From positions 1,488,001 to 1,552,000 of the forward strand of contig NZ_CP038020.1 in assembly GCF_010120595.1 (NCBI RefSeq): 64,000 bases of DNA, in the 5' to 3' direction. Each line of letters starts with the position of its first letter. Position 1 is the stretch's first letter. Positions 1 to 64,000 of this stretch are shown here, in pieces. The notes below the pieces were generated by a model that was not told the DNA's origin, did no database searches, and saw only the letters and a program-made list of their open reading frames with translations. The position numbers and the translations under genes are program-made. This stretch comes from Streptococcus thermophilus. Its GTDB lineage: Bacteria > Bacillota > Bacilli > Lactobacillales > Streptococcaceae.

Positions 1-153
1 CCCATCTAGGGCTTTTTTACTTGAACGATCCTGATTAGCAAAAAAAGCAGATGCACCAGAAAGACCAAGTGCAAGCCCAGCCCCTCCAATACCTGATTTT
101 TTAAGAAATTCACGACGGTCCATTTTTTGGTCTAAAAATTTTTTATCAGTCAT
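1..153 (-). CDS. efeB: Deferrochelatase/Dyp-type peroxidase EfeB, N-terminal part (runs off window)
   Basis: Only the first 51 codons are in the window. They start with a short cytoplasmic leader and then a twin-arginine signal: DRREFLKK at about residues 12-19, followed by a Gly/Ala/Leu-rich segment and an A-S-A cleavage-like site near residue 35. EfeB is a heme-dependent peroxidase exported folded by Tat, where it takes iron from heme or oxidises Fe(II) for EfeU. The identification rests on the Tat signal plus the position 5 bp behind efeM, the usual efeO/M-efeB order; the catalytic domain is outside the window, so the family call is inference from context. A matching TatAC pair should lie nearby, outside this window. 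Confidence 0.75.
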   Translation of the reverse strand, partial: MTDKKFLDQKMDRREFLKKSGIGGAGLALGLSGASAFFANQDRSSKKALDG

Positions 154-158
154 TTTTC

Positions 159-1037
159 TTATTTCCCATCTAGGATAACACCCATTTGTGATAATGGTTC
201 ACCAAGTTTAGTTACAGCTTCGGCCAATTCCTTAGTATCTGCCTCACTCAAATCTGTATAAGACTTATAGTTTTTCTCATCAATCATGTGTTTGTCCAAA
301 AGACCATTGACATTCTTGAATTCTGTTTCCAAAGTCTTAACAAGCTTAGCATCTTTCTTCTGGATCAATGGCTTGAAGAGTTCAAAGATTTTTTCTGCCC
401 CTTCAATATTGGCACGGAAGTCGTAGAGGTCAGTGTGTGAGAAGACTTCTTCTTCACCTGTAATCTTTTGAGTGGCCACTTCGTTAAGAAGGTCTACTGC
501 TCCTGTCAACATGATATCTGGAGTGACTTTAACAGTTGCGATTTTAGCCTTGAGTTCTTTAATATCGTTAACCAATTGATCTGCATAGGCATAGGCAGTT
601 GTACCCTCTGTCGTGTTGTCTTGCCACATGATGCGTTCAATACGGTGGAACCCTAACCAGCCGTCTTCTGATTTATTTTCGTCCATGTAATCAACCAAAC
701 GGTAGTCGATTTTCACGTCAGACTCACCAAAGCTTTCTGCAATTGGCTCTGAACGTTCGTAAGCCATACGGATCAATGGGTATTGCTTCCTGGCTTCTTC
801 AAGATTTCCTGACTTGAGGGTCTCACTGAATCCTTCGGTATCTTTCAAAAGCTGATCGATTTCGCCTTCCACGAAAGTTTTGTAATCACTTGTGGCCTGC
901 TTCAATAGCTTTTGCTCACTAGCTGTGAGTTTTGAGCTAGTTGAGCTTGAATGACTTGAATTGCCAGATTTGGCACAAGCCGTCAATAAAAGTCCTGATG
1001 CTAAAAGAATAACACCAAGTTTGCTAAGTTTTTTCAT
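159..1037 (-). CDS. efeM: Iron uptake lipoprotein EfeM/EfeO-like (M75 imelysin domain)
   Basis: A 292-residue exported lipoprotein. Residues 1-20 form a lipoprotein signal with lipobox LTAC (Cys21), then a Ser-rich linker. The rest is an imelysin/M75-type helical domain with the diagnostic motif GFHRIERIMW; the HxxE pair is His131/Glu134, thought to bind metal in this family. There is no cupredoxin domain, so it is EfeM-like rather than full EfeO. It would sit outside the membrane and pass Fe to the EfeU permease together with EfeB, whose start lies 5 bp downstream. The ATG is preceded by AGGAG. A strong inverted repeat lies upstream (1090-1123) and could be the iron-responsive operator. All visible motifs are intact. 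Confidence 0.88.
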   Translation of the reverse strand: MKKLSKLGVILLASGLLLTACAKSGNSSHSSSTSSKLTASEQKLLKQATSDYKTFVEGEIDQLLKDTEGFSETLKSGNLEEARKQYPLIRMAYERSEPIAESFGESDVKIDYRLVDYMDENKSEDGWLGFHRIERIMWQDNTTEGTTAYAYADQLVNDIKELKAKIATVKVTPDIMLTGAVDLLNEVATQKITGEEEVFSHTDLYDFRANIEGAEKIFELFKPLIQKKDAKLVKTLETEFKNVNGLLDKHMIDEKNYKSYTDLSEADTKELAEAVTKLGEPLSQMGVILDGK

Positions 1038-1089
1038 GAATGTCTCCTATTTTCAAGATAGTGTTCGACATTTGTCGTTATATATGTGA

Positions 1090-1123
1090 ATCGTCGTTTT
1101 ATCATTAATAATGAACGAACGAT
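1090..1123. promoter_or_regulatory. Inverted repeat upstream of efeM, possible metal-responsive operator
   Basis: A perfect 13-nt palindrome TCATTAATAATGA (1102-1114) is nested in longer imperfect arms: ATCGTCGTT at 1090-1098 faces AACGAACGAT at 1114-1123 with one extra base. It lies 50-85 bp upstream of the efeM start, and TCATTA/TAATGA resembles half-sites of Fur/PerR-type boxes. Assignment to a regulator is inference; the symmetry is seen directly. A terminator is unlikely because no T-run follows on either strand. Confidence 0.45.
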
Positions 1124-1250
1124 GGTAAGTCAATTATGATCTCTCGTATGTAAGAGAACATAATCTAAAATAACAGCAGAAACCAGCGCTGTCAACGGTT
1201 TTAGGCTATTTAAGAACTATTCTAAAGAGCAGATAAAAATGATTCTAAAT

Positions 1251-1280
1251 AAAAGAAAAACAACAGGAAATAACCTGTTG
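1251..1280 (-). terminator. Rho-independent terminator of the pullulanase-type pseudogene
   Basis: CAACAGG (1261-1267), a 6-nt loop and CCTGTTG (1274-1280) form a perfect 7-bp stem. Read on the minus strand it is followed by TTTTTCTTTT. It starts 8 bp after the stop codon at 1288. Confidence 0.85.
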
Positions 1281-1287
1281 CTACTTA

Positions 1288-4200
1288 TTATTTCGTACGA
1301 CGTTTTCTAAGGAAGCCTAGGCTAAGAATGCTTAGAAGACCTGCCAAAAAGAGTCCACGATTTGTCTTTTCACCAGTAGATGGCAGTTGCTTATCAGTTT
1401 GATGACTAGCTTCAGTTTTAGCCTAACCATTGTCACGATTAACAAGTTCAGCATCTCCAACAAGGTCCTCTTTACCTGAAGCCTTGGCAGTTGTTTTAGT
1501 TGCCTCAGTATCTTTTCCACCAAATGAATTGATCTTTTCTGAAGGCTGATCTACTGCCTCAGTTGGCATCTGAGCATTAGTCAAACGAATAAATTTCGCT
1601 GTTAATGGATCCAAGGTCAAGATGTGATTGTTGATTGCAACATCTGATAAGTCACTAATTCCAGATAGATTGACCTGATTTCCATCCGCCAAAACTATAT
1701 AGGATAGACCATTTGTAATCTTGCTCAAATCAAACTGACGAGACTTGCTATCAGCATTGACATAGACAAGGTAATGGTCACCATTGAAAGCAACAGTTTA
1801 GTATCTCAATACCAAATCTTCTTGAGTGACATTGTTCGTACCTGGAACTGTCAATAGCGTCACACGTGCATCCACATCTGCTTTTGATTTAAAGTTGAAA
1901 GCATCTGTAGTCTTACGTAGGGCGATTAAACCTTTGGCAAAGGCACGTGTTTTCGTATTTTCTGGGAATGACTTAGTATCAGTCGCCTTAGTACAGTCAA
2001 AATGGTTAATGGCGTCACTAAAATCATAAGAATCATGGATAAAGTACGGATAATCAAACGGATTTCCTTTTTCATCAACTAAAAGATGAGCCTTATTCGG
2101 CACCTTGTCCTCAGAAACCGGATAACGATAGGCAGGATCGCGGAACTGTTTCGTACGAGCATATTCCTGACCAGAATGAATAAAGGATGTTCCTTGAGCA
2201 GTCAAGACCATGAGGTTTTCTAGACGCAACCGACGATGAATTACAGCATTATTCTCAGGCTTGCTTGGATCCTTCTTGATTGATTGGGCGATGATATCAA
2301 AAAGGGTCAAATTATCGTGAGCAGCAATATACTGGATAACGTCACCTGGGGAATCAGCCTCAAAGTTAGTTGGTTACGCCTTGATATTGTCAAAAACCTT
2401 ATTAATATCACGTTTTCCACCTGTGATGAAGGCAGGTGTCCCCTCATTTGGATAACCTGATTTGAGGATATTTCGAATATCATCTGAAAATACAGCTACG
2501 GTATCTGTATTCTTCATCCAAGACTGATCGGCAGGCTGAACAGGACTATTTTCATCGCCAGCATAAGTCACCCAGCCCTCACCAAGCATAATGAGGTTTG
2601 GATTTAGAGCGCTTGCAGCAAGGTAAGCCTTCTCGATACTTTCAGCATCATGGTCACCCATCATATCAAAATGGAAACCATCAACCTTGTATTCCTTAGT
2701 AAGATAAGCAATCGAATCCACCAAGACACGACGACTCATATAGTGAGTCGTGCCTAGACGGACCACCTCCAAAACTCGAACGTGGTGTGCCATCAGCATC
2801 CATAAAGTGATAGTAATTTGGCTCAAGGTCTTCAAAAATAGCTGTCTTGGCTGTGTGATTGTAGACTACATCCAAGATAACATCCATACCGTGGGCATGA
2901 ATAGCAGAAACTAAATTCTTGAATTCTTCGATACGTTTAGCTGGATCACTTGGCTTTTCAGAATACATACCCGTCAAAGAGAAATAGTTTTGTGGGTCAT
3001 AACCCCAGTTATAGTTACTGTTACTTGATGCATGGGCATCCAAACGCTTCCCATTTTGCATTTCATTGACAAAATAGTAGCTTAATACTGGCAAAAGCTG
3101 AATATGGGTTACGCCAAGGTCTTTAAGATAATCCAAACGCTCCGGCAAAGGCTGCAAAAGTCCCAAACTGGTGTTTCAATTCAGCTGAAATAGCCTTATC
3201 AGAGGTAAAATCACGGACATGATCCTCATAAATGATGGCATCTTCTCGAGATTTAAAGTTTGGAATCTTAGCGTAGTCAAGATCTTTTGGTCCATAATTA
3301 GCAAGATCTACAAAGGCAGCCTTGGCAATCTTGTGTTCAGGTCCCTGGCTGACATTGTCACTATTCCAAGCGGCCAAAGACTTCGCATACGGATCCAAAA
3401 CGATTACAGACTGATCACCACGTTTGATGCGGTATTGATAGAAATAACCGGTTAAGTTTTCCAAACCAAAATCAGTCGCAAGCAAGTCATCTTGCCAAGT
3501 ACCTCGAAGTCCTTTGCTTAGAGTATGTTCAGCAAGCACCTTATCTTGATTATTCTTATCATAGACAATGATATCTACTTGATCAGCACTTGGTGACCAA
3601 AGGGTCACATGTGCCTTAGTACCATTCTCTTCTAGACGAGCACCCAATTCGCCATCGTAACTGTAGAGGGCAACCTTCAATCGCCAACTATCAGATGTTT
3701 TAAAACTATCATTGCCAAAAGTGACCTTGTAAGGCAGATTTTTCGCAACAAAATCACCAGTTAATGTAGCTTTTTTGAACTTAGTATCCAACTCAAGCTG
3801 TTTAAGAATCACACTGTTACCATCCTTATACGTAACCTTGAGGTCTTTGAGAATGTCTTCAGATGAGACCTCGTCTAAGTTGGTGAAACTAAGTTCTATT
3901 TGGCTTGGACTAAGCTGCTGAGCCCCAGTCAAACGCACATCCTTGACAAAGTAAGGGTTGGTGTAGACTGTCGGATCAGTATCTACATAAACGTGAGTCG
4001 TATAGCTGCCGATAAGATTCGTATGATTAACAGTCGAAACATTGATTTCAGTGTGTGAGCCAGTAGGTGCTGTATTGTACCAAGAAAGGTTGCCTTAGTT
4101 GCTTTCTGACCATACAGCTACACGGATATTCTGAATCTGACGACCTTGTGGCGCTTGATCAACTACTACTGTAAAAACTACCTGCTTCTGAATTAACATT

Positions 4201-6191
4201 AGTGATATAGGTTTGCGTTTTTGTCTTAGCATTACGGAATTCAACTGTTGTCGTTGTCCCTCCTACACCAACTCGTGACCCATCATTTAAAATGTAGTAC
4301 AAATGAATATTGTACAAGCCTATTGAGTTTTTATGACTAGTAGCTTGAACATTTACCGTATAAGTGCCATTAGCTTGTCGTGTGGCTTCATACCAACGAA
4401 TGTCATCTTGGCCATCTTTTTCAGACCAAATAGGTACTTGAACAGTACGAACACCTTTAGAACTATAGACATCACTGATAATGACATCAAAAGTACCAGT
4501 ATCTTTATTGTTATTAACTACTGAAATGGCACTTACTGGTTTATTATGTTTTACATCTACAATAGTTTCAGTGACATAATGACGTTGGTTGGCATTATCT
4601 ACGATGTAAACGTCAGCACGGTAATTTCCTAGAGAATTCTTATGCTCGCTAGTCTTAATAGTAACACGGTAGCAACCGTCAGATTGATGACTAGCCTTAT
4701 GCCAAACGAGATCATCTTGTCTATTAACGAGACTCCATGAAGGAACTAAGACTTCCATAACCCCATTTGGTGCTACGATATTGCGGATAACAGCGTCAAA
4801 AGTGCCTAAATCAGCATTATTCTCAATAACGAGACTTGCACTAGGGCGAGTTTGAGTAACTTCTACCACTTTTTCAGTAATGTAGAAACGCTTATTAGAG
4901 TCATCTACGATGTAGGCATCAGCACGGTAATTTCCTAGAGAATTCTTATGATCTGTTGCTTTGATAGTCACTCGGTAAGAACCGTCGGCTTGACGAGTTG
5001 CCTTATACCAGATAATGTCATCTTGACCATTAATTTCTGACCAAATTGGAACAGAGACTGTTTCAACGCCATTTGGTGCTTTGACATTAGAGATGACAAC
5101 ATCAAAGCTACCAAGAGTTGGATTGTTATTGACAATAGAAATGGTTCCACTCAAATTGCCTTGAGTGGCATCAACCTCAGCACTGGCATTTGCGGTGAAA
5201 CCGTTCTGTATAGTCTATAGTCCACGCTATGGTCAAAGACATGTTTACCTGGCAAGAGATTAGCCGTAGCTGAAAACTGCCATGCACCAGTTTTGGCATT
5301 AAAGCACATGTTTTTGGCACTTGTTGCTGTAAGAGTTGATGATGGGTACTGTGCAACCCAGAAATTCTCAATCCCAAATTGAGAGGTTGAGACAGGGCCG
5401 CGGTAGCCTAGATTGTTCTCATTCAACCAGCTGGCACTTGTTAGAACATCAGGTTGTTATATCCATGCTTACGCATTTCGTTAACCCAAGCTTGGGTGTT
5501 ACGGTTGATATTATAAAGCATCTTAGAGTCTTCGAAATCATTAACCATAACAGTACTCTTTGGAAGGTTCAGTTTTTGTGCAGCTTGGATGTAGAAACGA
5601 GCTTCTGCACGTGCTTCTTCCTCAGTTGTGTATCGAGAAAAATGATAGGTTGATACTTGAAGACCAGCAATTTGAGCATTGCGAACTTGTGAGGGTGCTT
5701 TAGGGTTGTTGTACCAAGTGTCCTCAGTCAACTTGACAACGACACCACCCACACCTTGTGCAAGAGCACGATAGTCATCTACACTGATTTCACCATTATG
5801 GCTGCTGACATCGATAAAAGTCTTTGGTTGCACCTTAAGTGTTGGCGAAGGAACATCTGTAGAATTCGTTAATTTAGCAGGTGTTGCTACAGTGCTGTTT
5901 GATGTTTCAGAATTTGTCGCACTTGTAGAAACTGTTGCACTTTCTGAACTAACAACTGAAGATATTACTAAAGTTGATGCCGTTGCAGCCTCGGAACTCT
6001 GTGAAGCAGGAGACCGTAGATACCGCTGGAGAACTAGCTTTTGCCACTTTACTTGTAGCCGCAGGTTGACAATGATTTCCTTCAGTAACGGAAGGCGTTT
6101 GTGTCGCCACTTCGTCTGCTTGAGCAACCTGTGTTGTGACAGCCAAGAGAACAGCCGCACTATCATAGTAGATAAAATCTTTCGTTCGCAT
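1288..6191 (-). pseudogene. Degraded LPXTG surface protein: GH25 muramidase + 4 GBS_Bsp-like repeats + type I pullulanase
   Basis: One continuous remnant of roughly 1,630 codons. In order: signal peptide from the ATG at 6191 (ending near AQADEV); Ser/Thr-rich linker; GH25 lysozyme domain (about 5860-5240; FIDVSSHNG, VVVKLTEDTWYNN, WVAQYP); four GBS_Bsp-like repeats (about 5150-3990; repeating WSE...W units); pullulanase domains (about 3970-1450); sorting signal LPSTG, hydrophobic segment and RKRR tail ending at 1288. The pullulanase keeps YNWGYDP, DVVYNHT (region I), DGFHFDMMG (II, nucleophile Asp), MLGEGW (III, acid Glu) and AAHDN (IV). Damage seen: frameshifts near 6010, 5445, 5200, 4175, 3150 and 2770, and in-frame stops at 4095, 2374, 1798 and 1423. 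No start codon or intergenic gap separates the muramidase and pullulanase halves, and the fourth repeat runs straight into the pullulanase N-domain. An intact parent would have been a wall-anchored bifunctional hydrolase; alternatively two genes fused before decay. Confidence 0.85.
5209..5222. repeat. 7-bp tandem duplication causing a frameshift
   Basis: TATAGTC occurs twice in direct succession (5209-5215, 5216-5222) at the end of the GH25 domain. Removing one copy restores HSVDYTE in the reading frame, so this is a replication-slippage lesion. A second 1-2 nt indel a few bases downstream is still needed to enter the frame of the GBS_Bsp repeats. Confidence 0.8.
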
Positions 6192-6422
6192 TTAACTTTC
6201 CTTTTGCATTTTTATAATGCTTTAACCATTCTACCATAGAAAAACTCTCATGGAAAAGTCATTATTGAAAATTTTCTAAATAAGACAGAAACATTATAAA
6301 ATTCTAAACGCTAGTAAAATTGCGATTTATCTTATTTGAAAACCCTTTAACTACCTATTCGTATTTAATACTAAAAATGAAAAGAATTTTACGAGATTTA
6401 GCTGAATATGAAAATGTGTGAC

Positions 6423-6453
6423 AAAAGAAAAAATCCTCAAACACCTGTCCGAG
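6423..6453 (-). terminator. Terminator of the dehydrogenase operon
   Basis: On the minus strand CTCGGAC, loop AGGT and GTTTGAG pair over 7 bp (two G-U pairs), followed by GATTTTTTC. It lies 14 bp after the lpd stop and is the only terminator-like structure behind the four-gene operon. Confidence 0.65.
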
Positions 6454-6466
6454 AATTTAATTTATC

Positions 6467-8221
6467 TTATTTACGTTTTGGTAGGTTATGAACAGCTTCT
6501 CCAAGTACATCAGCAAAAGCCTCATACATATTTTCAGAGAAAGTTGGGTGACCATGGATAGATTGCAAGAGTTCATCTACAGTCAGTTCATTTTCCATAA
6601 TAGTTGCTGCTTCGTTAATCAACTCAGCAGCAGCCGGACCAATAATGTGAACTCCAAGGATTTCATGGTATTTCGCATCCGCAACGACTTTAACAAAGCC
6701 ATGAGCTTCATTTGAGGCGATAGCACGTCCATTCCCAGCAAAGCTTGATTTACCAATGAGAACATCACCATATTTAGCGCGTGCATCTTCTTCAGTTAGA
6801 CCACACATTGCTACCTCTGGGTGGGTGTAAACTGCCGCTGGTGTATAATCAAGGTGTGCCTTACGGACATTACCATGCATAGCATTTTCGGCTGCTACTT
6901 CACCCATACGGTAAGCAGCGTGAGCAAGCATCTTAGTTCCGTTTACATCACCAGGGGCGTAAATACCAGGGATAGAAGTTTCTTGGTATTCATTTACTTT
7001 GATACGGCCACGGTCGAGCTCAAGGTTAAGATTTTCAAGACCGTTCAATTGTGGCACACGCCCGATTGATAGAAGGGCACGTTCAGCCACAATCTCTTCG
7101 CCATTATTGAGTTTAAGTGTTAATTGGTTATTGCCTTCAACAATTTCAGAAACACCAACAGATGTCATAATCTTCATACCCTTCTTAGAAAGGATTTTTT
7201 GAAGCTCAAGTGACACTTCTTTATCCATAGCAGGTATGATACGATCAGCCATCTCTACAACTGTTACGTCAACGCCGTATGAAGCATAAACAAGACCAAG
7301 CTCGATACCAACGACACCACCACCCATAACAGCAAGTGATTTAGGCAATTCACGCAAATCAAGAATATCATCTGATGTCATCACAAGTTGTGAATCGATT
7401 CCAGGGATATCAATACGTGATACTTTTGATCCAGTTGCAAGGATGATGTTACGTCCCTTGATTGTTTCTGAGCCAATAGTGACAGTCTTATCAGGGTTAA
7501 CTTGACCAAGACCATTGAAAATAGTTACCTTATTAGCTTTCAAAAGACCTTGCACACCACCAGTAAGGGTCTTAACAACAGAGTTTTTAAAGTCAACCGT
7601 CTTATCCATATCGATGGTGTAGTTTGTTGATGCTAGGTTGATACCACGACCTGCTGCAATTTTAAGTCCATCAAGGATTTCTGCGTTTTTAAGGTAGGTC
7701 TTAGTTGGGATACATCCCTTATTCAAACATGTTCCACCAAATTCTGATTTTTCAACGATGGCAACCTTACCGCCAAGTTGTGCTCCACGGATGGCTGCAT
7801 AGTAACCAGCTGGACCACCACCAACAACAACGATATCATATTCGTTATCAGCAAGGGCTGCTTTTTCTGCTGTCGCTGGAGATGGTTGAGATGGAGCTTT
7901 AGGGACTTCAAGCCCAGCCGCTTCCAATTGAGCAGTTGCTTCTGCAGCTGGTGCGCTTGTAGAATTATCAGCCACAACTTCTCCTTCAGCTCCGATATAA
8001 CCAATCACCTCAGTAACTGGTACTGTTTCACCAGCTTGACGGGTAATCTTCAAAAGAACACCTGAGTCTTCTGCTTCAAGTTCCATGTTTGTCTTATCTG
8101 ACATGATTTCAAGAAGGATATCTCCCTCATTAACCACGTCTCCCTCTTGTTTTTTCCACTCAATGATTTCACCTTCCTGCATATCAACACCGAGCTTAGG
8201 CATAATAATCTCAAAAGCCAT
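6467..8221 (-). CDS. acoL: Dihydrolipoamide dehydrogenase (E3) with N-terminal lipoyl domain
   Basis: A 584-residue E3 that reoxidises dihydrolipoamide on E2 using FAD and NAD+. Residues 1-80 are a lipoyl domain with the lipoylation site in SDKTN (Lys43). After an Ala/Pro linker, the flavoprotein starts near residue 130: YDIVVVGGGPAGYYAA (FAD dinucleotide fold), GGTCLNKGCIPTK (redox disulfide, CxxxxC), a central NAD-binding GGGVVGIE, and the C-terminal HGHPTFSE with the active-site His. A lipoyl-bearing E3 is typical of streptococcal and some other Gram-positive complexes. It is the last gene of the operon E1alpha-E1beta-E2-E3 and is followed by a terminator. Its lipoyl segment is nearly identical in DNA to that of E2. 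The E1 genes decide whether the complex uses acetoin or pyruvate, which is not resolvable here. Confidence 0.93.
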   Translation of the reverse strand: MAFEIIMPKLGVDMQEGEIIEWKKQEGDVVNEGDILLEIMSDKTNMELEAEDSGVLLKITRQAGETVPVTEVIGYIGAEGEVVADNSTSAPAAEATAQLEAAGLEVPKAPSQPSPATAEKAALADNEYDIVVVGGGPAGYYAAIRGAQLGGKVAIVEKSEFGGTCLNKGCIPTKTYLKNAEILDGLKIAAGRGINLASTNYTIDMDKTVDFKNSVVKTLTGGVQGLLKANKVTIFNGLGQVNPDKTVTIGSETIKGRNIILATGSKVSRIDIPGIDSQLVMTSDDILDLRELPKSLAVMGGGVVGIELGLVYASYGVDVTVVEMADRIIPAMDKEVSLELQKILSKKGMKIMTSVGVSEIVEGNNQLTLKLNNGEEIVAERALLSIGRVPQLNGLENLNLELDRGRIKVNEYQETSIPGIYAPGDVNGTKMLAHAAYRMGEVAAENAMHGNVRKAHLDYTPAAVYTHPEVAMCGLTEEDARAKYGDVLIGKSSFAGNGRAIASNEAHGFVKVVADAKYHEILGVHIIGPAAAELINEAATIMENELTVDELLQSIHGHPTFSENMYEAFADVLGEAVHNLPKRK

Positions 8222-8264
8222 TTATAAGATACCAAGAGCGACCAGAAAGCGACTGAAAATTAGG
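7938..8264. repeat. Direct repeat copy 1 (lipoyl domain of E3 plus upstream leader)
   Basis: These 327 bp match 9497-9824 with only scattered differences by eye. The identity covers the first ~95 codons of lpd and continues about 43 bp upstream of its start codon, ending abruptly at TTAGG in both copies. Identity that extends past the start codon indicates segmental duplication or recent gene conversion rather than protein-level constraint. Confidence 0.9.
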
Positions 8265-8365
8265 TGCCCGGCACGTCAGCCTGCTGGCGTAGACGGACGG
8301 TTTATTTTCCAAGCTTTCCGCTCGGGTTCAGTTAAACCCTATGGTTCGCTCTCTCCTTTCTATTT
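8222..8365 (-). repeat. Leader-like intergenic element, copy upstream of lpd
   Basis: Non-coding 170-bp gap between E2 and lpd. On the minus strand it holds, in order: GAAAGGAGAG, a small hairpin GGGTT-6 nt-AACCC, block 1 (8303-8323), about 38 bp, then block 2 (8234-8264), ending 13 nt before the lpd ATG. Block 1 matches 46234-46254 at 17/21 positions and block 2 matches 46167-46197 at 25/31, with nearly all differences transitions. Function unknown; it is placed to act on translation or transcription of the gene behind it. Confidence 0.55.
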
Positions 8366-8391
8366 AAAACTTCAGTTTTTAGATATTTTTC

Positions 8392-9780
8392 TTAAATCAA
8401 CAATTCCATTGGATTTTCAAGCAAATGCTTTAAATCAACCATGAATTTAGCACCATTCATACCATCAACAATACGGTGGTCAATAGTCAAGCAAAGACCC
8501 ATGATTGGCCGCACGACAACTTCACCATCAACAACAACCGGTGTTTGAATAGTTGCTGAAACACCAAGGATAGCTGAGTTAGGTTGATTAATGATTGGAT
8601 TGAATGACTTGGTTCCAAACATTCCCAAGTTAGTAATAGAGAAAGTAGAACCTGACATTTCTGCCGCCTTCAATTTACCAGCCTGAGCTTTTTTGATGAC
8701 ATCCTTAGAGGCCACCACAAAGTCAGACAAACTCATCTTATCAGCACCATGAACGACTGGTACAACCAAGCCATCATCTAGACCAACTGCAATACCAAGA
8801 TTAACAAATTTGTGTAATTCGATATTTTGTGCATCATTAATCAAGGATGCATTGAGGTAACGGTGTTCCTCTTTCATAAGGGTACGCACAACTGCCAAAC
8901 CAATCAAATCAGTGAAGGTCACCTTCATACCAGTCTTATTCATGATTGGATCAAGAACTTGCTTACGAAGAGCTATAAGGTTAGTCATGTCCACATCATG
9001 GTTAAGAGTAAATGTTGGTGCAGTCAAGTATGAGTGCGTCATTCCCTTAGAAATAGCCTTACGCATAGCAGACATCGGAATGACTTCCACACCTTCTGGC
9101 AAGACTTTTTCAGGTTTAGCTTCAACCGCAGGTGCGGCTGCAGCCACCTTAACTTGTGCTGGAGCACTGATTGCAAGAATATCTTCCTTAGTAATCTTAC
9201 CACCAAATCCTGTTCCAGATACGGTAGCTAAATCAATATCGAGGTCTGCTGCAATCTTGCGAGCCAATGGTGTTGCCTTAGGTTGAGCGCCCTTAAAGTT
9301 CTCAACATCATCTGCATGAATACGCCCTTTTGCCCCAGTTCCGAGAACTTGAGCGATGTCAATCCCCATCTCACGTGCCACTTTACGTGCTTTAGGTGTC
9401 GCGCGTATTTTGCCACCTTCATGAACAATAGCTACCTGTGGCTGAGGCTTAGCAGCAGGCGTTTCCACATCAGCAACTTTTTCAACTTGTGGCGCAGCTT
9501 CTGCAGCTGGTGCGATTGCAGCATTATCAGCCACAACTTCTCCTTCAGCTCCGATATAACCAATCACCTCAGTAACTGGTACTGTTTCACCAGCTTGACG
9601 GGTAATCTTCAAAAGAACACCTGAGTCTTCTGCTTCAAGTTCCATGTTTGTCTTATCTGACATGATTTCAAGAAGGATATCTCCCTCATTAACCACGTCT
9701 CCCTCTTGTTTTTTCCACTCGATGATTTCACCTTCCTGCATGTCTACACCGAGCTTAGGCATAATAATCTCAAAAGCCAT
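8392..9780 (-). CDS. acoC: Dihydrolipoyl acyltransferase (E2) with two subunit-binding domains
   Basis: A 462-residue E2 that carries acyl groups from E1 to CoA. Residues 1-80 are a lipoyl domain (Lys43 in SDKTN). Two peripheral-subunit-binding motifs follow in tandem: KIRATPKARK...GRIHADDV (about 124-162) and KATPLARK...GKITKEDIL (about 168-203). The catalytic acetyltransferase domain fills about 230-462 and ends with DHRIVDG, giving catalytic His435 and Asp439. Most E2 proteins have a single subunit-binding domain, so the pair is unusual. It sits between E1beta and E3 in the operon; its 5' end is duplicated in lpd. Substrate (acetoin or pyruvate) cannot be read from E2 alone. Confidence 0.92.
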   Translation of the reverse strand: MAFEIIMPKLGVDMQEGEIIEWKKQEGDVVNEGDILLEIMSDKTNMELEAEDSGVLLKITRQAGETVPVTEVIGYIGAEGEVVADNAAIAPAAEAAPQVEKVADVETPAAKPQPQVAIVHEGGKIRATPKARKVAREMGIDIAQVLGTGAKGRIHADDVENFKGAQPKATPLARKIAADLDIDLATVSGTGFGGKITKEDILAISAPAQVKVAAAAPAVEAKPEKVLPEGVEVIPMSAMRKAISKGMTHSYLTAPTFTLNHDVDMTNLIALRKQVLDPIMNKTGMKVTFTDLIGLAVVRTLMKEEHRYLNASLINDAQNIELHKFVNLGIAVGLDDGLVVPVVHGADKMSLSDFVVASKDVIKKAQAGKLKAAEMSGSTFSITNLGMFGTKSFNPIINQPNSAILGVSATIQTPVVVDGEVVVRPIMGLCLTIDHRIVDGMNGAKFMVDLKHLLENPMELLI

Positions 9781-9824
9781 TTATAAGATACCCAAGAGCG
9801 ACCAGAAAGCGACTGAAAATTAGG
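9497..9824. repeat. Direct repeat copy 2 (lipoyl domain of E2 plus upstream leader)
   Basis: Partner of 7938-8264. In this copy the leader carries only block 2 of the intergenic element (9794-9824) and then changes to unrelated sequence, so the middle of the element has been lost or was never copied. Confidence 0.9.
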
Positions 9825-9937
9825 CGTCTGGTTCACCCTCTCCTTTCAACATTAAATTATAATTTTCGATACCCCCACAGTTAAAACAAGAAATATATTT
9901 TACTAACGAGAAATATCACTTAACCGTCGCTAGATAG

Positions 9938-10951
9938 TTAGTTTCCTTTATTAGCCATCTTGATAATAGCAGCCTTAATCTTTTCAACATCTGGAAGAAC
10001 CGCTTGTTCCAAGACACGCGCATAAGGTACAGGCACATCTTCACTTGCCAAACGTACAATTGGGTGGTCAAGGTAATCAAATGCTTCACTTTCAGTAACC
10101 ATAGCAGCAATCTCACCGATGAAGCCACCTGTTTTATAAGCGTCATTGACCAACATAAGTTTTCCAGTCTTCTTAACTGATTCAAAAATCAATTCTTTAT
10201 CAAGTGGAACGAGAGTACGAGGATCAACTACCTCAACATTAATACCTTGTTCAGCTACTTCTTCAGCCGCCTTAAGAACACGTTCCAACATACGACCATA
10301 CGTGACAATAGTAAGGTCAGTTCCTTCGCGTTTGATTTCACCTTTTCCAAGTGGAATATAGAAATCAGGATCTTGTGTAACTTCTTCTTTTTTGCCATAA
10401 AGAGCTTTTGGTTCCATGAAGATAACAATGTTATTGTCCTGAATAGAAGATTTCAAAAGACCTTTAGCATCGTTTGCATTACCAGGAGCAACAACTTTGA
10501 TCCCTGGAATATGAGTCAACCATGACTCAAGAGATTGTGAGTGTTGCGCTGCAGATCCGATACCTGAACCAGAAGCTACACGGAAAGTTACAGGAGTCTT
10601 TAAACCACCACCAAACATGTAGTTGTTTTTAGCACCATTATTAACGATAGCATCAAGGGCAATAGTGATGAAGTCCATGAAAGTCAAATCAACGATTGGA
10701 CGAAGACCTGTAATAGCAGCACCCACGGCTGCACCAGCAATTGCTGCTTCTGAAATTGGTGTATCTTTAACACGTTTTTCACCAAATTCCGCCAACATAC
10801 CAACTGATGTACCGAAGTCACCACCATAGATCCCGACATCTTCACCCATAAGGAAGATGTCGGGATCTTTACGCATTTCCTCGCTCATAGCAAGGTTTAC
10901 TGCCTCACGCAAGGCCATCAATTTTGTTTCACTCATACTTGTATTACTCAT
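9938..10951 (-). CDS. acoB: TPP-dependent dehydrogenase E1 beta subunit (acetoin/pyruvate)
   Basis: A 337-residue transketolase-like beta subunit. It has the typical opening REAVNLAMSEEMRKDPDIFLMGEDVGIYGGDFG (which contributes to the TPP site through the Glu of GEDV), the core GxxxGLRPIVDLTFMDF, the AQHSQSLESW motif carrying the conserved His, and the C-terminal domain DPRTLVPLDKE. It pairs with the E1alpha encoded immediately upstream (9-bp gap) to decarboxylate the 2-oxo substrate and reductively acylate lipoyl-E2. Intact, normal length. The acetoin name follows from the operon type common in salivarius-group streptococci; a pyruvate dehydrogenase role is equally possible from the sequence. 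Confidence 0.92.
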   Translation of the reverse strand: MSNTSMSETKLMALREAVNLAMSEEMRKDPDIFLMGEDVGIYGGDFGTSVGMLAEFGEKRVKDTPISEAAIAGAAVGAAITGLRPIVDLTFMDFITIALDAIVNNGAKNNYMFGGGLKTPVTFRVASGSGIGSAAQHSQSLESWLTHIPGIKVVAPGNANDAKGLLKSSIQDNNIVIFMEPKALYGKKEEVTQDPDFYIPLGKGEIKREGTDLTIVTYGRMLERVLKAAEEVAEQGINVEVVDPRTLVPLDKELIFESVKKTGKLMLVNDAYKTGGFIGEIAAMVTESEAFDYLDHPIVRLASEDVPVPYARVLEQAVLPDVEKIKAAIIKMANKGN

Positions 10952-10960
10952 CCTTTCTCT

Positions 10961-11932
10961 TTAGTCTACCCATACATCTTCAAAGGCAACTGAAAGTTCT
11001 GGATCTGGGCTATTTTGGGCGAACTCATAAGCCGCATCAACCTGTGCCTTAACTTGGCTTTGGATAGCATCTAACTCTTCCACACTTGCGATATTTTCAG
11101 AAACAAGATAGTCGCGGTATCTAATAATTGGGTCGTTGTTGTTCTTCCACTCGTCAACTTCTTCCTTAGTACGGTAAACACCCGCATCGGCCGTAGAGTG
11201 ACCAAACCAACGGTATGATTTAACTTCAACAATAGCAGGACCATTTCCACCACGAACATGGTCAACAGCCTTACCCATTGTATCATATACAGCCATTACA
11301 TCGTTACCATCTTCGCAGTAGAATCCAGGAATACCATAGGCTTCTGCACGTGTATACAAGTGAGGAGTGTTGGTAGCTCTACGAATATCCATTGAGATAC
11401 CATAACGGTTATTAATAATGAAGAAGATAACAGGTAATTTCCAAGTAGCTGCCATATTGACTGACTCATGGAATGAACCTTCATTAGTAGCGCCATCACC
11501 TGAAAAGGCAACAACGATATTTCCAGTTTCTTTGTACTGTTGAGTAAGGGCTGCACCTACAGCAAGAGCGTAACCACCACCAACGATACCGTTAGTACCA
11601 TAGTTACCTTTTTCAAAGTCAGCCAAGTGCATAGAACCACCACGCCCCTTAGAAACTCCTGTTGCCTTACCAGCAAGCTCTGCCATCATTTTATTCAAAT
11701 CCATGTCCTGAGCAATAGATTGTCCATGACCACGGTGATTTGAAAAGAAGATATCGTCATAACTTAAGTGTTGGACAGCTCCAACGTTAGCGGCTTCCTC
11801 ACCTACTGAAAAGTGAGTCATTCCTTGAACAAAACCACGACGAACTAATTTATTAATACGTGAATCGAATTCACGGATACGTTCCATTTTAGTGAACATC
11901 TCAAGATGTGTCTCTTTAGAAAGTTTTACCAT
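10961..11932 (-). CDS. acoA: TPP-dependent dehydrogenase E1 alpha subunit (acetoin/pyruvate)
   Basis: A 323-residue alpha subunit and the first gene of the operon. It shows RGFVQGMTHFSVGEEA near the N-terminus, SNHRGHGQSIAQDMD, KGRGGSMHL, and the thiamine-diphosphate motif GDGATNEGSFHESVNMAATWKLPVIFFIINN in two adjacent halves (about residues 140-172). The start ATG has a good ribosome site (AGAGGAG, 6 bp upstream). The four genes acoA-acoB-acoC-acoL run in one direction and end at the terminator near 6440. The 3' end is 9 bp from acoB. No frameshift or missing motif was seen, which fits retention of central carbon metabolism despite the many pseudogenes around it. Confidence 0.92.
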   Translation of the reverse strand: MVKLSKETHLEMFTKMERIREFDSRINKLVRRGFVQGMTHFSVGEEAANVGAVQHLSYDDIFFSNHRGHGQSIAQDMDLNKMMAELAGKATGVSKGRGGSMHLADFEKGNYGTNGIVGGGYALAVGAALTQQYKETGNIVVAFSGDGATNEGSFHESVNMAATWKLPVIFFIINNRYGISMDIRRATNTPHLYTRAEAYGIPGFYCEDGNDVMAVYDTMGKAVDHVRGGNGPAIVEVKSYRWFGHSTADAGVYRTKEEVDEWKNNNDPIIRYRDYLVSENIASVEELDAIQSQVKAQVDAAYEFAQNSPDPELSVAFEDVWVD

Positions 11933-12076
11933 ATCGATCTCCTCTATCGAATTTTTTATATACGTATAGGATAGGTTAAAAAAACTTAATGAGCAAGAAA
12001 TATGCTTAAAAAATGAAAAGCCTTACATCCTTATCACTTATAGGCAATTCGTATGCTCTTTTTCAAAGCGTTATGC

Positions 12077-12082
12077 TATAAT
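12077..12082 (+). promoter_or_regulatory. Extended -10 promoter element without an intact gene behind it
   Basis: TATAAT preceded by TG one base upstream (TGCTATAAT), the strong streptococcal form. It faces the remnant at 12124-12405 and is the likely former promoter of that gene. Confidence 0.5.
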
Positions 12083-12123
12083 TGGATAGATTTTACTCAA
12101 ACTCAAATAGGGTATTTATTATA

Positions 12124-12405
12124 TTGAGTGATGCCATGATTCATGGGCTTACAGCATGAATAGCACCTATACTTCAATTTGTTATCTTCAAGGTAACTAG
12201 GAAAAGGCTGACGAGATATTGAATTCTCATCTTAACAGGTTTAGGCATTATAGCTTTCAGTTTCTTGCGAATCCCATTCCCAAAATCTGGCTTCATTGCT
12301 CTTGTGTTTCTAGTAACAGCTAGTTCTCACAAGAATCTTAGACATACCATTCTAGAGGCATTCTTTATCCCATATACCTTTTCTTTAATGGCAAGACTTA
12401 AGTAA
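12124..12405 (+). pseudogene. Remnant of a small hydrophobic (membrane) protein
   Basis: A single frame runs from TTG at 12124 to TAA at 12405 with two internal TGA stops (after about codons 11 and 29). It encodes hydrophobic stretches such as IAPILQFVIF, GLGIIAFSFL and FIALVFLVTAS separated by basic residues. An extended -10 element lies just upstream. This looks like a fragment of a transporter, possibly of the major-facilitator type, but I cannot name the family. Confidence 0.4.
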
Positions 12406-12419
12406 TTGTTTTTCAGGTC

Positions 12420-14366
12420 TTAAAAGGCACCGCCTCCGCCTCCTCCGCCACCACCAGAGAAGCCACCACCTCCAAAGCCGCCACTACCACTATTTGAATT
12501 GATAGAAAAGCTACTTACGGTATCTGAGGCAGAAACATATGATTCTAGATAATTAACATTATTCAGCATAATAAATGGTATCGCAGAATAAGTAAACTCA
12601 TCTAGAGATGGATTACTGAGGTGGATGTTGTAACGTTTTAGGACATCACTAACTTTTTTCGCCTGTCCATAGAGTGTCGCATAAACCAAGATACGATTCC
12701 AAAGGATAACAGATTCTAGTTCGGATTTTTTAAAACTAGGAATACTCTTAATCATATTTTTAAAGCTATGCCACTGGTAATACGTTGAAATTTGAGTTGC
12801 ATCAAGACATCTCTGACGACGTCTTTTCACCAAGAACCAGAATAAAACGGTAAGTCCTGCTATAGGTAGAAGTCCGAGAATATAGTAAAAACCAAGACCT
12901 GATCCAAAGGCAGCAAATAAGAACAAGGTTGAAAGACTACAAAGCATCATTGAAAGTACCAAAGCTGCTACTCCCAATATGTTAAATGTCTTTTCTTTCG
13001 CACTAAAATCTCTATAAATTTTAGGAAGTCCTAGCGCAAATTCCTCTTTTTCTACACCTTTTGCTACCTGATAGCCGTCATTAGTAAATTGATATTTGAC
13101 ACGTTTTCCCTGAGAACGAATAGCTTCACGCTCATAGCTTGTTCTAGCACTCTTGAATTGTTTATCTAGAGCATCTTTATCAAGATAATAGCGCGAGAAC
13201 ATTTCACTATCTCTAATTTCCATGCGACCATCAAACAACATATCCAAGAAAGATCCTTCAAATGAAGAGAGACCTTCCTTTTCAATACGTGTAAGAATAT
13301 TACTATCACCTTCTCGCCTAAAGGTGAGATAACCTCTATCAATCAAATCAAGGATGGTTGCTTGAACCATATGTTTGAACTTCAAAGGACCTGTTTCTTC
13401 TTTTAGTCCTGTTTTATCGAAAGACTGATTATAAACATTCTTGGCTAGGACCAAAGGTGCTAAATCTTGAGGGGCTTCATAAAGACGTGCATCTCGAGGG
13501 AAGGAAGGCGTCCTAGTACTATAAAGAACAATGAGGTAACAGAAAATACCCACAAGAACAAAGCTTAAGATCACAAGTGGCAAGATGACATAAAATAGAT
13601 GTCGAAACTTTTCTTTAGATTCCTTGATATTTCTTTCTTTTTTAAGAAAGTCTGCCTCATTCGTTTTATTTAATAAATAAGCCTGATTATTTTCTCGCAA
13701 AGTATTAGTCATCGGCCAGTAGGCATGTAATTCCAATTTACCTGATGCTGGTAAATTGTCTACATGAACCTGATAACCTGTAGCAGTACGTTTAACATGT
13801 GGGTCTTTTCCAAAATAACCAGCGTGAGCGTAAAGCTCTCCTTGACTTGCATCTAGACCATCAACTGTGAAATCAACCTGTCCAAATCCTTTGTCCCAAT
13901 CAGAGATAGGAAACCAATTTAAAACTGCAATATCTGAATATAGATTCAACAACTGTTGGATTTGCCAAGTAACTTTGAGAACGACCCTATCACCATCTGA
14001 ACCTGAATTATAAACTTTGAGTTTAATACCATCATAAGAGTCTGTTTTTTCAACTGTAATATCTGTTTTTTCTTTCCCATTTACGGTTGCTGAAACCTTT
14101 GGGTCATCCATGATAGAATAACCACCAATTTTCCCCAAGGTTACATACTGACCTTTATAATCACTATCAAAATCATAAGTCACTTCCTGAGTAAACGTCG
14201 CATTACCATCATCATGAATTGAAAGGTGACCAACATAGGAAGGCAGACTATACTCTACCTCATCCTCATCAGCTTGAACGTGTTGCAAAGACAATGGCAG
14301 AAAACAGGCTAACAAAACAGTAAAAGCAACATATTTAACGAGGCCTTTAAGTATCTTTTTCATCAT
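12420..14366 (-). CDS. DUF2207 membrane protein with Gly-rich C-terminus
   Basis: A 648-residue protein of the DUF2207 (YciQ-like) family. Residues 1-32 are a signal/anchor segment ending near VQADEDE. The extracellular DUF2207 domain follows to about residue 240 (YVGHLSIHDDGNATFTQEVTYDF). One membrane segment lies near 258-280, a cytoplasmic part follows, then a pair of hydrophobic segments near 455-515. The tail ends in GGFGGGGFSGGGGGG. Poly-Gly tails are characteristic of this family; the function is unknown. AAGGAGC lies 5 bp before the start, where two ATG codons occur in a row. It lies 72 bp downstream of pyrC on the same strand and may be read with it. Intact. Confidence 0.85.
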   Translation of the reverse strand: MMKKILKGLVKYVAFTVLLACFLPLSLQHVQADEDEVEYSLPSYVGHLSIHDDGNATFTQEVTYDFDSDYKGQYVTLGKIGGYSIMDDPKVSATVNGKEKTDITVEKTDSYDGIKLKVYNSGSDGDRVVLKVTWQIQQLLNLYSDIAVLNWFPISDWDKGFGQVDFTVDGLDASQGELYAHAGYFGKDPHVKRTATGYQVHVDNLPASGKLELHAYWPMTNTLRENNQAYLLNKTNEADFLKKERNIKESKEKFRHLFYVILPLVILSFVLVGIFCYLIVLYSTRTPSFPRDARLYEAPQDLAPLVLAKNVYNQSFDKTGLKEETGPLKFKHMVQATILDLIDRGYLTFRREGDSNILTRIEKEGLSSFEGSFLDMLFDGRMEIRDSEMFSRYYLDKDALDKQFKSARTSYEREAIRSQGKRVKYQFTNDGYQVAKGVEKEEFALGLPKIYRDFSAKEKTFNILGVAALVLSMMLCSLSTLFLFAAFGSGLGFYYILGLLPIAGLTVLFWFLVKRRRQRCLDATQISTYYQWHSFKNMIKSIPSFKKSELESVILWNRILVYATLYGQAKKVSDVLKRYNIHLSNPSLDEFTYSAIPFIMLNNVNYLESYVSASDTVSSFSINSNSGSGGFGGGGFSGGGGGGGGGAF

Positions 14367-14438
14367 TTTGCTCCTTCAAGGACTAAAAAAGCAGCTGCAA
14401 CACCAAGTGTCTCGAAGTGCCCTGCTCTAATCCACTAT

Positions 14439-15707
14439 TTAGGCTTGATAAACAATCTCACCGTCACAGATAGTGTATTTAACACTGCCCGTAAGCTCTT
14501 CGCCTACAAATGGTGAATTGGCTGCTTTAGACTTAAAGTCTGCTGTAACCTGACGTTTTTCCTTATCTGCAAAGATAACAAGATCTGCTGGTCCATTTTC
14601 AGCCAAATAACCGGCATCGAACCCATAAAGATCAGATGGGTTGCTTGTCATTAATTTCAATAATTCTGTCAAACTTAAATGTCCTGCTTCAACTAAATAA
14701 GTTAAACCAAGAGATAGAGAGGTTTCCAGACCAGTCATCCCTGATGGTGCTTTAGTCACATCAGCCACATTCTTTTCATCTGCGTGGTGTGGCGCGTGGT
14801 CCGTAGCAATGACTGAGATTACTCCAGATTTCAAACCTTCGATAACGGCTTGACGGTCTGATTCCAAACGAAGTGGTGGGTTCATCTTGGCATTAGCGCC
14901 TTTTGAGAGTAAGAGGTCTTCAGTTTTTGAGAAGTGCTGCGGCGCCACTTCAGCAGTGACTTGTGCTCCAAGTTTTTGAGCAAACTCAACGACTTTTACA
15001 GATTCAGCTTTTGACAAGTGTTGAATATGAACATGTGCTTGTGTATCATAAGCAACCATGACATCACGCGCAATCATGCTGTACTCAGCTACGCCAGTTG
15101 ACCCACAAATATGAAATTCTTTTTTAGCAATATTTTCATTGAAACCGAGAACACCATTAAGATCAGGATCCTCCTCGTGAAGACTGATAAAGGTATTATT
15201 CTCTTTAGCTAACTCCATGGCTTTTTTGACAATCCCAGCATTGGTCAATGGAATACCGTCATCTGAGAATCCAACAGCACCTGCTTCAAGCAAACCCTTG
15301 AAATCAGTAATATTTTCACCATCAAAGTTCTTTGTAATAGTCGCAACAGACTTAACATGGATATTTTCCTTAGCTGCTGAAGTCAAGACCTCTTTCAAAG
15401 TTTCCTTGTCTGAAATCGTTGGATTCGTATTAGCCATCATCACAACTGTTGTAAAACCACCTGCAGCCGCTGCCAAGGCACCCGTATGAATGTCTTCCTT
15501 ATGGGTTTGACCTGGCTCACGGAAGTGAACATGGATATCCACCAAACCAGGAGCAACCACAAGACCAGTCGCATCGATAACTTGGGCATCTCCCGCATCG
15601 ATATTTTCAGCAATTTTAACGACTTTTTTTCCGTCCACAAGAACATCGGCTTGCGTGTCCAAACCAGATTTAGGGTCAACAACACGACCATTTTTAATCA
15701 GTAACAT
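14439..15707 (-). CDS. pyrC: Dihydroorotase
   Basis: A 422-residue class I dihydroorotase, which cyclises N-carbamoyl-aspartate to dihydroorotate in pyrimidine synthesis. The zinc-binding motif [16 protein letters not shown] is near residues 57-72; the metal-ligand histidines of the family appear in HEEDPD, HIQHLSK and the catalytic Asp in ATDHAPHH (about residue 305). Full length. It follows ung by 19 bp in the same direction, a pairing common in streptococci that links pyrimidine supply with uracil removal. No attenuator or PyrR site was recognised in the short gap. Confidence 0.95.
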
Positions 15708-15726
15708 AATCTTCCAACTTTCTATT

Positions 15727-16380
15727 TTACTTCAACCAATCAATTGGGGGTTGTCCTTGAGATACGAGGTAGGCATTGGCTTTTGAAAAAGGCTTGCTGC
15801 CAAAAAAACCGCGATAGGCCGATAAAGGGCTAGGATGAGCACTCTCAATAATGGCATGCTTAGGATTGGTTACTAGTGATTTCTTCTTACGAGCATAGCC
15901 GCCCCAAAGTATAAAGACAACCGGAGTATCCTTTTGATTGAGAACCTTAATCACAGCATCTGTAAAAGGTTCCCAAATCTGACCAGCATGACCATTGGCT
16001 CGACCAGCTGGAACAGTCAGACAGGCATTAAGTAATAGCACTCCTTGCTCGGCCCAAGTTGTTAAATCATGATGACTTCTAGGACCAAGATCCTCCCCCA
16101 ATTCTTTGAGAATATTAACCAAAGAAGGTGGAGCTGGAATCGTCTCAGGTACTGAAAATGACAAACCCTGAGCCTGATTAGGACCATGGTAAGGGTCCTG
16201 TCCAAGGATAACCACCCGGACTTTTTCAAAAGGAGTCTCTAACAAAGCATTAAATACCTTGTCTCGTGGGGGATAAATTGTTCCCTCTTCATAGACCTTG
16301 TCCATAAACTGATTTATCTTTGAAAAATAATGGTTAGGCAATTCCTCTTTTAGAAGCCTGTGCCATGTCGAATGTTCCAT
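15727..16380 (-). CDS. ung: Uracil-DNA glycosylase
   Basis: Family 1 uracil-DNA glycosylase, which removes uracil from DNA. It has the water-activating motif [18 protein letters not shown] (catalytic Asp) and the DNA-intercalation loop [12 protein letters not shown] chose the internal ATG at 16380 ([10 protein letters not shown], 217 residues) because AGAGG lies 6 bp upstream and 217 is the usual length; an in-frame ATG at 16407 would add nine unconserved residues. Transcribed with pyrC. Intact. Confidence 0.95.
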
Positions 16381-16556
16381 AAAAACCTCTTTTAGACTGT
16401 TATACACACTAAATTATACCACATTTTGTAGATAATATTCGGAAAATACTGAAAAATAGTATGTGATAGCTGTTTATTCAATATTTTCATTTTAAGAAAG
16501 ACGATTCATATTAACAATCAAGGTATTACAGGCTTTAAGTAACTATTCTTTTGTGC

Positions 16557-16562
16557 TATAAT
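16557..16562 (+). promoter_or_regulatory. Extended -10 promoter of the CDF transporter
   Basis: TGTGCTATAAT: a TATAAT hexamer with an upstream TG, 33 bp before the ATG at 16595; no good -35 hexamer is visible, as is usual for extended -10 promoters. Confidence 0.65.
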
Positions 16563-16594
16563 AAATTATTATATTTAAACAAAAAGGTAAATCT

Positions 16595-17791
16595 ATGACG
16601 ACGTATGAAAATTTAAGGGTAGCCAGACGAGGTCCCATCGTTAGTATTGCAGCCTACTTACTTCTTACCATTGCCAAACTTATTGCTGGACATTTTTTAA
16701 ACTCCAGCTCATTGATTGCCGATGGTTTTAACAACTTATCTGATATTTTGGGGAATGTCGCCCTACTCATTGGATTACAGCTGGCTAGTCAGCCAGCTGA
16801 TTCAGATCATAGGTTTGGACATTGGAAGATTGAAGATTTATCAAGCTTAGTTACTTCCTTTATCATGTTTGTAGTAGGCTTCCAAGTCCTAATTCAAACA
16901 GTCCGAAAGATTTTTTTAAGAGAAGAAACTGTCGTCGATCCTCTTGGTGCTGCCGTCGGAGTCCTCTCTGCTATTGTCATGTGTGCAGTCTATTTCTATA
17001 ACAAAGGGTTAGCAAAAAAACTAAAATCCAGTGCCCTTATCGCAGCTGCTAAGGACAACCTATCAGATGCCGTGACCTCTATTGGAACTTCAATTGCCAT
17101 CGTCGCAGCATCCTTCAACCTTACCATCATAGACTATATTACTGCTATTATCATCACCTTCTTCATCCTAAAGACAGCCTATGATATCTTCATGGAAGCA
17201 ACCTTCAGCTTGTCAGATGGCTTTGATGAGAGAAATCTTAAGGCCTATGAAAAAGCCATTCTGAATATTCCTAAAGTTACCAAAGTTAAAAAGCAACGTG
17301 GACGTTCCTATGGTAGTAATATCTACCTTGATATTGTGGTTGAAATGAACCCTGACCTCTCCGTCTACGAGAGCCACGCCATTACGGAACAAATTGAAGA
17401 AATCCTCAGTGAGCGTTTTTCTGTCTATGATACTGATGTCCATGTAGAGCCTGCTGCAATTCCTGAAGACGAAATTTATGGGAACGTCCTTCGCAAACTC
17501 ATTCGGAATGAAAAGATTATCTTATCAAAGATTCCAGGCTACGAAAACCTCTTAGCACCCGATTTCTTTTTGATTGATGAAAACGGCCATCATCAGAACC
17601 GGGAAGACGTCATTGCTAATCATCAACCGCTTCTCAATAACTTTGACAAGTTTAAGATGACATCCATCAGTCAAAAAACTAAATTAATTAGTTACGAACT
17701 GGGAGGAAATTTCCATACCAGCATCTGGCGCCGAAATGAGACATGGTTTATGATTTACCATCAAGTTACAGCTATAAAAGATAAAGAGTAA
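16595..17791 (+). CDS. Cation diffusion facilitator, manganese-type exporter
   Basis: A 398-residue CDF antiporter. The N-terminal half has about six membrane segments; the C-terminal half is the cytoplasmic ferredoxin-like domain plus an extra C-terminal stretch (about 300-398). The metal site signatures are NNLSD in segment II (ADGFNNLSDILGN) and DNLSD in segment V (AKDNLSDAVTS). An NxxxD/DxxxD combination is the one known from Mn-exporting CDF proteins such as pneumococcal MntE, whereas Zn/Fe members use HxxxD; the substrate is therefore inferred to be manganese. Own extended -10 promoter and own terminator, so monocistronic. Divergent from ung. Intact. Confidence 0.85.
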   Translation: MTTYENLRVARRGPIVSIAAYLLLTIAKLIAGHFLNSSSLIADGFNNLSDILGNVALLIGLQLASQPADSDHRFGHWKIEDLSSLVTSFIMFVVGFQVLIQTVRKIFLREETVVDPLGAAVGVLSAIVMCAVYFYNKGLAKKLKSSALIAAAKDNLSDAVTSIGTSIAIVAASFNLTIIDYITAIIITFFILKTAYDIFMEATFSLSDGFDERNLKAYEKAILNIPKVTKVKKQRGRSYGSNIYLDIVVEMNPDLSVYESHAITEQIEEILSERFSVYDTDVHVEPAAIPEDEIYGNVLRKLIRNEKIILSKIPGYENLLAPDFFLIDENGHHQNREDVIANHQPLLNNFDKFKMTSISQKTKLISYELGGNFHTSIWRRNETWFMIYHQVTAIKDKE

Positions 17792-17815
17792 CGAGCAAAT
17801 CAGCTTGTTTTTTTT
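17792..17815 (+). terminator. Terminator of the CDF transporter gene
   Basis: CGAGC, 6-nt loop, GCTTG (one G-U pair) followed by eight T. It begins directly after the stop codon. Confidence 0.7.
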
Positions 17816-17983
17816 GTTATCAAAAGTATGTGATTTTTAAACCACTATAGATTCTAAAAAATGTATTAAAATATAAAATATTTCGAAAACTAAGTATTTT
17901 ATACGGTATAATGGAGGTATTTATCACTATTAAATTTGTTTTTTAATTTTGATTGATACGCAATTTCTATTAAGTATATAACT

Positions 17984-18006
17984 GGGTTCCGCCTATGACA
18001 GAACCC
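17984..18006 (+). promoter_or_regulatory. Leader hairpin upstream of the dacA pseudogene
   Basis: GGGTTC (17984-17989) and GAACCC (18001-18006) form a 6-bp stem with an 11-nt loop, 25 bp before the former start. No T-run follows, so it is not a terminator. Confidence 0.35.
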
Positions 18007-18030
18007 ATATAAAATAAAGGAGACGCATTA

Positions 18031-19364
18031 TTAAAAAAGAAAATTGTTTCCATCCTTTTATCAGCTTGTCTAGCCCTAGCCCTACTTTGTCTAGTGCAGA
18101 TGAATTAATGGATATTACACGCGCTGCTGGTTATACTGAAGCAACAGAGGCCTATCGTCCTAAATCTACTCTGTTAATTGATGGAACCACCGGAGATGTT
18201 CTCTGGGAGGAGAATGCTGATGAAATTTCGTGACCCAGCCTCTATGTCTAAGGATATGACGCTGTATTTGGTCTTCGAAACCATGTCCAAAGGAGAAATT
18301 TCAGAAGAAACTGTTATTACAGCTACTCCTACAGACCAAGCTATTGCCGATATTTATGAAATCTCCAATAACAAGATTGTTGCTGGTGTTGACTAAACAG
18401 TTTCTGAGCTCATTACCATGACGTCGGTGCCATCCTCTAACATTATAACTGTGATGCTAGCCAACTACTTGACCAATAATGATCCTGATAAATGGCTAGA
18501 CATGATGAATGAAAAGTCCAAAGAATTAAGTATGACCAATACCAAATGGTTTAACGCCTCAGGTGCAGCTGCGGTAGCCTTCAAAGGTTACTACAGCTGC
18601 ACCTGAGGCGTTATGATAACAATCAGAGCAATCAAACGACTGCGCGTGATTTGGTCATCATGACATATAACTTTATCAAAAAGTATCCTTATATTCTTAA
18701 ATACACTAGCAAACCTGTTGTAGCTGTTAAAGAGGGAACACCTTACGAAGAAACTTTTGAAACCTACAACTATTCAATTCCTGGTGCTGATTATGGTCTC
18801 AAGGGGGTAGATGGCTCGAAGACAGGGTCTAGCCCAGAAGGTGCTTTCAACTATATTGATACCATCAAGCATGGCAATCAGCGAATGATTGCTATTATCA
18901 TGGGGTCAGGGGACTGGTCAGATCAAACTGTTGAAGAAATCCGCCATACCTTTGGTAATGCTCTGGTTGAGAAAATGTATAAAGATTTCTCTTACAAGAA
19001 AGTCCTTAGCAAAGGTGAACAAGAGATCGCTGGTAAAAAATATAATGTCGAAAATGATGTCTACGCCACAGTCAAAAAAGGCCAAGAACCAAAAATCTCT
19101 GCAAAAGATGACCAAATTGTCATTGATAACGGCCTGAAAACAGTATCGCCTAATATCAAACCAACCTCAGTCAAAGATACTAAAGCTGGCTTCTTCCTTT
19201 ATTCTTTTGATCAAAAGAATAAACAGACAAGTAATCATAAAACATCTATGAAAAATTTTGCTTTGTTCTGCTTCCTCCTGTTACCAATTTACGTTATCTA
19301 CCTGATTTTCAACAATGAAAAAAAGCGACATCAAAAATTCAACGAACGTCGTCAAGCACGATAA
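18031..19364 (+). pseudogene. dacA: Broken D-alanyl-D-alanine carboxypeptidase (class C-type low-mass PBP)
   Basis: Remnant of an exported DD-carboxypeptidase that trims peptidoglycan stem peptides. The signal sequence lies near 18031-18095; the peptidase domain keeps SMSK (catalytic SxxK, about 18242), SSN (about 18432) and KTG (about 18820); the PBP5-like C-terminal beta domain and a membrane anchor (FALFCFLLLPIYVIYLIF) end at 19364 with a basic tail. Damage: the start codon is gone (ATTATTAAAAAA in place of ATG), frameshifts in the signal peptide and near 18228, an in-frame TAA at 18394-18396, and a frameshift at 18597-18610 that coincides with the right arm of a 20-bp perfect inverted repeat. 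All active-site motifs survive, so inactivation is recent. Confidence 0.88.
18552..18613. repeat. 20-bp perfect inverted repeat inside dacA at a frameshift
   Basis: Arms 18552-18571 and 18594-18613 are exact reverse complements; the 22-nt spacer itself pairs partly, so about 28 bp could form one hairpin. The left arm encodes the expected FNASGAAA of the enzyme, while the right arm falls exactly where the reading frame is lost (after KGYYS; the frame resumes with YDNNQSNQ). This is the signature of a template-switch correction of a quasi-palindrome. Confidence 0.9.
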
Positions 19365-19376
19365 ATGAATAACTAA

Positions 19377-19405
19377 GAAAAACGTGCTCAGAAAAGCACG
19401 TTTTT
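19377..19405. terminator. Bidirectional terminator between dacA remnant and patatin gene
   Basis: AACGTGCT (19381-19388), loop CAGAAA, AGCACGTT (19395-19402), with an A-run on one side and T-run on the other. It serves converging dacA and patatin genes and overlaps the patatin stop codon. Confidence 0.85.
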
Positions 19406-20255
19406 AGTTATCTCCAAGAAATATTTTGAGATTGGTCATATCATTACGCATTTGTTTCAATCCTTCTTGATAAATGGCTTCGAACTTTTCTGGGTCCTTT
19501 TCCAATCTACCAACTTCAAGCGCATGCTCTGGACGAATGGCATAGACTTTTCCAGATTTTTCCAAGGTCTCAATCTTCTCAATGCTCTTATTGTAGTGAA
19601 TATGTCGATTTGAAGCAACCTCAACAAATTCAGGATACTTGCGGTAAAAGAGTTTGTAGATGCGCTTGCTAGTTTTAGAAGGATGTTTTCGATAACCCTT
19701 AGGACGTGTCAAAACTACAATAAGTTTGTCAAATTCCATATTTTCCATGAAATCAATAGGAAGACTATCAGCCAGACCACCATCCATGTAGCGTTTGCCC
19801 TTGTACTCGACTATTTCAGAAACCAGAGGTAGTGCAGAACTGGCACGAAGGGCTTCCATCTGCTCAAAGACATGATCAATCTTAATATAGTCTGGTTTTC
19901 CCGTCTTAATATCTGTAGCGACCACATAGAAGGGAACACCCGACTCAGCAAAAGCGTCCTGATCAAAAACATCTAACTCCATAGGAACCTTATAATAGGA
20001 GAACTCCTTATTAACGAAGTTACCGGTTGTCAACCATGACCAAAAACTCATGTAACGACGGTCTCCCATGAATCGCTTGTTATAGCGAAGAGCTCTTTTG
20101 GGTTGGTTAGACAGATAATTGACACCGAAAAGCGCTCCAGCAGATACCGAAACAACACCATCCACCTTAATCCCTGCTTCTAAAAAAGCGTCTAAAACTC
20201 CAGCTGTGTATAAGCCACGCATACCACCGCCTTCGAGGACTAAGCCTACCTTCAT
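19404..20255 (-). CDS. Patatin-like phospholipase (RssA/YjjU-type)
   Basis: A 283-residue patatin-fold serine hydrolase. It has the oxyanion loop GGGMRG (residues 9-14), nucleophile motif SVSAG (Ser of GxSxG, about residue 39) and the catalytic Asp in MDGGLADSLP (about 160), i.e. a complete Ser-Asp dyad. No signal peptide or membrane segment, so it acts in the cytoplasm, presumably on phospholipid or acyl-ester substrates. Its ATG overlaps the end of the upstream GDSL hydrolase gene by 4 bp, so the two were co-translated. Substrate unknown. Confidence 0.85.
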   Translation of the reverse strand: MKVGLVLEGGGMRGLYTAGVLDAFLEAGIKVDGVVSVSAGALFGVNYLSNQPKRALRYNKRFMGDRRYMSFWSWLTTGNFVNKEFSYYKVPMELDVFDQDAFAESGVPFYVVATDIKTGKPDYIKIDHVFEQMEALRASSALPLVSEIVEYKGKRYMDGGLADSLPIDFMENMEFDKLIVVLTRPKGYRKHPSKTSKRIYKLFYRKYPEFVEVASNRHIHYNKSIEKIETLEKSGKVYAIRPEHALEVGRLEKDPEKFEAIYQEGLKQMRNDMTNLKIFLGDN

Positions 20256-20871
20256 TCTAAAATCTCCTTTATAATTGGTTCTGCTATGACCTGATAAGCT
20301 TGTGGATTCAAGTGCAAACCATCAGTTGTATAGTTGGCATTTAACTGTCCTTGAGCATCTGTAAGGTAATCAAACAAATCAACATAAGTCACACCAGGTA
20401 GGACTGCTAGTTGTTGATTAAGTTCACCTACAGTAGCATTGTTTCGAATTTTAACATTCGAGGCATGTTCCAATCTTTCACTGACAGGAAAGATACTTAG
20501 CAAATAGATTTCTGTATATAGAGATTCTTGTCGAATTGTCATGATAATATCGGAAATACGATTAACAACATCTTGAATGGGGTAACCTCGTCCAATGTCA
20601 TTAATTCCAATCAAGATAACCAATTTACTGGGTTCCAAATCTAAAATTTGCTCTTTAAGGTGTTCTAAAGCCAAACCGAGTCTATTCCTGCAACTCCGCG
20701 GTTAACCAAAGGAAAGTCTCGACCTAAGTACTTTTTCAATGCAAAAAACTCCGTGATGGAGTCCCCTGCAAAAACAATTTGGCCCTTGTCTAACTTTTGA
20801 TTTTCACTTACAAATTTAGCTAAACGCTCTTTTTGATAGGCCACAAGCTCAGGCCTAGTTGTTTCAATCAT
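20252..20871 (-). pseudogene. GDSL/SGNH lipase-esterase with a single frameshift
   Basis: About 205 codons in two frames. The N-terminal part (20871 to about 20668) has GDSITE, the nucleophile block I. The rest (to 20252) has GINDIG (block III, Asn) and DGLHLN (block V, Asp/His). The frame changes within the GIDSVWL/LALEHLKE junction near 20668-20675, where one extra base puts a TAG in frame. All catalytic blocks are preserved, so this is a very recent lesion or a sequencing error. It overlaps the patatin start and follows the AarF gene by 3 bp, forming an apparent lipid-related operon. Confidence 0.8.
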
Positions 20872-20874
20872 ACC

Positions 20875-22452
20875 TTATCCTTTTTTCTTAAATATTATAC
20901 GACCTACAGTAACTAAAGCTAGGACAGTTCCAAGTCCAAGAAAAAGCCAAGCAAGATTTTGAAAATCTGATTTATTGGACAAAAGAGCACCAGACAGAAG
21001 AAATGCTAATGTCAGCAAGGCTAAAACCATGTTATTTAAAACTTTCTCAAAGACTTTAACCCTACCTGAAAAGTTAATAAAATCATGGTTAAGCACGATT
21101 CGTCCGTTTAAAATCAGCTCCAAAAGCTGATGAAGATGGTGTGGAATATTTTTCCCATTGCGAAGCAGGTAAAAGAGCTCAATCAAGATAGTCTCTTTAT
21201 TTAAGGCCTGCTTAAGCATATCCGGCCCCATATTCTCTAGGAAGTAATCCTTGGCCAGGGTCATAAGATCAATATTTGGTGCAAATTCTCGAAAAATACC
21301 TTCAATTTGAAGCGAAGCCTTCTCCAAAATAGTGATTTGAGAAGGGGCTTTAAGATGATTCTTCTGGAAAACAGTCAGCAAATCTTCAAGCAAATCTGTC
21401 ATCGACAAACTTCCTATGTCTACACCAGAATAACGGCCCAGCATCTGCTCCACATCCTGACTTAGAACTGCACTATTTAGACCATTATCAAACTGTGTGA
21501 TTGATAGGATTGCCTTGGTCATGCCGTCAACATCTTGTGCGGTAAAACTATATAGGATATCATTTAAGGACGAACGCATCCCCACTTCCAACTCACCCAT
21601 AATTCCAAAATCAATGAAATAAATCTTGCCATCGCGTACCAACAGATTTCCAGGATGAGGATCGCCATGAAAATAACCATCTTTGAAGACTTGCTTGATA
21701 AACGACAGCATAAGCTTCTTGCCTACATCTTCCAAGTCATAACCAGCTTCAAGCAGTTGACTATAATGATTAAGCGGAATCCCATTGATGTACTCTTCGA
21801 CTATGAGATGAGGTGTCGTGAATTCATCATAAACCTCTGGAACACCCAGACAAACCACTCTCTTATTGTTAGCCCTAAAACGTTTCATGGCCTCTGCTTC
21901 ATTCCTGAAATCAAGTTCCTTGATTAGGGTTTCACGCAGATTTTCCAAGACCTCTTGAACATCGACCATGGAGATAAAATGCTTGGGTATATGCCGTGCA
22001 AGCTTAATAAGAAGCTGGATATCTTCGTTTACGATATCATCAATACCTGGTCTCTGAATTTTTATAATCACTTCCTGACCAGACAACAACCTTGCTCGAT
22101 GGGTCTGAGCGACAGACCCAGAGGCCAGAGGCTCTTTAGAAAAATCGACGAAAACCTCAGAAAGATCAGTTGGCAATTCTTGCCTAATGGCAGTCATGAC
22201 CTCCTCTTTATTCAATGGAGGAACACTACTTTGGAGTTTTGATAATTCTCGGATATAGGCCTCTGACAAAAGATCCGAGCGTGTCGATAGAATTTGCCCA
22301 ATTTTAACAAAACTTGGTCCCAATTGCTCGAAAGCTTGACGGAGCTTGACAGGTGTTGTTTGTTGGTCTTGAGGAAGGTGTTTTTCACGATAAGAAAGGA
22401 GACCAACTGACGAGAAAACCTTCAACACATGTCTCAATCGTTTACTTGCCAT
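20875..22452 (-). CDS. AarF/UbiB (ABC1) atypical kinase-like protein
   Basis: A 525-residue UbiB-family protein. It has the family's N-terminal KxGQ-type helix (LGPSFVKIGQILSTRSDLL, about 50-68), the Ala-rich nucleotide loop ASGSVAQTHRA, the kinase Lys in VIIKIQRP, DPHPGNLLV (catalytic loop) and IDFGIMGEL (metal-binding DFG-like). Two C-terminal membrane segments (about 465-520) anchor it. In other bacteria UbiB supports quinone synthesis; streptococci make little or no quinone, and the neighbours here (phasin-like protein, GDSL hydrolase, patatin) point to membrane-lipid homeostasis instead, which is inference. Gene spacing is tight on both sides (18 bp and 3 bp). Intact. Confidence 0.88.
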   Translation of the reverse strand: MASKRLRHVLKVFSSVGLLSYREKHLPQDQQTTPVKLRQAFEQLGPSFVKIGQILSTRSDLLSEAYIRELSKLQSSVPPLNKEEVMTAIRQELPTDLSEVFVDFSKEPLASGSVAQTHRARLLSGQEVIIKIQRPGIDDIVNEDIQLLIKLARHIPKHFISMVDVQEVLENLRETLIKELDFRNEAEAMKRFRANNKRVVCLGVPEVYDEFTTPHLIVEEYINGIPLNHYSQLLEAGYDLEDVGKKLMLSFIKQVFKDGYFHGDPHPGNLLVRDGKIYFIDFGIMGELEVGMRSSLNDILYSFTAQDVDGMTKAILSITQFDNGLNSAVLSQDVEQMLGRYSGVDIGSLSMTDLLEDLLTVFQKNHLKAPSQITILEKASLQIEGIFREFAPNIDLMTLAKDYFLENMGPDMLKQALNKETILIELFYLLRNGKNIPHHLHQLLELILNGRIVLNHDFINFSGRVKVFEKVLNNMVLALLTLAFLLSGALLSNKSDFQNLAWLFLGLGTVLALVTVGRIIFKKKG

Positions 22453-22469
22453 TTTAGTCCCCTTACATT

Positions 22470-22748
22470 TTATTTATTCTGACTGAGCAAAGCATCAAGT
22501 TTTTCTTCAAGACGTCTCACATCATCTTTAGTCGCATACTCAACTGAAGTTTTCTTGGCGTCAAGTTTAGCTAAAAATTCTTGAGACTCTTCTTTACTTT
22601 GACGTTTTAGCTCTTGTTCTAATTCCTTACCTTCTTCGACAGTCAAACGGCCCTTTTCAACCAATTCTTGGACAAAACTATCAGCCTTATCTACTGTCAT
22701 AGCAGTCAAACCAATACCAGCTAAAAGAACTTTTTTCAAATTATTCAT
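22470..22748 (-). CDS. Small phasin-like protein, partner of AarF/UbiB
   Basis: A 92-residue protein with a short hydrophobic N-terminus (VLLAGIGLTAMTV) and a long charged helix with coiled-coil character (EELVEKGRLTVEEGKELEQELKRQ; written here in parts), resembling the phasin/poly-gamma-type helper proteins that precede aarF in streptococci. I start it at the ATG at 22748 (MNNLKK) because GGAGG lies 8 bp upstream; an upstream in-frame ATG overlaps that ribosome site. First gene of the aarF operon. Function unknown. Confidence 0.7.
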   Translation of the reverse strand: MNNLKKVLLAGIGLTAMTVDKADSFVQELVEKGRLTVEEGKELEQELKRQSKEESQEFLAKLDAKKTSVEYATKDDVRRLEEKLDALLSQNK

Positions 22749-22885
22749 GAACATTACCTCCATCTGAATAGGAAAAGCAAAGAAATAGTCTAGCTACTTC
22801 TTCAGAAAATATAAGAACGTTTTCACACTTTTATTCTACCACTTTTTCAAAAAAATGTGTAAGTTATAGTGAATTAATCCTCTTA

Positions 22886-22915
22886 AAAGTTATAGTATCA
22901 CAATACTATAACTTT
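22886..22915. promoter_or_regulatory. Perfect 13-bp inverted repeat between bgl remnant and aarF operon
   Basis: AAAGTTATAGTAT, loop CACA, ATACTATAACTTT. The 11-mer GTTATAGTATC inside it also occurs, on the opposite strand, at 24472-24482 upstream of the beta-glucosidase remnant, and a partial copy (AAGTTATAGTGA) begins at 22861. Repeated use of the half-site suggests an operator (for instance of a GntR-type sugar regulator); no T-run follows on the minus strand that would make it a terminator. Confidence 0.45.
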
Positions 22916-23030
22916 ATTCAAATAGTTGGAATCTTTATTAATAAATATTGTATTTAAATACTAAATATGAGTTGCGAGCATGTGCGGGATTCATCACAAT
23001 TTTCTATTTACAAAGGGCGGCACCATTACT

Positions 23031-24396
<1,366 letters not shown>

Positions 24397-24485
24397 CTAC
24401 TTTCATTGTTCAGGTTACTCATAGTATGACACTTAGAAATCGATTACACTTATACTATATTATTGAAATCCGATACTATAACACG

Positions 24486-24506
24486 AAAAAACAGACCGAA
24501 GTCTGT
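24486..24506 (-). terminator. Terminator of the AI-2E family permease gene
   Basis: On the minus strand ACAGAC-TTCG-GTCTGT is a 6-bp stem closed by a UUCG tetraloop and followed by six T. It starts 5 bp after the stop codon. Confidence 0.88.
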
Positions 24507-24511
24507 TTGAA

Positions 24512-25648
24512 TTAATCACTATTTTCTAAAGAAGCAACTGCTTTGGCTTTTTCTCGTGTAACCACATTATCCTTAACAATCTGATAAAGGGTTGCGGCTA
24601 CTGGAACGGAAACCAGCATACCCAGGATTCCCCCTAAGGCAGACCCTATGGTAATAGCCAAGATAACCCAAACGACTGGAAGTCCGGTAGAACCACCAAC
24701 TACATAAGGATAGATGAGATTCCCTTCAAACTGTTGCAAAATAACCACGTAGGCGACAAATAAAAGTGCCAAGGTCACGGAATGAGTCATAATCAAAATG
24801 GTACCAATAGTAACACCAATATAGGCACCCAAAACTGGTATCATTGCTGAAAAGCCAATCAGAATAGAAATGGTCGCAGCGTAAGGGAAATTAAAGATAC
24901 GCATCCCAATATAACATAAGGTTCCCAAAATGCAGGCTTCAATCGACTGATAGACAAAGAAATTGCGGAAACGATTATTGAGAATTGCAACCACATAGTG
25001 GAAAGTCTTACCATAACGACCCAAATAAACATCGACTAAGCGATTAACCTGACTACCAAGTTTCTCCTTCCCAACCAAGACATAGCAAGAAAAGACAATA
25101 CTGATAAAAAGATTAATCAAAGTTGATGGTAGGCTAGTCAAAGAAGTCAAGAAATTCGTCAAGCCATTCATAATTTGTTGAAGCAACTGTGCGCTGTAGC
25201 TATTGATTAGCTCTCTAACCTGTGTCACACCACCCAGGTCTTGAATGATCTTCTGCAAAGATTTATTCTTAAGCAACCAATTAATCAAATTATTAATAGC
25301 TGAGCGGTCTTGACTAATCAAGGTGTTGATACTGTCAATCAAATCAGGAAGGACAGTGAATACTACCCAAGTAAAGATCAATCCGATAGTTGCAAAAGCC
25401 AAGAGCAGGGAAACGGGACGTTTAATTTTAGTGATAAAACCAAATGGTATAAACTTGATCAGTATTTTTTCGTAAAAAGACATTAGGATATTGACCACAA
25501 AGGCAATTCCCGCTCCAAATAAGAAGGGCTGACTGGCAACAAATATCTTGTTACAAATCGAAACAACTGTTTCCCAATAGGTATATATCAAGAAACAGCT
25601 GAAAAACAGCACAACCAACCAAATGAACTGATTCTTTGTAAACTTCAT
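24512..25648 (-). CDS. AI-2E family (UPF0118) membrane permease
   Basis: A 378-residue integral membrane protein of the AI-2 exporter-like family: two N-terminal hydrophobic segments, a third near 60-90, an amphipathic middle region, and four to five C-terminal segments including the family-typical SAMIPVLGAYIG and LVIYPYVVGGS-like stretch (here NLIYPYVVGGSTGLP). Members export autoinducer-2 or act as Na+/H+ antiporters; substrate here is unknown. I chose the ATG at 25648 because GGAG lies 6 bp upstream; a GTG two codons earlier is also possible. Single gene with its own terminator. Intact. Confidence 0.85.
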   Translation of the reverse strand: MKFTKNQFIWLVVLFFSCFLIYTYWETVVSICNKIFVASQPFLFGAGIAFVVNILMSFYEKILIKFIPFGFITKIKRPVSLLLAFATIGLIFTWVVFTVLPDLIDSINTLISQDRSAINNLINWLLKNKSLQKIIQDLGGVTQVRELINSYSAQLLQQIMNGLTNFLTSLTSLPSTLINLFISIVFSCYVLVGKEKLGSQVNRLVDVYLGRYGKTFHYVVAILNNRFRNFFVYQSIEACILGTLCYIGMRIFNFPYAATISILIGFSAMIPVLGAYIGVTIGTILIMTHSVTLALLFVAYVVILQQFEGNLIYPYVVGGSTGLPVVWVILAITIGSALGGILGMLVSVPVAATLYQIVKDNVVTREKAKAVASLENSD

Positions 25649-25726
25649 AGGCACTCCAAAATTTAAAATACACTTCCATTATACACTAAGAAAGGATTTA
25701 TTACTATCTTTGATCATAGAAAGACA

Positions 25727-26320
25727 CTAAAACTCCACGAACTCTTGATCCGTTAAAGGATCAATCAGTTTGACAAAGTGAAAGTTCGATCCATCGTAAT
25801 CAAAGACTAAGATAGCGCAATTGCCTGGACAAGACTGAAAGGCACGCTCCGGATCTACAGCATGGAGAAAAGTCATCAAAGCTCCTGCGTGACTAACAGC
25901 CAAAATAGATTGTTCAGGATGCCTTTCAACGATTTCCTTAGCACTCGCAACCACTCGTTCTACAAACTGATCTTGACTTTCCCCACCAAACTGGGCATAG
26001 TGCTCCCCAAAATGCCCCGCAACAGATGTCTTGGAATGAAGATACTCCGGTTGACCCTCAAAAATACCGAAGTGCATTTCTTTAAGCCCCTTAACACGTT
26101 GATAATCAGTCTGTCCAGTGGCCAGTTCAATGGTATCAGAAGCCCTTTCAGTAGTCGTGCAGTAATACTGATCAAAAGTCATATCATGTTTTTCAAAATA
26201 AGCACACACCTGCCGAGCTTGGTCCTGACCTTTTTCAGTCAAAGGGGAATCACACCAACCTTGAATCCGATTGAGTGTATTAAAAAGTGTTTGCCCATGT
26301 CGCATTAAATAGAATTTCAT
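25727..26320 (-). CDS. Histidine phosphatase (phosphoglycerate-mutase-like)
   Basis: A 197-residue member of the histidine phosphatase superfamily. The phospho-accepting His is in LMRHGQTLFN (RHG, residues 7-9); the acid residue lies in LKEMHFGIFEGQ (about 84); the second His is in VSHAGALM (about 152). These are the full catalytic set. The length and FEGQPE-type motif match small-molecule phosphatases of the GpmB/CobC group rather than the glycolytic dPGM, which is longer. Substrate unknown. No close partner gene: the HAD remnant lies 60 bp upstream in the same direction. Confidence 0.85.
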   Translation of the reverse strand: MKFYLMRHGQTLFNTLNRIQGWCDSPLTEKGQDQARQVCAYFEKHDMTFDQYYCTTTERASDTIELATGQTDYQRVKGLKEMHFGIFEGQPEYLHSKTSVAGHFGEHYAQFGGESQDQFVERVVASAKEIVERHPEQSILAVSHAGALMTFLHAVDPERAFQSCPGNCAILVFDYDGSNFHFVKLIDPLTDQEFVEF

Positions 26321-26379
26321 TACTTTACCACCCTTTTTTAATATAAACCTAAATAATCTACTAAGATAGTCAATACCCC

Positions 26380-27000
26380 TTAATCCTTATGGTGCGGTGC
26401 TATTTGGTCTGCCACTTGCAAAAGAGCAGGGCTGGCATTTTCCATCGCATAAGAATGACTAGCCATACGCAGGAGCTCAATATCATTGTCACTATCACTA
26501 AAAGCCATAACATTTGCCTCATTCAAGTCCCAATGGTTAAGAAGCTGCTTAAGCCCCCAAGCCTTGTGCATGCCTTTTTGAATGAAGTCAATAGCACCAA
26601 AACCGCTTGGAACAGCGACAAGATTACCATCAAAATCACGATTAAAGGCTTGCGAAACCTGATTAGCCTCTTCAGGACACAGCAACATGGTAATTTTGAT
26701 GAAATCATCATCTAAATCCTCCAGCCCATTCAAACGTTAATGGATGCTTCCATAGCGGCTTGCTCTTCTTCTATTATCATCTCTTTACCAAAATGTAGTT
26801 TCGTTCCTGATAGCATATAAGCAGATTTAGCACCATTAAATATAGTCGGTTTATCTAACAAATCATAATTAAAATATCTTAGTAATTTTTCAACATCATT
26901 TGATGCCATAAACTCCTGACACAGAAGCTTGCCATAGCTAACCACCTGACCACCATTTTCGGCTACAAAATGCAGGCGGTCAAAAGTCTCCGTACAGCCT
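26380..27000 (-). pseudogene. Broken Cof-type HAD phosphatase
   Basis: The C-terminal half is clear: VMAFSDSDNDIELLRMASHSYAMENASPALLQVADQIAPHH is the HAD motif IV region of Cof/YwpJ-type sugar-phosphate phosphatases (written over 26500-26390). Upstream, FVAENGGQVVSYGKLLCQEF (about 26990-26930) is the cap-domain start of the same family. A frameshift at 26730-26733 separates the pieces and the N-terminal DxD motif is not recognisable; 27000-27220 holds scrambled, basic sequence that may be its ruined first third. Confidence 0.7.
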
Positions 27001-27356
27001 CTTCCACGATTAAGGGCATGGAGACCCTTCGAGGAAGATATAAAAAGAACCGAAGAAATGGAACGCTCTTTGACTTTTCGGTGTCTACTGAAATCAAGGT
27101 ATTAATGGGAATACCAGCCTAAGATATTTGAAGTTTAGAGAGGGCACGTTTGATTTTCAAACTTCGCAACAGAACCATGTCATCTGATATCCTCCTTGAT
27201 ATCTTGCCTGAGTCATACGTTCATGATTTTATTATACGCCTTTTTCCAAAATTTTCAAAAAATTTATTGAACTTTATTTTAAATTCATAAAAACATGAAA
27301 GTTTTAAAATATGTTAAAATAGGGTTAATCTCATCAAGAAAAGGAGTTAAAAACAG

Positions 27357-27932
27357 TTGCGAAAATATATGATCTACCTCAGCAGTTTATTGGTCACATT
27401 TATCCTGAGTTATGCGACGATTACTTGGCTGATTATGCCCGTTCTCACTCGCTATCAAAGCCTGACTAGGTTGATTAACCACTTTGACTATACCGCATTA
27501 ACTTTAATACTCTTATTAACGCTGATTATCTGGTTGTTTGGCATTCAGTATCACCTCAAACATTTTTCAGTTATTTATCTCTATCTTGCTTTCAGTGTGT
27601 ATTTATTACTGTTATTCATGGTGCTTTTTACTAAAACAACGGATTTTCGGGCGATATCACTGAATCCTTTTGACTTTATAAAAGCGGATACCAGAACGAT
27701 TCAAGAGGCAGTGCTAAATATTATCTACTTCATTCCTTTAGGTGGCCTTTACTGTATCAATACTAATTTCAAACAGTTTGTCATTATCAGTTTGGTCACA
27801 CTTTTAGGAATTGAAACCATTCAATTTATCTTTTATTTGGGCACATTTGCCATTAGTGATATTATCTTGAATTTTTTGGGTTGTTTGATTGGGTATTATT
27901 GTTGTTGGGAGATTAAAAGGCGGTTGAGTTGA
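27357..27932 (+). CDS. VanZ-like membrane protein
   Basis: A 191-residue protein with about five membrane segments (residues 7-30, 47-60, 75-92, 120-145 and 150-185) and the VanZ-domain features NIIYFIPLGGLY and LLGIETIQFI...SDIILNFLGCLIGY. VanZ of Tn1546 gives low teicoplanin resistance; chromosomal homologues are common near streptococcal polysaccharide loci and are of unknown function. The start is TTG at 27357, supported by AAGGAG about 10 bp upstream; the first ATG (27369) is too far from that site. It is transcribed toward the eps cluster, ending just before the ISL3 element. Intact, unlike most of its neighbours. Confidence 0.75.
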   Translation: MRKYMIYLSSLLVTFILSYATITWLIMPVLTRYQSLTRLINHFDYTALTLILLLTLIIWLFGIQYHLKHFSVIYLYLAFSVYLLLLFMVLFTKTTDFRAISLNPFDFIKADTRTIQEAVLNIIYFIPLGGLYCINTNFKQFVIISLVTLLGIETIQFIFYLGTFAISDIILNFLGCLIGYYCCWEIKRRLS

Positions 27933-27973
27933 GCTAACCCAAAAGTAGCATAAAAATAGACAGGAGATATATT

Positions 27974-29277
27974 GGCTCTATAATTTCTGTAGTAGGTAAA
28001 ACCCACTGTAGAGATTATAGAGCTTTTTGAATGCAGACAAAAAGTCCCATAAGAACTATAATGAAAAGCGACGAAACTACCATTAGGAAGAACTTATGAG
28101 ACCTATTAAGAATACCACAGAATTAATCGGAATTAAAGACCAAAATATCAAGATTTCACTTGTTTTTGAAACTGACACTCATATCGAGATTCAAGCAAAA
28201 CTTGATTACCCTGCACCATCATGTCCTCAATGCCAAGGAAAGATGATCAAATATGACTTTCAAAAAAACTCTAAAATCCCTCTTCTCGAGCAAGCGGGAA
28301 CGCCAACTCTACTACGTCTGAAAAAACGTCGTTTCCAGTGTAAAAGAAGGTGTTACTAACTGATATTGCCAGAAGACTTCGCGTGTCGACGTCCACTGTC
28401 TATCGTAAGCTTGATCAGTTTACTTTCAAGGAACATTATGACAAACTTCCAGCTGTTATGTCCTGGGATGAGTTTGGGTTCAAGAAAGGGGAATTGGCTT
28501 TTGTGGCGCAGAATTATGAGACAAACGAACTCATAACCATCCTTGATAATCACCGCCAAACCACTATACGAAACTACTATTTGAAGTATCCATTGAAAGT
28601 CCGACAACAGGTACAATTTATCACGATGGATATGTCTGGAGCTTATATTCCACTGGCTCGCAAACTCTTTCCTAACGCCAAAATCGTTCCTGATCGATTT
28701 CACATTATCCAGCACCTTGGACGTGCCTTTTTAAAGACAAGAATTGCCATTATGAACCATTCACTACCTTATTGAGATTTAAAAAATCACTGGCGACTTT
28801 TTCAAAAGGACAGCCGTAAACTATCTCTCAACTCTTTTTATTCAAAGACTTTCCGTCAAACTTTAGCACCACATGAAGTTGTTGCGAAGACACTAGTCTT
28901 TTCAAAAGAGCTTACTGACTACTATACACTTTATCAGCTTTTGCTTTTTCACTTTCAGGAGAAGAGAGTAGATGAGTTCTTTGAACTGATAGAGGAAAAT
29001 AGGAGCAAGGTCAATCATTATTTTCAAACTGTCTTTAGGACTTTTCTTAGACACAAGCAATACATCAAAAACGCACTAGAAACGGACTATTCAAACGCGA
29101 AACTTGAAGCGACTAATAAGTTGATCAAAGACATCAAACGTTTGGGCTTCGGTTTTAGAAACTTTATCAACTTTAAGAAGCGTGTCTTCATCACACTGAA
29201 CATACATAAAAAAAGGACCTATCCGGTCCTCTCTAGATGTTAGCTTTTCGTCACCCACTACAGTTGACAAAGAGCCC
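27974..29277 (+). mobile_element. ISL3-family insertion sequence, defective (IS1193/IS1167-like)
   Basis: The left end begins GGCTCTATAATTTCTGTAGT and the right end, read inward on the other strand, GGCTCTTTGTCAACTGTAGT; they share GGCTCT and CTGTAGTRGGT, typical ISL3-type terminal repeats. A transposase remnant fills the interior. The left end also has a local hairpin (CTCTATAAT...ATTATAGAG). The right end abuts the stop codon of the last eps gene. Exact ends and target duplications were not resolved. Confidence 0.8.
28096..29243 (+). pseudogene. Inactive ISL3-type transposase
   Basis: N-terminal part 28096-28359 carries the zinc-finger-like CPQC...RFQCKRRC; the remainder continues in another frame from about 28350 (TDIARRLRVSTSTVYRKL helix-turn-helix; SWDEFGFKKG, MDMSGAYIPLARKLFPNAKIVPDRFHIIQHL for the catalytic Asp residues; SNAKLEATNKLIKDIKRLGFGFRNF with the catalytic Glu). 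Going straight from the zinc-finger Cys to TDIARRL skips the stretch that joins them in intact family members, so an internal deletion of roughly 100 bp is inferred. A TGA at about 28774 is a second lesion. Confidence 0.82.
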
Positions 29278-30330
29278 TTATTTTAAATTGTTCAATGCAG
29301 TAAGTAGATAGTGACCATCACGAATACCTTTACCGACACGCTTGGTATTTTCAACCAAATCTTGGTAATCAGTATCTGAAAGATTGTCAATGGTAGCCTT
29401 CAAATCCTGAAGAGAATCTACTGCAATTCCACAGCCGTTCTCAAGCACAAAATGAGATAAGGCTGACTGTTTCCAAACGACAAGCGGGAACCCTGAGGCC
29501 AAGTAAAGTGACGCCTTGTGAGAGTTGTTATAGCGAAGGTACTCGCCGAAAACACCACTACATATCTCAGCACTGTTGCTATCCCAGACAAGCCCAAAAC
29601 CACCCTCAAGAGCTGCAGGAAGCTCATCAGGTATGAAGGAACCAAAGTAGTTCTCATTTTCAAGAGCTCTGCTTTCGTCGAAGCCGACACCATAAAGGTT
29701 ATAAGCAGGTTCTGCAGGAAGAGAGTAAAGATAACCAGCTTTTTCTTGTGCCAAGTTACCAGCTACAATAATTGGCTGATTCTTCGTGAAACCTGTCTTC
29801 TCTTGGAAATTTGGAATCAAATAGTCGAAAATGCCAAGGCTAACAATCTTATCTGCCGCAATCCCTTTATCTACCAATACAGATTTCATAATTGGATTGT
29901 GGGCAATGATACCATCAGCTGCACCAAGAAGACCTGATTCTTGAATTTGAATGCGAATCTTATGCTTCAAAGGGAAATTCTCAACATTGATATAACGAAG
30001 AGCTTCTAAATCGTGGATAATAAAATTAACTTTTACGCCTTTTTTCTGTGCTTTCTTTACATGATGTGTTGTGAAAAAACTATGATGAAGCATTGGGAAC
30101 TGAATAAGTAACTCATCACCTTGCTTTAGTTGATTCAAGGCCTGACCAATAGCCTTAGATTTATGAAGCTGTGCTTTAAGTGTACCCATCTCGTACCAAT
30201 TATCAACTGAAAGAACCAAGGATTGATAACCTTCTCTCTTTACAATTTCTTCAACATCATTACGAGCCTTATTACCGGCATTTTTAGCGTTATTGTCATG
30301 AAGGAATTCTTCTTTTAAGTAGTATTTCAT
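29278..30330 (-). CDS. Probable galactofuranosyltransferase of the eps cluster
   Basis: A 350-residue cytoplasmic protein resembling the beta-1,6-galactofuranosyltransferase group: N-terminal KNAGNKARNDVEEIVKREGY, a first Rossmann-like half with VNFIIHDLEALRY, and a second half with GNLAQEKAGYLY...GLVWDSNSAE and SHKASLYLASGFPLVVW, a nucleotide-sugar-binding pattern. It follows the UDP-galactopyranose mutase gene by 15 bp, which supplies UDP-Galf, so the acceptor reaction proposed is addition of galactofuranose to the repeating unit (inference). Last gene of the eps operon; the ISL3 element begins at its stop codon, so the original operon end and terminator may have been replaced. Confidence 0.72.
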   Translation of the reverse strand: MKYYLKEEFLHDNNAKNAGNKARNDVEEIVKREGYQSLVLSVDNWYEMGTLKAQLHKSKAIGQALNQLKQGDELLIQFPMLHHSFFTTHHVKKAQKKGVKVNFIIHDLEALRYINVENFPLKHKIRIQIQESGLLGAADGIIAHNPIMKSVLVDKGIAADKIVSLGIFDYLIPNFQEKTGFTKNQPIIVAGNLAQEKAGYLYSLPAEPAYNLYGVGFDESRALENENYFGSFIPDELPAALEGGFGLVWDSNSAEICSGVFGEYLRYNNSHKASLYLASGFPLVVWKQSALSHFVLENGCGIAVDSLQDLKATIDNLSDTDYQDLVENTKRVGKGIRDGHYLLTALNNLK

Positions 30331-30345
30331 AGATTATCGTTTCTC

Positions 30346-31443
30346 TTAATCAAACTCTTTTGCCACGACTTCTAGAGCACGCTCAATGACCACGTGCATG
30401 TCGTAGTATTTATAATCTGCAAGACGTCCACAGAAGACAACCTTGTCATTTTTCTCAGCTTCTTCTTGGTACTTAGCAAACATGGCATTGTTCTTTTCAT
30501 CATTGATTGGGTAGTATGATTCATCTCCACGTTTCCAATCAGCTGGGTATTCACGTGTGATAACTGTCTTAGGTTGTGTACCATACTCGAAGTGCTTGTG
30601 CTCAATGATACGAGTATAAGGAATCTCACGCTCTGTGTAGTTGACAACGGCATTTCCTTGATGATTTTCTTCATCCAAGACTTCGTGTTCAAAACGAAGA
30701 CTGCGATACTCCAACTCACCATGTTTATAATCAAAGTACTGGTCAATCATTCCTGTAAAGACAACCTTTTCAGCTGAAGCTTCAAGCTCTTCACGATTGG
30801 CAAAGAAGTCAACTCCAAGCTCTACTTCTACATCTCCAAGCATATTTTCAATGATGACATTGTAACCACCGATCGGAATTCCTTGGTAACGGTCATTAAA
30901 GTAGTTGTTATCAAAAGTCAGACGAACCGGAAGACGCTTGATGATGAAAGGAGGCAGGTCTGTGGCAGAACGTCCCCATTGTTTTTCAGTGTATCCCTTG
31001 ATCAACTTTTTGTAGATATCTGGTCCAATCAACTTGATAGCTTGTTCTTCCAAGTTTTTAGGCTCAACATCTTTCATATCAGCCGTTTGCTCAGCAATCT
31101 TGTCCTTAACTTCTTGAGGAGTCTTAGTGCCCCACATAGCATAAAATGTATTCATGTTAAATGGAAGGTTATAAAGACTGCCCTTGTAGTTAGCAATTGG
31201 TGAGTTGATATAGTTATTAAATTCAGCAAATTGGTTGACATAATCCCAAACTTTTTTATTTGAGGTATGGAAAATGTGAGCACCATACTTGTGAACGTTA
31301 ATACCTTCAACATCTTCACAGTAGATATTGCCACCGATGTGATCACGCTTGTCAATCACTTTTACTTTTTTGCCACGTTTTGTAGCTTCATGTGCGAAGA
31401 TTGCTCCGGACAAACCAGCACCAACGATAAGATAATCGTACAT
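30346..31443 (-). CDS. glf: UDP-galactopyranose mutase
   Basis: A 365-residue flavoenzyme that interconverts UDP-galactopyranose and UDP-galactofuranose. The FAD fold is at the N-terminus (YLIVGAGLSGAIFAHEA, then VIDKRDHIGGNIY), followed by family motifs GAHIFHTSNKKVWDY, PFNMNTFYAMWG, GYTEKQWGRSATDLPPFIIKRLPVR (substrate Arg) and C-terminal FCGRLADYKYYDMH with the second conserved Arg. Full length. Its presence shows that the polymer made by this cluster contains galactofuranose. Sits between the flippase and the probable galactofuranosyltransferase genes. Confidence 0.95.
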   Translation of the reverse strand: MYDYLIVGAGLSGAIFAHEATKRGKKVKVIDKRDHIGGNIYCEDVEGINVHKYGAHIFHTSNKKVWDYVNQFAEFNNYINSPIANYKGSLYNLPFNMNTFYAMWGTKTPQEVKDKIAEQTADMKDVEPKNLEEQAIKLIGPDIYKKLIKGYTEKQWGRSATDLPPFIIKRLPVRLTFDNNYFNDRYQGIPIGGYNVIIENMLGDVEVELGVDFFANREELEASAEKVVFTGMIDQYFDYKHGELEYRSLRFEHEVLDEENHQGNAVVNYTEREIPYTRIIEHKHFEYGTQPKTVITREYPADWKRGDESYYPINDEKNNAMFAKYQEEAEKNDKVVFCGRLADYKYYDMHVVIERALEVVAKEFD

Positions 31444-31453
31444 ATTTTTCTCC

Positions 31454-32869
31454 TTAGTTTTTCATTAACTGTTGCTTCAAGTCTTTCATATCAACGACAC
31501 GTAAGACAATAATCAAGACAATATAAATGATAGCACCGACAAGACCATCTACTGCTACATTTAGCATTGGTTTCAATTGCACAAACATCTTAAAGACAAA
31601 TAGTCCAAGATACATGACAACTGATGCTAAGATAATTTTTGACATGGCTGGAAGGATTGACACATCTTTGATGAATATCCTTGAAAAATTCAATTGAATA
31701 ACCCATACCAAAGCCTCTGTTAAAACTGATACAATTGAGGCCCCAACAAAGCCAAATGGAGGAATTAACAAGAGATTAAGTCCAACACTGACAACAGCCG
31801 GAATAGTCGTAGAGAGCATAAACTCACGATGTTTGTTGTGTGGAATCAAAATCTGGATTCCCATAATATTTGTCCAACCGATAAAGAACATCCTAAAGAC
31901 CATAATAGCAATGGCAAGATAAGCCTCTTGGAAATCTTTCCCTAGGAAGAAACTCACAAAATCCTTATTAACAATCAAGAGACCTGCTATTATCGGGAAA
32001 ATCACAAGATTATAAATCAAGAAAGACAACTCATGCATCTTGTTAACGGCCTTATGATCTCCGTTAGATAAAAGACCAGATACCCTAGGAAGCATTACAC
32101 TACCTAAAGACGTCACTAGTGTTAGGAGGATATTGATAATCTTCAATGCCTGGTCATAAATACCAACGTCATTGGTAGATGACAAGGCACCCAACATTGT
32201 ACGATCCAAAGTCACGTATAGTGAAATGGCAACCTGAGGGAGAAACAGCAAAATAACAGGTTTAAGATGTTTCTTAGCATAGGATAAATCAAATTGTGGT
32301 TCTCCAATGTAAGGTCTCGCTGGTAACCACATACTTAATTGCCCAAGCAATTCAAAGAAGGTCAATAGGAAAACATAGAGATACAAATCACCAGGTGTTT
32401 TCACAAATAGGAAGATAGAAATAACTCCTAAGACCTTTACCGTTGTATTCCTTGCGGTAATACGACGAAAATCCTCCAAACCTTGGAATAACCAAGAAAT
32501 ATCCATTCCTTTCGATATCAAGCTTAATCCTAAGATATAAGCCACCATATTTTGCATACCAGGAAAGAACAAACATAATGATGTATACAAGACAAGAGAC
32601 AAAATAGTCGCAATCAATTGGAGGGTATAAATACCCCAGAAATTTTTACTAATATCCTTTCGATGTCCTGAAATCTCTTTAGTACCATAGTTAGCAACAC
32701 CTAAAGTTGCCAAAAGAATAAAGTAGGTCACAATCGAATTAAAGTAACCATAAGTACCTAAATCCTTTGAACTAAAAATCCTAGTAACATAAGGTGTCGT
32801 AATGATTGGTAAAACAATGACCAGTAATTGATAGGAAAGATTGTAGGCGTAATTTTTTAAAACTTTCAT
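31454..32869 (-). CDS. Polysaccharide repeat-unit flippase (Wzx-type)
   Basis: A 471-residue MOP-superfamily membrane protein with about 12-14 hydrophobic segments spread over the whole length. The N-terminus NYAYNLSYQLLVIVLPIITTPYVTRIF is characteristic of Wzx/PST translocases. It would flip the lipid-linked repeating unit across the membrane for polymerisation outside. It lies between the polymerase gene (49 bp upstream) and glf (10 bp downstream). Intact; strongly AT-rich like the neighbouring eps genes. Confidence 0.88.
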   Translation of the reverse strand: MKVLKNYAYNLSYQLLVIVLPIITTPYVTRIFSSKDLGTYGYFNSIVTYFILLATLGVANYGTKEISGHRKDISKNFWGIYTLQLIATILSLVLYTSLCLFFPGMQNMVAYILGLSLISKGMDISWLFQGLEDFRRITARNTTVKVLGVISIFLFVKTPGDLYLYVFLLTFFELLGQLSMWLPARPYIGEPQFDLSYAKKHLKPVILLFLPQVAISLYVTLDRTMLGALSSTNDVGIYDQALKIINILLTLVTSLGSVMLPRVSGLLSNGDHKAVNKMHELSFLIYNLVIFPIIAGLLIVNKDFVSFFLGKDFQEAYLAIAIMVFRMFFIGWTNIMGIQILIPHNKHREFMLSTTIPAVVSVGLNLLLIPPFGFVGASIVSVLTEALVWVIQLNFSRIFIKDVSILPAMSKIILASVVMYLGLFVFKMFVQLKPMLNVAVDGLVGAIIYIVLIIVLRVVDMKDLKQQLMKN

Positions 32870-32918
32870 ATGTATATGACTCTGTCTAGACTTTCTTGAT
32901 GATATACCTCTGTTTCAA

Positions 32919-34085
32919 TTACAAAAAATCTTTATCAGTCTTCATCACAAAGAGTCGACTAATCAATAAGATAAGAGGTGAGTAACGAAGAACAAGCATT
33001 TGCGGATCAAACATGCCATGAATAATCATAACACCTAAGCAAGCAAGGACAATATCTTTTCGATTAGTCACAAAATAATTCATGACACGTGTTAAAGCAA
33101 ATAACATAAATGCACTAACAGCCAAGCCATCAATTACGAGTAACTGCACAAACGAGCTATCAATAAAGTTATAGTTGCTTGAATAATTACCGAAGATATC
33201 CATGGTTGTAAATGAAATTGGTCGACCTAATAAGGAAACTCCGAAGTTTCGGAATCCTTGAACACTAAGTCTTAGACGATTATGTGTAAATTGGTCAACA
33301 AGATGGAATAAATCACCAGTTGAATAGAAACAGAAATAGAGGGTTATAGCCAATGCTATAATAAAACCATATTTGGCAAGATTTGCTGTTATAACATTAC
33401 TATCTATGAAATCAAATTTAAAGGCCTTAAGACTAATAAAAGCATAAGTCAAAATCAAGAGACTTAGATAAAGTGGACTTGAGGTTGAGGTCTGTTGGTA
33501 CATATAAAACGTAGCAAATAGTAGAGCTAACAACTCTATATAAGTAACCTTCTTTCCTCTAAACATAAGGTAGCTACATAGGGCAAAAAACATACGTTGA
33601 GAAGCAAAGGAAACATAGTTAAATCCTAAACTATAACGATAACCACTATCAGCACTCATCAACATATTAGAAATAATGCCCATCTTACTAGCTAGAATAG
33701 TTACAAACAGCACTAAAAAGGTGGCGAAGGAGAAAGTCCCTAATAACTTTTTGAACTCTATATCCCTAGCTGAAAAAACCAACAGCAAAACGTTAATATC
33801 AGGAAGACCATCTCGATTTTTTGACACAATTAACATGGTCAAGGTAAATAATAGGAAAATTATTAATTCCTTCAAGTGGTATCTGAAATAATTTATGGTA
33901 TCAGGAAGATTAATGAGTTCCTTTATCGTAATCATAACTATTGTAAAATATAGCAAGGTACGATAGAGTGACAAAAAACCATCCACCCTTACAAAATAAG
34001 TTGTAGTTACCAGAGATGCAAATAATACCCAAATAAAAAGAGTAAATAAATAGATTTTCTCTGAGATAAAGCGACTGCTATTCAC
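32919..34085 (-). CDS. Polysaccharide polymerase (Wzy-type)
   Basis: A 388-residue, very hydrophobic protein with about 10 membrane segments and one larger external loop (about residues 255-310; THNRLRLSVQGFRNFGVSLLGRPISF). Such topology with a conserved Arg-rich loop near the end fits Wzy repeat-unit polymerases, which show little sequence conservation. It is the only candidate polymerase in the cluster, placed between glycosyltransferases and flippase. Function assigned by topology and context, not by a catalytic motif. Confidence 0.75.
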   Translation of the reverse strand: MNSSRFISEKIYLFTLFIWVLFASLVTTTYFVRVDGFLSLYRTLLYFTIVMITIKELINLPDTINYFRYHLKELIIFLLFTLTMLIVSKNRDGLPDINVLLLVFSARDIEFKKLLGTFSFATFLVLFVTILASKMGIISNMLMSADSGYRYSLGFNYVSFASQRMFFALCSYLMFRGKKVTYIELLALLFATFYMYQQTSTSSPLYLSLLILTYAFISLKAFKFDFIDSNVITANLAKYGFIIALAITLYFCFYSTGDLFHLVDQFTHNRLRLSVQGFRNFGVSLLGRPISFTTMDIFGNYSSNYNFIDSSFVQLLVIDGLAVSAFMLFALTRVMNYFVTNRKDIVLACLGVMIIHGMFDPQMLVLRYSPLILLISRLFVMKTDKDFL

Positions 34086-34113
34086 AAGTACTTTCCATAC
34101 CTTTCAATTATTC

Positions 34114-35106
34114 TTATAAATGTTGTAATAACATCTGTATTTTTTTAAGATAAATCAGAACAACATACATTCGACATTTCAACAACAGTTTTATGAGTGG
34201 ATTCAATGCAGAAGAATCATTATTTATAAAATCCTCTATCTCTTGTCTTTCACATGTATTTTTAACGAGCTTAACTTTTCTATTTACAGATAAATTCTGT
34301 TTCGTTATATTGTATATGTTACTCATCAGTATTCTTGCTTTTACAGTATTAACAAGCTCTGAACTATCCAAATTCCAGTCAGAAAGTAGATTATCAACCA
34401 TCTTCAATTCTTGAAGCTGATACTGAAGACGCTTGGGGTTATAGCCCGACATAGCAGAACCCTTCCTGCCAGTGACATAAACATAGTAGGAATCTTGAGA
34501 AAGATAAATCTTGTTGACTTCACGATAAACATCAAGATTAAAGCGGACATCTTCACCTAACTCATACTGCTCAAAAGAAAAGTTATTTTCAAGAAGAAAT
34601 TCTCTGCGATATATCTTATTCCAAACTGTGTAAAGCATATCCGATAGGAATAGTTCTTTAAATATCTTGATAAAACCATCCTTGTCGTAATTCCCTTTAA
34701 ATGGAAGTGACTTTTCAGTACGCTGCTTCTCAGTTAAATCTTCCTCAAAAGAATTGTAATAACTAAAAACAGCCAAATCCAAATCTAACACTAGCTTATC
34801 TTCAAACTCAGCAAAGAGATTACCAACAAGATAATCATCACTATCAACGAAGTAGATAAACTCTCCCTTGGCTTTGGACAAGCCAAAATTACGTGCAGAA
34901 CCAACACCGTGGTTCTCAATATGATAGACTGAGATATTTGAATGCTCGTTAGCATAAATATCGCAAATACTGCCACTACTATCCGTAGATCCATTGTCTA
35001 CTACTATAATTTCCAAGTCATCATAGTTCTGAGAAATAATACTTTTTAAACAACGATCAATATATTTCTCAACATTATAAACTGGAATAATAACAGAGTA
35101 TTTCAA
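34114..35106 (-). CDS. Family 2 glycosyltransferase (eps)
   Basis: A 330-residue GT2 enzyme: N-terminal YSVIIPVYNVEKYIDRCLKSI, nucleotide-binding VVDNGSTDSSG, SARNFGLSKAKGEFIYFVDSDDYL with the DxD metal motif (DSDD, about 88-91). The C-terminal half (about 220-330) is basic and less conserved. Probably adds one sugar of the repeating unit at the inner membrane face; sugar unknown. Its last eight residues are hydrophobic. It follows the second GT2 gene by 9 bp and shares with it only the family core. Confidence 0.85.
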   Translation of the reverse strand: MKYSVIIPVYNVEKYIDRCLKSIISQNYDDLEIIVVDNGSTDSSGSICDIYANEHSNISVYHIENHGVGSARNFGLSKAKGEFIYFVDSDDYLVGNLFAEFEDKLVLDLDLAVFSYYNSFEEDLTEKQRTEKSLPFKGNYDKDGFIKIFKELFLSDMLYTVWNKIYRREFLLENNFSFEQYELGEDVRFNLDVYREVNKIYLSQDSYYVYVTGRKGSAMSGYNPKRLQYQLQELKMVDNLLSDWNLDSSELVNTVKARILMSNIYNITKQNLSVNRKVKLVKNTCERQEIEDFINNDSSALNPLIKLLLKCRMYVVLIYLKKIQMLLQHL

Positions 35107-35115
35107 ATTAGACTC

Positions 35116-36102
35116 CTACTTTTTCAATATATGTTGTAGTTGAAATGCACCATTTAATAGACCCAATCGATACAAAAAATATTTTGTTCGATTAGGTAAC
35201 TTAAGCTTCTGCTGAAACTTAAGTTTATTTATTTTTAATTCTTTCTTAACACATTTTGTTAGTTTAGGATAAGTTTTGTATAGGTTAGACTTAAATAAAC
35301 TAGCCAAAATATGAGTCATACCATTGACAAAAAATATCTTAGCAATTGCCAATTCACTAGAATCAAGTTTTGAGCGAACATCATCCGAATAATATAATTC
35401 TTTATAGAAGCTAATCATGTTTTCAAATTTTTGCTCATTCCATGATTTGGTAATTGAATCTGGATTATCAATTAGATAATGGTAGTACTTTTGATTTGTC
35501 GCGTAGACCTTCTTAGCAGCAAGAAAGAGTTTGTAATTGGTACCAAGGTCCTCATAATACTTGCCAACTGGAAACTGGATAGTATTCTTAGTGAACAATG
35601 CTTTTCGATATATCTTATCAGTGGCAAAACCAGTAACAAAGCCATAAGAAAACATATCTATAAGAGCTTCTTTTCCAGTTAATCTTTTAGTCCATTTTGA
35701 ATCGGATTTTATAATATCATGTTCACTCTTTACAAATTCTTGATTGAAGGAAATAATATCATATTGATCTGATTCAATAACCTCAGCTAAATCACTAAAG
35801 GTATTCGGTTCAATCCAATCATCTGAATCTAGGAAATAAACATATTCTCCCTCAGCATTAGAAATACCTGTGTTACGAGCTGCAGAGAGCCCTCCATTTT
35901 TTTTATGAATCACTGAGATAAAGTCATAAACTTTAGCATAATCATCACAGATTTGAGGAGAACTATCAGTACTTCCGTCATCTACAAGTAAAATATCATA
36001 ATTATGCCACTCTTGGACAAGAACGCTTTCTACACAACGTTTTAAATACTTTTCGACATTATAGACAGGTATAACTACTGTTAATAATACATCTTTTTTC
36101 AT
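35116..36102 (-). CDS. Family 2 glycosyltransferase (eps), source of the 64-bp repeat
   Basis: A 328-residue GT2 enzyme: LTVVIPVYNVEKYLKRCVESVLVQEW at the N-terminus, LLVDDGSTDSSPQICDDYA, LSAARNTGISNAEGEYVYFLDSDDWIEPN with DxD (DSDD, about 93-96). A 64-bp stretch of its 5' end (36000-36063) recurs exactly at 36780-36843 in the debris upstream. It is the first intact gene after that debris. Acceptor and sugar unknown. C-terminus basic and AT-rich. Confidence 0.85.
   Translation of the reverse strand: MKKDVLLTVVIPVYNVEKYLKRCVESVLVQEWHNYDILLVDDGSTDSSPQICDDYAKVYDFISVIHKKNGGLSAARNTGISNAEGEYVYFLDSDDWIEPNTFSDLAEVIESDQYDIISFNQEFVKSEHDIIKSDSKWTKRLTGKEALIDMFSYGFVTGFATDKIYRKALFTKNTIQFPVGKYYEDLGTNYKLFLAAKKVYATNQKYYHYLIDNPDSITKSWNEQKFENMISFYKELYYSDDVRSKLDSSELAIAKIFFVNGMTHILASLFKSNLYKTYPKLTKCVKKELKINKLKFQQKLKLPNRTKYFLYRLGLLNGAFQLQHILKK
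36000..36063. repeat. 64-bp exact direct repeat, copy 1
   Basis: Identical to 36780-36843, in the same orientation, 780 bp apart. It encodes YNVEKYLKRCVESVLVQEWHN in the intact GT2 gene. Confidence 0.95.
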
Positions 36103-36176
36103 TTCTTCATCCTTAACTTATTGCAAATAAAATCATTGCTATATTTCTTTTTTTATTTACTGAGAAGATTCCTATT

Positions 36177-36562
36177 TTAATATACACATTTAAATTCATT
36201 TCTAGCATAATCCCTAATTTCATTAGATGACAAAGAATCGACAATGATTAGTTTATTAGGAACAACATAAAAGGAATCAAATCCCTTAAACTCTGGAAAC
36301 TCAATCGTCCTTTTTTGAAAATGAGCATATAATAGATGTTCGAAAACTAGCTTTTCATCTTCAATTTCAACAATTTCATGAATAGTCTTTTCAGACCAAT
36401 AATAATGTTTCGTCTCTATCTCAGCAAATCTTCTAAACGAAAAGTGACAAATATCAATGTCAAGAAAACATGTAAGTTGTAATTGATTTTAGTCGAATTA
36501 TTCGAATAAATTTCATTATTAACATCTACCCATGTAACAACAAAATCAATTACATTAGTCAT
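36177..36562 (-). pseudogene. Remnant of a polysaccharide-synthesis gene (start like Stealth phosphotransferase)
   Basis: From the ATG at 36562 it reads MTNVIDFVVTWVDVNNEIYS, like the first conserved region of Stealth-type sugar-phosphotransferases (IDFVVTWVDG). Near 36470 the frame changes and an open stretch of about 95 codons (DIDICHFSFRRFAEIE... to ARNEFKCVY) runs to the TAA at 36177. The two parts may come from different genes. No DxD or other catalytic motif was recognised in the second part, so its family is open. Confidence 0.5.
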
Positions 36563-36572
36563 TTCTCACCTA

Positions 36573-36876
36573 CTAAATTTCTATCAACCTATCCATAAGT
36601 TTTTTAGAAGTATACTTATTAAAATACAAAATTTTAGCTTTATCTGCTCATTGAATAGTTTCTAAATCATTAACATCAAATTCATCTATAATGGAAGCAA
36701 GTTGATTAAAGTCCTCTGATTTATAGAAAAGAACACTAGATTCATCAACATAATCTCGAACAGAAGGAATATCGTTTACAATTATGCCACTCTTGGACAA
36801 GAACGCTTTCTACACAACGTTTTAAATACTTTTCGACATTATACACTGGAATGACAACAGTTAAAAGTGGTTTCAT
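36573..36876 (-). pseudogene. Chimeric glycosyltransferase remnant: GT2 start joined to GT4-like end
   Basis: Starts at ATG 36876 with KPLLTVVIPVYNVEKYLKR, a GT2 N-terminus, through the second copy of the 64-bp repeat. Exactly at the repeat boundary (36780) the sequence changes to NDIPSVRDYVDESSVLFYKSEDFNQLASIID, typical of the C-terminal end of a family 4/1 glycosyltransferase, in another frame, with a TGA near 36652 and end at 36573. This is a recombination joint between two former genes. Confidence 0.75.
36780..36843. repeat. 64-bp exact direct repeat, copy 2
   Basis: Partner of 36000-36063. The identity stops on one side exactly at the chimeric joint; on the other side the two copies diverge after ATTATA. 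Confidence 0.95.
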
Positions 36877-36900
36877 GGATTCTTCACCTAAATTTTTATT

Positions 36901-37540
36901 TTATGTTAAATCTTCACCACCCTTATTCAGCCAAGTTACAACATTAAAATAGCGATGATACGTTTTCAAGTCGATGCCAACGTGTCCTTGCTTTTCAGCT
37001 GATTTGAAATGGACCAATGAAGGTAGATCACTGTAATTCTTCGAAGAGAAAATCACCTTACTCTTGTATGGAAGCTCTTCAAACTCTTTCATCAACTCAT
37101 AAGTGCAGGCATCATTATCATTAAACTTGAAAATACAAATTATCCCAATGAATTCTTTCTAAACGACGGTTCCATTTTTGAGTTGCTTCTTCCTCATCTG
37201 CATAATGCAAGAAATGAAGTTCAATATCATCAAGAAGTGCTAGAGGATAGGCATTATCAAAGTCTTTGATGTATTTCGATTCCTTAACAAATGTCAAAGG
37301 GATATTACCACTCAAATAGTATTTTAAATTCTTGAGCATCTTTATGTAATCGGGAGAAAAGACAAACATCCCTACAAATGGAGTTTGATAAGGCAAGCCC
37401 AATGACTGATAAACTTTTCCAGCCCAACAATTATCACAAATGATCGTAAAATTTTTATTCTTAAGTCTTCGTCTAGGAATAAAATTAATAATTGGATAAA
37501 CGATTGGTTTTAATTTATTTTTTAGTGTTTCACTGTTCAT
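36901..37540 (-). pseudogene. DUF1919 exopolysaccharide protein with one frameshift
   Basis: A DUF1919-family protein of about 213 residues. The start is ATG 37540 (MNSETLKNKLKP), immediately behind the stop of the GT4 gene (37542). It has FTIICDNCWAGKVYQSLGLPYQTPFVGMFVF (family signature, in two parts) and RLERIHWDNLYF. The frame is lost near 37118, and the last third (FNDNDACTYELMKEFEELP... to 36901) continues in another frame; a single base restores it. DUF1919 proteins are usual members of eps/cps clusters and may act as transferases. A sequencing error cannot be excluded. Confidence 0.8.
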
Positions 37541-37541
37541 A

Positions 37542-38690
37542 TTAATACTTCTTATATAGTTCTGAGAAATTACGAATATAACTTTGTAATGAGAAGAGTT
37601 CTTTTTGGCGTTTAACAGAGGCCTTGCCAGATTGCTCTCTCTTCTCAGTGTTATCAGCCAATTCTTGGATGGCCTTAGACAATTCCGCAGGCTGATTTGG
37701 TGTGGCAAGAAGACCGTTTTCACCTTCCTTAACCATTTCACAGACACCACCATGACGGTAGCCGACTACAGGTTTGCCACAAGCCATTGATTCGAGAACT
37801 ACAGTTGGTAGAGGATCTGGATTGGTACTTGGTAAGACAAAGATATCAAACAGATTATAGAGCTCTGTCGTCTTGCTATAATAATCGATACGTTTGATTT
37901 GTTCAGCTACTGGTGAGTCTGATATAGCCTTTTCCAACTCATCAACTCGCCATTCTTCACCTTCAAAAGCACTACCTGCCAGAAAGGCTACTGCTTTTGG
38001 TTTAGCTTTTAAGATTGGAGTCACGGCTTCCAAGAAATCGCCTTGACCTTTCCATGCATTCACTCGACCAACCATTCCGATAACCAAGGCATCCTGTGCG
38101 ATACCAAACTGGTCACGAACTGCGCTGGCATCCATTTCATGATAGACGGCATTGTCAACACCATTATAGATGACCTGAACTTGGTCATTTTTTACAAAGC
38201 GAGACTGCTTGACGTGGTTGGCCACAGCATTTGAAACTGTCACAATCGTATCAGCATAACACCCCATCAAAAAGTTGATGAAATCAGAGATTGCTTTTGG
38301 TTTGACGATAATCTCGTGAACATGCCAAATCAAAGGAAGTTTCAACTTACGTTTGAGATAAATTCCCTCAAGTACCGCAGTCGTATTATTGTGAATAAGA
38401 GTAATGCCATTATCCTTAGCATATTTAGCAATTTGCTTTGAATAACGATTATAAGAGCCAAAATACTCAAGAATTCCCTTAGGATTAAAATATTTACGGC
38501 GCAAGATTGGATAATCGATAACTTTTACTTTAGCTCCAACCTCTTTCAATGCATCCACTAAGACACCATCGTTAGGCAAGATAACATGAGCCTCAAAGGC
38601 ATCTTTATCCAAACCCTTAATAAGCTCCAACAAAACCTTGTCAGCACCATACATTTCGGCACCAGCGTGAAGATATAAAATTTTCTGCAT
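37542..38690 (-). CDS. Family 4 glycosyltransferase (eps)
   Basis: A 382-residue GT-B enzyme: N-terminal ILYLHAGAEMYGADKVLLELIKGL, acceptor-domain middle, VIYNGVD, VIGMVGRVNAWKGQGDFLEA, and the donor site PSTNPDPLPTVVLESMACGKPVVGYRHGG with the conserved E(x7)E region. The PDPLPTVVLE form is that of GT4 rhamnosyl/galactosyl-type transferases of capsule clusters. Precedes the DUF1919 gene with a 1-bp gap and follows the DUF1972 gene by 2 bp. Intact. Confidence 0.88.
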   Translation of the reverse strand: MQKILYLHAGAEMYGADKVLLELIKGLDKDAFEAHVILPNDGVLVDALKEVGAKVKVIDYPILRRKYFNPKGILEYFGSYNRYSKQIAKYAKDNGITLIHNNTTAVLEGIYLKRKLKLPLIWHVHEIIVKPKAISDFINFLMGCYADTIVTVSNAVANHVKQSRFVKNDQVQVIYNGVDNAVYHEMDASAVRDQFGIAQDALVIGMVGRVNAWKGQGDFLEAVTPILKAKPKAVAFLAGSAFEGEEWRVDELEKAISDSPVAEQIKRIDYYSKTTELYNLFDIFVLPSTNPDPLPTVVLESMACGKPVVGYRHGGVCEMVKEGENGLLATPNQPAELSKAIQELADNTEKREQSGKASVKRQKELFSLQSYIRNFSELYKKY

Positions 38691-38692
38691 TT

Positions 38693-39865
38693 CTATCCTT
38701 TAAATACTTTCTCGTAGTCTATAACAATTTTTTCCCAAGTAAAGGCTTCTGCGATACGATTACTTGATTTTTGGTTGAGGTCTGCGATAGTTTCTTCATC
38801 CAATCGCTCAGCTTGATCAATGACACTTGCCAATTGTTCTTTCTTCCAATAGAGAGCACCATCTTCACCGACTTCACGGTTAAAGCCAACATCCAACAAG
38901 AGATTGAGCTTAGTTGACTCAAGTGCCTCAAGAAGTGATGGATTGGTTCCACCAACCTCATGACCATGGAAATAAGCAAAGGCATTCTCACGAATGTACT
39001 TGAGCAATTCTTGGTCATAAACAGTTCCGACAAACTTCACACGAAGATCCTTGTCAAAACCAGTTTCCTGACGCAACTTGTCGTAGAACTTGTTTTCTTC
39101 AACATTGGTAACGAGAACAAAGTCCTTGTCAGAGTTAGACGCCATAAAGCCACGAATCATAGCCTCATAGTTATTTTCAGGCACGAAGCGTCCTACAACA
39201 AGGTAATAATTGTTTTCAAAGACCCCCTTTTCGAAGTACCATGTGCGTACCTTATCATCAACCTTAGTCAATCGAGATTTAGTTGTGTCAGTTCCATAGG
39301 CGATATAGGTTGTTTGAGGACGATACTTCGCATAATCCTTTTGAATATAAGATTCAATGTTTTTACTATCACAAATCAAGAGATCTGCATGTTTAACCAT
39401 GAGTTGCTCTGAAATTTTCCAATACTTACGAACCGGAAGACTCCACTTTGCACGAAGCCATTCATGACCATCCGGGTTAACCATAAGGGTACCACCGATA
39501 GCCTTGATTTTCTTTTTAATACCTGAGATAAATGGACCAATTCGACAGGCCAAAACATAAAAAATCGGTGCTTGGTCATTATTTTCCTTAGCAATCTCAA
39601 TGGCCTTATTAAGAGCTGCGATGTCATAAGCGATGGCACGTGCAGGCCCGATATTTGGGACGTCAATATTGTAGCATTTAGCACCGTTATGTTCGAAAGT
39701 ATCTGCTGTAATTCCTGATTTAGCAGAATTTTCACGCATACAAGCTACATAATATTGGATATCTTTGTCTTGTTGGAACTCTGTCAACTTCTCAACAAAG
39801 GTCTCAAATCCACCATATTTTGCTGGAATTCCCTTAGAACCAACGATATAAACTGTTTTTGTCAT
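38693..39865 (-). CDS. DUF1972 glycosyltransferase (rhamnosyltransferase Cps2T-like)
   Basis: A 390-residue GT-B enzyme. The N-terminal DUF1972 domain has VYIVGSKGIPAKYGGFETFVEKL and DIPVxxGPARAIAYDI-like sequence; the C-terminal GT4 half has YLVVGRFVPENNYEAMIRG and HGHEVGGTNPSLLEAL. The DUF1972 arrangement matches the beta-1,4-rhamnosyltransferase that usually adds the second sugar in streptococcal capsule and eps units. It comes directly after epsE, the usual location for the second-sugar transferase. Sugar identity is inferred from the family only. Intact. Confidence 0.85.
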   Translation of the reverse strand: MTKTVYIVGSKGIPAKYGGFETFVEKLTEFQQDKDIQYYVACMRENSAKSGITADTFEHNGAKCYNIDVPNIGPARAIAYDIAALNKAIEIAKENNDQAPIFYVLACRIGPFISGIKKKIKAIGGTLMVNPDGHEWLRAKWSLPVRKYWKISEQLMVKHADLLICDSKNIESYIQKDYAKYRPQTTYIAYGTDTTKSRLTKVDDKVRTWYFEKGVFENNYYLVVGRFVPENNYEAMIRGFMASNSDKDFVLVTNVEENKFYDKLRQETGFDKDLRVKFVGTVYDQELLKYIRENAFAYFHGHEVGGTNPSLLEALESTKLNLLLDVGFNREVGEDGALYWKKEQLASVIDQAERLDEETIADLNQKSSNRIAEAFTWEKIVIDYEKVFKG

Positions 39866-39897
39866 TTAATCACCATTAAAAGAAATGGAGAAAGCCA

Positions 39898-41265
39898 TCA
39901 CTTTGCTCCATCCTTCATTACTACTACTTTAATTGTTTTCAATAAGATTTTGATATCGCGCCAGATTGTCCATCCGTCCATATAAGCAACGTCTAGTTTT
40001 ACAACTTCATCAAAATCAGTAATTTCACTTCGACCGCTTACTTGCCAAAGACCAGTAATACCTGGTTTAAAGCTGAGGCGACGTTTTTGTTCCGGTGTAT
40101 AAGATTCGTACTCATCCAATGTTGGTGGACGTGTTCCTACCAAGCTCATATCACCTTTTAGAACATTCCAAAATTGTGGAAGTTCATCAAGACTCGTTTT
40201 ACGAATGAAATGTCCAATTTTGGTAATACGTGGATCATTTTCCATCTTAAACATACCACCAGACATTTGATTCTGTGCCATCAAATTCTTCTTAATTTCT
40301 TCCGCATCAACACGCATAGAACGGAATTTATAAAACTTGAAGATACGTCCATTTTCTCCCACACGATCTTGAGCAAAAATAGCTGGCCCTCCATCTTTAC
40401 GAATAAGAGGATAAAGGAAGATTCCAACAATACCACAGAGCACCAAACCAACTAGAGCTCCACAGATATCGAGGAAGCGTTTCGCCAAAATATCTCCATA
40501 GCTATAAAAATGCGTAGAAAACGTAACAACTTTGAAAGGACCCAATTGTTGAATACGTTTTTCACCCTGACTCATAAATTCAAGGGCATTCAAATTAATG
40601 GATACTGGGATTCCCATAAGTTCAAATGGTGACGCATAATCCCAAATCTTGTACTGCTCACTTGGCAGATTAATCAAAACTTGGTCTACTACTGAGTGTG
40701 TCGCATATTCAATCAAATTTTCAGGTTTAACACTCTTGATAAATGGATCAGTGAAATAAGGATTATCCAAGACACAAACGGCTGTAATCCTACCATCCAT
40801 ATTGTCTTTCATACGAGACAAAACATTTTCAAGACGTGCCTGATCAGAAATCAAGAGAATATTCTTGTTACTTTTACGACGTGTATAAATAGATGAGCGG
40901 AAATACTTAAGAACTGTATTTGTAAAGTATAAGAGAACACCTGAAATTAGGGTGACGTAAAGAAGTCCGCGACGTGAGATTGAAAAACTTCCATCTGCAA
41001 AAAATGAGAGGAAAGTTGCAATTAGAGCAAATATGAAACAATATTTGACAGTTGCAATGAGTTCATCCAAGTAGCCTCTATACTTAAGATTTTCATAATA
41101 ACTACTGATATAGTAAGACACTACATGTACGACACCTAAAAGGACAATGCTTCCTTGGGTAATCTCTGTATAAGGTAGTTTACTAGCTACCATGGCTGCG
41201 AAAACAACCACAACCAACTGTATAATACCAATTTCAATGCGACGAATTTCTTGTTTTTCTTTCAC
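39898..41265 (-). CDS. epsE: Undecaprenyl-phosphate sugar-1-phosphate transferase (priming enzyme)
   Basis: A 455-residue polyprenyl-phosphate hexose-1-P transferase that starts assembly of the repeating unit. There are four N-terminal membrane segments (about 14-125), a CoA-binding-like middle, a fifth segment near 275-300, and the catalytic PHPT domain: [65 protein letters not shown], and [18 protein letters not shown]. Whether it transfers glucose- or galactose-1-P cannot be told. First biosynthetic gene after the epsABCD regulatory block. Intact. Confidence 0.92.
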
Positions 41266-41321
41266 TCTAAACCCCTTTTTAATCTGTTAAGGTATAAGGA
41301 GCCGCATCATCCCCATTAATG

Positions 41322-42062
41322 CTATCCTTTTCTACGACGATGTGCTCTTGAATGACCTTCTTTTTGGTCAGATTTTTTTCCATACTCGCCATATGATCCG
41401 TAAGAACCATACGATCCATATTTATCAACTGTCATGTCAACTTTATTAAGGACGACCCCTAAGAACTGAGAACCACTTTGTTCCAATTGTTCAACGGCCT
41501 TAGTTACGAAACGACGTTTAATTTTTCCAGCTGCTGTAACCAAAAGACTGGCATCAGCCTGATGGGCAATAATAACAGCATCAATGACCAAACCAACTGG
41601 TGGTGTATCGATGATGACATAATCATAACGACTACGAGCAACTTCCATCAAATGTCTAAAATTGTCATTTTGCAAAAGACTTGTTGGATTAGGTGGAACA
41701 GGACCAGATGCAATAACATCCAAACCAGAAATATTAGTTTGGCAAATCGTTTCATTTAGATCGGCATTTCCTGAAAGAAAATTTGAAAGACCTTTATAAG
41801 GCTCATTTGATTTAAATGTACCTGAAAAAACAGAATTACGAGTATCAGAATCAATCAGAAGTGTTCGGAGCCCAACACTAGCAAATGAAATCGCCAAGTT
41901 AAGAGATGTCGTTGATTTTCCTTCACCAGCTTCAACAGAGCTAATCGCAATCACTTTAATCTGAGCACCAGAAAATTGAATATTTGTGCGAATGGCATTG
42001 TAATACTCTTCTGTTTGTTTGGCAAAGTTTACTTTAGATTTTACTAACTTTAATAAAGGCAT
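41322..42062 (-). CDS. epsD: Bacterial tyrosine kinase controlling polysaccharide synthesis
   Basis: A 246-residue BY-kinase of the CpsD/EpsD type, the cytoplasmic partner of EpsC. Walker A is [17 protein letters not shown] (about 41-57), Walker A' [12 protein letters not shown], and Walker [13 protein letters not shown]. The C-terminus carries the autophosphorylation cluster with five tyrosines in a [14 protein letters not shown] repeat, dephosphorylated by EpsB. It lies 9 bp behind epsC. Intact. Confidence 0.93.
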
Positions 42063-42071
42063 TTCTTCTCC

Positions 42072-42764
42072 TTAAATCTTATCTTTATCAGGGACAATTC
42101 CAAGAAGTGTCATTCCAAGGGCATCTTCCACATCTTCTGGACGGCGAACACGATCATCTAGGATTTCACGTACCAATACACCAACCACTGCAAGGAATCC
42201 TCCAAGCACTGCCCCAAGAAGCACATTACGTTTGATATTTGGTGAAGATGGTGACTCTGGCAATTTAGCTTCTTCGAGCGTTGTGACATCTTCAACTTTT
42301 GTCACGTTCTTGATTTTTTCTGAAGCAACTTCACGAACCTTATTAGCAAGCACTTGAGCATCTTGACCAGTTTTGGCTTTTACTGAGATTGAAATAAGAC
42401 GAGTATCTGTAGGAATATTAACTGAAACCATTTTAGACAGTTCTGTCTCACTCAAATTCAACTTTTCATCTTTAATAACTTCTGATAATACATCATTTGA
42501 TGTAATAATCTCTTTATAGTCATTTGCCAAATAGGTACCAGCTTGCAAATCTTGAGCAGAAAGATTATTATTATCTGTTGCCTGATTAACAACATAGATA
42601 CGCGTTGTTGATGTATATGTTGGTTGGATAAAGAAATAAGTACCTAAGAAACTGAAAACAGCGAAATAAAAAGCTGTGAAAAGAATCAAAAGCTTCTTCG
42701 TCCAAAGTTTATGTAGCAATGCTAGTACGTCGATTTCAACACTTTTAGTGTTATCTTGATTCAT
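42072..42764 (-). CDS. epsC: Polysaccharide chain-length regulator / kinase adaptor
   Basis: A 230-residue Wzz/CpsC protein with two membrane segments (about 28-48 and 178-198) flanking an extracellular domain, and the Pro-rich motif LPESPSSPNIKRNVL just before the second segment. The cytoplasmic C-terminus activates the EpsD kinase. Genes epsB, epsC and epsD are spaced by 8 and 9 bp, consistent with translation as a unit. Intact. Confidence 0.93.
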   Translation of the reverse strand: MNQDNTKSVEIDVLALLHKLWTKKLLILFTAFYFAVFSFLGTYFFIQPTYTSTTRIYVVNQATDNNNLSAQDLQAGTYLANDYKEIITSNDVLSEVIKDEKLNLSETELSKMVSVNIPTDTRLISISVKAKTGQDAQVLANKVREVASEKIKNVTKVEDVTTLEEAKLPESPSSPNIKRNVLLGAVLGGFLAVVGVLVREILDDRVRRPEDVEDALGMTLLGIVPDKDKI

Positions 42765-42772
42765 AATATCTC

Positions 42773-43504
42773 CTATAAATATTTATTTTCTAGTAATGTT
42801 TTGGGATTTTCAATAAAAAGATTCTTAGCACGTTTGGGGCCGTAGTTCTTTTTAACAATTTCATAAGCATCTTTCATAAATGGTGGTCTCGGCCCAAGAT
42901 TATGCATGTCGCTAGCAACCATATGAACCAAATTTTTCTCCAAAAAATAACGAACACGTTTTTTTCTTACTTTATCTTTATCTCCAAAGAGCTTTGGTTT
43001 TAGAACATGAGAGCTATTAACTTGAGTATAGCACCCCATGTTGATGATTTCTCGAACACGGTCAGCATTTTCTTCGAGGGCATCATAGCGCTCAATATGA
43101 GCAACAATAGGCGTTACCCCCGCTCTCAAAACATTACTAAGCCCACTATGAATTTCTTTCCAAGATGTGCGAGCACTAAACTCAATCAAAGCAAATTGAG
43201 TGTTGTGCATGCGCGGAATGAGATTCTTTTCAAGTTTCTCCACAATGTCTAAGGTGTAATAAAGTTCACCTCCATAATAAATAGTTAAGTCTGGATAAAG
43301 TGCTTCTGCTTCTGCTTTTACCTTAGAAAAGTTGGCAAAAATTTTATCCTCTGGAGTCTCAAACATTCCCTTACGACGATGGGATGTTGAAACAATCTTA
43401 CGTACCCCCTGGGCGTAACTTTCACCAATGAGGTCTAAACTTTCTTCTAAAGTTTTAGGACCATCATCAACATCAAAAACAATATGTGAGTGAACGTCAA
43501 TCAC
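42773..43504 (-). CDS. epsB: Tyrosine-protein phosphatase, PHP type
   Basis: A 243-residue CpsB/Wzb-like manganese-dependent phosphatase with the PHP fold: MIDVHSHIVFDVDDGP (HxH metal ligands), VSTSHRRKGMFE, GGELYY, IVAHIERYDA, and ASDMHNLGPRPP (last metal ligands). It removes phosphate from the EpsD tyrosine cluster. Its ATG overlaps the end of epsA directly (stop at 43505, start at 43504). Intact. Confidence 0.93.
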   Translation of the reverse strand: MIDVHSHIVFDVDDGPKTLEESLDLIGESYAQGVRKIVSTSHRRKGMFETPEDKIFANFSKVKAEAEALYPDLTIYYGGELYYTLDIVEKLEKNLIPRMHNTQFALIEFSARTSWKEIHSGLSNVLRAGVTPIVAHIERYDALEENADRVREIINMGCYTQVNSSHVLKPKLFGDKDKVRKKRVRYFLEKNLVHMVASDMHNLGPRPPFMKDAYEIVKKNYGPKRAKNLFIENPKTLLENKYL

Positions 43505-44965
43505 TTATTTTTCCTCCATCAGATTTTTGATAGCTTGAGAGGCACTTGCCACACTCGAATTATCTAGTTTCATCATGTAAAGACTAGAATTTGGCATCGC
43601 ATAAGAGGTCAATTGTCCGGTTGAACCTGTACCAGTTACTGCTTGAGACGTTACTGTAAATTTAGAGCCTGAATCAAGTTGTGTATTAGCCAAAGCATTA
43701 ATGGTATCCAAAGAAATATTTGTCTGAACAGAGTCTTGGAGATTATTAACGATTGAAGTAAAGTTTGATACAGACTTTAGAGAAGCCAACTTGTTTACAA
43801 TCGCAGAAATGACTTTCTCCTGGTTTTTACCACGGTCATTATCTCCGCCATCTAAACTATAGCGTTCACGAACAAATCCAAGTGCTTGCTCTGAATTCAT
43901 TTGGATATCTCCAACTGGGAAATCAAACTTCCCATGAAGACTTGTGAAAGCTTGATCATTATGGACTGTCACACCACCAAGTTGGTCAATCAACTTAAGG
44001 AAAGATGTGAAGTTAATTCGTGCATAGTAATCAATCTTAATACCATATAGATCTTCCAGAGTTTGTTCAGATGTTTCAACGCCATAAATACCTGCGTGGG
44101 TTAATTTATCATACTGGTCTGCCCCACCACCAGGAATCTTAACGTATGCATCACGTGGAGTAGTCGTCAATAGAATCTTATGTGTATTCATGTTTACTGT
44201 CATAATGATATTGACATCTGAACGTGACACTGTTGAAATCGAACCGTAGGTATCAATACCACTAATATAAATATTGAAGACTTTTGAATCTACTTGTTTT
44301 GCAGAGTTGTTATTCTTCTTTTTAATTTTATAAGTATAAATTGTTTTTAGATTTGAAGCAAAGTTACTATCGACAGACTCTAATAGGCTAGCATAAGAGC
44401 CACTCAAGACCATAGCTTTAGATTTGCCAGACTTGAGATTATCATAAGCTTCTTGATATGAGGCAACATCATCAACTTTAACATCAACTTTTTTATCTTT
44501 TTTGAGAGCTGACATCAATATCTCGATATTGTTCTTATCAACCTTAGTAGGTGCCTGTACGCTAGTAAGCTGGCTCACATCTTTGATGTCACTTTCCTTA
44601 GGAACCACGATAATCATTTCTACTTCAGAAAAAGCTGCCGTCTGATTCATACGGTTAGTGATGTCAATCATTTGTTTAAAACCAAAAATACCAACCAGAG
44701 AAACTAGCGAGAAGATAACCAATACAACCGTTGTCACTAGTGGTGATTTCTTAGTCTTCTGAAGGAAGATGCTAATAGCAAGAACTACCAACAAACCAAT
44801 AGTGATAATGATGTTCAAAAACCTAAAGGATAGGAAATTATAATTGAACATGGTGAATAATAAGACCAATGCTAAAATAGCATACAGAATGGTCAACCCA
44901 ACGTTGACCATCCCCCACGATCTATTACTCGTCCGTTTCTGCTTACGTTTCATATGCGAACTCAT
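43505..44965 (-). CDS. epsA: LytR-CpsA-Psr family protein, eps regulator/ligase
   Basis: A 486-residue membrane protein opening the eps operon. There are three hydrophobic segments near the N-terminus (about 18-40, 44-66, 76-98), then an extracellular accessory domain (about 100-240) and the LCP catalytic domain (about 245-480) with TTPRDAYVKIPGGGADQYDKLTHAGIYG, and ERYSLDGGDNDRGKNQEKVI containing the Arg/Asp residues that bind polyprenyl pyrophosphate. LCP proteins attach polysaccharides to peptidoglycan; the early name epsA as regulator is historical. GGAGC lies 8 bp before the ATG. A consensus promoter stands 41 bp upstream. Confidence 0.92.
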   Translation of the reverse strand: MSSHMKRKQKRTSNRSWGMVNVGLTILYAILALVLLFTMFNYNFLSFRFLNIIITIGLLVVLAISIFLQKTKKSPLVTTVVLVIFSLVSLVGIFGFKQMIDITNRMNQTAAFSEVEMIIVVPKESDIKDVSQLTSVQAPTKVDKNNIEILMSALKKDKKVDVKVDDVASYQEAYDNLKSGKSKAMVLSGSYASLLESVDSNFASNLKTIYTYKIKKKNNNSAKQVDSKVFNIYISGIDTYGSISTVSRSDVNIIMTVNMNTHKILLTTTPRDAYVKIPGGGADQYDKLTHAGIYGVETSEQTLEDLYGIKIDYYARINFTSFLKLIDQLGGVTVHNDQAFTSLHGKFDFPVGDIQMNSEQALGFVRERYSLDGGDNDRGKNQEKVISAIVNKLASLKSVSNFTSIVNNLQDSVQTNISLDTINALANTQLDSGSKFTVTSQAVTGTGSTGQLTSYAMPNSSLYMMKLDNSSVASASQAIKNLMEEK

Positions 44966-45005
44966 ATAAATTGCTCCTGAATATTAAAATTAGACATTCG
45001 CCATT

Positions 45006-45034
45006 ATTATAACATTAATACAACTTCATTTCAA
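45006..45034 (-). promoter_or_regulatory. Promoter of the eps operon
   Basis: On the minus strand TTGAAA (-35, at 45034-45029), exactly 17 bp, then TATAAT (-10, at 45011-45006). A typical sigma-A promoter, about 41 bp upstream of the epsA start codon. Confidence 0.85.
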
Positions 45035-45058
45035 TTGTCATTCTTTTTTCAAAAATTA

Positions 45059-45072
45059 AGAAAACGTTTTTA
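45059..45072. promoter_or_regulatory. Possible CcpA (cre) site upstream of the eps promoter
   Basis: AGAAAACGTTTTTA has a perfect AAAACGTTTT core and matches the cre pattern TGWNANCGNTNWCA except at two positions. It lies about 25 bp upstream of the -35 element. A regulatory role is inference. Confidence 0.35.
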
Positions 45073-45270
45073 TTATGATATCAATCATTTAATTTATATC
45101 ATTTTCCATTATATTGTGAACTATCTTTCAAATTTTTAGTAGTTAAACTTTAAATTGTCGGATATTTACCTATTTATTACAAGTCTTCTTCTTCCAAATA
45201 TTTTTATTTTTTCTAGTAGTTTGAAAAATTTTAACTTATTATCACTTCGAACAGATATTAGCTACAACAC

Positions 45271-45297
45271 AAAAGGACGACCAAATGGCGTCCTTTT
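45271..45297 (-). terminator. Terminator after deoD
   Basis: AAAAGGACG and CGTCCTTTT form a 9-bp stem, with inner CCA/TGG pairs next to one bulged base. It begins 6 bp after the deoD stop and separates the nucleoside operon from eps. Confidence 0.8.
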
Positions 45298-45302
45298 ACA
45301 AA

Positions 45303-46013
45303 CTAGTCTGCAATTAGTGTTTCAAGACCAACTTTCATCATGTCAGTGAAAGTATTTTGACGTTCCTCAGCTGTTGTGTCCTCATCTGGATTTACCAAAC
45401 TATCAGAAATAGTCATAATAGCCAGAGCATCTACTTGGTGTTGGGCTGCAAGGTAGTAAAGTGCTGCTGCTTCCATTTCGACAGCCTTCACGCCCCATTT
45501 CCCAAGTTCAATATTTTTTTCAAAATAATTTGAGTAGAAAACATCAGAAGATAGAACATTACCAACATGTGTTGTCATACCAAAATTTTTGGCGATGTGA
45601 TAAGCCTTATCCAAGAGATTGAAATTTGCAATTTGAGGAAAGTCGTATTGAGGCCAGTCATTACGAATAATATTAGAGTTAGTTGCTGCAGCTTGTGCTA
45701 GAACCAACTCACGAACGTGAACATCCTCATTCAAAGAGCCAGCAGTTCCTACGCGAATTAATTTTTTGACACCGTAGTCAACAATGAGCTCACGTGCATA
45801 GATAGAGATAGAAGGCATCCCCATCCCTGTTCCCATTACTGAGACACGTTCACCCTTGTATGTTCCTGTGTAACCAAACATGTTACGTACTTCGTTGAAA
45901 CACACAGCATCTTCAAGGAAATTTTCGGCAATGAATTTCGCTCGTAAAGGATCTCCAGGTAGGAGAATTTTATCAGCAATTTCATCTTGCTTAGCAGCAA
46001 TATGGATAGACAT
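45303..46013 (-). CDS. deoD: Purine-nucleoside phosphorylase, DeoD type
   Basis: A 236-residue hexameric-type PNP that splits purine (deoxy)ribonucleosides with phosphate. It has [30 protein letters not shown] (phosphate site GDPLRA), [52 protein letters not shown] (ribose site Met-Glu) and ISDSL with the base-contacting Asp. Last gene of the nucleoside catabolic series rpiA-deoB-punA-deoD. It has its own 340-bp upstream region with two leader-like elements, so it may be expressed separately. Intact. Marks the conserved 5' flank of the eps cluster. Confidence 0.95.
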
Positions 46014-46351
46014 AATTAATCTATAAAGGGCGACAGAGACGAAGTAAAAATAAAAAACTTACGAAGATTGCCAATGCTATTCAGTTTATCTTTTTCACTC
46101 TTCTCCGCCCGTATTCAGTTCATTGAATACGGTTAACCCATCCTTTCTATTAATTTATAAAGGTTAAAGAGCAACTAGAAAGTAATTGAAAATAAGGAAG
46201 CTGACATAGCTCTACGCGTCTAAGCAGGTTAGCTATTTCCCAAACTCTCCACTCATTTTCAAATATAAATACCTGCTCCGCAATCCTTAAGTTATATTTT
46301 TTAAAGTTTTCTACTACTACTATATAAATAGTATATGAGCTACTTAAATGT
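46014..46351 (-). repeat. Leader-like intergenic region upstream of deoD with two related elements
   Basis: No gene fits in this 338-bp gap. On the minus strand it contains block 1 (46254-46234) and block 2 (46197-46167) of the element described upstream of lpd, spaced 36 bp apart. Then comes GAAAGGATGGG, a hairpin CGTATTC-8 nt-GAATACG (about 46100-46128), a diverged GGCGGAGAAG block, and a TCGTCTCTGTCGCCCTT block ending close to the deoD ATG. The second set looks like a diverged copy of the first. The 46290-46350 part is AT-rich without visible signal. Confidence 0.5.
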
Positions 46352-47067
46352 TTAGATCTGGGTTAGTGAATCTAGAAAAGCAAATAATTTTTTATTCATT
46401 TGAGAATAATCATGATTATGCAATTGTTCTGGTGTTTGAACAAAATCTAACTGTTTATTTTGCTGGTACAAATGCTCTTCACCATCAGCAGCTATCAGTA
46501 AATCAATCGCTTCAAGGTCAAACTCTAAATGTGCTTGGAAGGCATAATGTTCAGGGCTAAAGCAAATTATTTGGCGTGGACAGCCCTTGCTAGTCGCAAG
46601 AACAACTGCCTTGTCGCTCAAACCAGGCATATCACCATGCCAGTGACCCGTGTTTAAAGTAGAACCAAGATTTTTAATGTGTGCTCATCAGCTAATCCTT
46701 CATCAGTTAAGGTCAAAGGGAAAACGCCAATTTCACGTTCTGGACTATGTTCATATTTTCCACCATAAGCTACAGATAAAAGTTGAGCCCCTAAGCATAC
46801 CCCGACAATATAGATATCAGCATCAATTGCTTTTTGAATTAATGCAATTTCAGCCTTTGGATCATAGTATGGAAAGACTTGACGATCTTCATCAGGTGAC
46901 TGAGGTCCGCCCATTACTATAAGGAAATCAATATCATCAACAGTTTCTGGAAGTTCTTCTTCCTCATAAACCCTTGTTGACGAAATATGATGTCCACGCT
47001 TTTGAGCCCATTTCAAATAAGCTCCTGGAACCTCAAATTTTTCGTGTAAGATAAAATGAATATTCAT
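46352..47067 (-). pseudogene. Class I glutamine amidotransferase-like protein, frameshifted
   Basis: GMP-synthase-like GATase of about 237 residues. The N-terminal part keeps IVMGGPQSPDED and the nucleophile elbow GVCLGAQLLS; the C-terminal part keeps NTGHWHGDMPG, FSPEHYAFQAHLEF (His) and ends at 46352. One indel near 46670 (KIL-VLL instead of NLGSTLNTGHW) breaks the frame. Its ATG at 47067 overlaps the ClC stop as ATGA, so it was translationally coupled. Confidence 0.85.
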
Positions 47068-48314
47068 AATCTTTCTTTCCATTTATTGTTTATCATCCTT
47101 GATAGGATACTTGCTAGTATAAGTGGGAATACGATAACTCCTCCTATACCTGTAAAACCAACAACCAAGGCTATTCCTGTTAGGGGGGGATCAAGCATTG
47201 TCCCTAAAAATACGGTTGCCCCTAGTAACATTCCTAAACTAAGACTATGAGAAAATCCAAAATTTCCAAGAAGCACCGTTATCAGATAACCCGTACCTAC
47301 ACCTATAGCAAACGATGGCATCAGAGTTCCACCATAAGCACCACTCCTTAAAAGTAGACAGACTAATAGACATTTGATGATGAGAATGACAAGAAGATAT
47401 GCTGAAGAGTTTCCAGAAAAAATCCATTGAGCTAAAACCTGTCCGTTTCCCATAAAAATTGGAAGGTAAGCTGACAGTCCACCAAGAATCATAAAGGTAA
47501 AGGACAACGTCCAAAGAATTTCTTTACCTGTAATATGATGTTTACTGGCCTTCTTTGCAAAATATCCAAATATTATGGCAAGTGCTGTTACAAATAATGC
47601 TAAGATGATTGCCTGTATAAAACTGGAAGAATCAATAGTCACTTTATCTATTATATATAAAGCGTGTCCACCAACAATTGGTTTGGTACAATAAGCAGAT
47701 ACATAAGTGGTCGCAAGAATAATAATGATATTCTTTAGTTTCTAACAGACTCCTAAGGTTTACAAAACAAACAAAGCACTAGCAAAAGGCACTTGGTAAA
47801 CAGATGCTAGCCCTGAGCCAGCACCACAAGCAATTAATAATTGTCTATCGGAAATGAATAAATGCAATCCTTTAGAAAGACTCCCACCAAAGAGAGCACC
47901 CAATTCTCGAGGTGCTCCTTCTTTGCCTATTGAGGCTCCAGCAGCAACGATTGCCACCTGGACTAATGCATGTAGAAGACTGACCTAGAGGAAATTTAGG
48001 TTCCTTTTACCAACGAGTTTCTTAGCTTTGCTAATGGAAAGTAAGGTGACACGTCATTGAAGAAAATACCAAAATAAACTAGATAAAATCCCAACAACAA
48101 GTAAGACTGAGAGTCTTCGAAAAGCACTCACTGATTGAAACTGTAACTAGAGGTTCCCTTTATCTTTACCAAACACAATAACTTGTATAAATTCTAGAAG
48201 GTAGTGGCAAAAAATTCCAATAAAACCTGAAGCAATCCCAGTTCCAATAACGGCTAAACTCAGCTTAAGGGATTTTGGTAACAACCTTAAACGTTTCCTT
48301 ACCTGAGAAATCAT
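47064..48314 (-). pseudogene. ClC-type chloride channel/antiporter with five in-frame stops
   Basis: The whole gene (417 codons) stays in a single frame from the ATG at 48314 to the TGA at 47064, but five stops interrupt it: TAG near 48148, TGA near 48070, TAG near 47983, TAA near 47758 and TAG near 47740. Family motifs: GKEGAPRELGALFGG (selectivity/gate Glu region), AGSGLASVYQVPFASALFVL (where Glu became TAA) and GGTLMPSFAIGVGTGY. It begins 4 bp after the punA stop, inside the nucleoside operon. No frameshift was found. Confidence 0.85.
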
Positions 48315-48317
48315 TTC

Positions 48318-49127
48318 TTAGAGTTTCGACAAAATAGCTTTAAGCAATCCTTTGAAGTCTCCCTTAATGCGTTCAGTTACTTCTACAACTTCTTCGTGGT
48401 TCAATTCTTCTTGCAAACCAGCTGCAAAGTTAGAGATACATGAAATACCCAGAACTTTCAAGTCAGAATGTGCTGCGACGATAACCTCAGGAACTGTTGA
48501 CATACCAACAGCATCTGCCCCCAATGACTTGAAGGCACGAATTTCAGCAGGAGTTTCATAAGTTGGACCAGTTACTCCAAGATAAACCCCTTCTTCCAAC
48601 TTGATTCCAAGTTTATCAGCCACTTTATGAGCAATTTCGCGGTAGGCTGGAGTGTAAGCTTTAGACATATCTGGGAAACGTGGGCCAAAGTCATCCAAGT
48701 TTTTACCGATCAATGGGTTCTGACCAGTCATATTGATATGGTCAGTAATAGCCATCAAAGTACCAGGACCGAAGCCAATACCACCAGCAGCATTAGTTAC
48801 AATAACACCTTCACAACCAAGAGCTTTCATAACACGTACAGGGAAAGTTACCACTTCAAGAGGATTTCCTTCATAAAAATGGAAACGTCCTTGAAGAGCC
48901 AATACCTTACGTCCAGACAAAGTACCATATACAAGTTTACCTGCATGACCGACTACTGTTGATTTCCCCCAGTTTGGAATATCTGCGTAATCGATTACAA
49001 TAGCATCTTGGATCTCATCAGCCAATTCTCCAAGTCCAGAACCCAAAATCAAACCAAACTCAGGTTTTTCAATTCCTTTGCTTTCCAAAAAGGTTTGCGT
49101 AACTCTAATTTTTTCAAGTAGTGACAT
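48318..49127 (-). CDS. punA: Purine-nucleoside phosphorylase, PunA (trimeric) type
   Basis: A 269-residue trimeric PNP: FGLILGSGLGELADEI (phosphate Ser), VVGHAGKLVYGTLSGRKVLALQGRFHFYEG (phosphate His/Arg), VIVTNAAGGIGFGPGTLM, GPTYETPAEIRAF and ADAVGMSTVPEVIVAAHSDLKVLGIS with the base/ribose residues. It cleaves guanosine/inosine-type nucleosides, complementing DeoD. Downstream of deoB; the DUF1697 remnant lies between them. Intact. Confidence 0.95.
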   Translation of the reverse strand: MSLLEKIRVTQTFLESKGIEKPEFGLILGSGLGELADEIQDAIVIDYADIPNWGKSTVVGHAGKLVYGTLSGRKVLALQGRFHFYEGNPLEVVTFPVRVMKALGCEGVIVTNAAGGIGFGPGTLMAITDHINMTGQNPLIGKNLDDFGPRFPDMSKAYTPAYREIAHKVADKLGIKLEEGVYLGVTGPTYETPAEIRAFKSLGADAVGMSTVPEVIVAAHSDLKVLGISCISNFAAGLQEELNHEEVVEVTERIKGDFKGLLKAILSKL

Positions 49128-49147
49128 TCTAAATCTCCTTTAGTTCC

Positions 49148-49655
49148 TTATTTTTTCAAACAATGACCAATGTTTGAAAAAGTTCTTGCATTTCGAATCG
49201 TAATATAAGAATAAAATGATGACTTTAATAGATTTTTATGATAAACCGTTTGATTGTAGCTTGTCTTATCATGTTTCCCCCAGTAGACTCCTAATTCCCC
49301 AAAATGAAGAGTCTCATCTGCCAAATCAAAAGAATTTATTACTCTCTTCAATTCATCCTTGTCTAATTGAACTGTATAAAAGAGGACATCTTTTCTGTAC
49401 AAATCATTTTCCTACCATTTCGGTAGATATTTACACTCATTTTGGTATTCCTCTAGTGTAAAAAGGGAAAAGACATTAATAAAGGCGTAAGACTTATTCA
49501 GAAATTCTTCTATGGCTAAAAGTAATTCTTCTATTAATAAAGGAAGAAACATTCTTAAAACCTAGTTTCTCAAGGTCATGGCAGAATTTTTCCATGACTA
49601 CCCTATTACGACCGCCGACATTTATCCCACGAACCAGAAAAGTACAACGTTTCAT
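49148..49655 (-). pseudogene. DUF1697 protein remnant
   Basis: From ATG 49655 it reads KRCTFLVRGINVGGRNRVVM, the DUF1697 signature, then frame is lost near 49530 after GFKNVSSFIN. The C-terminal part (49402-49148) keeps YRKDVLFYTVQLDKDEL and ITIRNARTF, the conserved end of the family. Its ATG lies 1 bp behind the deoB stop, so it was coupled to deoB. Function of the family unknown. Confidence 0.75.
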
Positions 49656-49656
49656 T

Positions 49657-50868
49657 TTAGACAAGTTTATCCAAGAAACTTTCACCAATCATCGCTTTCT
49701 CAACACCGAAGTTATCCGCAATTGTTGCTGAGATATCAGCGAAATGTCCAACTGGAATCAAGCCACTACATTTGAAGGAAGGGCTGTAAGCCAAGAATGG
49801 GATGTATTCACGAGTATGGTCTGTACCAGCATAAGTTGGGTCATTACCATGGTCTGCAGTGATCATCAAGAGATCATCTTCTTTCATTGCAGCGATAATT
49901 TCAGGCAAGCGCTCGTCAAATTCATGCAAGCAATCGCGGTAGCCCTGTGGATTACGACGATGTCCGTAAAGGGCATCAAAGTCTACCAAGTTTGTGAAAG
50001 AGAAACCATGTTTAAAGTCTTCTGATGTCATAGCCTTAATCAAATTGTCCACACCGTGGTTATTTGATTTGTTATGACCCATATCGTGGTTGATACCTTC
50101 ACCATTGAAGATATCACTAATCTTACCAACTGAGTAAGTGTCAATTCCTGCTTCGTTCAATTTGTCCAAAACAGTTGGAGCAAATGGTGAAATAGCCAAG
50201 TCACGACGGTTAGATGTACGAGTAAAGTTCCCAGGCTCACCAACGTAAGGACGAGCAATGATACGACCAAGAAGAGCTGGACGTTCCAAAGTGATAGAAC
50301 GAGCAAATTCACAAATACGATACAATTCTTCAACAGGAATAATATCTTCGTGAGCTGCGATTTGAAGAACCGGGTCAGCTGATGTATAAATAATTAACTC
50401 ACCAGTTTCCATTTGGCGTGGTCCGAAGTCATCGATAACTGCTGTACCAGAATAAGGTCTATTGGATTCACGAATAACCTTACGTCCTGAGAATTCTTCA
50501 ATTTGAGTAAGAATTTCCTCTGGGAATCCATTCCAGAAAGTATCAAAAGGTTCTGTAATATTAAGTCCCATGATTTCCCAGTGACCTGTCATGGTATCTT
50601 TTCCAAGAGAGACTTCTTCTAACTTAGTTGCGTAACCAGTTGGATTGCTTTCAGCTGGAACAGTTTTCAAGGGTTGTTCGCGAGGAATATTTCCAAGACC
50701 AAGTTTAGCCATGTTTGGCACATTCAAACCAACAGTTTTAGAAATATGTCCAAGGGTATCTGAAGCTCCGTCAGGAACACCAGCATTGACAAAATTATTA
50801 GCATCTGGAGCTGCACCAATACCTACTGAATCAAGAACGATTAAATGCATTCGATTAAATTTGGACAT
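49657..50868 (-). CDS. deoB: Phosphopentomutase
   Basis: A 403-residue alkaline-phosphatase-superfamily enzyme that converts (deoxy)ribose-1-P to the 5-P form. It has [20 protein letters not shown] (metal Asp), [15 protein letters not shown] (phosphorylated Thr), and the C-terminal metal site [23 protein letters not shown]. It joins the products of PunA and DeoD to the pentose phosphate pathway, with rpiA upstream. A short GAAAGGAAAGAGG-type leader precedes it. Intact, normal length. Confidence 0.96.
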
Positions 50869-50993
50869 AACAACACCACAAAGAGCTAAAATCTTTCGAA
50901 ATTACCTCTTTCCTTTCTATATAATTATCTAGTGATAACATCACTATTAGGTTACTTTATTCATTTACAATTTAAAAGAAAAATTAAACAGGA

Positions 50994-51674
50994 CTAATCC
51001 TTAACCTCAACAATCTTAACACCATCTTTTCCAGCGACGATAACCTTATTAACCATTCCATTGAATAAGCCATGTTCAACAACACCAGTCATAGCTTTTA
51101 GTTCGTCACCTAAAGCAACTGGGTTATTAATTTTGCCGAGATCCAAATCAATAATAAAGTTCTTCATATCTGTAACAAAGCGATCACCTTGTTCAGTTAC
51201 TCGGAATGATGGCTTATAGCCCTTAGATTCAAAGTCGAGATACAAGCGATCAGCGCCATATTGAACAACTTCGACTGGTAATTTAAAAGCACCAAGTTGA
51301 TCAACCATCTTAGACTCATCAACTACCCAGATGTACTTTTTCGTAGGTGTGGCAACGATTTTTTCCATCAAGAGGGCACCACCGCCACCTTTAATGCCGT
51401 TGAGTTGAGGATCTACTTCGTCGGCGCCATCAACGGTAACATCAATACTATCAATATCATCCACTGATTTCAAAGGAATACCTAGACCTTCAGCTTGCTT
51501 CGTTGTTTGACTAGACGTCGTTACACCTACTACACTGAGACCTTCCTCCTTTATTCGACGACCAATCTCCTCTACAAAGAAATAAGCTGTTGAGCCAGTA
51601 CCTAGTCCAACAACCATGCCATCTTCAACAAATCCAGCAGCGTATACACCGGCGAGCTTTTTTAATTCATCCAT
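50994..51674 (-). CDS. rpiA: Ribose-5-phosphate isomerase A
   Basis: A 226-residue Rpi[31 protein letters not shown] (phosphate loop GTGST), [26 protein letters not shown] (catalytic Asp/Lys region) and [17 protein letters not shown] end (here [14 protein letters not shown]). I use the ATG at 51674 (MDELKKLAG) because AAGGAA lies 8 bp upstream; an in-frame ATG 12 codons earlier lacks a site. First gene of the nucleoside series. Intact. Confidence 0.95.
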
Positions 51675-51842
51675 GCAGATTTCCTTACATCTTTCTATAT
51701 AGTCAGTCAAATTTATTATAACATGAGTGTTCTTTAAATTGCAACGATAAGTATGAAAAGGCTATCAAAAACTTTAAAACAATAAAACTAGACCCTAAAA
51801 TTAGAATCAAATTTGAAGGTAGAAATAATATAGTAGCATCAC

Positions 51843-53335
51843 TTAGTCTTCTTTACGATGCTTGAAGAATACTACGAAAGCTGAAAAAATCATCGAAATA
51901 AATCAAAGTAATTCTGCATTTCTTGTGTGCTCACCAGTTTGTGGCAACTCAGCTTGAGGAACTTCAGTATCTGGAGTCGGTGGTGTAGGTGGTAAAAAAT
52001 GATACCCTCTCAATAACATAATTCTTATGCCATACAACAGTTAGTTTTTCTGGTGTTTTTGGTTCAACCGGTCTAGCTGGAACTTCAACCACTTTTGGTG
52101 TTGGAGTAGTTAGGTCCGTACCTACTGCAACAACCCATTTGCCATCATTTGATGAAAGGCTCAAAATCTCATAACAGTTAATCACATGCTTAATTAAATG
52201 CATATCCGTATATTCACGCATGCTTGACTGATTCAAATTACATAGGTGACAACAAATTTGTCACCTATGTAATTTGAAAGAATTCAGTCTCATTATTAGA
52301 CTAAAGACTGGTTGCTACAATATCAGAAGCCCCACCTTCACGTTGAAAGGTCAAATTTTGAACAGTTTCTACATCTTTTAGATCTTGGAAACCATTATCA
52401 TTCATGTACTTATCATAAGCTTCTTTAGCGTATTGCTCTAGGTCTATATTGTATTTCATAAGATAAACTTCATACTGAGCTTTAGCATCGTCTTCTTCAT
52501 CCTTAATATCAAAAGCTTGTCATAGGCTACTTTATCTTTATCATACTGTACTTTCTTAGCTTAGTTTTATTGTAAATCTTTATCGTATTGCACTCTAGAT
52601 ATATTATAAACAGATATTTCTGCATAATACTTACCTTTAGTTTCAGCCGTCGTCTTATCTGCTGATGCTTTTTCGAATACTTTAGAACCATAAGTCAATA
52701 TTTGATTATTACATTCTTACAATACTGCATCATAAGTTTTTTTATCAGCTTGATATTTAGCTATATCTTTTTCATAGTAGCTTAATCAGTATCATACTAT
52801 GCTTTAGAAGCAGAGTTTACTGTATCCGCTGCTGCTTTTCAGCCACTTTAGCATCATACTTAGCCTTTGCTTTATCATACTCAGCTAAATCTTTTTTTGT
52901 GGTCTTCTTTTACTTTCTGTTAATCATAACCAACTGTATTAATCTCTTTTGATTGTGCATGATTGTCAGCAATAGCACTCTCTAAAGATGTATGTGATTG
53001 AAATGTAGTTTCTTCGACTTCTACCCTTTTTTTATCGCAGAGGCTTTAGCATCTTCAAAAATATCAGTTGTAACAACACTTGTTGGGAAAGTGATATTTC
53101 CGTCTTCTTTGACAGAAACAACTTGCTTCTCTGAATGATTAACAGTTGATGAATTGACAGCGGTATCTGTTAGCACAGAAACACTGAGTGGCGTATCAGT
53201 GACAGCTGAAGTTGAAACCTTAAAATGCTGTACACCAACCGCTTCCATCACAAGAATGGTTGTACCCAAAAGAACATAGGCATCCCCAAAGCTATACTTT
53301 CTGATTGAAAAACATTGCAAATCTCTTCTTCCCAT
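51843..53335 (-). pseudogene. Ruined antigen I/II-like wall-anchored adhesin
   Basis: The N-terminus (ATG 53335) has a YSIRK-type signal, CFSIRKYSFGDAYVLLGTTILV, followed by SVSVLTDTAVNSS. The middle (53010-52300) shows many short pieces of an Ala/Lys/Tyr-Asp-rich helical repeat (EKAKYD-like) in changing frames. The C-terminal part (52236-51964) reads KWVVAVGTDLTTPTPKVVEVPARPVEPKTPE, like the Pro-rich end of antigen I/II proteins, then the sorting signal LPQTG (about 51925), hydrophobic stretch and KHRKED end at 51843. At about 490 codons it is much shorter than intact family members (over 1,300), so large internal deletions occurred. A 21-bp perfect inverted repeat lies at the joint (52232-52278). 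Confidence 0.75.
52232..52278. repeat. 21-bp perfect inverted repeat with 5-nt loop
   Basis: Arms 52232-52252 and 52258-52278 are exact complements around CAAAT. No T-run follows on either strand, so it does not look like a terminator. It lies between the Pro-rich C-terminal piece and the scrambled repeat region of the adhesin remnant, i.e. at a likely deletion joint. Confidence 0.9.
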
Positions 53336-53692
53336 ATCACAAATTTTCTTAACAACTAAAGCCTAACACCGTTAAATTTTCTGCCAATAGTAATTGTATT
53401 AATGTTTTCGAAATTTTTCATTTGTCATCTTGTTTCTAATCATAGTATAATAATTTATTTAGTCTAAAAATAGCTATTTTAATTTTATATGTTACCCCTC
53501 TTAAAATTAGAAATAGATTGCAATGAATAAGTTTAGACTTAAGATATTGTTAATTGTATTTTTCAAAAGATTTTGTTATAACATCAAAAAAGCCCCAAAG
53601 GGCAAAAATCTTAACAATATTCGAGTATCCCCATGGTTCCTCATTGACCTATTACGAATCACTAGTGACTATTCAAGGTCAAATATCTGAAT
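53336..53692. other. Intergenic region between adhesin remnant and uracil-DNA glycosylase gene
   Basis: About 355 bp, AT-rich, with the terminator at 53584-53608. No gene with a ribosome site or family motif was found in it. Confidence 0.6.
53584..53603 (-). terminator. Terminator of the uracil-DNA glycosylase family gene
   Basis: On the minus strand GCCC-TTTG-GGGC followed by TTTTTT. Short but GC-rich stem; about 90 bp after the stop codon. Confidence 0.65.
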
Positions 53693-54277
53693 TCATTGAC
53701 TCAAGATTTTTTGAACCAATTCTTTTAAATCTGGAAGCACTTCTTTCATAAACCATGGATTTTTCGCTTGCCAGATATTATTTCGTGGTGACGGATGCAC
53801 TAAAGGAAAATAGTCTGGAAGATAATCTCTGTAATGTTTAACTGTATCTGTTAATTTAGTTGATGATTTTTGATGCAAATAGTAATGCTGAGCATAGTTT
53901 CCCACAAGTATAGTTAATTGAATATTTGGAGCTAAATCTAGAACTCTCTCATGCCATTTATCAGCAAAACCTTTGCGGGGCCCTAAATCTCCAGATTTTC
54001 CCTGCCCCGGGAAATAAAAATCCATTGGTACAATGGCAAACAGACCTGATTCATAAAATTCTTCTCGCGACACACCCATCCAATCCCGTAGATTATCTCC
54101 ACTAGGGTCATTCCAGTAAAGTCCAGACTCTTGAGCTCGGATACCAGGAGCTTGTCCTACGATATTAATCCTCGCAGTTTTTGGAATACTAAACAAGGGT
54201 TTGATACCTTGTTCAGTATACGTTTTATTTTGTTCGTCAGCCATAATAGCTTGTGTCAATTCTTCAAGTGTTTCCAT
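53693..54277 (-). CDS. Uracil-DNA glycosylase family protein (non-Ung)
   Basis: A 194-residue member of the UDG superfamily: INIVGQAPGIRAQESGLYWNDPSGDNLRDWMGV (GQAPG replaces the GQDPY of Ung), FPGQGKSGDLGPRKGFADKW, and LVHPSPRNNIW. It resembles the YqfM/Udg-like family of unknown in vivo role, found beside Ung in many Firmicutes. I choose the ATG at 54277 (METLEELTQ) since GGAG lies 7 bp upstream; the longer frame starts inside the pepV terminator. Directly downstream of that terminator, so read-through could feed it. Intact. Confidence 0.82.
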   Translation of the reverse strand: METLEELTQAIMADEQNKTYTEQGIKPLFSIPKTARINIVGQAPGIRAQESGLYWNDPSGDNLRDWMGVSREEFYESGLFAIVPMDFYFPGQGKSGDLGPRKGFADKWHERVLDLAPNIQLTILVGNYAQHYYLHQKSSTKLTDTVKHYRDYLPDYFPLVHPSPRNNIWQAKNPWFMKEVLPDLKELVQKILSQ

Positions 54278-54287
54278 ATTTTTCTCC

Positions 54288-54317
54288 AAAAAAAGAGACA
54301 AAATGTCTCTTTTTTTA
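54288..54317 (-). terminator. Terminator of pepV
   Basis: AGAGACA, loop of 3, TGTCTCT, flanked by A6 and T7, so it works in either direction. It overlaps the pepV stop codon and ends 11 bp before the next start codon. Confidence 0.85.
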
Positions 54318-55721
54318 TTTGATCAACTCATAGATAGCTTCTGCATAAATGGCAGCTGCACGGTATAAGTCCTCAACTTCAGTAAATTCATTTGCTTGGT
54401 GCATGGTATTGACATAACCAGGGAACATAGCACCATAAGCAACACCACGTTTAAGGAGACGTCCAAAGGTCCCACCACCAATGATTTGTTCATGACCTTT
54501 AAGACCTGTCTGTTTCTCATAAACCGAAAGAAGTGTCTGTACCATAGGATCACTAACTGGTACGTAATGCGGCACATGGCCATGTTCTGAAAGACTGACC
54601 GCCTTAGGTCCTTCAAGTTTTTCAAGGCCAGCCTTAATACCATCTACATTAACCCCTTGAGGGTAGCGGAAGTTCAAAGCAATGGTATTATCTTCAGATT
54701 CCTTGTTAAAGGTAAAGACACCTGCATTCATAGTTAACTCACCCATTTTAGAATCTGTATAGGCAAGACCTGTCTTTTCAGAAAAGAAATCTTGATGAAG
54801 TGTTTCAGCAACTAAATCCAAATAAGTCTTAGCATTAGCTTTGAAGTCAAATTGGCTAAGGAAGAGTGCTAAGTATGTTGCCCCATTGATACCATTTTGA
54901 GGCATCATACCATGAGCTGATTTACCATGAATAGTCACATGGAAAACACCTGCTTCTTCAGTCACTTGACCGGTTACTGCTTGATCAGCAACAAAGTCAT
55001 TAAGTTTAGACTCAAGTTCCTGTAAAGTGATAGGTGCCGTAAACTCTGCACTTGCAGATTCAGGGACCATATTTTCACGCAAGCCACCATTAAAGCTTAC
55101 GAGGCTAAAGTCACCATCGTTTTGTCCTTCAAAATGAAGATAGGCAGTAATATTTCCTTTTTCCCCATTGATAATTGGAAATTCTGCATCAGGAGAAAAG
55201 CCAAAATCAGGATCTTTCAATCCATTATGAGCGAAGTAATAATCCATATCACCCCAACCAGATTCTTCATCTGTACCAACAATAAAGCGAACACGCTTAG
55301 ATACTGGAAGCTCAAGCTCTTTGATAATTTTCAAAGCATAATAACAAGCTATTGTTGGCCCTTTATCATCTGATGAACCACGAGCATAAAGCTTTCCTTC
55401 TTTGATTACTGGTTCATAAGGATCAGTGTCCCATCCGCTACCCGCTGGAACCACATCCAAGTGTGCAAAAATACCCAAGACTTCATCACCTTGACCAAAT
55501 TCAAAGTCACCAGCGTAATTATCAATATTACGAGTCTTATAACCATCACGTTCAGCTAAAGCAAGAAAATGTTCTAGAGCTTTCACTGGACCAGGACCAA
55601 ATGGGTGCTTTTCATCAGCCTTACTATCATCACGTTCTGAATTAATACGCAAAAGACCAAAAAGGTCCTCCATCAAAGCTTCTTTACGTTTATCAACTTC
55701 GGCGTGAAAATCAATTGTCAT
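54315..55721 (-). CDS. pepV: Dipeptidase PepV (M20 family)
   Basis: A 468-residue dinuclear zinc dipeptidase of the M20 family, used in milk-peptide breakdown. It has [10 protein letters not shown] (metal His and catalytic Asp), [20 protein letters not shown] (bridging Asp), [18 protein letters not shown] (catalytic Glu, metal Glu), [15 protein letters not shown] (metal Asp) and [22 protein letters not shown]...MHQANE (metal His). Full length and intact, own terminator. Cytoplasmic. Confidence 0.95.
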
Positions 55722-55916
55722 AGTTTACTCCTTACTGTCTCTAGTTAGCACTATTTTAGCATTTTTAGTAAGGGTTTTCAACTCTTTGAATATGCTAAAT
55801 TTAAAATGCAAACAGGTTTTTAAGATCATAAGGCACCTACTACTTTCAAATTAATTCATAGTCTAGCATTATTTCGAGAATTTCCAAAAACTTTAGAATC
55901 TTCTCTTAATTAGTGC

Positions 55917-55922
55917 TATAAT
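55917..55922 (+). promoter_or_regulatory. Extended -10 promoter of the tautomerase gene
   Basis: TAGTGCTATAAT: TATAAT with TG one base upstream, 28 bp before the start codon. The ribosome site AAGGAG follows. Confidence 0.7.
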
Positions 55923-55950
55923 AGGACTATCAAAACTAAGGAGATGCATT

Positions 55951-56136
55951 ATGCCATTTGTAAAAATTGATCTCTTTGAAGGTCGTTCAGAAGAACAAAA
56001 AATTGAACTTGCTCGCGAAGTTACTGAAGTTGTATCACGTGTTGCAAAAGCTCCCAAGGAAGCTATCCATGTTTTCATTAACGATATGCCAGAAGGGACT
56101 TACTACCCACATGGTGAAATGAAAAAGAAAAACTAA
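55951..56136 (+). CDS. 4-oxalocrotonate tautomerase-family enzyme
   Basis: A 61-residue tautomerase-fold protein. The catalytic N-terminal proline follows the initiator Met (MPFVKIDLFEGRSEEQK), and the family's Arg is in EGRSEEQ. Members catalyse keto-enol tautomerisation of small unsaturated acids; the substrate in streptococci is unknown. Own extended -10 promoter, AAGGAG ribosome site and own terminator: a monocistronic gene on the plus strand between minus-strand genes. Intact. Confidence 0.9.
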   Translation: MPFVKIDLFEGRSEEQKIELAREVTEVVSRVAKAPKEAIHVFINDMPEGTYYPHGEMKKKN

Positions 56137-56143
56137 TCATCAA

Positions 56144-56172
56144 GAAGCAGTCACATCTGTGGGCTGCTTTTT
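56144..56172 (+). terminator. Terminator of the tautomerase gene
   Basis: AAGCAG and CTGCTT form the outer stem, CACA/TGTG the inner stem; TTTTT follows. It also overlaps the 3' side of the converging GNAT remnant region. Confidence 0.75.
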
Positions 56173-56211
56173 GATATAAAAAATAAGTTGAATTCATCTT
56201 GTGAAAAACTA

Positions 56212-56684
56212 CTATTTTAGGATAGTTTTCATTTCTGTATATCTCGGTTTCGCTCCCAAATGCTCATAAAAATCTAGAGCACCTTGGTTATCATTCCATA
56301 CGTGAAGTGTTGCATTATAACATTCTTGCTCCGTAGCATAGTCCAAAGCAAATTGATAAAGCTTCTCTCCTAATTTTTGTCCACGAGCTTTTTCTTCAAC
56401 ACAAAGATCATCAATGAAGAGAGTTTAATAGGTTTTTGAGGACCATCATTTTCAGATACTTCTTTAATTATCAAGAAGAGATGACACAAGATCGTTCCAG
56501 CCTCATCTTCATAGACAAATAGAGGTTTATTTGCATCCCCTATTACTCCTTCTAACTCTTTATCCGTAAACTTACTTCCTTTTACTTTAAGGACATCAGG
56601 ACGAGCTTGATGATGAACGATTAGGATTTGCGCGAAAAGTTCCTGTAGTCTTGGAATATCTTCTACCTTTTCCAAACAAATCAT
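56212..56684 (-). pseudogene. GNAT-family N-acetyltransferase, frameshifted
   Basis: About 157 codons. The N-terminal two thirds (56684 to about 56425) have ELFAQILIVHHQARPDV and LFVYEDEAGTILCHLFLI. The frame then changes by one base near 56425-56435, and the end reads TLFIDDLCVEEKARGQKLGEKLYQFALDYA (motif A with the RGQKLG acetyl-CoA loop) and HVWNDNQGALDFYEHLGAK (motif B) to 56212. All GNAT motifs remain, so this is a recent lesion or a sequencing error. Substrate unknown. Confidence 0.8.
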
Positions 56685-56703
56685 ATTTAACTCCTTTTAA
56701 TCA

Positions 56704-57438
56704 AAACCACCCGTGAGAACGGGTGGTTTGCTCTTTGGCTGAAAGCCTCTGCTACCAGCCGAGGCCTAAAGGCCTACCGAATGGTTTCCCTTCAGCACCA
56801 CCTTTGCTAGCTGACCCGACTAGCGGGTCTATTTTAGACTACTTTCTTTTATTCTTCTCACCTGTAAACGGATCATATTCCTCGAAAAGACTGAGCTGAT
56901 CTGCTATCACGTCTTCTTGTAATTGATTACGAATATATGCTTCAATTCGCTTCTGATTTCGCCCAACCGTATCAACATAAAGCCCTCGATACCAAAATTT
57001 GCGATTCCCATATTTATACTTTAAATTAGCGTATCGGTCGAATATCATTAAGCTACTTTTACCCTTTAAATATCCCATAAATGAGGAGATACTTAGCTTC
57101 AGTGGTATACTCACCAACATGTAAATATGATCTGGGCAAGCTTCTGCTTCATGAATTTCAATGCCTTTTCTTTCACATAATAATCGGAAGATTTGACCAA
57201 TATTTGCTTTGTATTTCCCATAGATTATTTGACGTCTATATTTCGGGGCGAATACAATATGATACTTACAATTCCATGTAGTATGTGCTAAACTATTATT
57301 CTGTCTTATCAAGAATCCTCCTTTAATATACTAATTAATGGTCGGAAAACCTTATCTAATGAAACACTTTAGTTGGAGGATTATTTGATACATCGCTAAA
57401 AGCTTTTCGAAAACCACTAGCACAGCTAATGGTTTTCG
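56704..57438 (-). mobile_element. IS200/IS605-type element, Y1 transposase only
   Basis: The transposase gene is flanked by subterminal hairpins: AAACCACCCGT-GAGA-ACGGGTGGTTT (56704-56729, 11 perfect bp) on the right and a 14-nt arm hairpin at 57408-57438 with one mismatch on the left. These are the structures recognised by TnpA in this family. The left hairpin lies just beyond the rplT terminator. Exact cleavage sites were not determined. Confidence 0.7.
56839..57312 (-). CDS. IS200-type transposase TnpA with altered HUH motif
   Basis: A 157-residue Y1 HUH transposase: WNCKYHIVFAPKYRRQIIYG, CPDHIYMLVSIP, SISSFMGYLKGKSSLMIFDR, YVDTVGRNQKRIEAYIRNQLQED (catalytic Tyr in YIRNQ). The metal-binding motif should be HxH (PDHIHMLV); here the second His is Tyr (codon at 57121-57123), a single C-to-T change, so the enzyme is probably dead although the frame is open. 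The start is TTG at 57312, preceded by AAAGGAGG at 5 bp. Confidence 0.85.
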   Translation of the reverse strand: MIRQNNSLAHTTWNCKYHIVFAPKYRRQIIYGKYKANIGQIFRLLCERKGIEIHEAEACPDHIYMLVSIPLKLSISSFMGYLKGKSSLMIFDRYANLKYKYGNRKFWYRGLYVDTVGRNQKRIEAYIRNQLQEDVIADQLSLFEEYDPFTGEKNKRK

Positions 57439-57444
57439 TGAGAC

Positions 57445-57470
57445 AAAAAAAGATGGGTAAAACCCATCTT
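57445..57470 (-). terminator. Terminator of the infC-rpmI-rplT operon
   Basis: AAGATGGGT, 3-nt loop, ACCCATCTT, followed on the minus strand by TTTTTTT. It starts 6 bp after the rplT stop. Confidence 0.88.
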
Positions 57471-57475
57471 AATCA

Positions 57476-57835
57476 CTATTTACCAAGTTTTGCTTTAGCT
57501 GCATCTGCAAGAGCTGTGAAAGCTGCTGCATCGTTAACTGCCAAATCAGCAAGCATTTTACGGTTAACTTCAATTTCAGCCAATTTCAAACCGTGCATCA
57601 ATTGTGAGTATGACAAACCGTTCAAACGAGCTGCCGCATTGATACGTGTGATCCAAAGTTTACGGAAATCACGTTTCTTTTGACGACGGTCACGGTATGC
57701 ATAGTAGTAAGAGTTCATTACTTGTTCTTTTGCAGTACGGAACAAGATGTGTTTTGCACCATAGTAACCTTTAGCAAGTTTCAATACACGTTTACGACGT
57801 TTGCGTGATACAACGCCACCTTTAACACGAGCCAT
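57476..57835 (-). CDS. rplT: Ribosomal protein L20
   Basis: A 119-residue L20: [28 protein letters not shown] (basic N-terminal extension), [48 protein letters not shown]. An early assembly protein of the 50S subunit and the known repressor of this operon in other Firmicutes. Last gene of infC-rpmI-rplT. Normal length. Confidence 0.98.
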
Positions 57836-57891
57836 TTATATATTCCTCCGAATTAGTTCTAGTTTAGTTAATTTAAAATGCTTGTAGCGGA

Positions 57892-58092
57892 TTAACGCAT
57901 TTGTGAAACCATTGATTTAATACGTTTAAAGTCACCTGAATGTACCATTGACGCTTTACGAAGGTGACGACGTTGTTTTTTAGTTTTACCGTGGAAACGG
58001 TGAGATGTGAAGGCACGGAAGCGTTTCAATCCACCTGAACCTGTACGTTTGAAACGTTTAGCTGATGCGCGGTGTGTTTTTTGTTTTGGCAT
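57892..58092 (-). CDS. rpmI: Ribosomal protein L35
   Basis: A 66-residue, very basic L35: [24 protein letters not shown] and the C-terminal [15 protein letters not shown]. 50S subunit component. Lies 38 bp behind infC and 56 bp ahead of rplT. Confidence 0.98.
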
Positions 58093-58130
58093 TTTAAAAT
58101 TCTCCTCTTAAAATAGTGTTAATTTGACAA

Positions 58131-58661
58131 TTATTTTTTGTCAGGAATTGGTGCAAGTTGCATGAACATTTGACGTCCATCCATCTTAGCTCTTTGCTCA
58201 ATAATCGCAATATCTTGTGTTTTTTCAGCAAATTCCGCCAATACCTTAGCTCCGATTTCTTTATGAGTAATCATACGGCCTTTGAATCGGATAGAAACTT
58301 TTACCTTGTTTCCTTTTTCAAGGAATTTACGGCCGTTACGAAGTTTTGTTTCAAAGTCACCTTTATCGATAACTGGACTCAAACGAACTTCCTTAACAGT
58401 AACAACGCTTTGTTTCTTACGTTGTTCTTTTTGTTTCTTTTGATACTCAAATTTGAACTTACCATAGTTCATAATCTTCGCAACAGGTGGCGTAGCTTGT
58501 GGTTGGATAAGAACCAGGTCAACATTTGCATCATCTGCAATAGCCTGTGCTTCTGACAATGGTTTGATGCCCAATTGTTCACCATCAAGACCAACAAGAC
58601 GAACTTCACGAACGCGAATTTCATCATTAATGAATAGATCTTTCTTAGCTATGATCTTCAC
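58131..58661 (-). CDS. infC: Translation initiation factor IF-3
   Basis: IF-3 with N-domain [24 protein letters not shown], linker of Lys/Gln ([13 protein letters not shown]) and C-domain [19 protein letters not shown]. It binds the 30S subunit and checks start codons. No ATG is available at the expected place: the upstream bases read AAAGAGGTGAAGATCATAGCT. The GTG at 58661 lies within the ribosome site itself, whereas ATC (58655) and ATA (58652) lie 5-8 bases after it. IF-3 genes commonly use such rare starts for autoregulation, so one of these is my preferred start (174 or 173 residues); the coordinate given keeps the GTG as outer limit. A long attenuated leader lies upstream. Confidence 0.93.
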
Positions 58662-58680
58662 CTCTTTATTTTTTTAGAGA

Positions 58681-58800
58681 AAAACAAAGCGGACTTGATA
58701 TACAAGCCCGCACACATAATATCCCTTTAAGGATTTGACATGTTGGGCCAGACAACCTAAGTCGCAAGGCGAGAAGTTCTCACTTCTGCTTTTCTCATTG
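58681..58800 (-). ncRNA. infC-rpmI-rplT leader RNA with attenuator
   Basis: A leader of about 130 nt between the promoter and infC. On the minus strand it has AGAAGT-GAGA-ACTTCT (58787-58772), a small ATCCTT/AAGGGAT pair, and a strong terminator hairpin GCGGGCTTG-TATAT-CAAGTCCGC (58711-58689) followed by TTTGTTTTT. Position and design match the autoregulated leader (L20 or infC type) of Firmicutes, where L20 binding favours early termination. That L20 is the ligand here is inference from the family. Confidence 0.75.
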
Positions 58801-58805
58801 CTATT

Positions 58806-58834
58806 AGTATAACAAGTGAGTCATCCTTTGTCAA
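58806..58834 (-). promoter_or_regulatory. Promoter of the infC operon
   Basis: On the minus strand TTGACA (58834-58829), exactly 17 bp, TATACT (58811-58806). The -35 hexamer lies inside the last codons of cmk and the cmk stop lies in the spacer. Confidence 0.88.
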
Positions 58835-59501
58835 TAATTTTTTTTGCTTTTTCTTGAATAAATTCCACAACACCATCAATAGACACACCTGTAGTATCAA
58901 AAGTGATGGCATCTTCAGCTGGTCTAAGAGGTGATACCTCACGGTGACTATCTTTATAGTCACGTTCAGCAATTTCTTTTTTAAGTGTCTCGAGATCAGC
59001 AGGAATACCTTTTTCAATATTTTCCTTATAACGACGTTCTGCACGTTCATCAACAGAAGCAATCATGAAAATCTTGAGTTCTGCATCAGGTAAAACCACT
59101 GTACCAATATCACGACCATCCATGATGATACCACCTTCCTGAGCAATACGCTGTTGTTGTGAAACGAGTTCTTGACGTACTTCTGGAATAGCCGCTACCC
59201 AAGAGACGTTATTTGTAACTTGATTATCACGAATTGGATGTGTAATATCAACATCACCAACATAAACTTTTGGACTACCATCTGCCGCTTTCCCAAATGA
59301 AATAGGGTGTTGCGAGAGTTGATCTAAAATTTCTGGTACATTTTCCTCAGTCAAACCATTCTGCAAAGCTAGATAAGTTGCAGAACGATACATAGCTCCT
59401 GTATCAAGATAAGTATAGCCAAGATTTTTTGCGATAATCTTGGCTACTGTACTTTTTCCACTTGACGCAGGACCATCAATAGCAATTCTAATATCTTTCA
59501 T
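58821..59501 (-). CDS. cmk: Cytidylate kinase
   Basis: A 226-residue (d)CMP kinase: [34 protein letters not shown] (P-loop and CMP-binding start), [22 protein letters not shown] and RERRYKE-like lid (here [14 protein letters not shown]). It makes CDP/dCDP for nucleic acids and lipids. 20 bp behind the LysM protein gene; its 3' end holds the infC promoter. Intact. Confidence 0.96.
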
Positions 59502-59521
59502 GATGTTCCTTTGCTTTTAAA

Positions 59522-60151
59522 TTATTGAACCTTAACAACATCTCCTGGGTTAGCAAACCAGTATCCATTTGTCATGTGGTCTGGGTTCAGACGTTGCAAC
59601 TCATCTACAGAGATACCTGCACGAGCTGCGATAGAAGCTGCACCTTCGCCAGGTTGAACAACGATTGATGAACCGTCAGTTGCTGCTGTAGCACTTGATG
59701 GTGTTGTTGCAGCTGAGTCAGTTGCATAGCCTTTTTCAACATGTTTAGAAGAGCTGGATGCTTTCGTTGATGATGATTTCTCTTTAGTTGACTTCTCACT
59801 ATCTTCACCCATACTTGAATCTTTTTTGCTTGATGAAGATTTAACGACTTTGCTAGTTGAAGTTGAAGAGAAACCTAAAGATTCCTTAGACGCCGCAGTT
59901 TTACTTCCTCCAATATTTGATGTATAGAAAACAAAGAACAAAATACATACAACAATAATAAAGAACAAGCTAAGCAAGACTGTCAAGAATGACGAATTAA
60001 TGAAGCTACTTTTTTCTTGATCCTCATCTGAAGAAGTGTTTCCCTCTTCTTCAAAATCCTCAAACTCATCTTCATCATCTAGAAAATCAGCATCAACTAC
60101 TTCTTCCGACTCTTCTTCAGAAACCTTATCTTCCCATGGTTTTTTACTCAT
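59522..60151 (-). CDS. Membrane-anchored LysM protein
   Basis: A 209-residue type II membrane protein. Residues 1-50 are a strongly acidic cytoplasmic tail (EEESEEVVDADFLDDEDEF), 54-77 a membrane segment (FLTVLLSLFFIIVVCILFF), then a Ser/Lys-rich extracellular linker (about 80-160) and a C-terminal LysM domain (about 163-209; VQPGEGAASIAARAGISVDELQRLNPDHM) that binds peptidoglycan GlcNAc. The gene pair LysM-cmk before infC is conserved in streptococci. Exact role unknown. Confidence 0.85.
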   Translation of the reverse strand: MSKKPWEDKVSEEESEEVVDADFLDDEDEFEDFEEEGNTSSDEDQEKSSFINSSFLTVLLSLFFIIVVCILFFVFYTSNIGGSKTAASKESLGFSSTSTSKVVKSSSSKKDSSMGEDSEKSTKEKSSSTKASSSSKHVEKGYATDSAATTPSSATAATDGSSIVVQPGEGAASIAARAGISVDELQRLNPDHMTNGYWFANPGDVVKVQ

Positions 60152-60196
60152 GATTTTCTCCTTGTAAAAACAATAAATCTATTTTAAAATAATACT

Positions 60197-60394
60197 ATGA
60201 AAGTATCATTAATTCCAGAAAAATGTATCGCTTGTGGTTTGTGCCAAACCTACTCTCCCGTCTTTGATTATGATGACGAAGGAATCGTTAGGTTTAAAGA
60301 TAGCGACCAACTTAGTAGAACGATTGAAAATAGCCCCGAGACTTTGACAGCTGTCAAATCTTGTCCTACTAAAGCCCTTATTTGCGAAGTTTAA
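60197..60394 (+). CDS. fer: Single-cluster ferredoxin
   Basis: A 65-residue [4Fe-4S] ferredoxin: CIACGLCQTYSP (CxxCxxC) near the N-terminus and the fourth Cys in VKSCPTKAL. Acidic centre (FDYDDEG). Divergent from the LysM gene with only 45 bp between, and its last 17 bp overlap the end of the converging EbsA-like gene. Electron partner unknown. Confidence 0.92.
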   Translation: MKVSLIPEKCIACGLCQTYSPVFDYDDEGIVRFKDSDQLSRTIENSPETLTAVKSCPTKALICEV

Positions 60395-60878
60395 TCTTGA
60401 GGGCTTTTTTTGGTTCCTCATAAAATGCAAAATAATCAAAATTAGTCATATAATCCATTAGTTCTACCTCACCTTTGAAATTAGGATGAAGCGCTAAAGC
60501 ATCTAAGAAATATTTCTTAGGCCACTTTCTCATATAAAACTGACATTTCTTTCCATTTTTAAAAATGAGGCACAAGCCGGTTTTGATAACTTCCACTTTT
60601 TCAATATCACTAATCTGCACCTTACGCGGTTTAAAAATATTGAAAGAAACAATACGCAATATTCCATAATCTTCAATAATAAAGTAACGATGAAACCCTA
60701 GACCAAATAAAGCAACAAAAATAGTGAAAAGCATCAAAATATGTGAGGGCACCGAGTACAACTCGAACAGAAGGACCCCTGCAATAAAGATTGGCGTGAT
60801 GGCTAAAGACCAATAAATGATAAGCCAAGATAATTCGGGTTGCCAATGGTAACGATACTTGCCGAAAATTTTAATCAT
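60378..60878 (-). CDS. EbsA-family membrane protein
   Basis: A 166-residue protein with two membrane segments (about 17-40 and 46-66) and a PH-like cytoplasmic domain (RPRKVQISDIEKVEVIKTG-type; here KPRKVQISDIEKVEVI). It resembles the EbsA family named from enterococci, located beside the ferredoxin gene in many streptococci. Function not established. Converges on the ferredoxin gene, with overlapping 3' ends. Confidence 0.7.
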   Translation of the reverse strand: MIKIFGKYRYHWQPELSWLIIYWSLAITPIFIAGVLLFELYSVPSHILMLFTIFVALFGLGFHRYFIIEDYGILRIVSFNIFKPRKVQISDIEKVEVIKTGLCLIFKNGKKCQFYMRKWPKKYFLDALALHPNFKGEVELMDYMTNFDYFAFYEEPKKALKIKLRK

Positions 60879-60934
60879 CTCAGCACCTCCATTACTTCTA
60901 ATTTTACCATAAAATCAGCTTTTAGCAAGCACAA

Positions 60935-62158
60935 TTAAGATTTACTGACAATTCCAAGAATAACATCTACAGCTTTTTCCATTGTCTGCAAAGAAACGTA
61001 CTCATAACGACCATGCATATTTTCACCACCTGCAAAAAGGTTTGGCGTTGGAATGCCCATGAAGGATATCTTTGAACCATCTGTTCCACCACGTATTGGC
61101 TCAATCACTGGAACAATTCCTAGGTCCTCCATAACCTCCTTAGCCAACTCAACAGGCATCATATTTTTTTCAATGACTTGACGCATGTTATAGTATTGAT
61201 CCTTAATTACCAAATCAACTCGTGTCTGACCATAAGTTTTATTCATTTCATCGGCAATCTTTCGGAAGGCTGCTTTACGATTTTCAAAAGACTCTGTCTC
61301 AAAATCACGAATGATATATGATGAATTTGCTTCTTCAACAGTACCTGTCATTGTTTGAAGATGGTTGAAACCTTGATAACCATCCGTCAACTCTGGACGA
61401 TCTTCTGCTGGTAACTGATTATGAAAATCAATTGCTAATTGCAAAGCATTGACCATCTGACCTTTTGCTGTTCCAGGGTGAACATTACGGCCATGAAATA
61501 TCAGCTCTGCACCCGCGGCAGAGAAGGTTTCATACTGCAATTCACCCAATGGACCACCGTCAACAGTGTAGGCAAAATCGACATCAAAATCATCAACATC
61601 AAATTTATCTGCGCCAATTCCAATTTCTTCATCAGGACCAAAGCCTACACGAATTTCACAATGTTTGATTTCAGGATTTGCCTTCAAATGAGCCAATGCT
61701 GTCATAATCTCAGCAATACCGGATTTATCATCAGCTCCAAGAAGAGTGGTGCCATCTGTCGTAATAAGTGTCTGACCGATGTAATTCTGGAGATTAGGGA
61801 AATCAGCTGGATCTAGGTTATAACCTGAAGTTCCAAGAGGAATAATACCCCCATCATAGGATTCAATAACTTGGGGTGATACTCCTTCTGCGTTAAAATC
61901 TGCAGTATCCATATGAGAGATGAAACCAATCTTACGTGTTAATCGGTCATCGTTAGCCGGCAGGGTTGCCACTAGGTAACCATTACTTTCCAAATAATGG
62001 ATGTTACTTAACCCTAGTTCTTCCAATTCTGGTTTTAGAATATTCAAAGCAAAATCTACCTGGCTTTGTGTTGTTGGCGTCCTTGTTGCATTTTCATCAC
62101 TACGTGTATTAATTTTGGCATAGCGTAGAAAACGCTCTAAGAGTAGGTCGTAGGCCAT
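60935..62158 (-). CDS. pepT: Tripeptide aminopeptidase PepT
   Basis: A 407-residue M20B zinc aminopeptidase that removes the N-terminal residue of tripeptides. It has [11 protein letters not shown] (metal His, catalytic Asp), [23 protein letters not shown] (bridging Asp), [17 protein letters not shown] (catalytic Glu, metal Glu), [16 protein letters not shown] (metal Asp) and [18 protein letters not shown] (metal His). Intact. With PepV it belongs to the peptide-use system typical of dairy streptococci. Confidence 0.96.
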
Positions 62159-62206
62159 AAGCGCTCCTTTTACTGTATTTACTATTTACCTCGATTATAG
62201 CATAAA

Positions 62207-62227
62207 AACCCATCATATTGATGGGTT
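62207..62227 (-). terminator. Terminator behind an orphan gene end
   Basis: AACCCATCA-TAT-TGATGGGTT, 9 perfect bp, followed by TTTTTAT on the minus strand. It belongs to the small gene tail at 62239-62300. Confidence 0.75.
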
Positions 62228-62238
62228 AACCGTATAAC

Positions 62239-62300
62239 TTAAACTTTAGATTCTTTTTCGTAGTAAGCCTTAATTTCTTCCACAATAGCATTCGCTAAAA
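62239..62300 (-). pseudogene. Short 3' tail of an unidentified gene
   Basis: Minus-strand reading gives VLANAIVEEIKAYYEKESKV and stop at 62239, then a proper terminator. There is no start codon or ribosome site; the sequence begins inside the long hairpin behind the signal-peptidase-like gene. It looks like the end of a helical protein whose remainder has been deleted. I do not recognise the family. Confidence 0.4.
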
Positions 62301-62302
62301 CC

Positions 62303-62358
62303 AATACCACTAAAAAAGCTGGAGACTTTTGATAAGTTCCAGCTTTTTTAGTGGTATT
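62303..62358 (-). terminator. Very long terminator hairpin behind the signal-peptidase-like gene
   Basis: Arms 62303-62323 and 62338-62358 are exact 21-bp complements; the 14-nt loop can add ACTT/AAGT. The inner part, AAAAAAGCTGGA facing TCCAGCTTTTTT, is an ordinary bidirectional terminator; the outer AATACCACT/AGTGGTATT extends it. It begins 7 bp after the stop codon. Confidence 0.85.
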
Positions 62359-62364
62359 GAAATA

Positions 62365-62922
62365 TTAATCCACATCAACAAAACCGAAGCGAGATAGAGG
62401 GTACAATCTGAAAGAGATAACTCCCTTGATTTGGTCTTTTTCAATAAGACCAAACTTACGACTATCTTCAGTATCACGACGATTATCGTTCAATACAAGG
62501 TACTGCCCCTTCTTGATTTTAGTTTGCTTATTATCAGTCAATGTTCCAATTGAAAAATCATCTGTGAAAAAATTCCCAGGTGAAACGGTTGCTAAATAAG
62601 CTGACTTATCTTTGCTGATATAGGTTTCTTCAACTGGTTTATCATTAACATAAAGAAAATCATCCATAGCTGTTACACTCTTACCTTCATCTGCAATGAC
62701 ACGGCCGGTATATTCCTTACCATTAACCGTATACAGGATAAAGTCCTTAATATGCGGTTCAACCTTTTTATTGAAAGTAACATAATCACCTGCATGAATA
62801 TAGTCATTCGCCTGACCTTCGGTTACACGGTGTGTTGATAACACAAAAACTCTTAACAATGAAATCACTACAATGGCAAGAACTGCTATGATAATATTTC
62901 GAATTAAATCTCTCTTAACCAT
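62365..62922 (-). CDS. Signal peptidase I-like protein lacking the catalytic Ser/Lys
   Basis: A 185-residue S26-family protein: N-terminal membrane segment (about 9-28), then the signal-peptidase beta fold (HAGDYVTFNKKVEPHIKDFILY, GRVIADEGKSVTAMDDFLYVN, LVLNDNRRDTEDSRKFGLI). The last motif is the conserved GDNRxxSxDSR box E, in the variant NDNRRDTEDSR. The box carrying the nucleophile (GxSMxPTLxxGD) reads EGQANDYIHAGD, so Ser is replaced by Gln37; the box with the general base (KRVI) reads GRVI, so Lys is Gly73. The enzyme is thus predicted inactive as a protease. Similar residue-stripped homologues are known in streptococci and act as accessory proteins. Frame and ribosome site are intact, which argues for a retained non-catalytic role. 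Confidence 0.82.
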   Translation of the reverse strand: MVKRDLIRNIIIAVLAIVVISLLRVFVLSTHRVTEGQANDYIHAGDYVTFNKKVEPHIKDFILYTVNGKEYTGRVIADEGKSVTAMDDFLYVNDKPVEETYISKDKSAYLATVSPGNFFTDDFSIGTLTDNKQTKIKKGQYLVLNDNRRDTEDSRKFGLIEKDQIKGVISFRLYPLSRFGFVDVD

Positions 62923-62970
62923 ATTTACTCCTTATGGGTTCCAATAAAATTATAACATAAATAGACAAAT

Positions 62971-63014
62971 AAAAAAAGAGGAAGTTGAGTAAGATTCGCG
63001 CTCCCCTTTTTCTC
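62971..63014 (-). terminator. Probable terminator of the TPR protein gene
   Basis: GGGGAG faces CTTCCT with G-U pairs, with flanking A and T runs (TTTTTTT on the minus strand) and a 16-nt loop. About 30 bp after the stop codon. Weaker than the others. Confidence 0.45.
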
Positions 63015-63044
63015 TATAAACTACTAATTATAGCATTTTAAAGC

Positions 63045-64000
63045 TTAATAATCTTCAAGAAACGTTTGCATATTGACATCGTCTGGCACCAAGGCAAGGT
63101 ATTTTTCTGCTGTTACACGCGCCTGGTCTCTGTAACCAAATTCTCTTAGAATATATGCATAATCCTGTAAGAATTCAGGATTATCAGCCAAATCTTTAGA
63201 CAAATCTTGATAGATTTGAAAGGCTTCTTCTTCATCATCAAGTGCTTGATAAGCCCTGGCGATATTCCAACGAGCCAAAACAGAATCAACCTCGTAATCA
63301 GCTAAAGCTGCAAGATCATCGAAACGTTCTTCTTCCAAATAAAGAGCACTTAAACGTAAGACGATTTCATCATTATCTTCCGCTAGCGGTAAAGCCTGCT
63401 TCAAATAGGATTCAGCCGACTGGGTGTCATGTAATTCATAGGATAACTGTGATGCAAACAAAAGTAATTGAACATCAAAAGCATTCTTCGAAATGCCTTG
63501 CTGCGTCATACGTAAAGCTTCTTCTGTTCGATGTTCAGCGTGAAGCGATAGAGCGTAATTATACTCATAACCCTCAAAATCGGAAGACATGGTTTCTATC
63601 TGCTTAAAGTAGAAATTAGCTTTTTGATACTCTTCTTGATCATATAGTAGAGTGGCTAATTCAAAAGCAATGGTGTCATTGTATTCAATTTCAATGGCTT
63701 TTTCCAAAAATTCACGAGCAGCTTCAAATTTACCAAGACTGGCATAAGACTTACCGATACGCTCATAAGTAGAAACGCCAGTTGTTGCAAGAAGATCACG
63801 ATTATCCAGTTTGGCATAGTATTGAATGGCTTGCTCAAAGTTTCCGAGTTCAAACTCCATCTCAGCCAAACCAAAAATAATCAATGAGTCATCTGATAGT
63901 TGACTTGCTTCCAACAACTTGTCACGGGCTACATCCGTTAAGCCCTCCATTTGGTAAAGGTCTGCCTTTACAATCAACGCAGACAAATAGTCCTCAGACT
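63045..64000 (-). CDS. TPR-repeat protein, 5' end outside the window
   Basis: At least 318 residues in one open frame that continues past the window edge. It is built of successive 34-residue tetratricopeptide repeats (e.g. EFELGNFEQAIQYYAKL, SYASLGKFEAAREFLEKAIEI, LLYDQEEYQKANFYFKQI, ARAYQALDDEEEAFQIYQDL). It is acidic and lacks membrane segments in the visible part. Streptococci carry one such large cytoplasmic TPR protein of about 400 residues with unknown partners. An internal TTG at 63986 is not the real start. Confidence 0.85.
   Translation of the reverse strand, partial: SEDYLSALIVKADLYQMEGLTDVARDKLLEASQLSDDSLIIFGLAEMEFELGNFEQAIQYYAKLDNRDLLATTGVSTYERIGKSYASLGKFEAAREFLEKAIEIEYNDTIAFELATLLYDQEEYQKANFYFKQIETMSSDFEGYEYNYALSLHAEHRTEEALRMTQQGISKNAFDVQLLLFASQLSYELHDTQSAESYLKQALPLAEDNDEIVLRLSALYLEEERFDDLAALADYEVDSVLARWNIARAYQALDDEEEAFQIYQDLSKDLADNPEFLQDYAYILREFGYRDQARVTAEKYLALVPDDVNMQTFLEDY

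What the first reader, a model, noticed from the sequence alone, without database searches (positions are those of the whole stretch)
1288..6191. A muramidase and a pullulanase fused in one wall-anchored protein (now dead)
The sequence shows a signal peptide, GH25 lysozyme domain, four GBS_Bsp-like repeats, a complete type I pullulanase (YNWGYDP and all four GH13 regions) and an LPSTG sorting signal without any gene boundary. Known streptococcal pullulanases have starch-binding CBM41 modules at this place, and GBS_Bsp repeats are known from cell-wall hydrolases. An intact parent would cut both peptidoglycan and alpha-glucan at the surface; alternatively two neighbouring genes fused by deletion before decaying.
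Basis: partly seen in the sequence, partly recalled or inferred. Interest (0 to 1): 0.7.

Follow-up and report, generated by a model that had tools for sequence, protein, structure and literature searches.

The report
Deletion-made fused gene, now decayed
A cell-wall-cutting gene and a starch-cutting gene that are separate neighbours in sister species were joined by a deletion of about 4.3 kilobases in this bacterium, and the joined gene is now broken by stops and frame changes, so it is an ordinary case of gene decay rather than a natural two-in-one enzyme.

Summary
The observation largely holds; the bold reading does not. On the minus strand (6191 to 1291) lie remains of a signal peptide, a GH25 domain, four GBS_Bsp-like repeats, the CBM48+GH13 part of a pullulanase and an LPSTG anchor, cut by six frame changes and four stops. 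S. vestibularis has three separate genes here: GH25-GBS_Bsp-C39-like, GBS_Bsp-amidase, and a YSIRK/2xPUD/CBM48/GH13/LPXTG pullulanase with its own start codon. The window keeps the front of the first and the back of the third. The joint, at 3982-3984, shares 3 bases between the parents, is in frame, and corresponds to about 4.28 kb lost relative to genome G114; no copy of that segment was found elsewhere in the genome. The joined DNA was found in 1 of 284 genomes of the genus, the window's own. No listed protein joins the two halves (lists capped). A truncated pullulanase of S. thermophilus LMD-9 is already in print (PMC3231929, passages). A separate GH25-amidase fusion at this locus in G083 is a small bonus.

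The parts
5952..6191 (-). first open piece: signal-peptide-like start (MRTKDFIYY...), as in genes 1 and 2 of relatives
5447..5815 (-). GH25 domain, profile positions 1-125
   Evidence: PF01183, 98.4 bits, residues 133-255 of the piece 6211-5444
5259..5444 (-). GH25 domain, profile positions 126-176, in another frame
   Evidence: 17.4 bits, below the family cut-off of 27
4876..5136 (-). GBS_Bsp-like repeat 1
4564..4821 (-). GBS_Bsp-like repeat 2
4252..4521 (-). GBS_Bsp-like repeat 3
3975..4187 (-). GBS_Bsp-like repeat 4, with a stop codon inside, ending at about the joint
3982..3984 (-). joint between gene 1 and the pullulanase; three bases shared by both parents
3126..4094 (-). uninterrupted 323-codon frame that crosses the joint
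3384..3647 (-). CBM48 domain
   Evidence: PF02922, 35.5 bits
1801..3175 (-). GH13 pullulanase catalytic part in three open pieces (3175-2699, 2865-2377, 2373-1801)
   Evidence: Pfam alpha-amylase match in the first of the three pieces only
1426..1797 (-). C-terminal region, aligned to the pullulanase C-terminal region of relatives
1291..1422 (-). LPSTG sorting signal and tail
   Evidence: PF00746, 36.8 bits
1259..1282 (-). terminator-like hairpin after the gene
   Evidence: consensus match only; 8 such sites found in the region, 3.2 expected

Best explanation
The locus is a pseudogene that carries a deletion fusion. The ancestor had three neighbouring genes between the lipoamide dehydrogenase gene and the EfeO-like gene (names recalled): (1) a secreted GH25-GBS_Bsp-C39-like wall hydrolase, (2) a secreted GBS_Bsp-amidase, (3) a YSIRK/PUD/CBM48/GH13/LPXTG surface pullulanase. 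One deletion of about 4.28 kb, measured against G114 and with ends sharing only 3 bases, removed the C39-like end of gene 1, all of gene 2, and the start, signal peptide and both PUD modules of gene 3. It joined the last GBS_Bsp repeat of gene 1 in frame to the pullulanase core. The joined gene then decayed, or was already decaying. Shown: the gene order in relatives, the joint, the absence of the lost segment, the broken frames. Inferred: that the separate state is ancestral, the order of deletion and first lesion, the mechanism (illegitimate recombination), and that the species is S. thermophilus.
For: Three separate genes in S. vestibularis AS012761 and the same order in G114, whose middle gene is itself split over two ORFs. 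blastn: window 5029-3982 matches L023 5618-6667 at 92.4%, and window 3984-11 matches L023 10945-14908 at 91.2%; the same breakpoint is seen against L025, and its right side against L024. A 291-base probe over the joint: 33 of 284 genomes have a match at E <= 1e-8, and only G000 matches throughout; each other listed place ends at probe base 109-110 or begins at 107-114, and G114 and G235 hold both halves, apart. The lost 4277 bases have two matches in G000, at 74% and 76%, both at this locus on its own paralogous repeats and gene start. In relatives the pullulanase has its own start codon behind AAAAGGAG. Changes placed on the window's lineage in the pullulanase part: 44 nonsynonymous to 63 synonymous, against 12.5 to 49.5 and 22 to 52 on the two other lineages at the same 854 codons, as expected for recent loss of constraint.
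Against: The joint is in frame (1 in 3 by chance), which would also fit a fusion that was expressed for a time. Pairwise dN/dS of the window's pullulanase pieces (0.15-0.18) is hardly above that between relatives (0.13-0.18 over their whole pullulanase ORFs); only the lineage-placed counts show relaxation. Only one genome of this species could be read as DNA; that other strains share the joint rests on fragment ORFs and is not proved. A metagenomic fragment (P0001) has an unfused pullulanase front with a frame change like the window's; it looks mosaic but could mean that decay began before the deletion. P0059, named S. thermophilus, shows an unfused gene 1 piece.
Confidence: 0.93

Rival explanations
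1. An old bifunctional enzyme, muramidase plus pullulanase in one wall-anchored protein, existed as an intact gene and later died in this lineage.
For: The frame is open across the joint, and domains with motifs on both sides are recognisable.
Against: Relatives have separate genes. In 27 of 27 genomes compared (25 with long pullulanase ORFs plus the two closest, out of 147 searched) the GH25 matches lie in other ORFs than the pullulanase. None of the 60, 120 and 120 proteins listed carries both GH25 or GBS_Bsp and a CBM48 or amylase domain; two searches listed 120 of 7141 and 120 of 4452 hits. The joint looks like a deletion end with 3 shared bases.
Confidence: 0.03
2. The deletion fusion was at first an active hybrid surface protein, with the GH25 domain and repeats carrying a starch-cutting core, and was lost later.
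For: In-frame joint; retained LPSTG and one sortase-family ORF without internal stops in the genome; window-lineage ratio of only 0.21, so most of the lineage was under constraint.
Against: Constraint before the deletion explains the ratio as well. The PUD modules and the pullulanase's YSIRK signal are gone. No intact fused copy among the listed hits.
Confidence: 0.08
3. The joint or the lesions are assembly or sequencing errors.
For: None directly; repeats can mislead assemblies.
Against: The joint is at a 3-base overlap, not inside a long repeat. The genome is one contig. One of the frame changes recurs in the protein clusters P0004 and P0006 (100 and 25 members; sources ena) and in P0002 and P0003 (source given as '-', which may include the window's own protein); the next frame change is shared with P0005, 336 members, named S. 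thermophilus. These clusters begin downstream of the joint, so they bear on lesions, only indirectly on the joint.
Confidence: 0.02

Closest known systems
Streptococcal surface pullulanase, SpuA type (PDB 2ya0, 2ya1, 2ya2; also 3faw; the name SpuA from Pfam SpuA_C and recall)
   Same: CBM48 and GH13 core and LPXTG end; the S. vestibularis homologue matches 2ya1 with 1523 bits over residues 172-1177 and has PUD x2, SpuA_C, YSIRK and LPXTG
   Different: the window copy lacks PUD x2 and YSIRK, carries a GH25/GBS_Bsp front instead, and is broken
GBS_Bsp-like repeat GH25 wall hydrolase of the salivarius group (GH25-GBS_Bsp-C39-like, mostly 1114-1292 aa among the 120 listed)
   Same: signal peptide, GH25 and repeats; 92.4% DNA identity to G114 next to the joint and 86.9% further up, with gaps; 9 of the 120 listed proteins are named S. 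salivarius
   Different: the C39-like end is replaced by the pullulanase core; four repeats instead of the six of S. vestibularis
psi-STER1029, 'Putative pullulanase, trunc.' of S. thermophilus LMD-9 (PMC3231929, passages only)
   Same: a decayed pullulanase in S. thermophilus
   Different: the passages seen say nothing of a GH25 front or a fusion; whether it is this locus was not tested
GH25-GBS_Bsp-amidase fusion in G083 (L024 9743-13774)
   Same: another fusion of neighbours at the same locus
   Different: joins genes 1 and 2; its 1343-aa frame is open, but ORFs with transposase domains lie directly in front of it

Membership tests
Glycosyl hydrolase family 25 | PF01183 match above cut-off | tested here: met
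   98.4 bits against a cut-off of 27, but the domain is split over two frames
Type I pullulanase, SpuA type | CBM48 followed by a GH13 domain with YNWGYDP | tested here: met
Type I pullulanase, SpuA type | intact GH13 regions I-IV in one frame | tested here: not met
   region II reads GFHFDMMG instead of GFRFDMMG; the frames are broken
Type I pullulanase, SpuA type | PUD/CBM41 modules in front of the core | tested here: not met
   no PUD match at the locus; the genome's only match is elsewhere, G000:1847957-1848238
Sortase-anchored surface protein | LPXTG sorting signal | tested here: met
   PF00746, 36.8 bits against a cut-off of 20; one sortase-family ORF without internal stops in the genome
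Bifunctional muramidase-pullulanase | one intact ORF with both domains in some genome | tested here: not met
   not seen in 27 of 27 genomes compared; joined DNA only in the window's own genome, 1 of 284; not among the listed proteins (two of the lists capped at 120)
Fusion by deletion of neighbouring genes | separate parents in the same order in relatives, sharp joint, lost interval | tested here: met
Pseudogene | several frame changes and stops compared with intact relatives | tested here: met
   six frame changes and four stops; intact relatives
Pseudogene | no translated or active product | not testable with these tools
   needs expression data

The most novel reading that the evidence does not exclude
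The locus between the lipoamide dehydrogenase and EfeO-like genes of salivarius-group streptococci is a recurrent maker of in-frame chimeric wall enzymes: neighbouring genes fuse by deletion (GH25-pullulanase here; GH25-amidase, with an array of almost identical 318-bp units, in G083), and some of these hybrids are expressed at the surface for a time before they are lost.
Probability: 0.1. Interest if true: 0.4.

Novelty: new member of a known kind. Interest (0 to 1): 0.14.

Why it matters
It corrects a tempting reading: a muramidase-pullulanase enzyme would be an unusual domain pairing, but here it is the scar of one deletion in a decayed gene. If the species is S. thermophilus, as inferred, the joint is a clean marker for dating pullulanase loss and adds a case to its known reductive evolution. 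The G083 fusion suggests that this locus may be worth a strain-level survey.

Tried and rejected
Ancestral bifunctional enzyme: rejected because relatives have separate genes and no intact fused ORF was seen. Relocation of the missing segment: rejected, no copy elsewhere in the genome was found. Assembly error: unlikely. Dating by substitution ratios: lineage-placed counts show relaxed constraint, while pairwise ratios hardly differ from those between relatives; neither tells whether deletion or first lesion came first. In one search the GBS_Bsp comparison with L024 was not usable (dN 0.44, probably different repeats paired), so L024 was left out for that piece. Codons that were not aligned in all rows, or that were stops, were dropped; only codons whose change could be placed on one lineage were counted. 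Promoter scan: 11 promoter-like sites against 14.0 expected, not informative. One search translated the plus strand, which is not the gene's strand, and was of no use. Paper searches: no listed title or abstract start describes this fusion; of the listed papers only PMC3231929 was opened, passages only. The strain-level spread of the joint could not be read as DNA. The genome-contig scan found S. vestibularis but may leave out the window's own species.
Full report
Observation. The gene lies on the minus strand, from 6191 down to 1291. Its open pieces, in order, are 6191-5952, 6211-5444, 5456-5154, 5214-4162, 4262-4098, 4094-3126, 3175-2699, 2865-2377, 2373-1801, 1797-1426 and 1422-1291, which implies six frame changes and four stop codons. 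Pfam finds GH25 (98.4 bits, the rest in another frame at 17.4), GBS_Bsp-like repeats (270.6 bits over three, the fourth split), CBM48 (35.5), alpha-amylase (53.8) and the LPXTG anchor (36.8) in the separate pieces. A scan of the own genome places four repeats here: 5136-4876, 4821-4564, 4521-4252 and 4187-3975 (genome coordinates minus 1488000). The piece 4094-3126 is one open frame from the last repeat into the pullulanase.

Relatives. S. vestibularis AS012761 (L025) has three separate intact genes in this place: 1189 aa with GH25, 6 GBS_Bsp and a C39-like end; 980 aa with 6 GBS_Bsp and Amidase_3; and a pullulanase (1273 aa from its first TTG) with YSIRK, 2 PUD, CBM48, alpha-amylase, SpuA_C and LPXTG. 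In G083 (L024) the pullulanase is intact, while genes 1 and 2 are fused into one 1343-aa frame with GH25, 8 GBS_Bsp repeats and Amidase_3, including an array of 3.9 copies of a 318-bp unit at 99% match. Directly in front of that frame lie two ORFs with transposase and integrase-core domains. The flanking lipoamide dehydrogenase and EfeO-like genes (names recalled) are found in the window and in all three loci.

The joint. blastn of the window against L023 gives two collinear blocks that meet at window 3982-3984: one to gene 1 (up to L023 6667, 92.4%) and one to the pullulanase and beyond (from L023 10945, 91.2%). The two parents share three bases there, and the reading frame continues. The interval missing from the window is 4277 bases of L023. 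It removes the C39-like end, the whole amidase gene, and the start, YSIRK signal and both PUD modules of the pullulanase. In the window's genome this interval has two matches, at 74% and 76%, both on this locus's own repeats and gene start; no other copy was found. The genome's only PUD match is elsewhere.

Spread. A 291-base probe over the joint was run on 284 genomes of the genus: 33 had a match at E <= 1e-8, and only the window's own genome matched through the joint (1 of 284). G114 and G235 held both halves apart. In 27 of those genomes (25 with long pullulanase ORFs, plus G083 and G114) the GH25 matches lay in other ORFs than the pullulanase. In the protein collection 60 proteins of 209-564 aa matched the piece. 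Searches aimed at longer proteins gave 7141 and 4452 hits, of which the best 120 each were listed. No listed protein had both GBS_Bsp or GH25 and a CBM48 or amylase domain. Since the closest fragment clusters match at 94-99%, an intact fused protein of this species should have ranked above the 93% that heads; hits below rank 120 were not seen.

Decay. Fragment clusters differ in which lesions they have: P0005 (336 members, named S. thermophilus) lacks one frame change of the window but shares the next, and P0018 (unnamed) lacks both. Decay therefore seems uneven among strains. P0002-P0007 start at an internal start codon downstream of the joint, as expected if the native pullulanase front is missing, but that does not prove that they share the joint; P0002 and P0003 bear '-' as source and may include the window's own protein. 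P0001 has an unfused front with a frame change like the window's; it looks mosaic (one contig of 1782 bases) and is left open. P0056-P0058 (unnamed) and P0059 (named S. thermophilus) show unfused GBS_Bsp pieces, so the unfused gene 1 may still occur in strains carrying that name. Changes placed on the window's lineage are richer in nonsynonymous ones than on the other two lineages at the same 854 pullulanase codons (ratio 0.21 against 0.07 and 0.12), and likewise in 473 codons of gene 1 (0.15 against 0.03 and 0.07); the two neighbouring genes give 0.07 on the window's lineage. Pairwise ratios do not show this: 0.15-0.18 for the window's pullulanase pieces against 0.13-0.18 between relatives. 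Together this fits a long constrained past and a short relaxed end. GH13 region II carries a change, GFHFD for GFRFD.

How it worked and what it is now. Before the deletion, by family knowledge: the GH25-GBS_Bsp-C39-like protein and the amidase remodel the wall, and the anchored pullulanase, bound through PUD modules, cuts alpha-1,6 links of starch or glycogen at the surface. After the deletion a hybrid could have been secreted with the GH25 protein's signal peptide and anchored by the LPSTG motif, but without starch-binding PUD modules; whether it was ever made is not shown. Today no product with either activity is expected (inference from the broken frames).

Known background. Passages of PMC3231929 (found with 'find') list psi-STER1029, a truncated putative pullulanase, among pseudogenes of S. 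thermophilus LMD-9, and describe 13% pseudogenes and loss of carbohydrate genes. These passages do not mention a fusion. In six paper searches no listed title or abstract start describes it; the other listed papers were not opened. The species assignment to S. thermophilus is inferred from the name on P0005 (98% identity over 81% of the piece) and the decay pattern, not proved.

Verdict. The chimera is real, its cause is most likely a deletion between neighbours, and it is broken. It is a new example of a known kind of event, of low interest, with a modest lead in the other fusion at the same locus in G083.

Noticed in passing
L024 9743-13774 (G083): GH25, 8 GBS_Bsp repeats and Amidase_3 in one open frame, with 3.9 copies of a 318-bp unit at 99% match; ORFs with transposase domains lie directly in front of it (13843-15482).
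   Followed up: partly
L023 7557-9806 (G114): The GBS_Bsp-amidase gene of this relative is split over two ORFs, so decay at this locus is not confined to the window's genome.
   Followed up: partly
window 8392-9780 and 6467-8221: The E2-like and the lipoamide dehydrogenase ORFs begin with the same lipoyl-domain-like sequence of about 85 residues, which suggests duplication or gene conversion.
   Followed up: no
G000:C1:1847957-1848238: A lone PUD (pullulanase-associated) domain in a 293-aa frame elsewhere in the genome.
   Followed up: no
G000:C1:890042-890302: A single GBS_Bsp-like repeat in a 359-aa frame elsewhere in the genome.
   Followed up: no
protein P0001: Metagenomic fragment with an unfused pullulanase front and a frame change like the window's; possibly a mosaic contig, or a sign that decay preceded the deletion.
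   Followed up: partly
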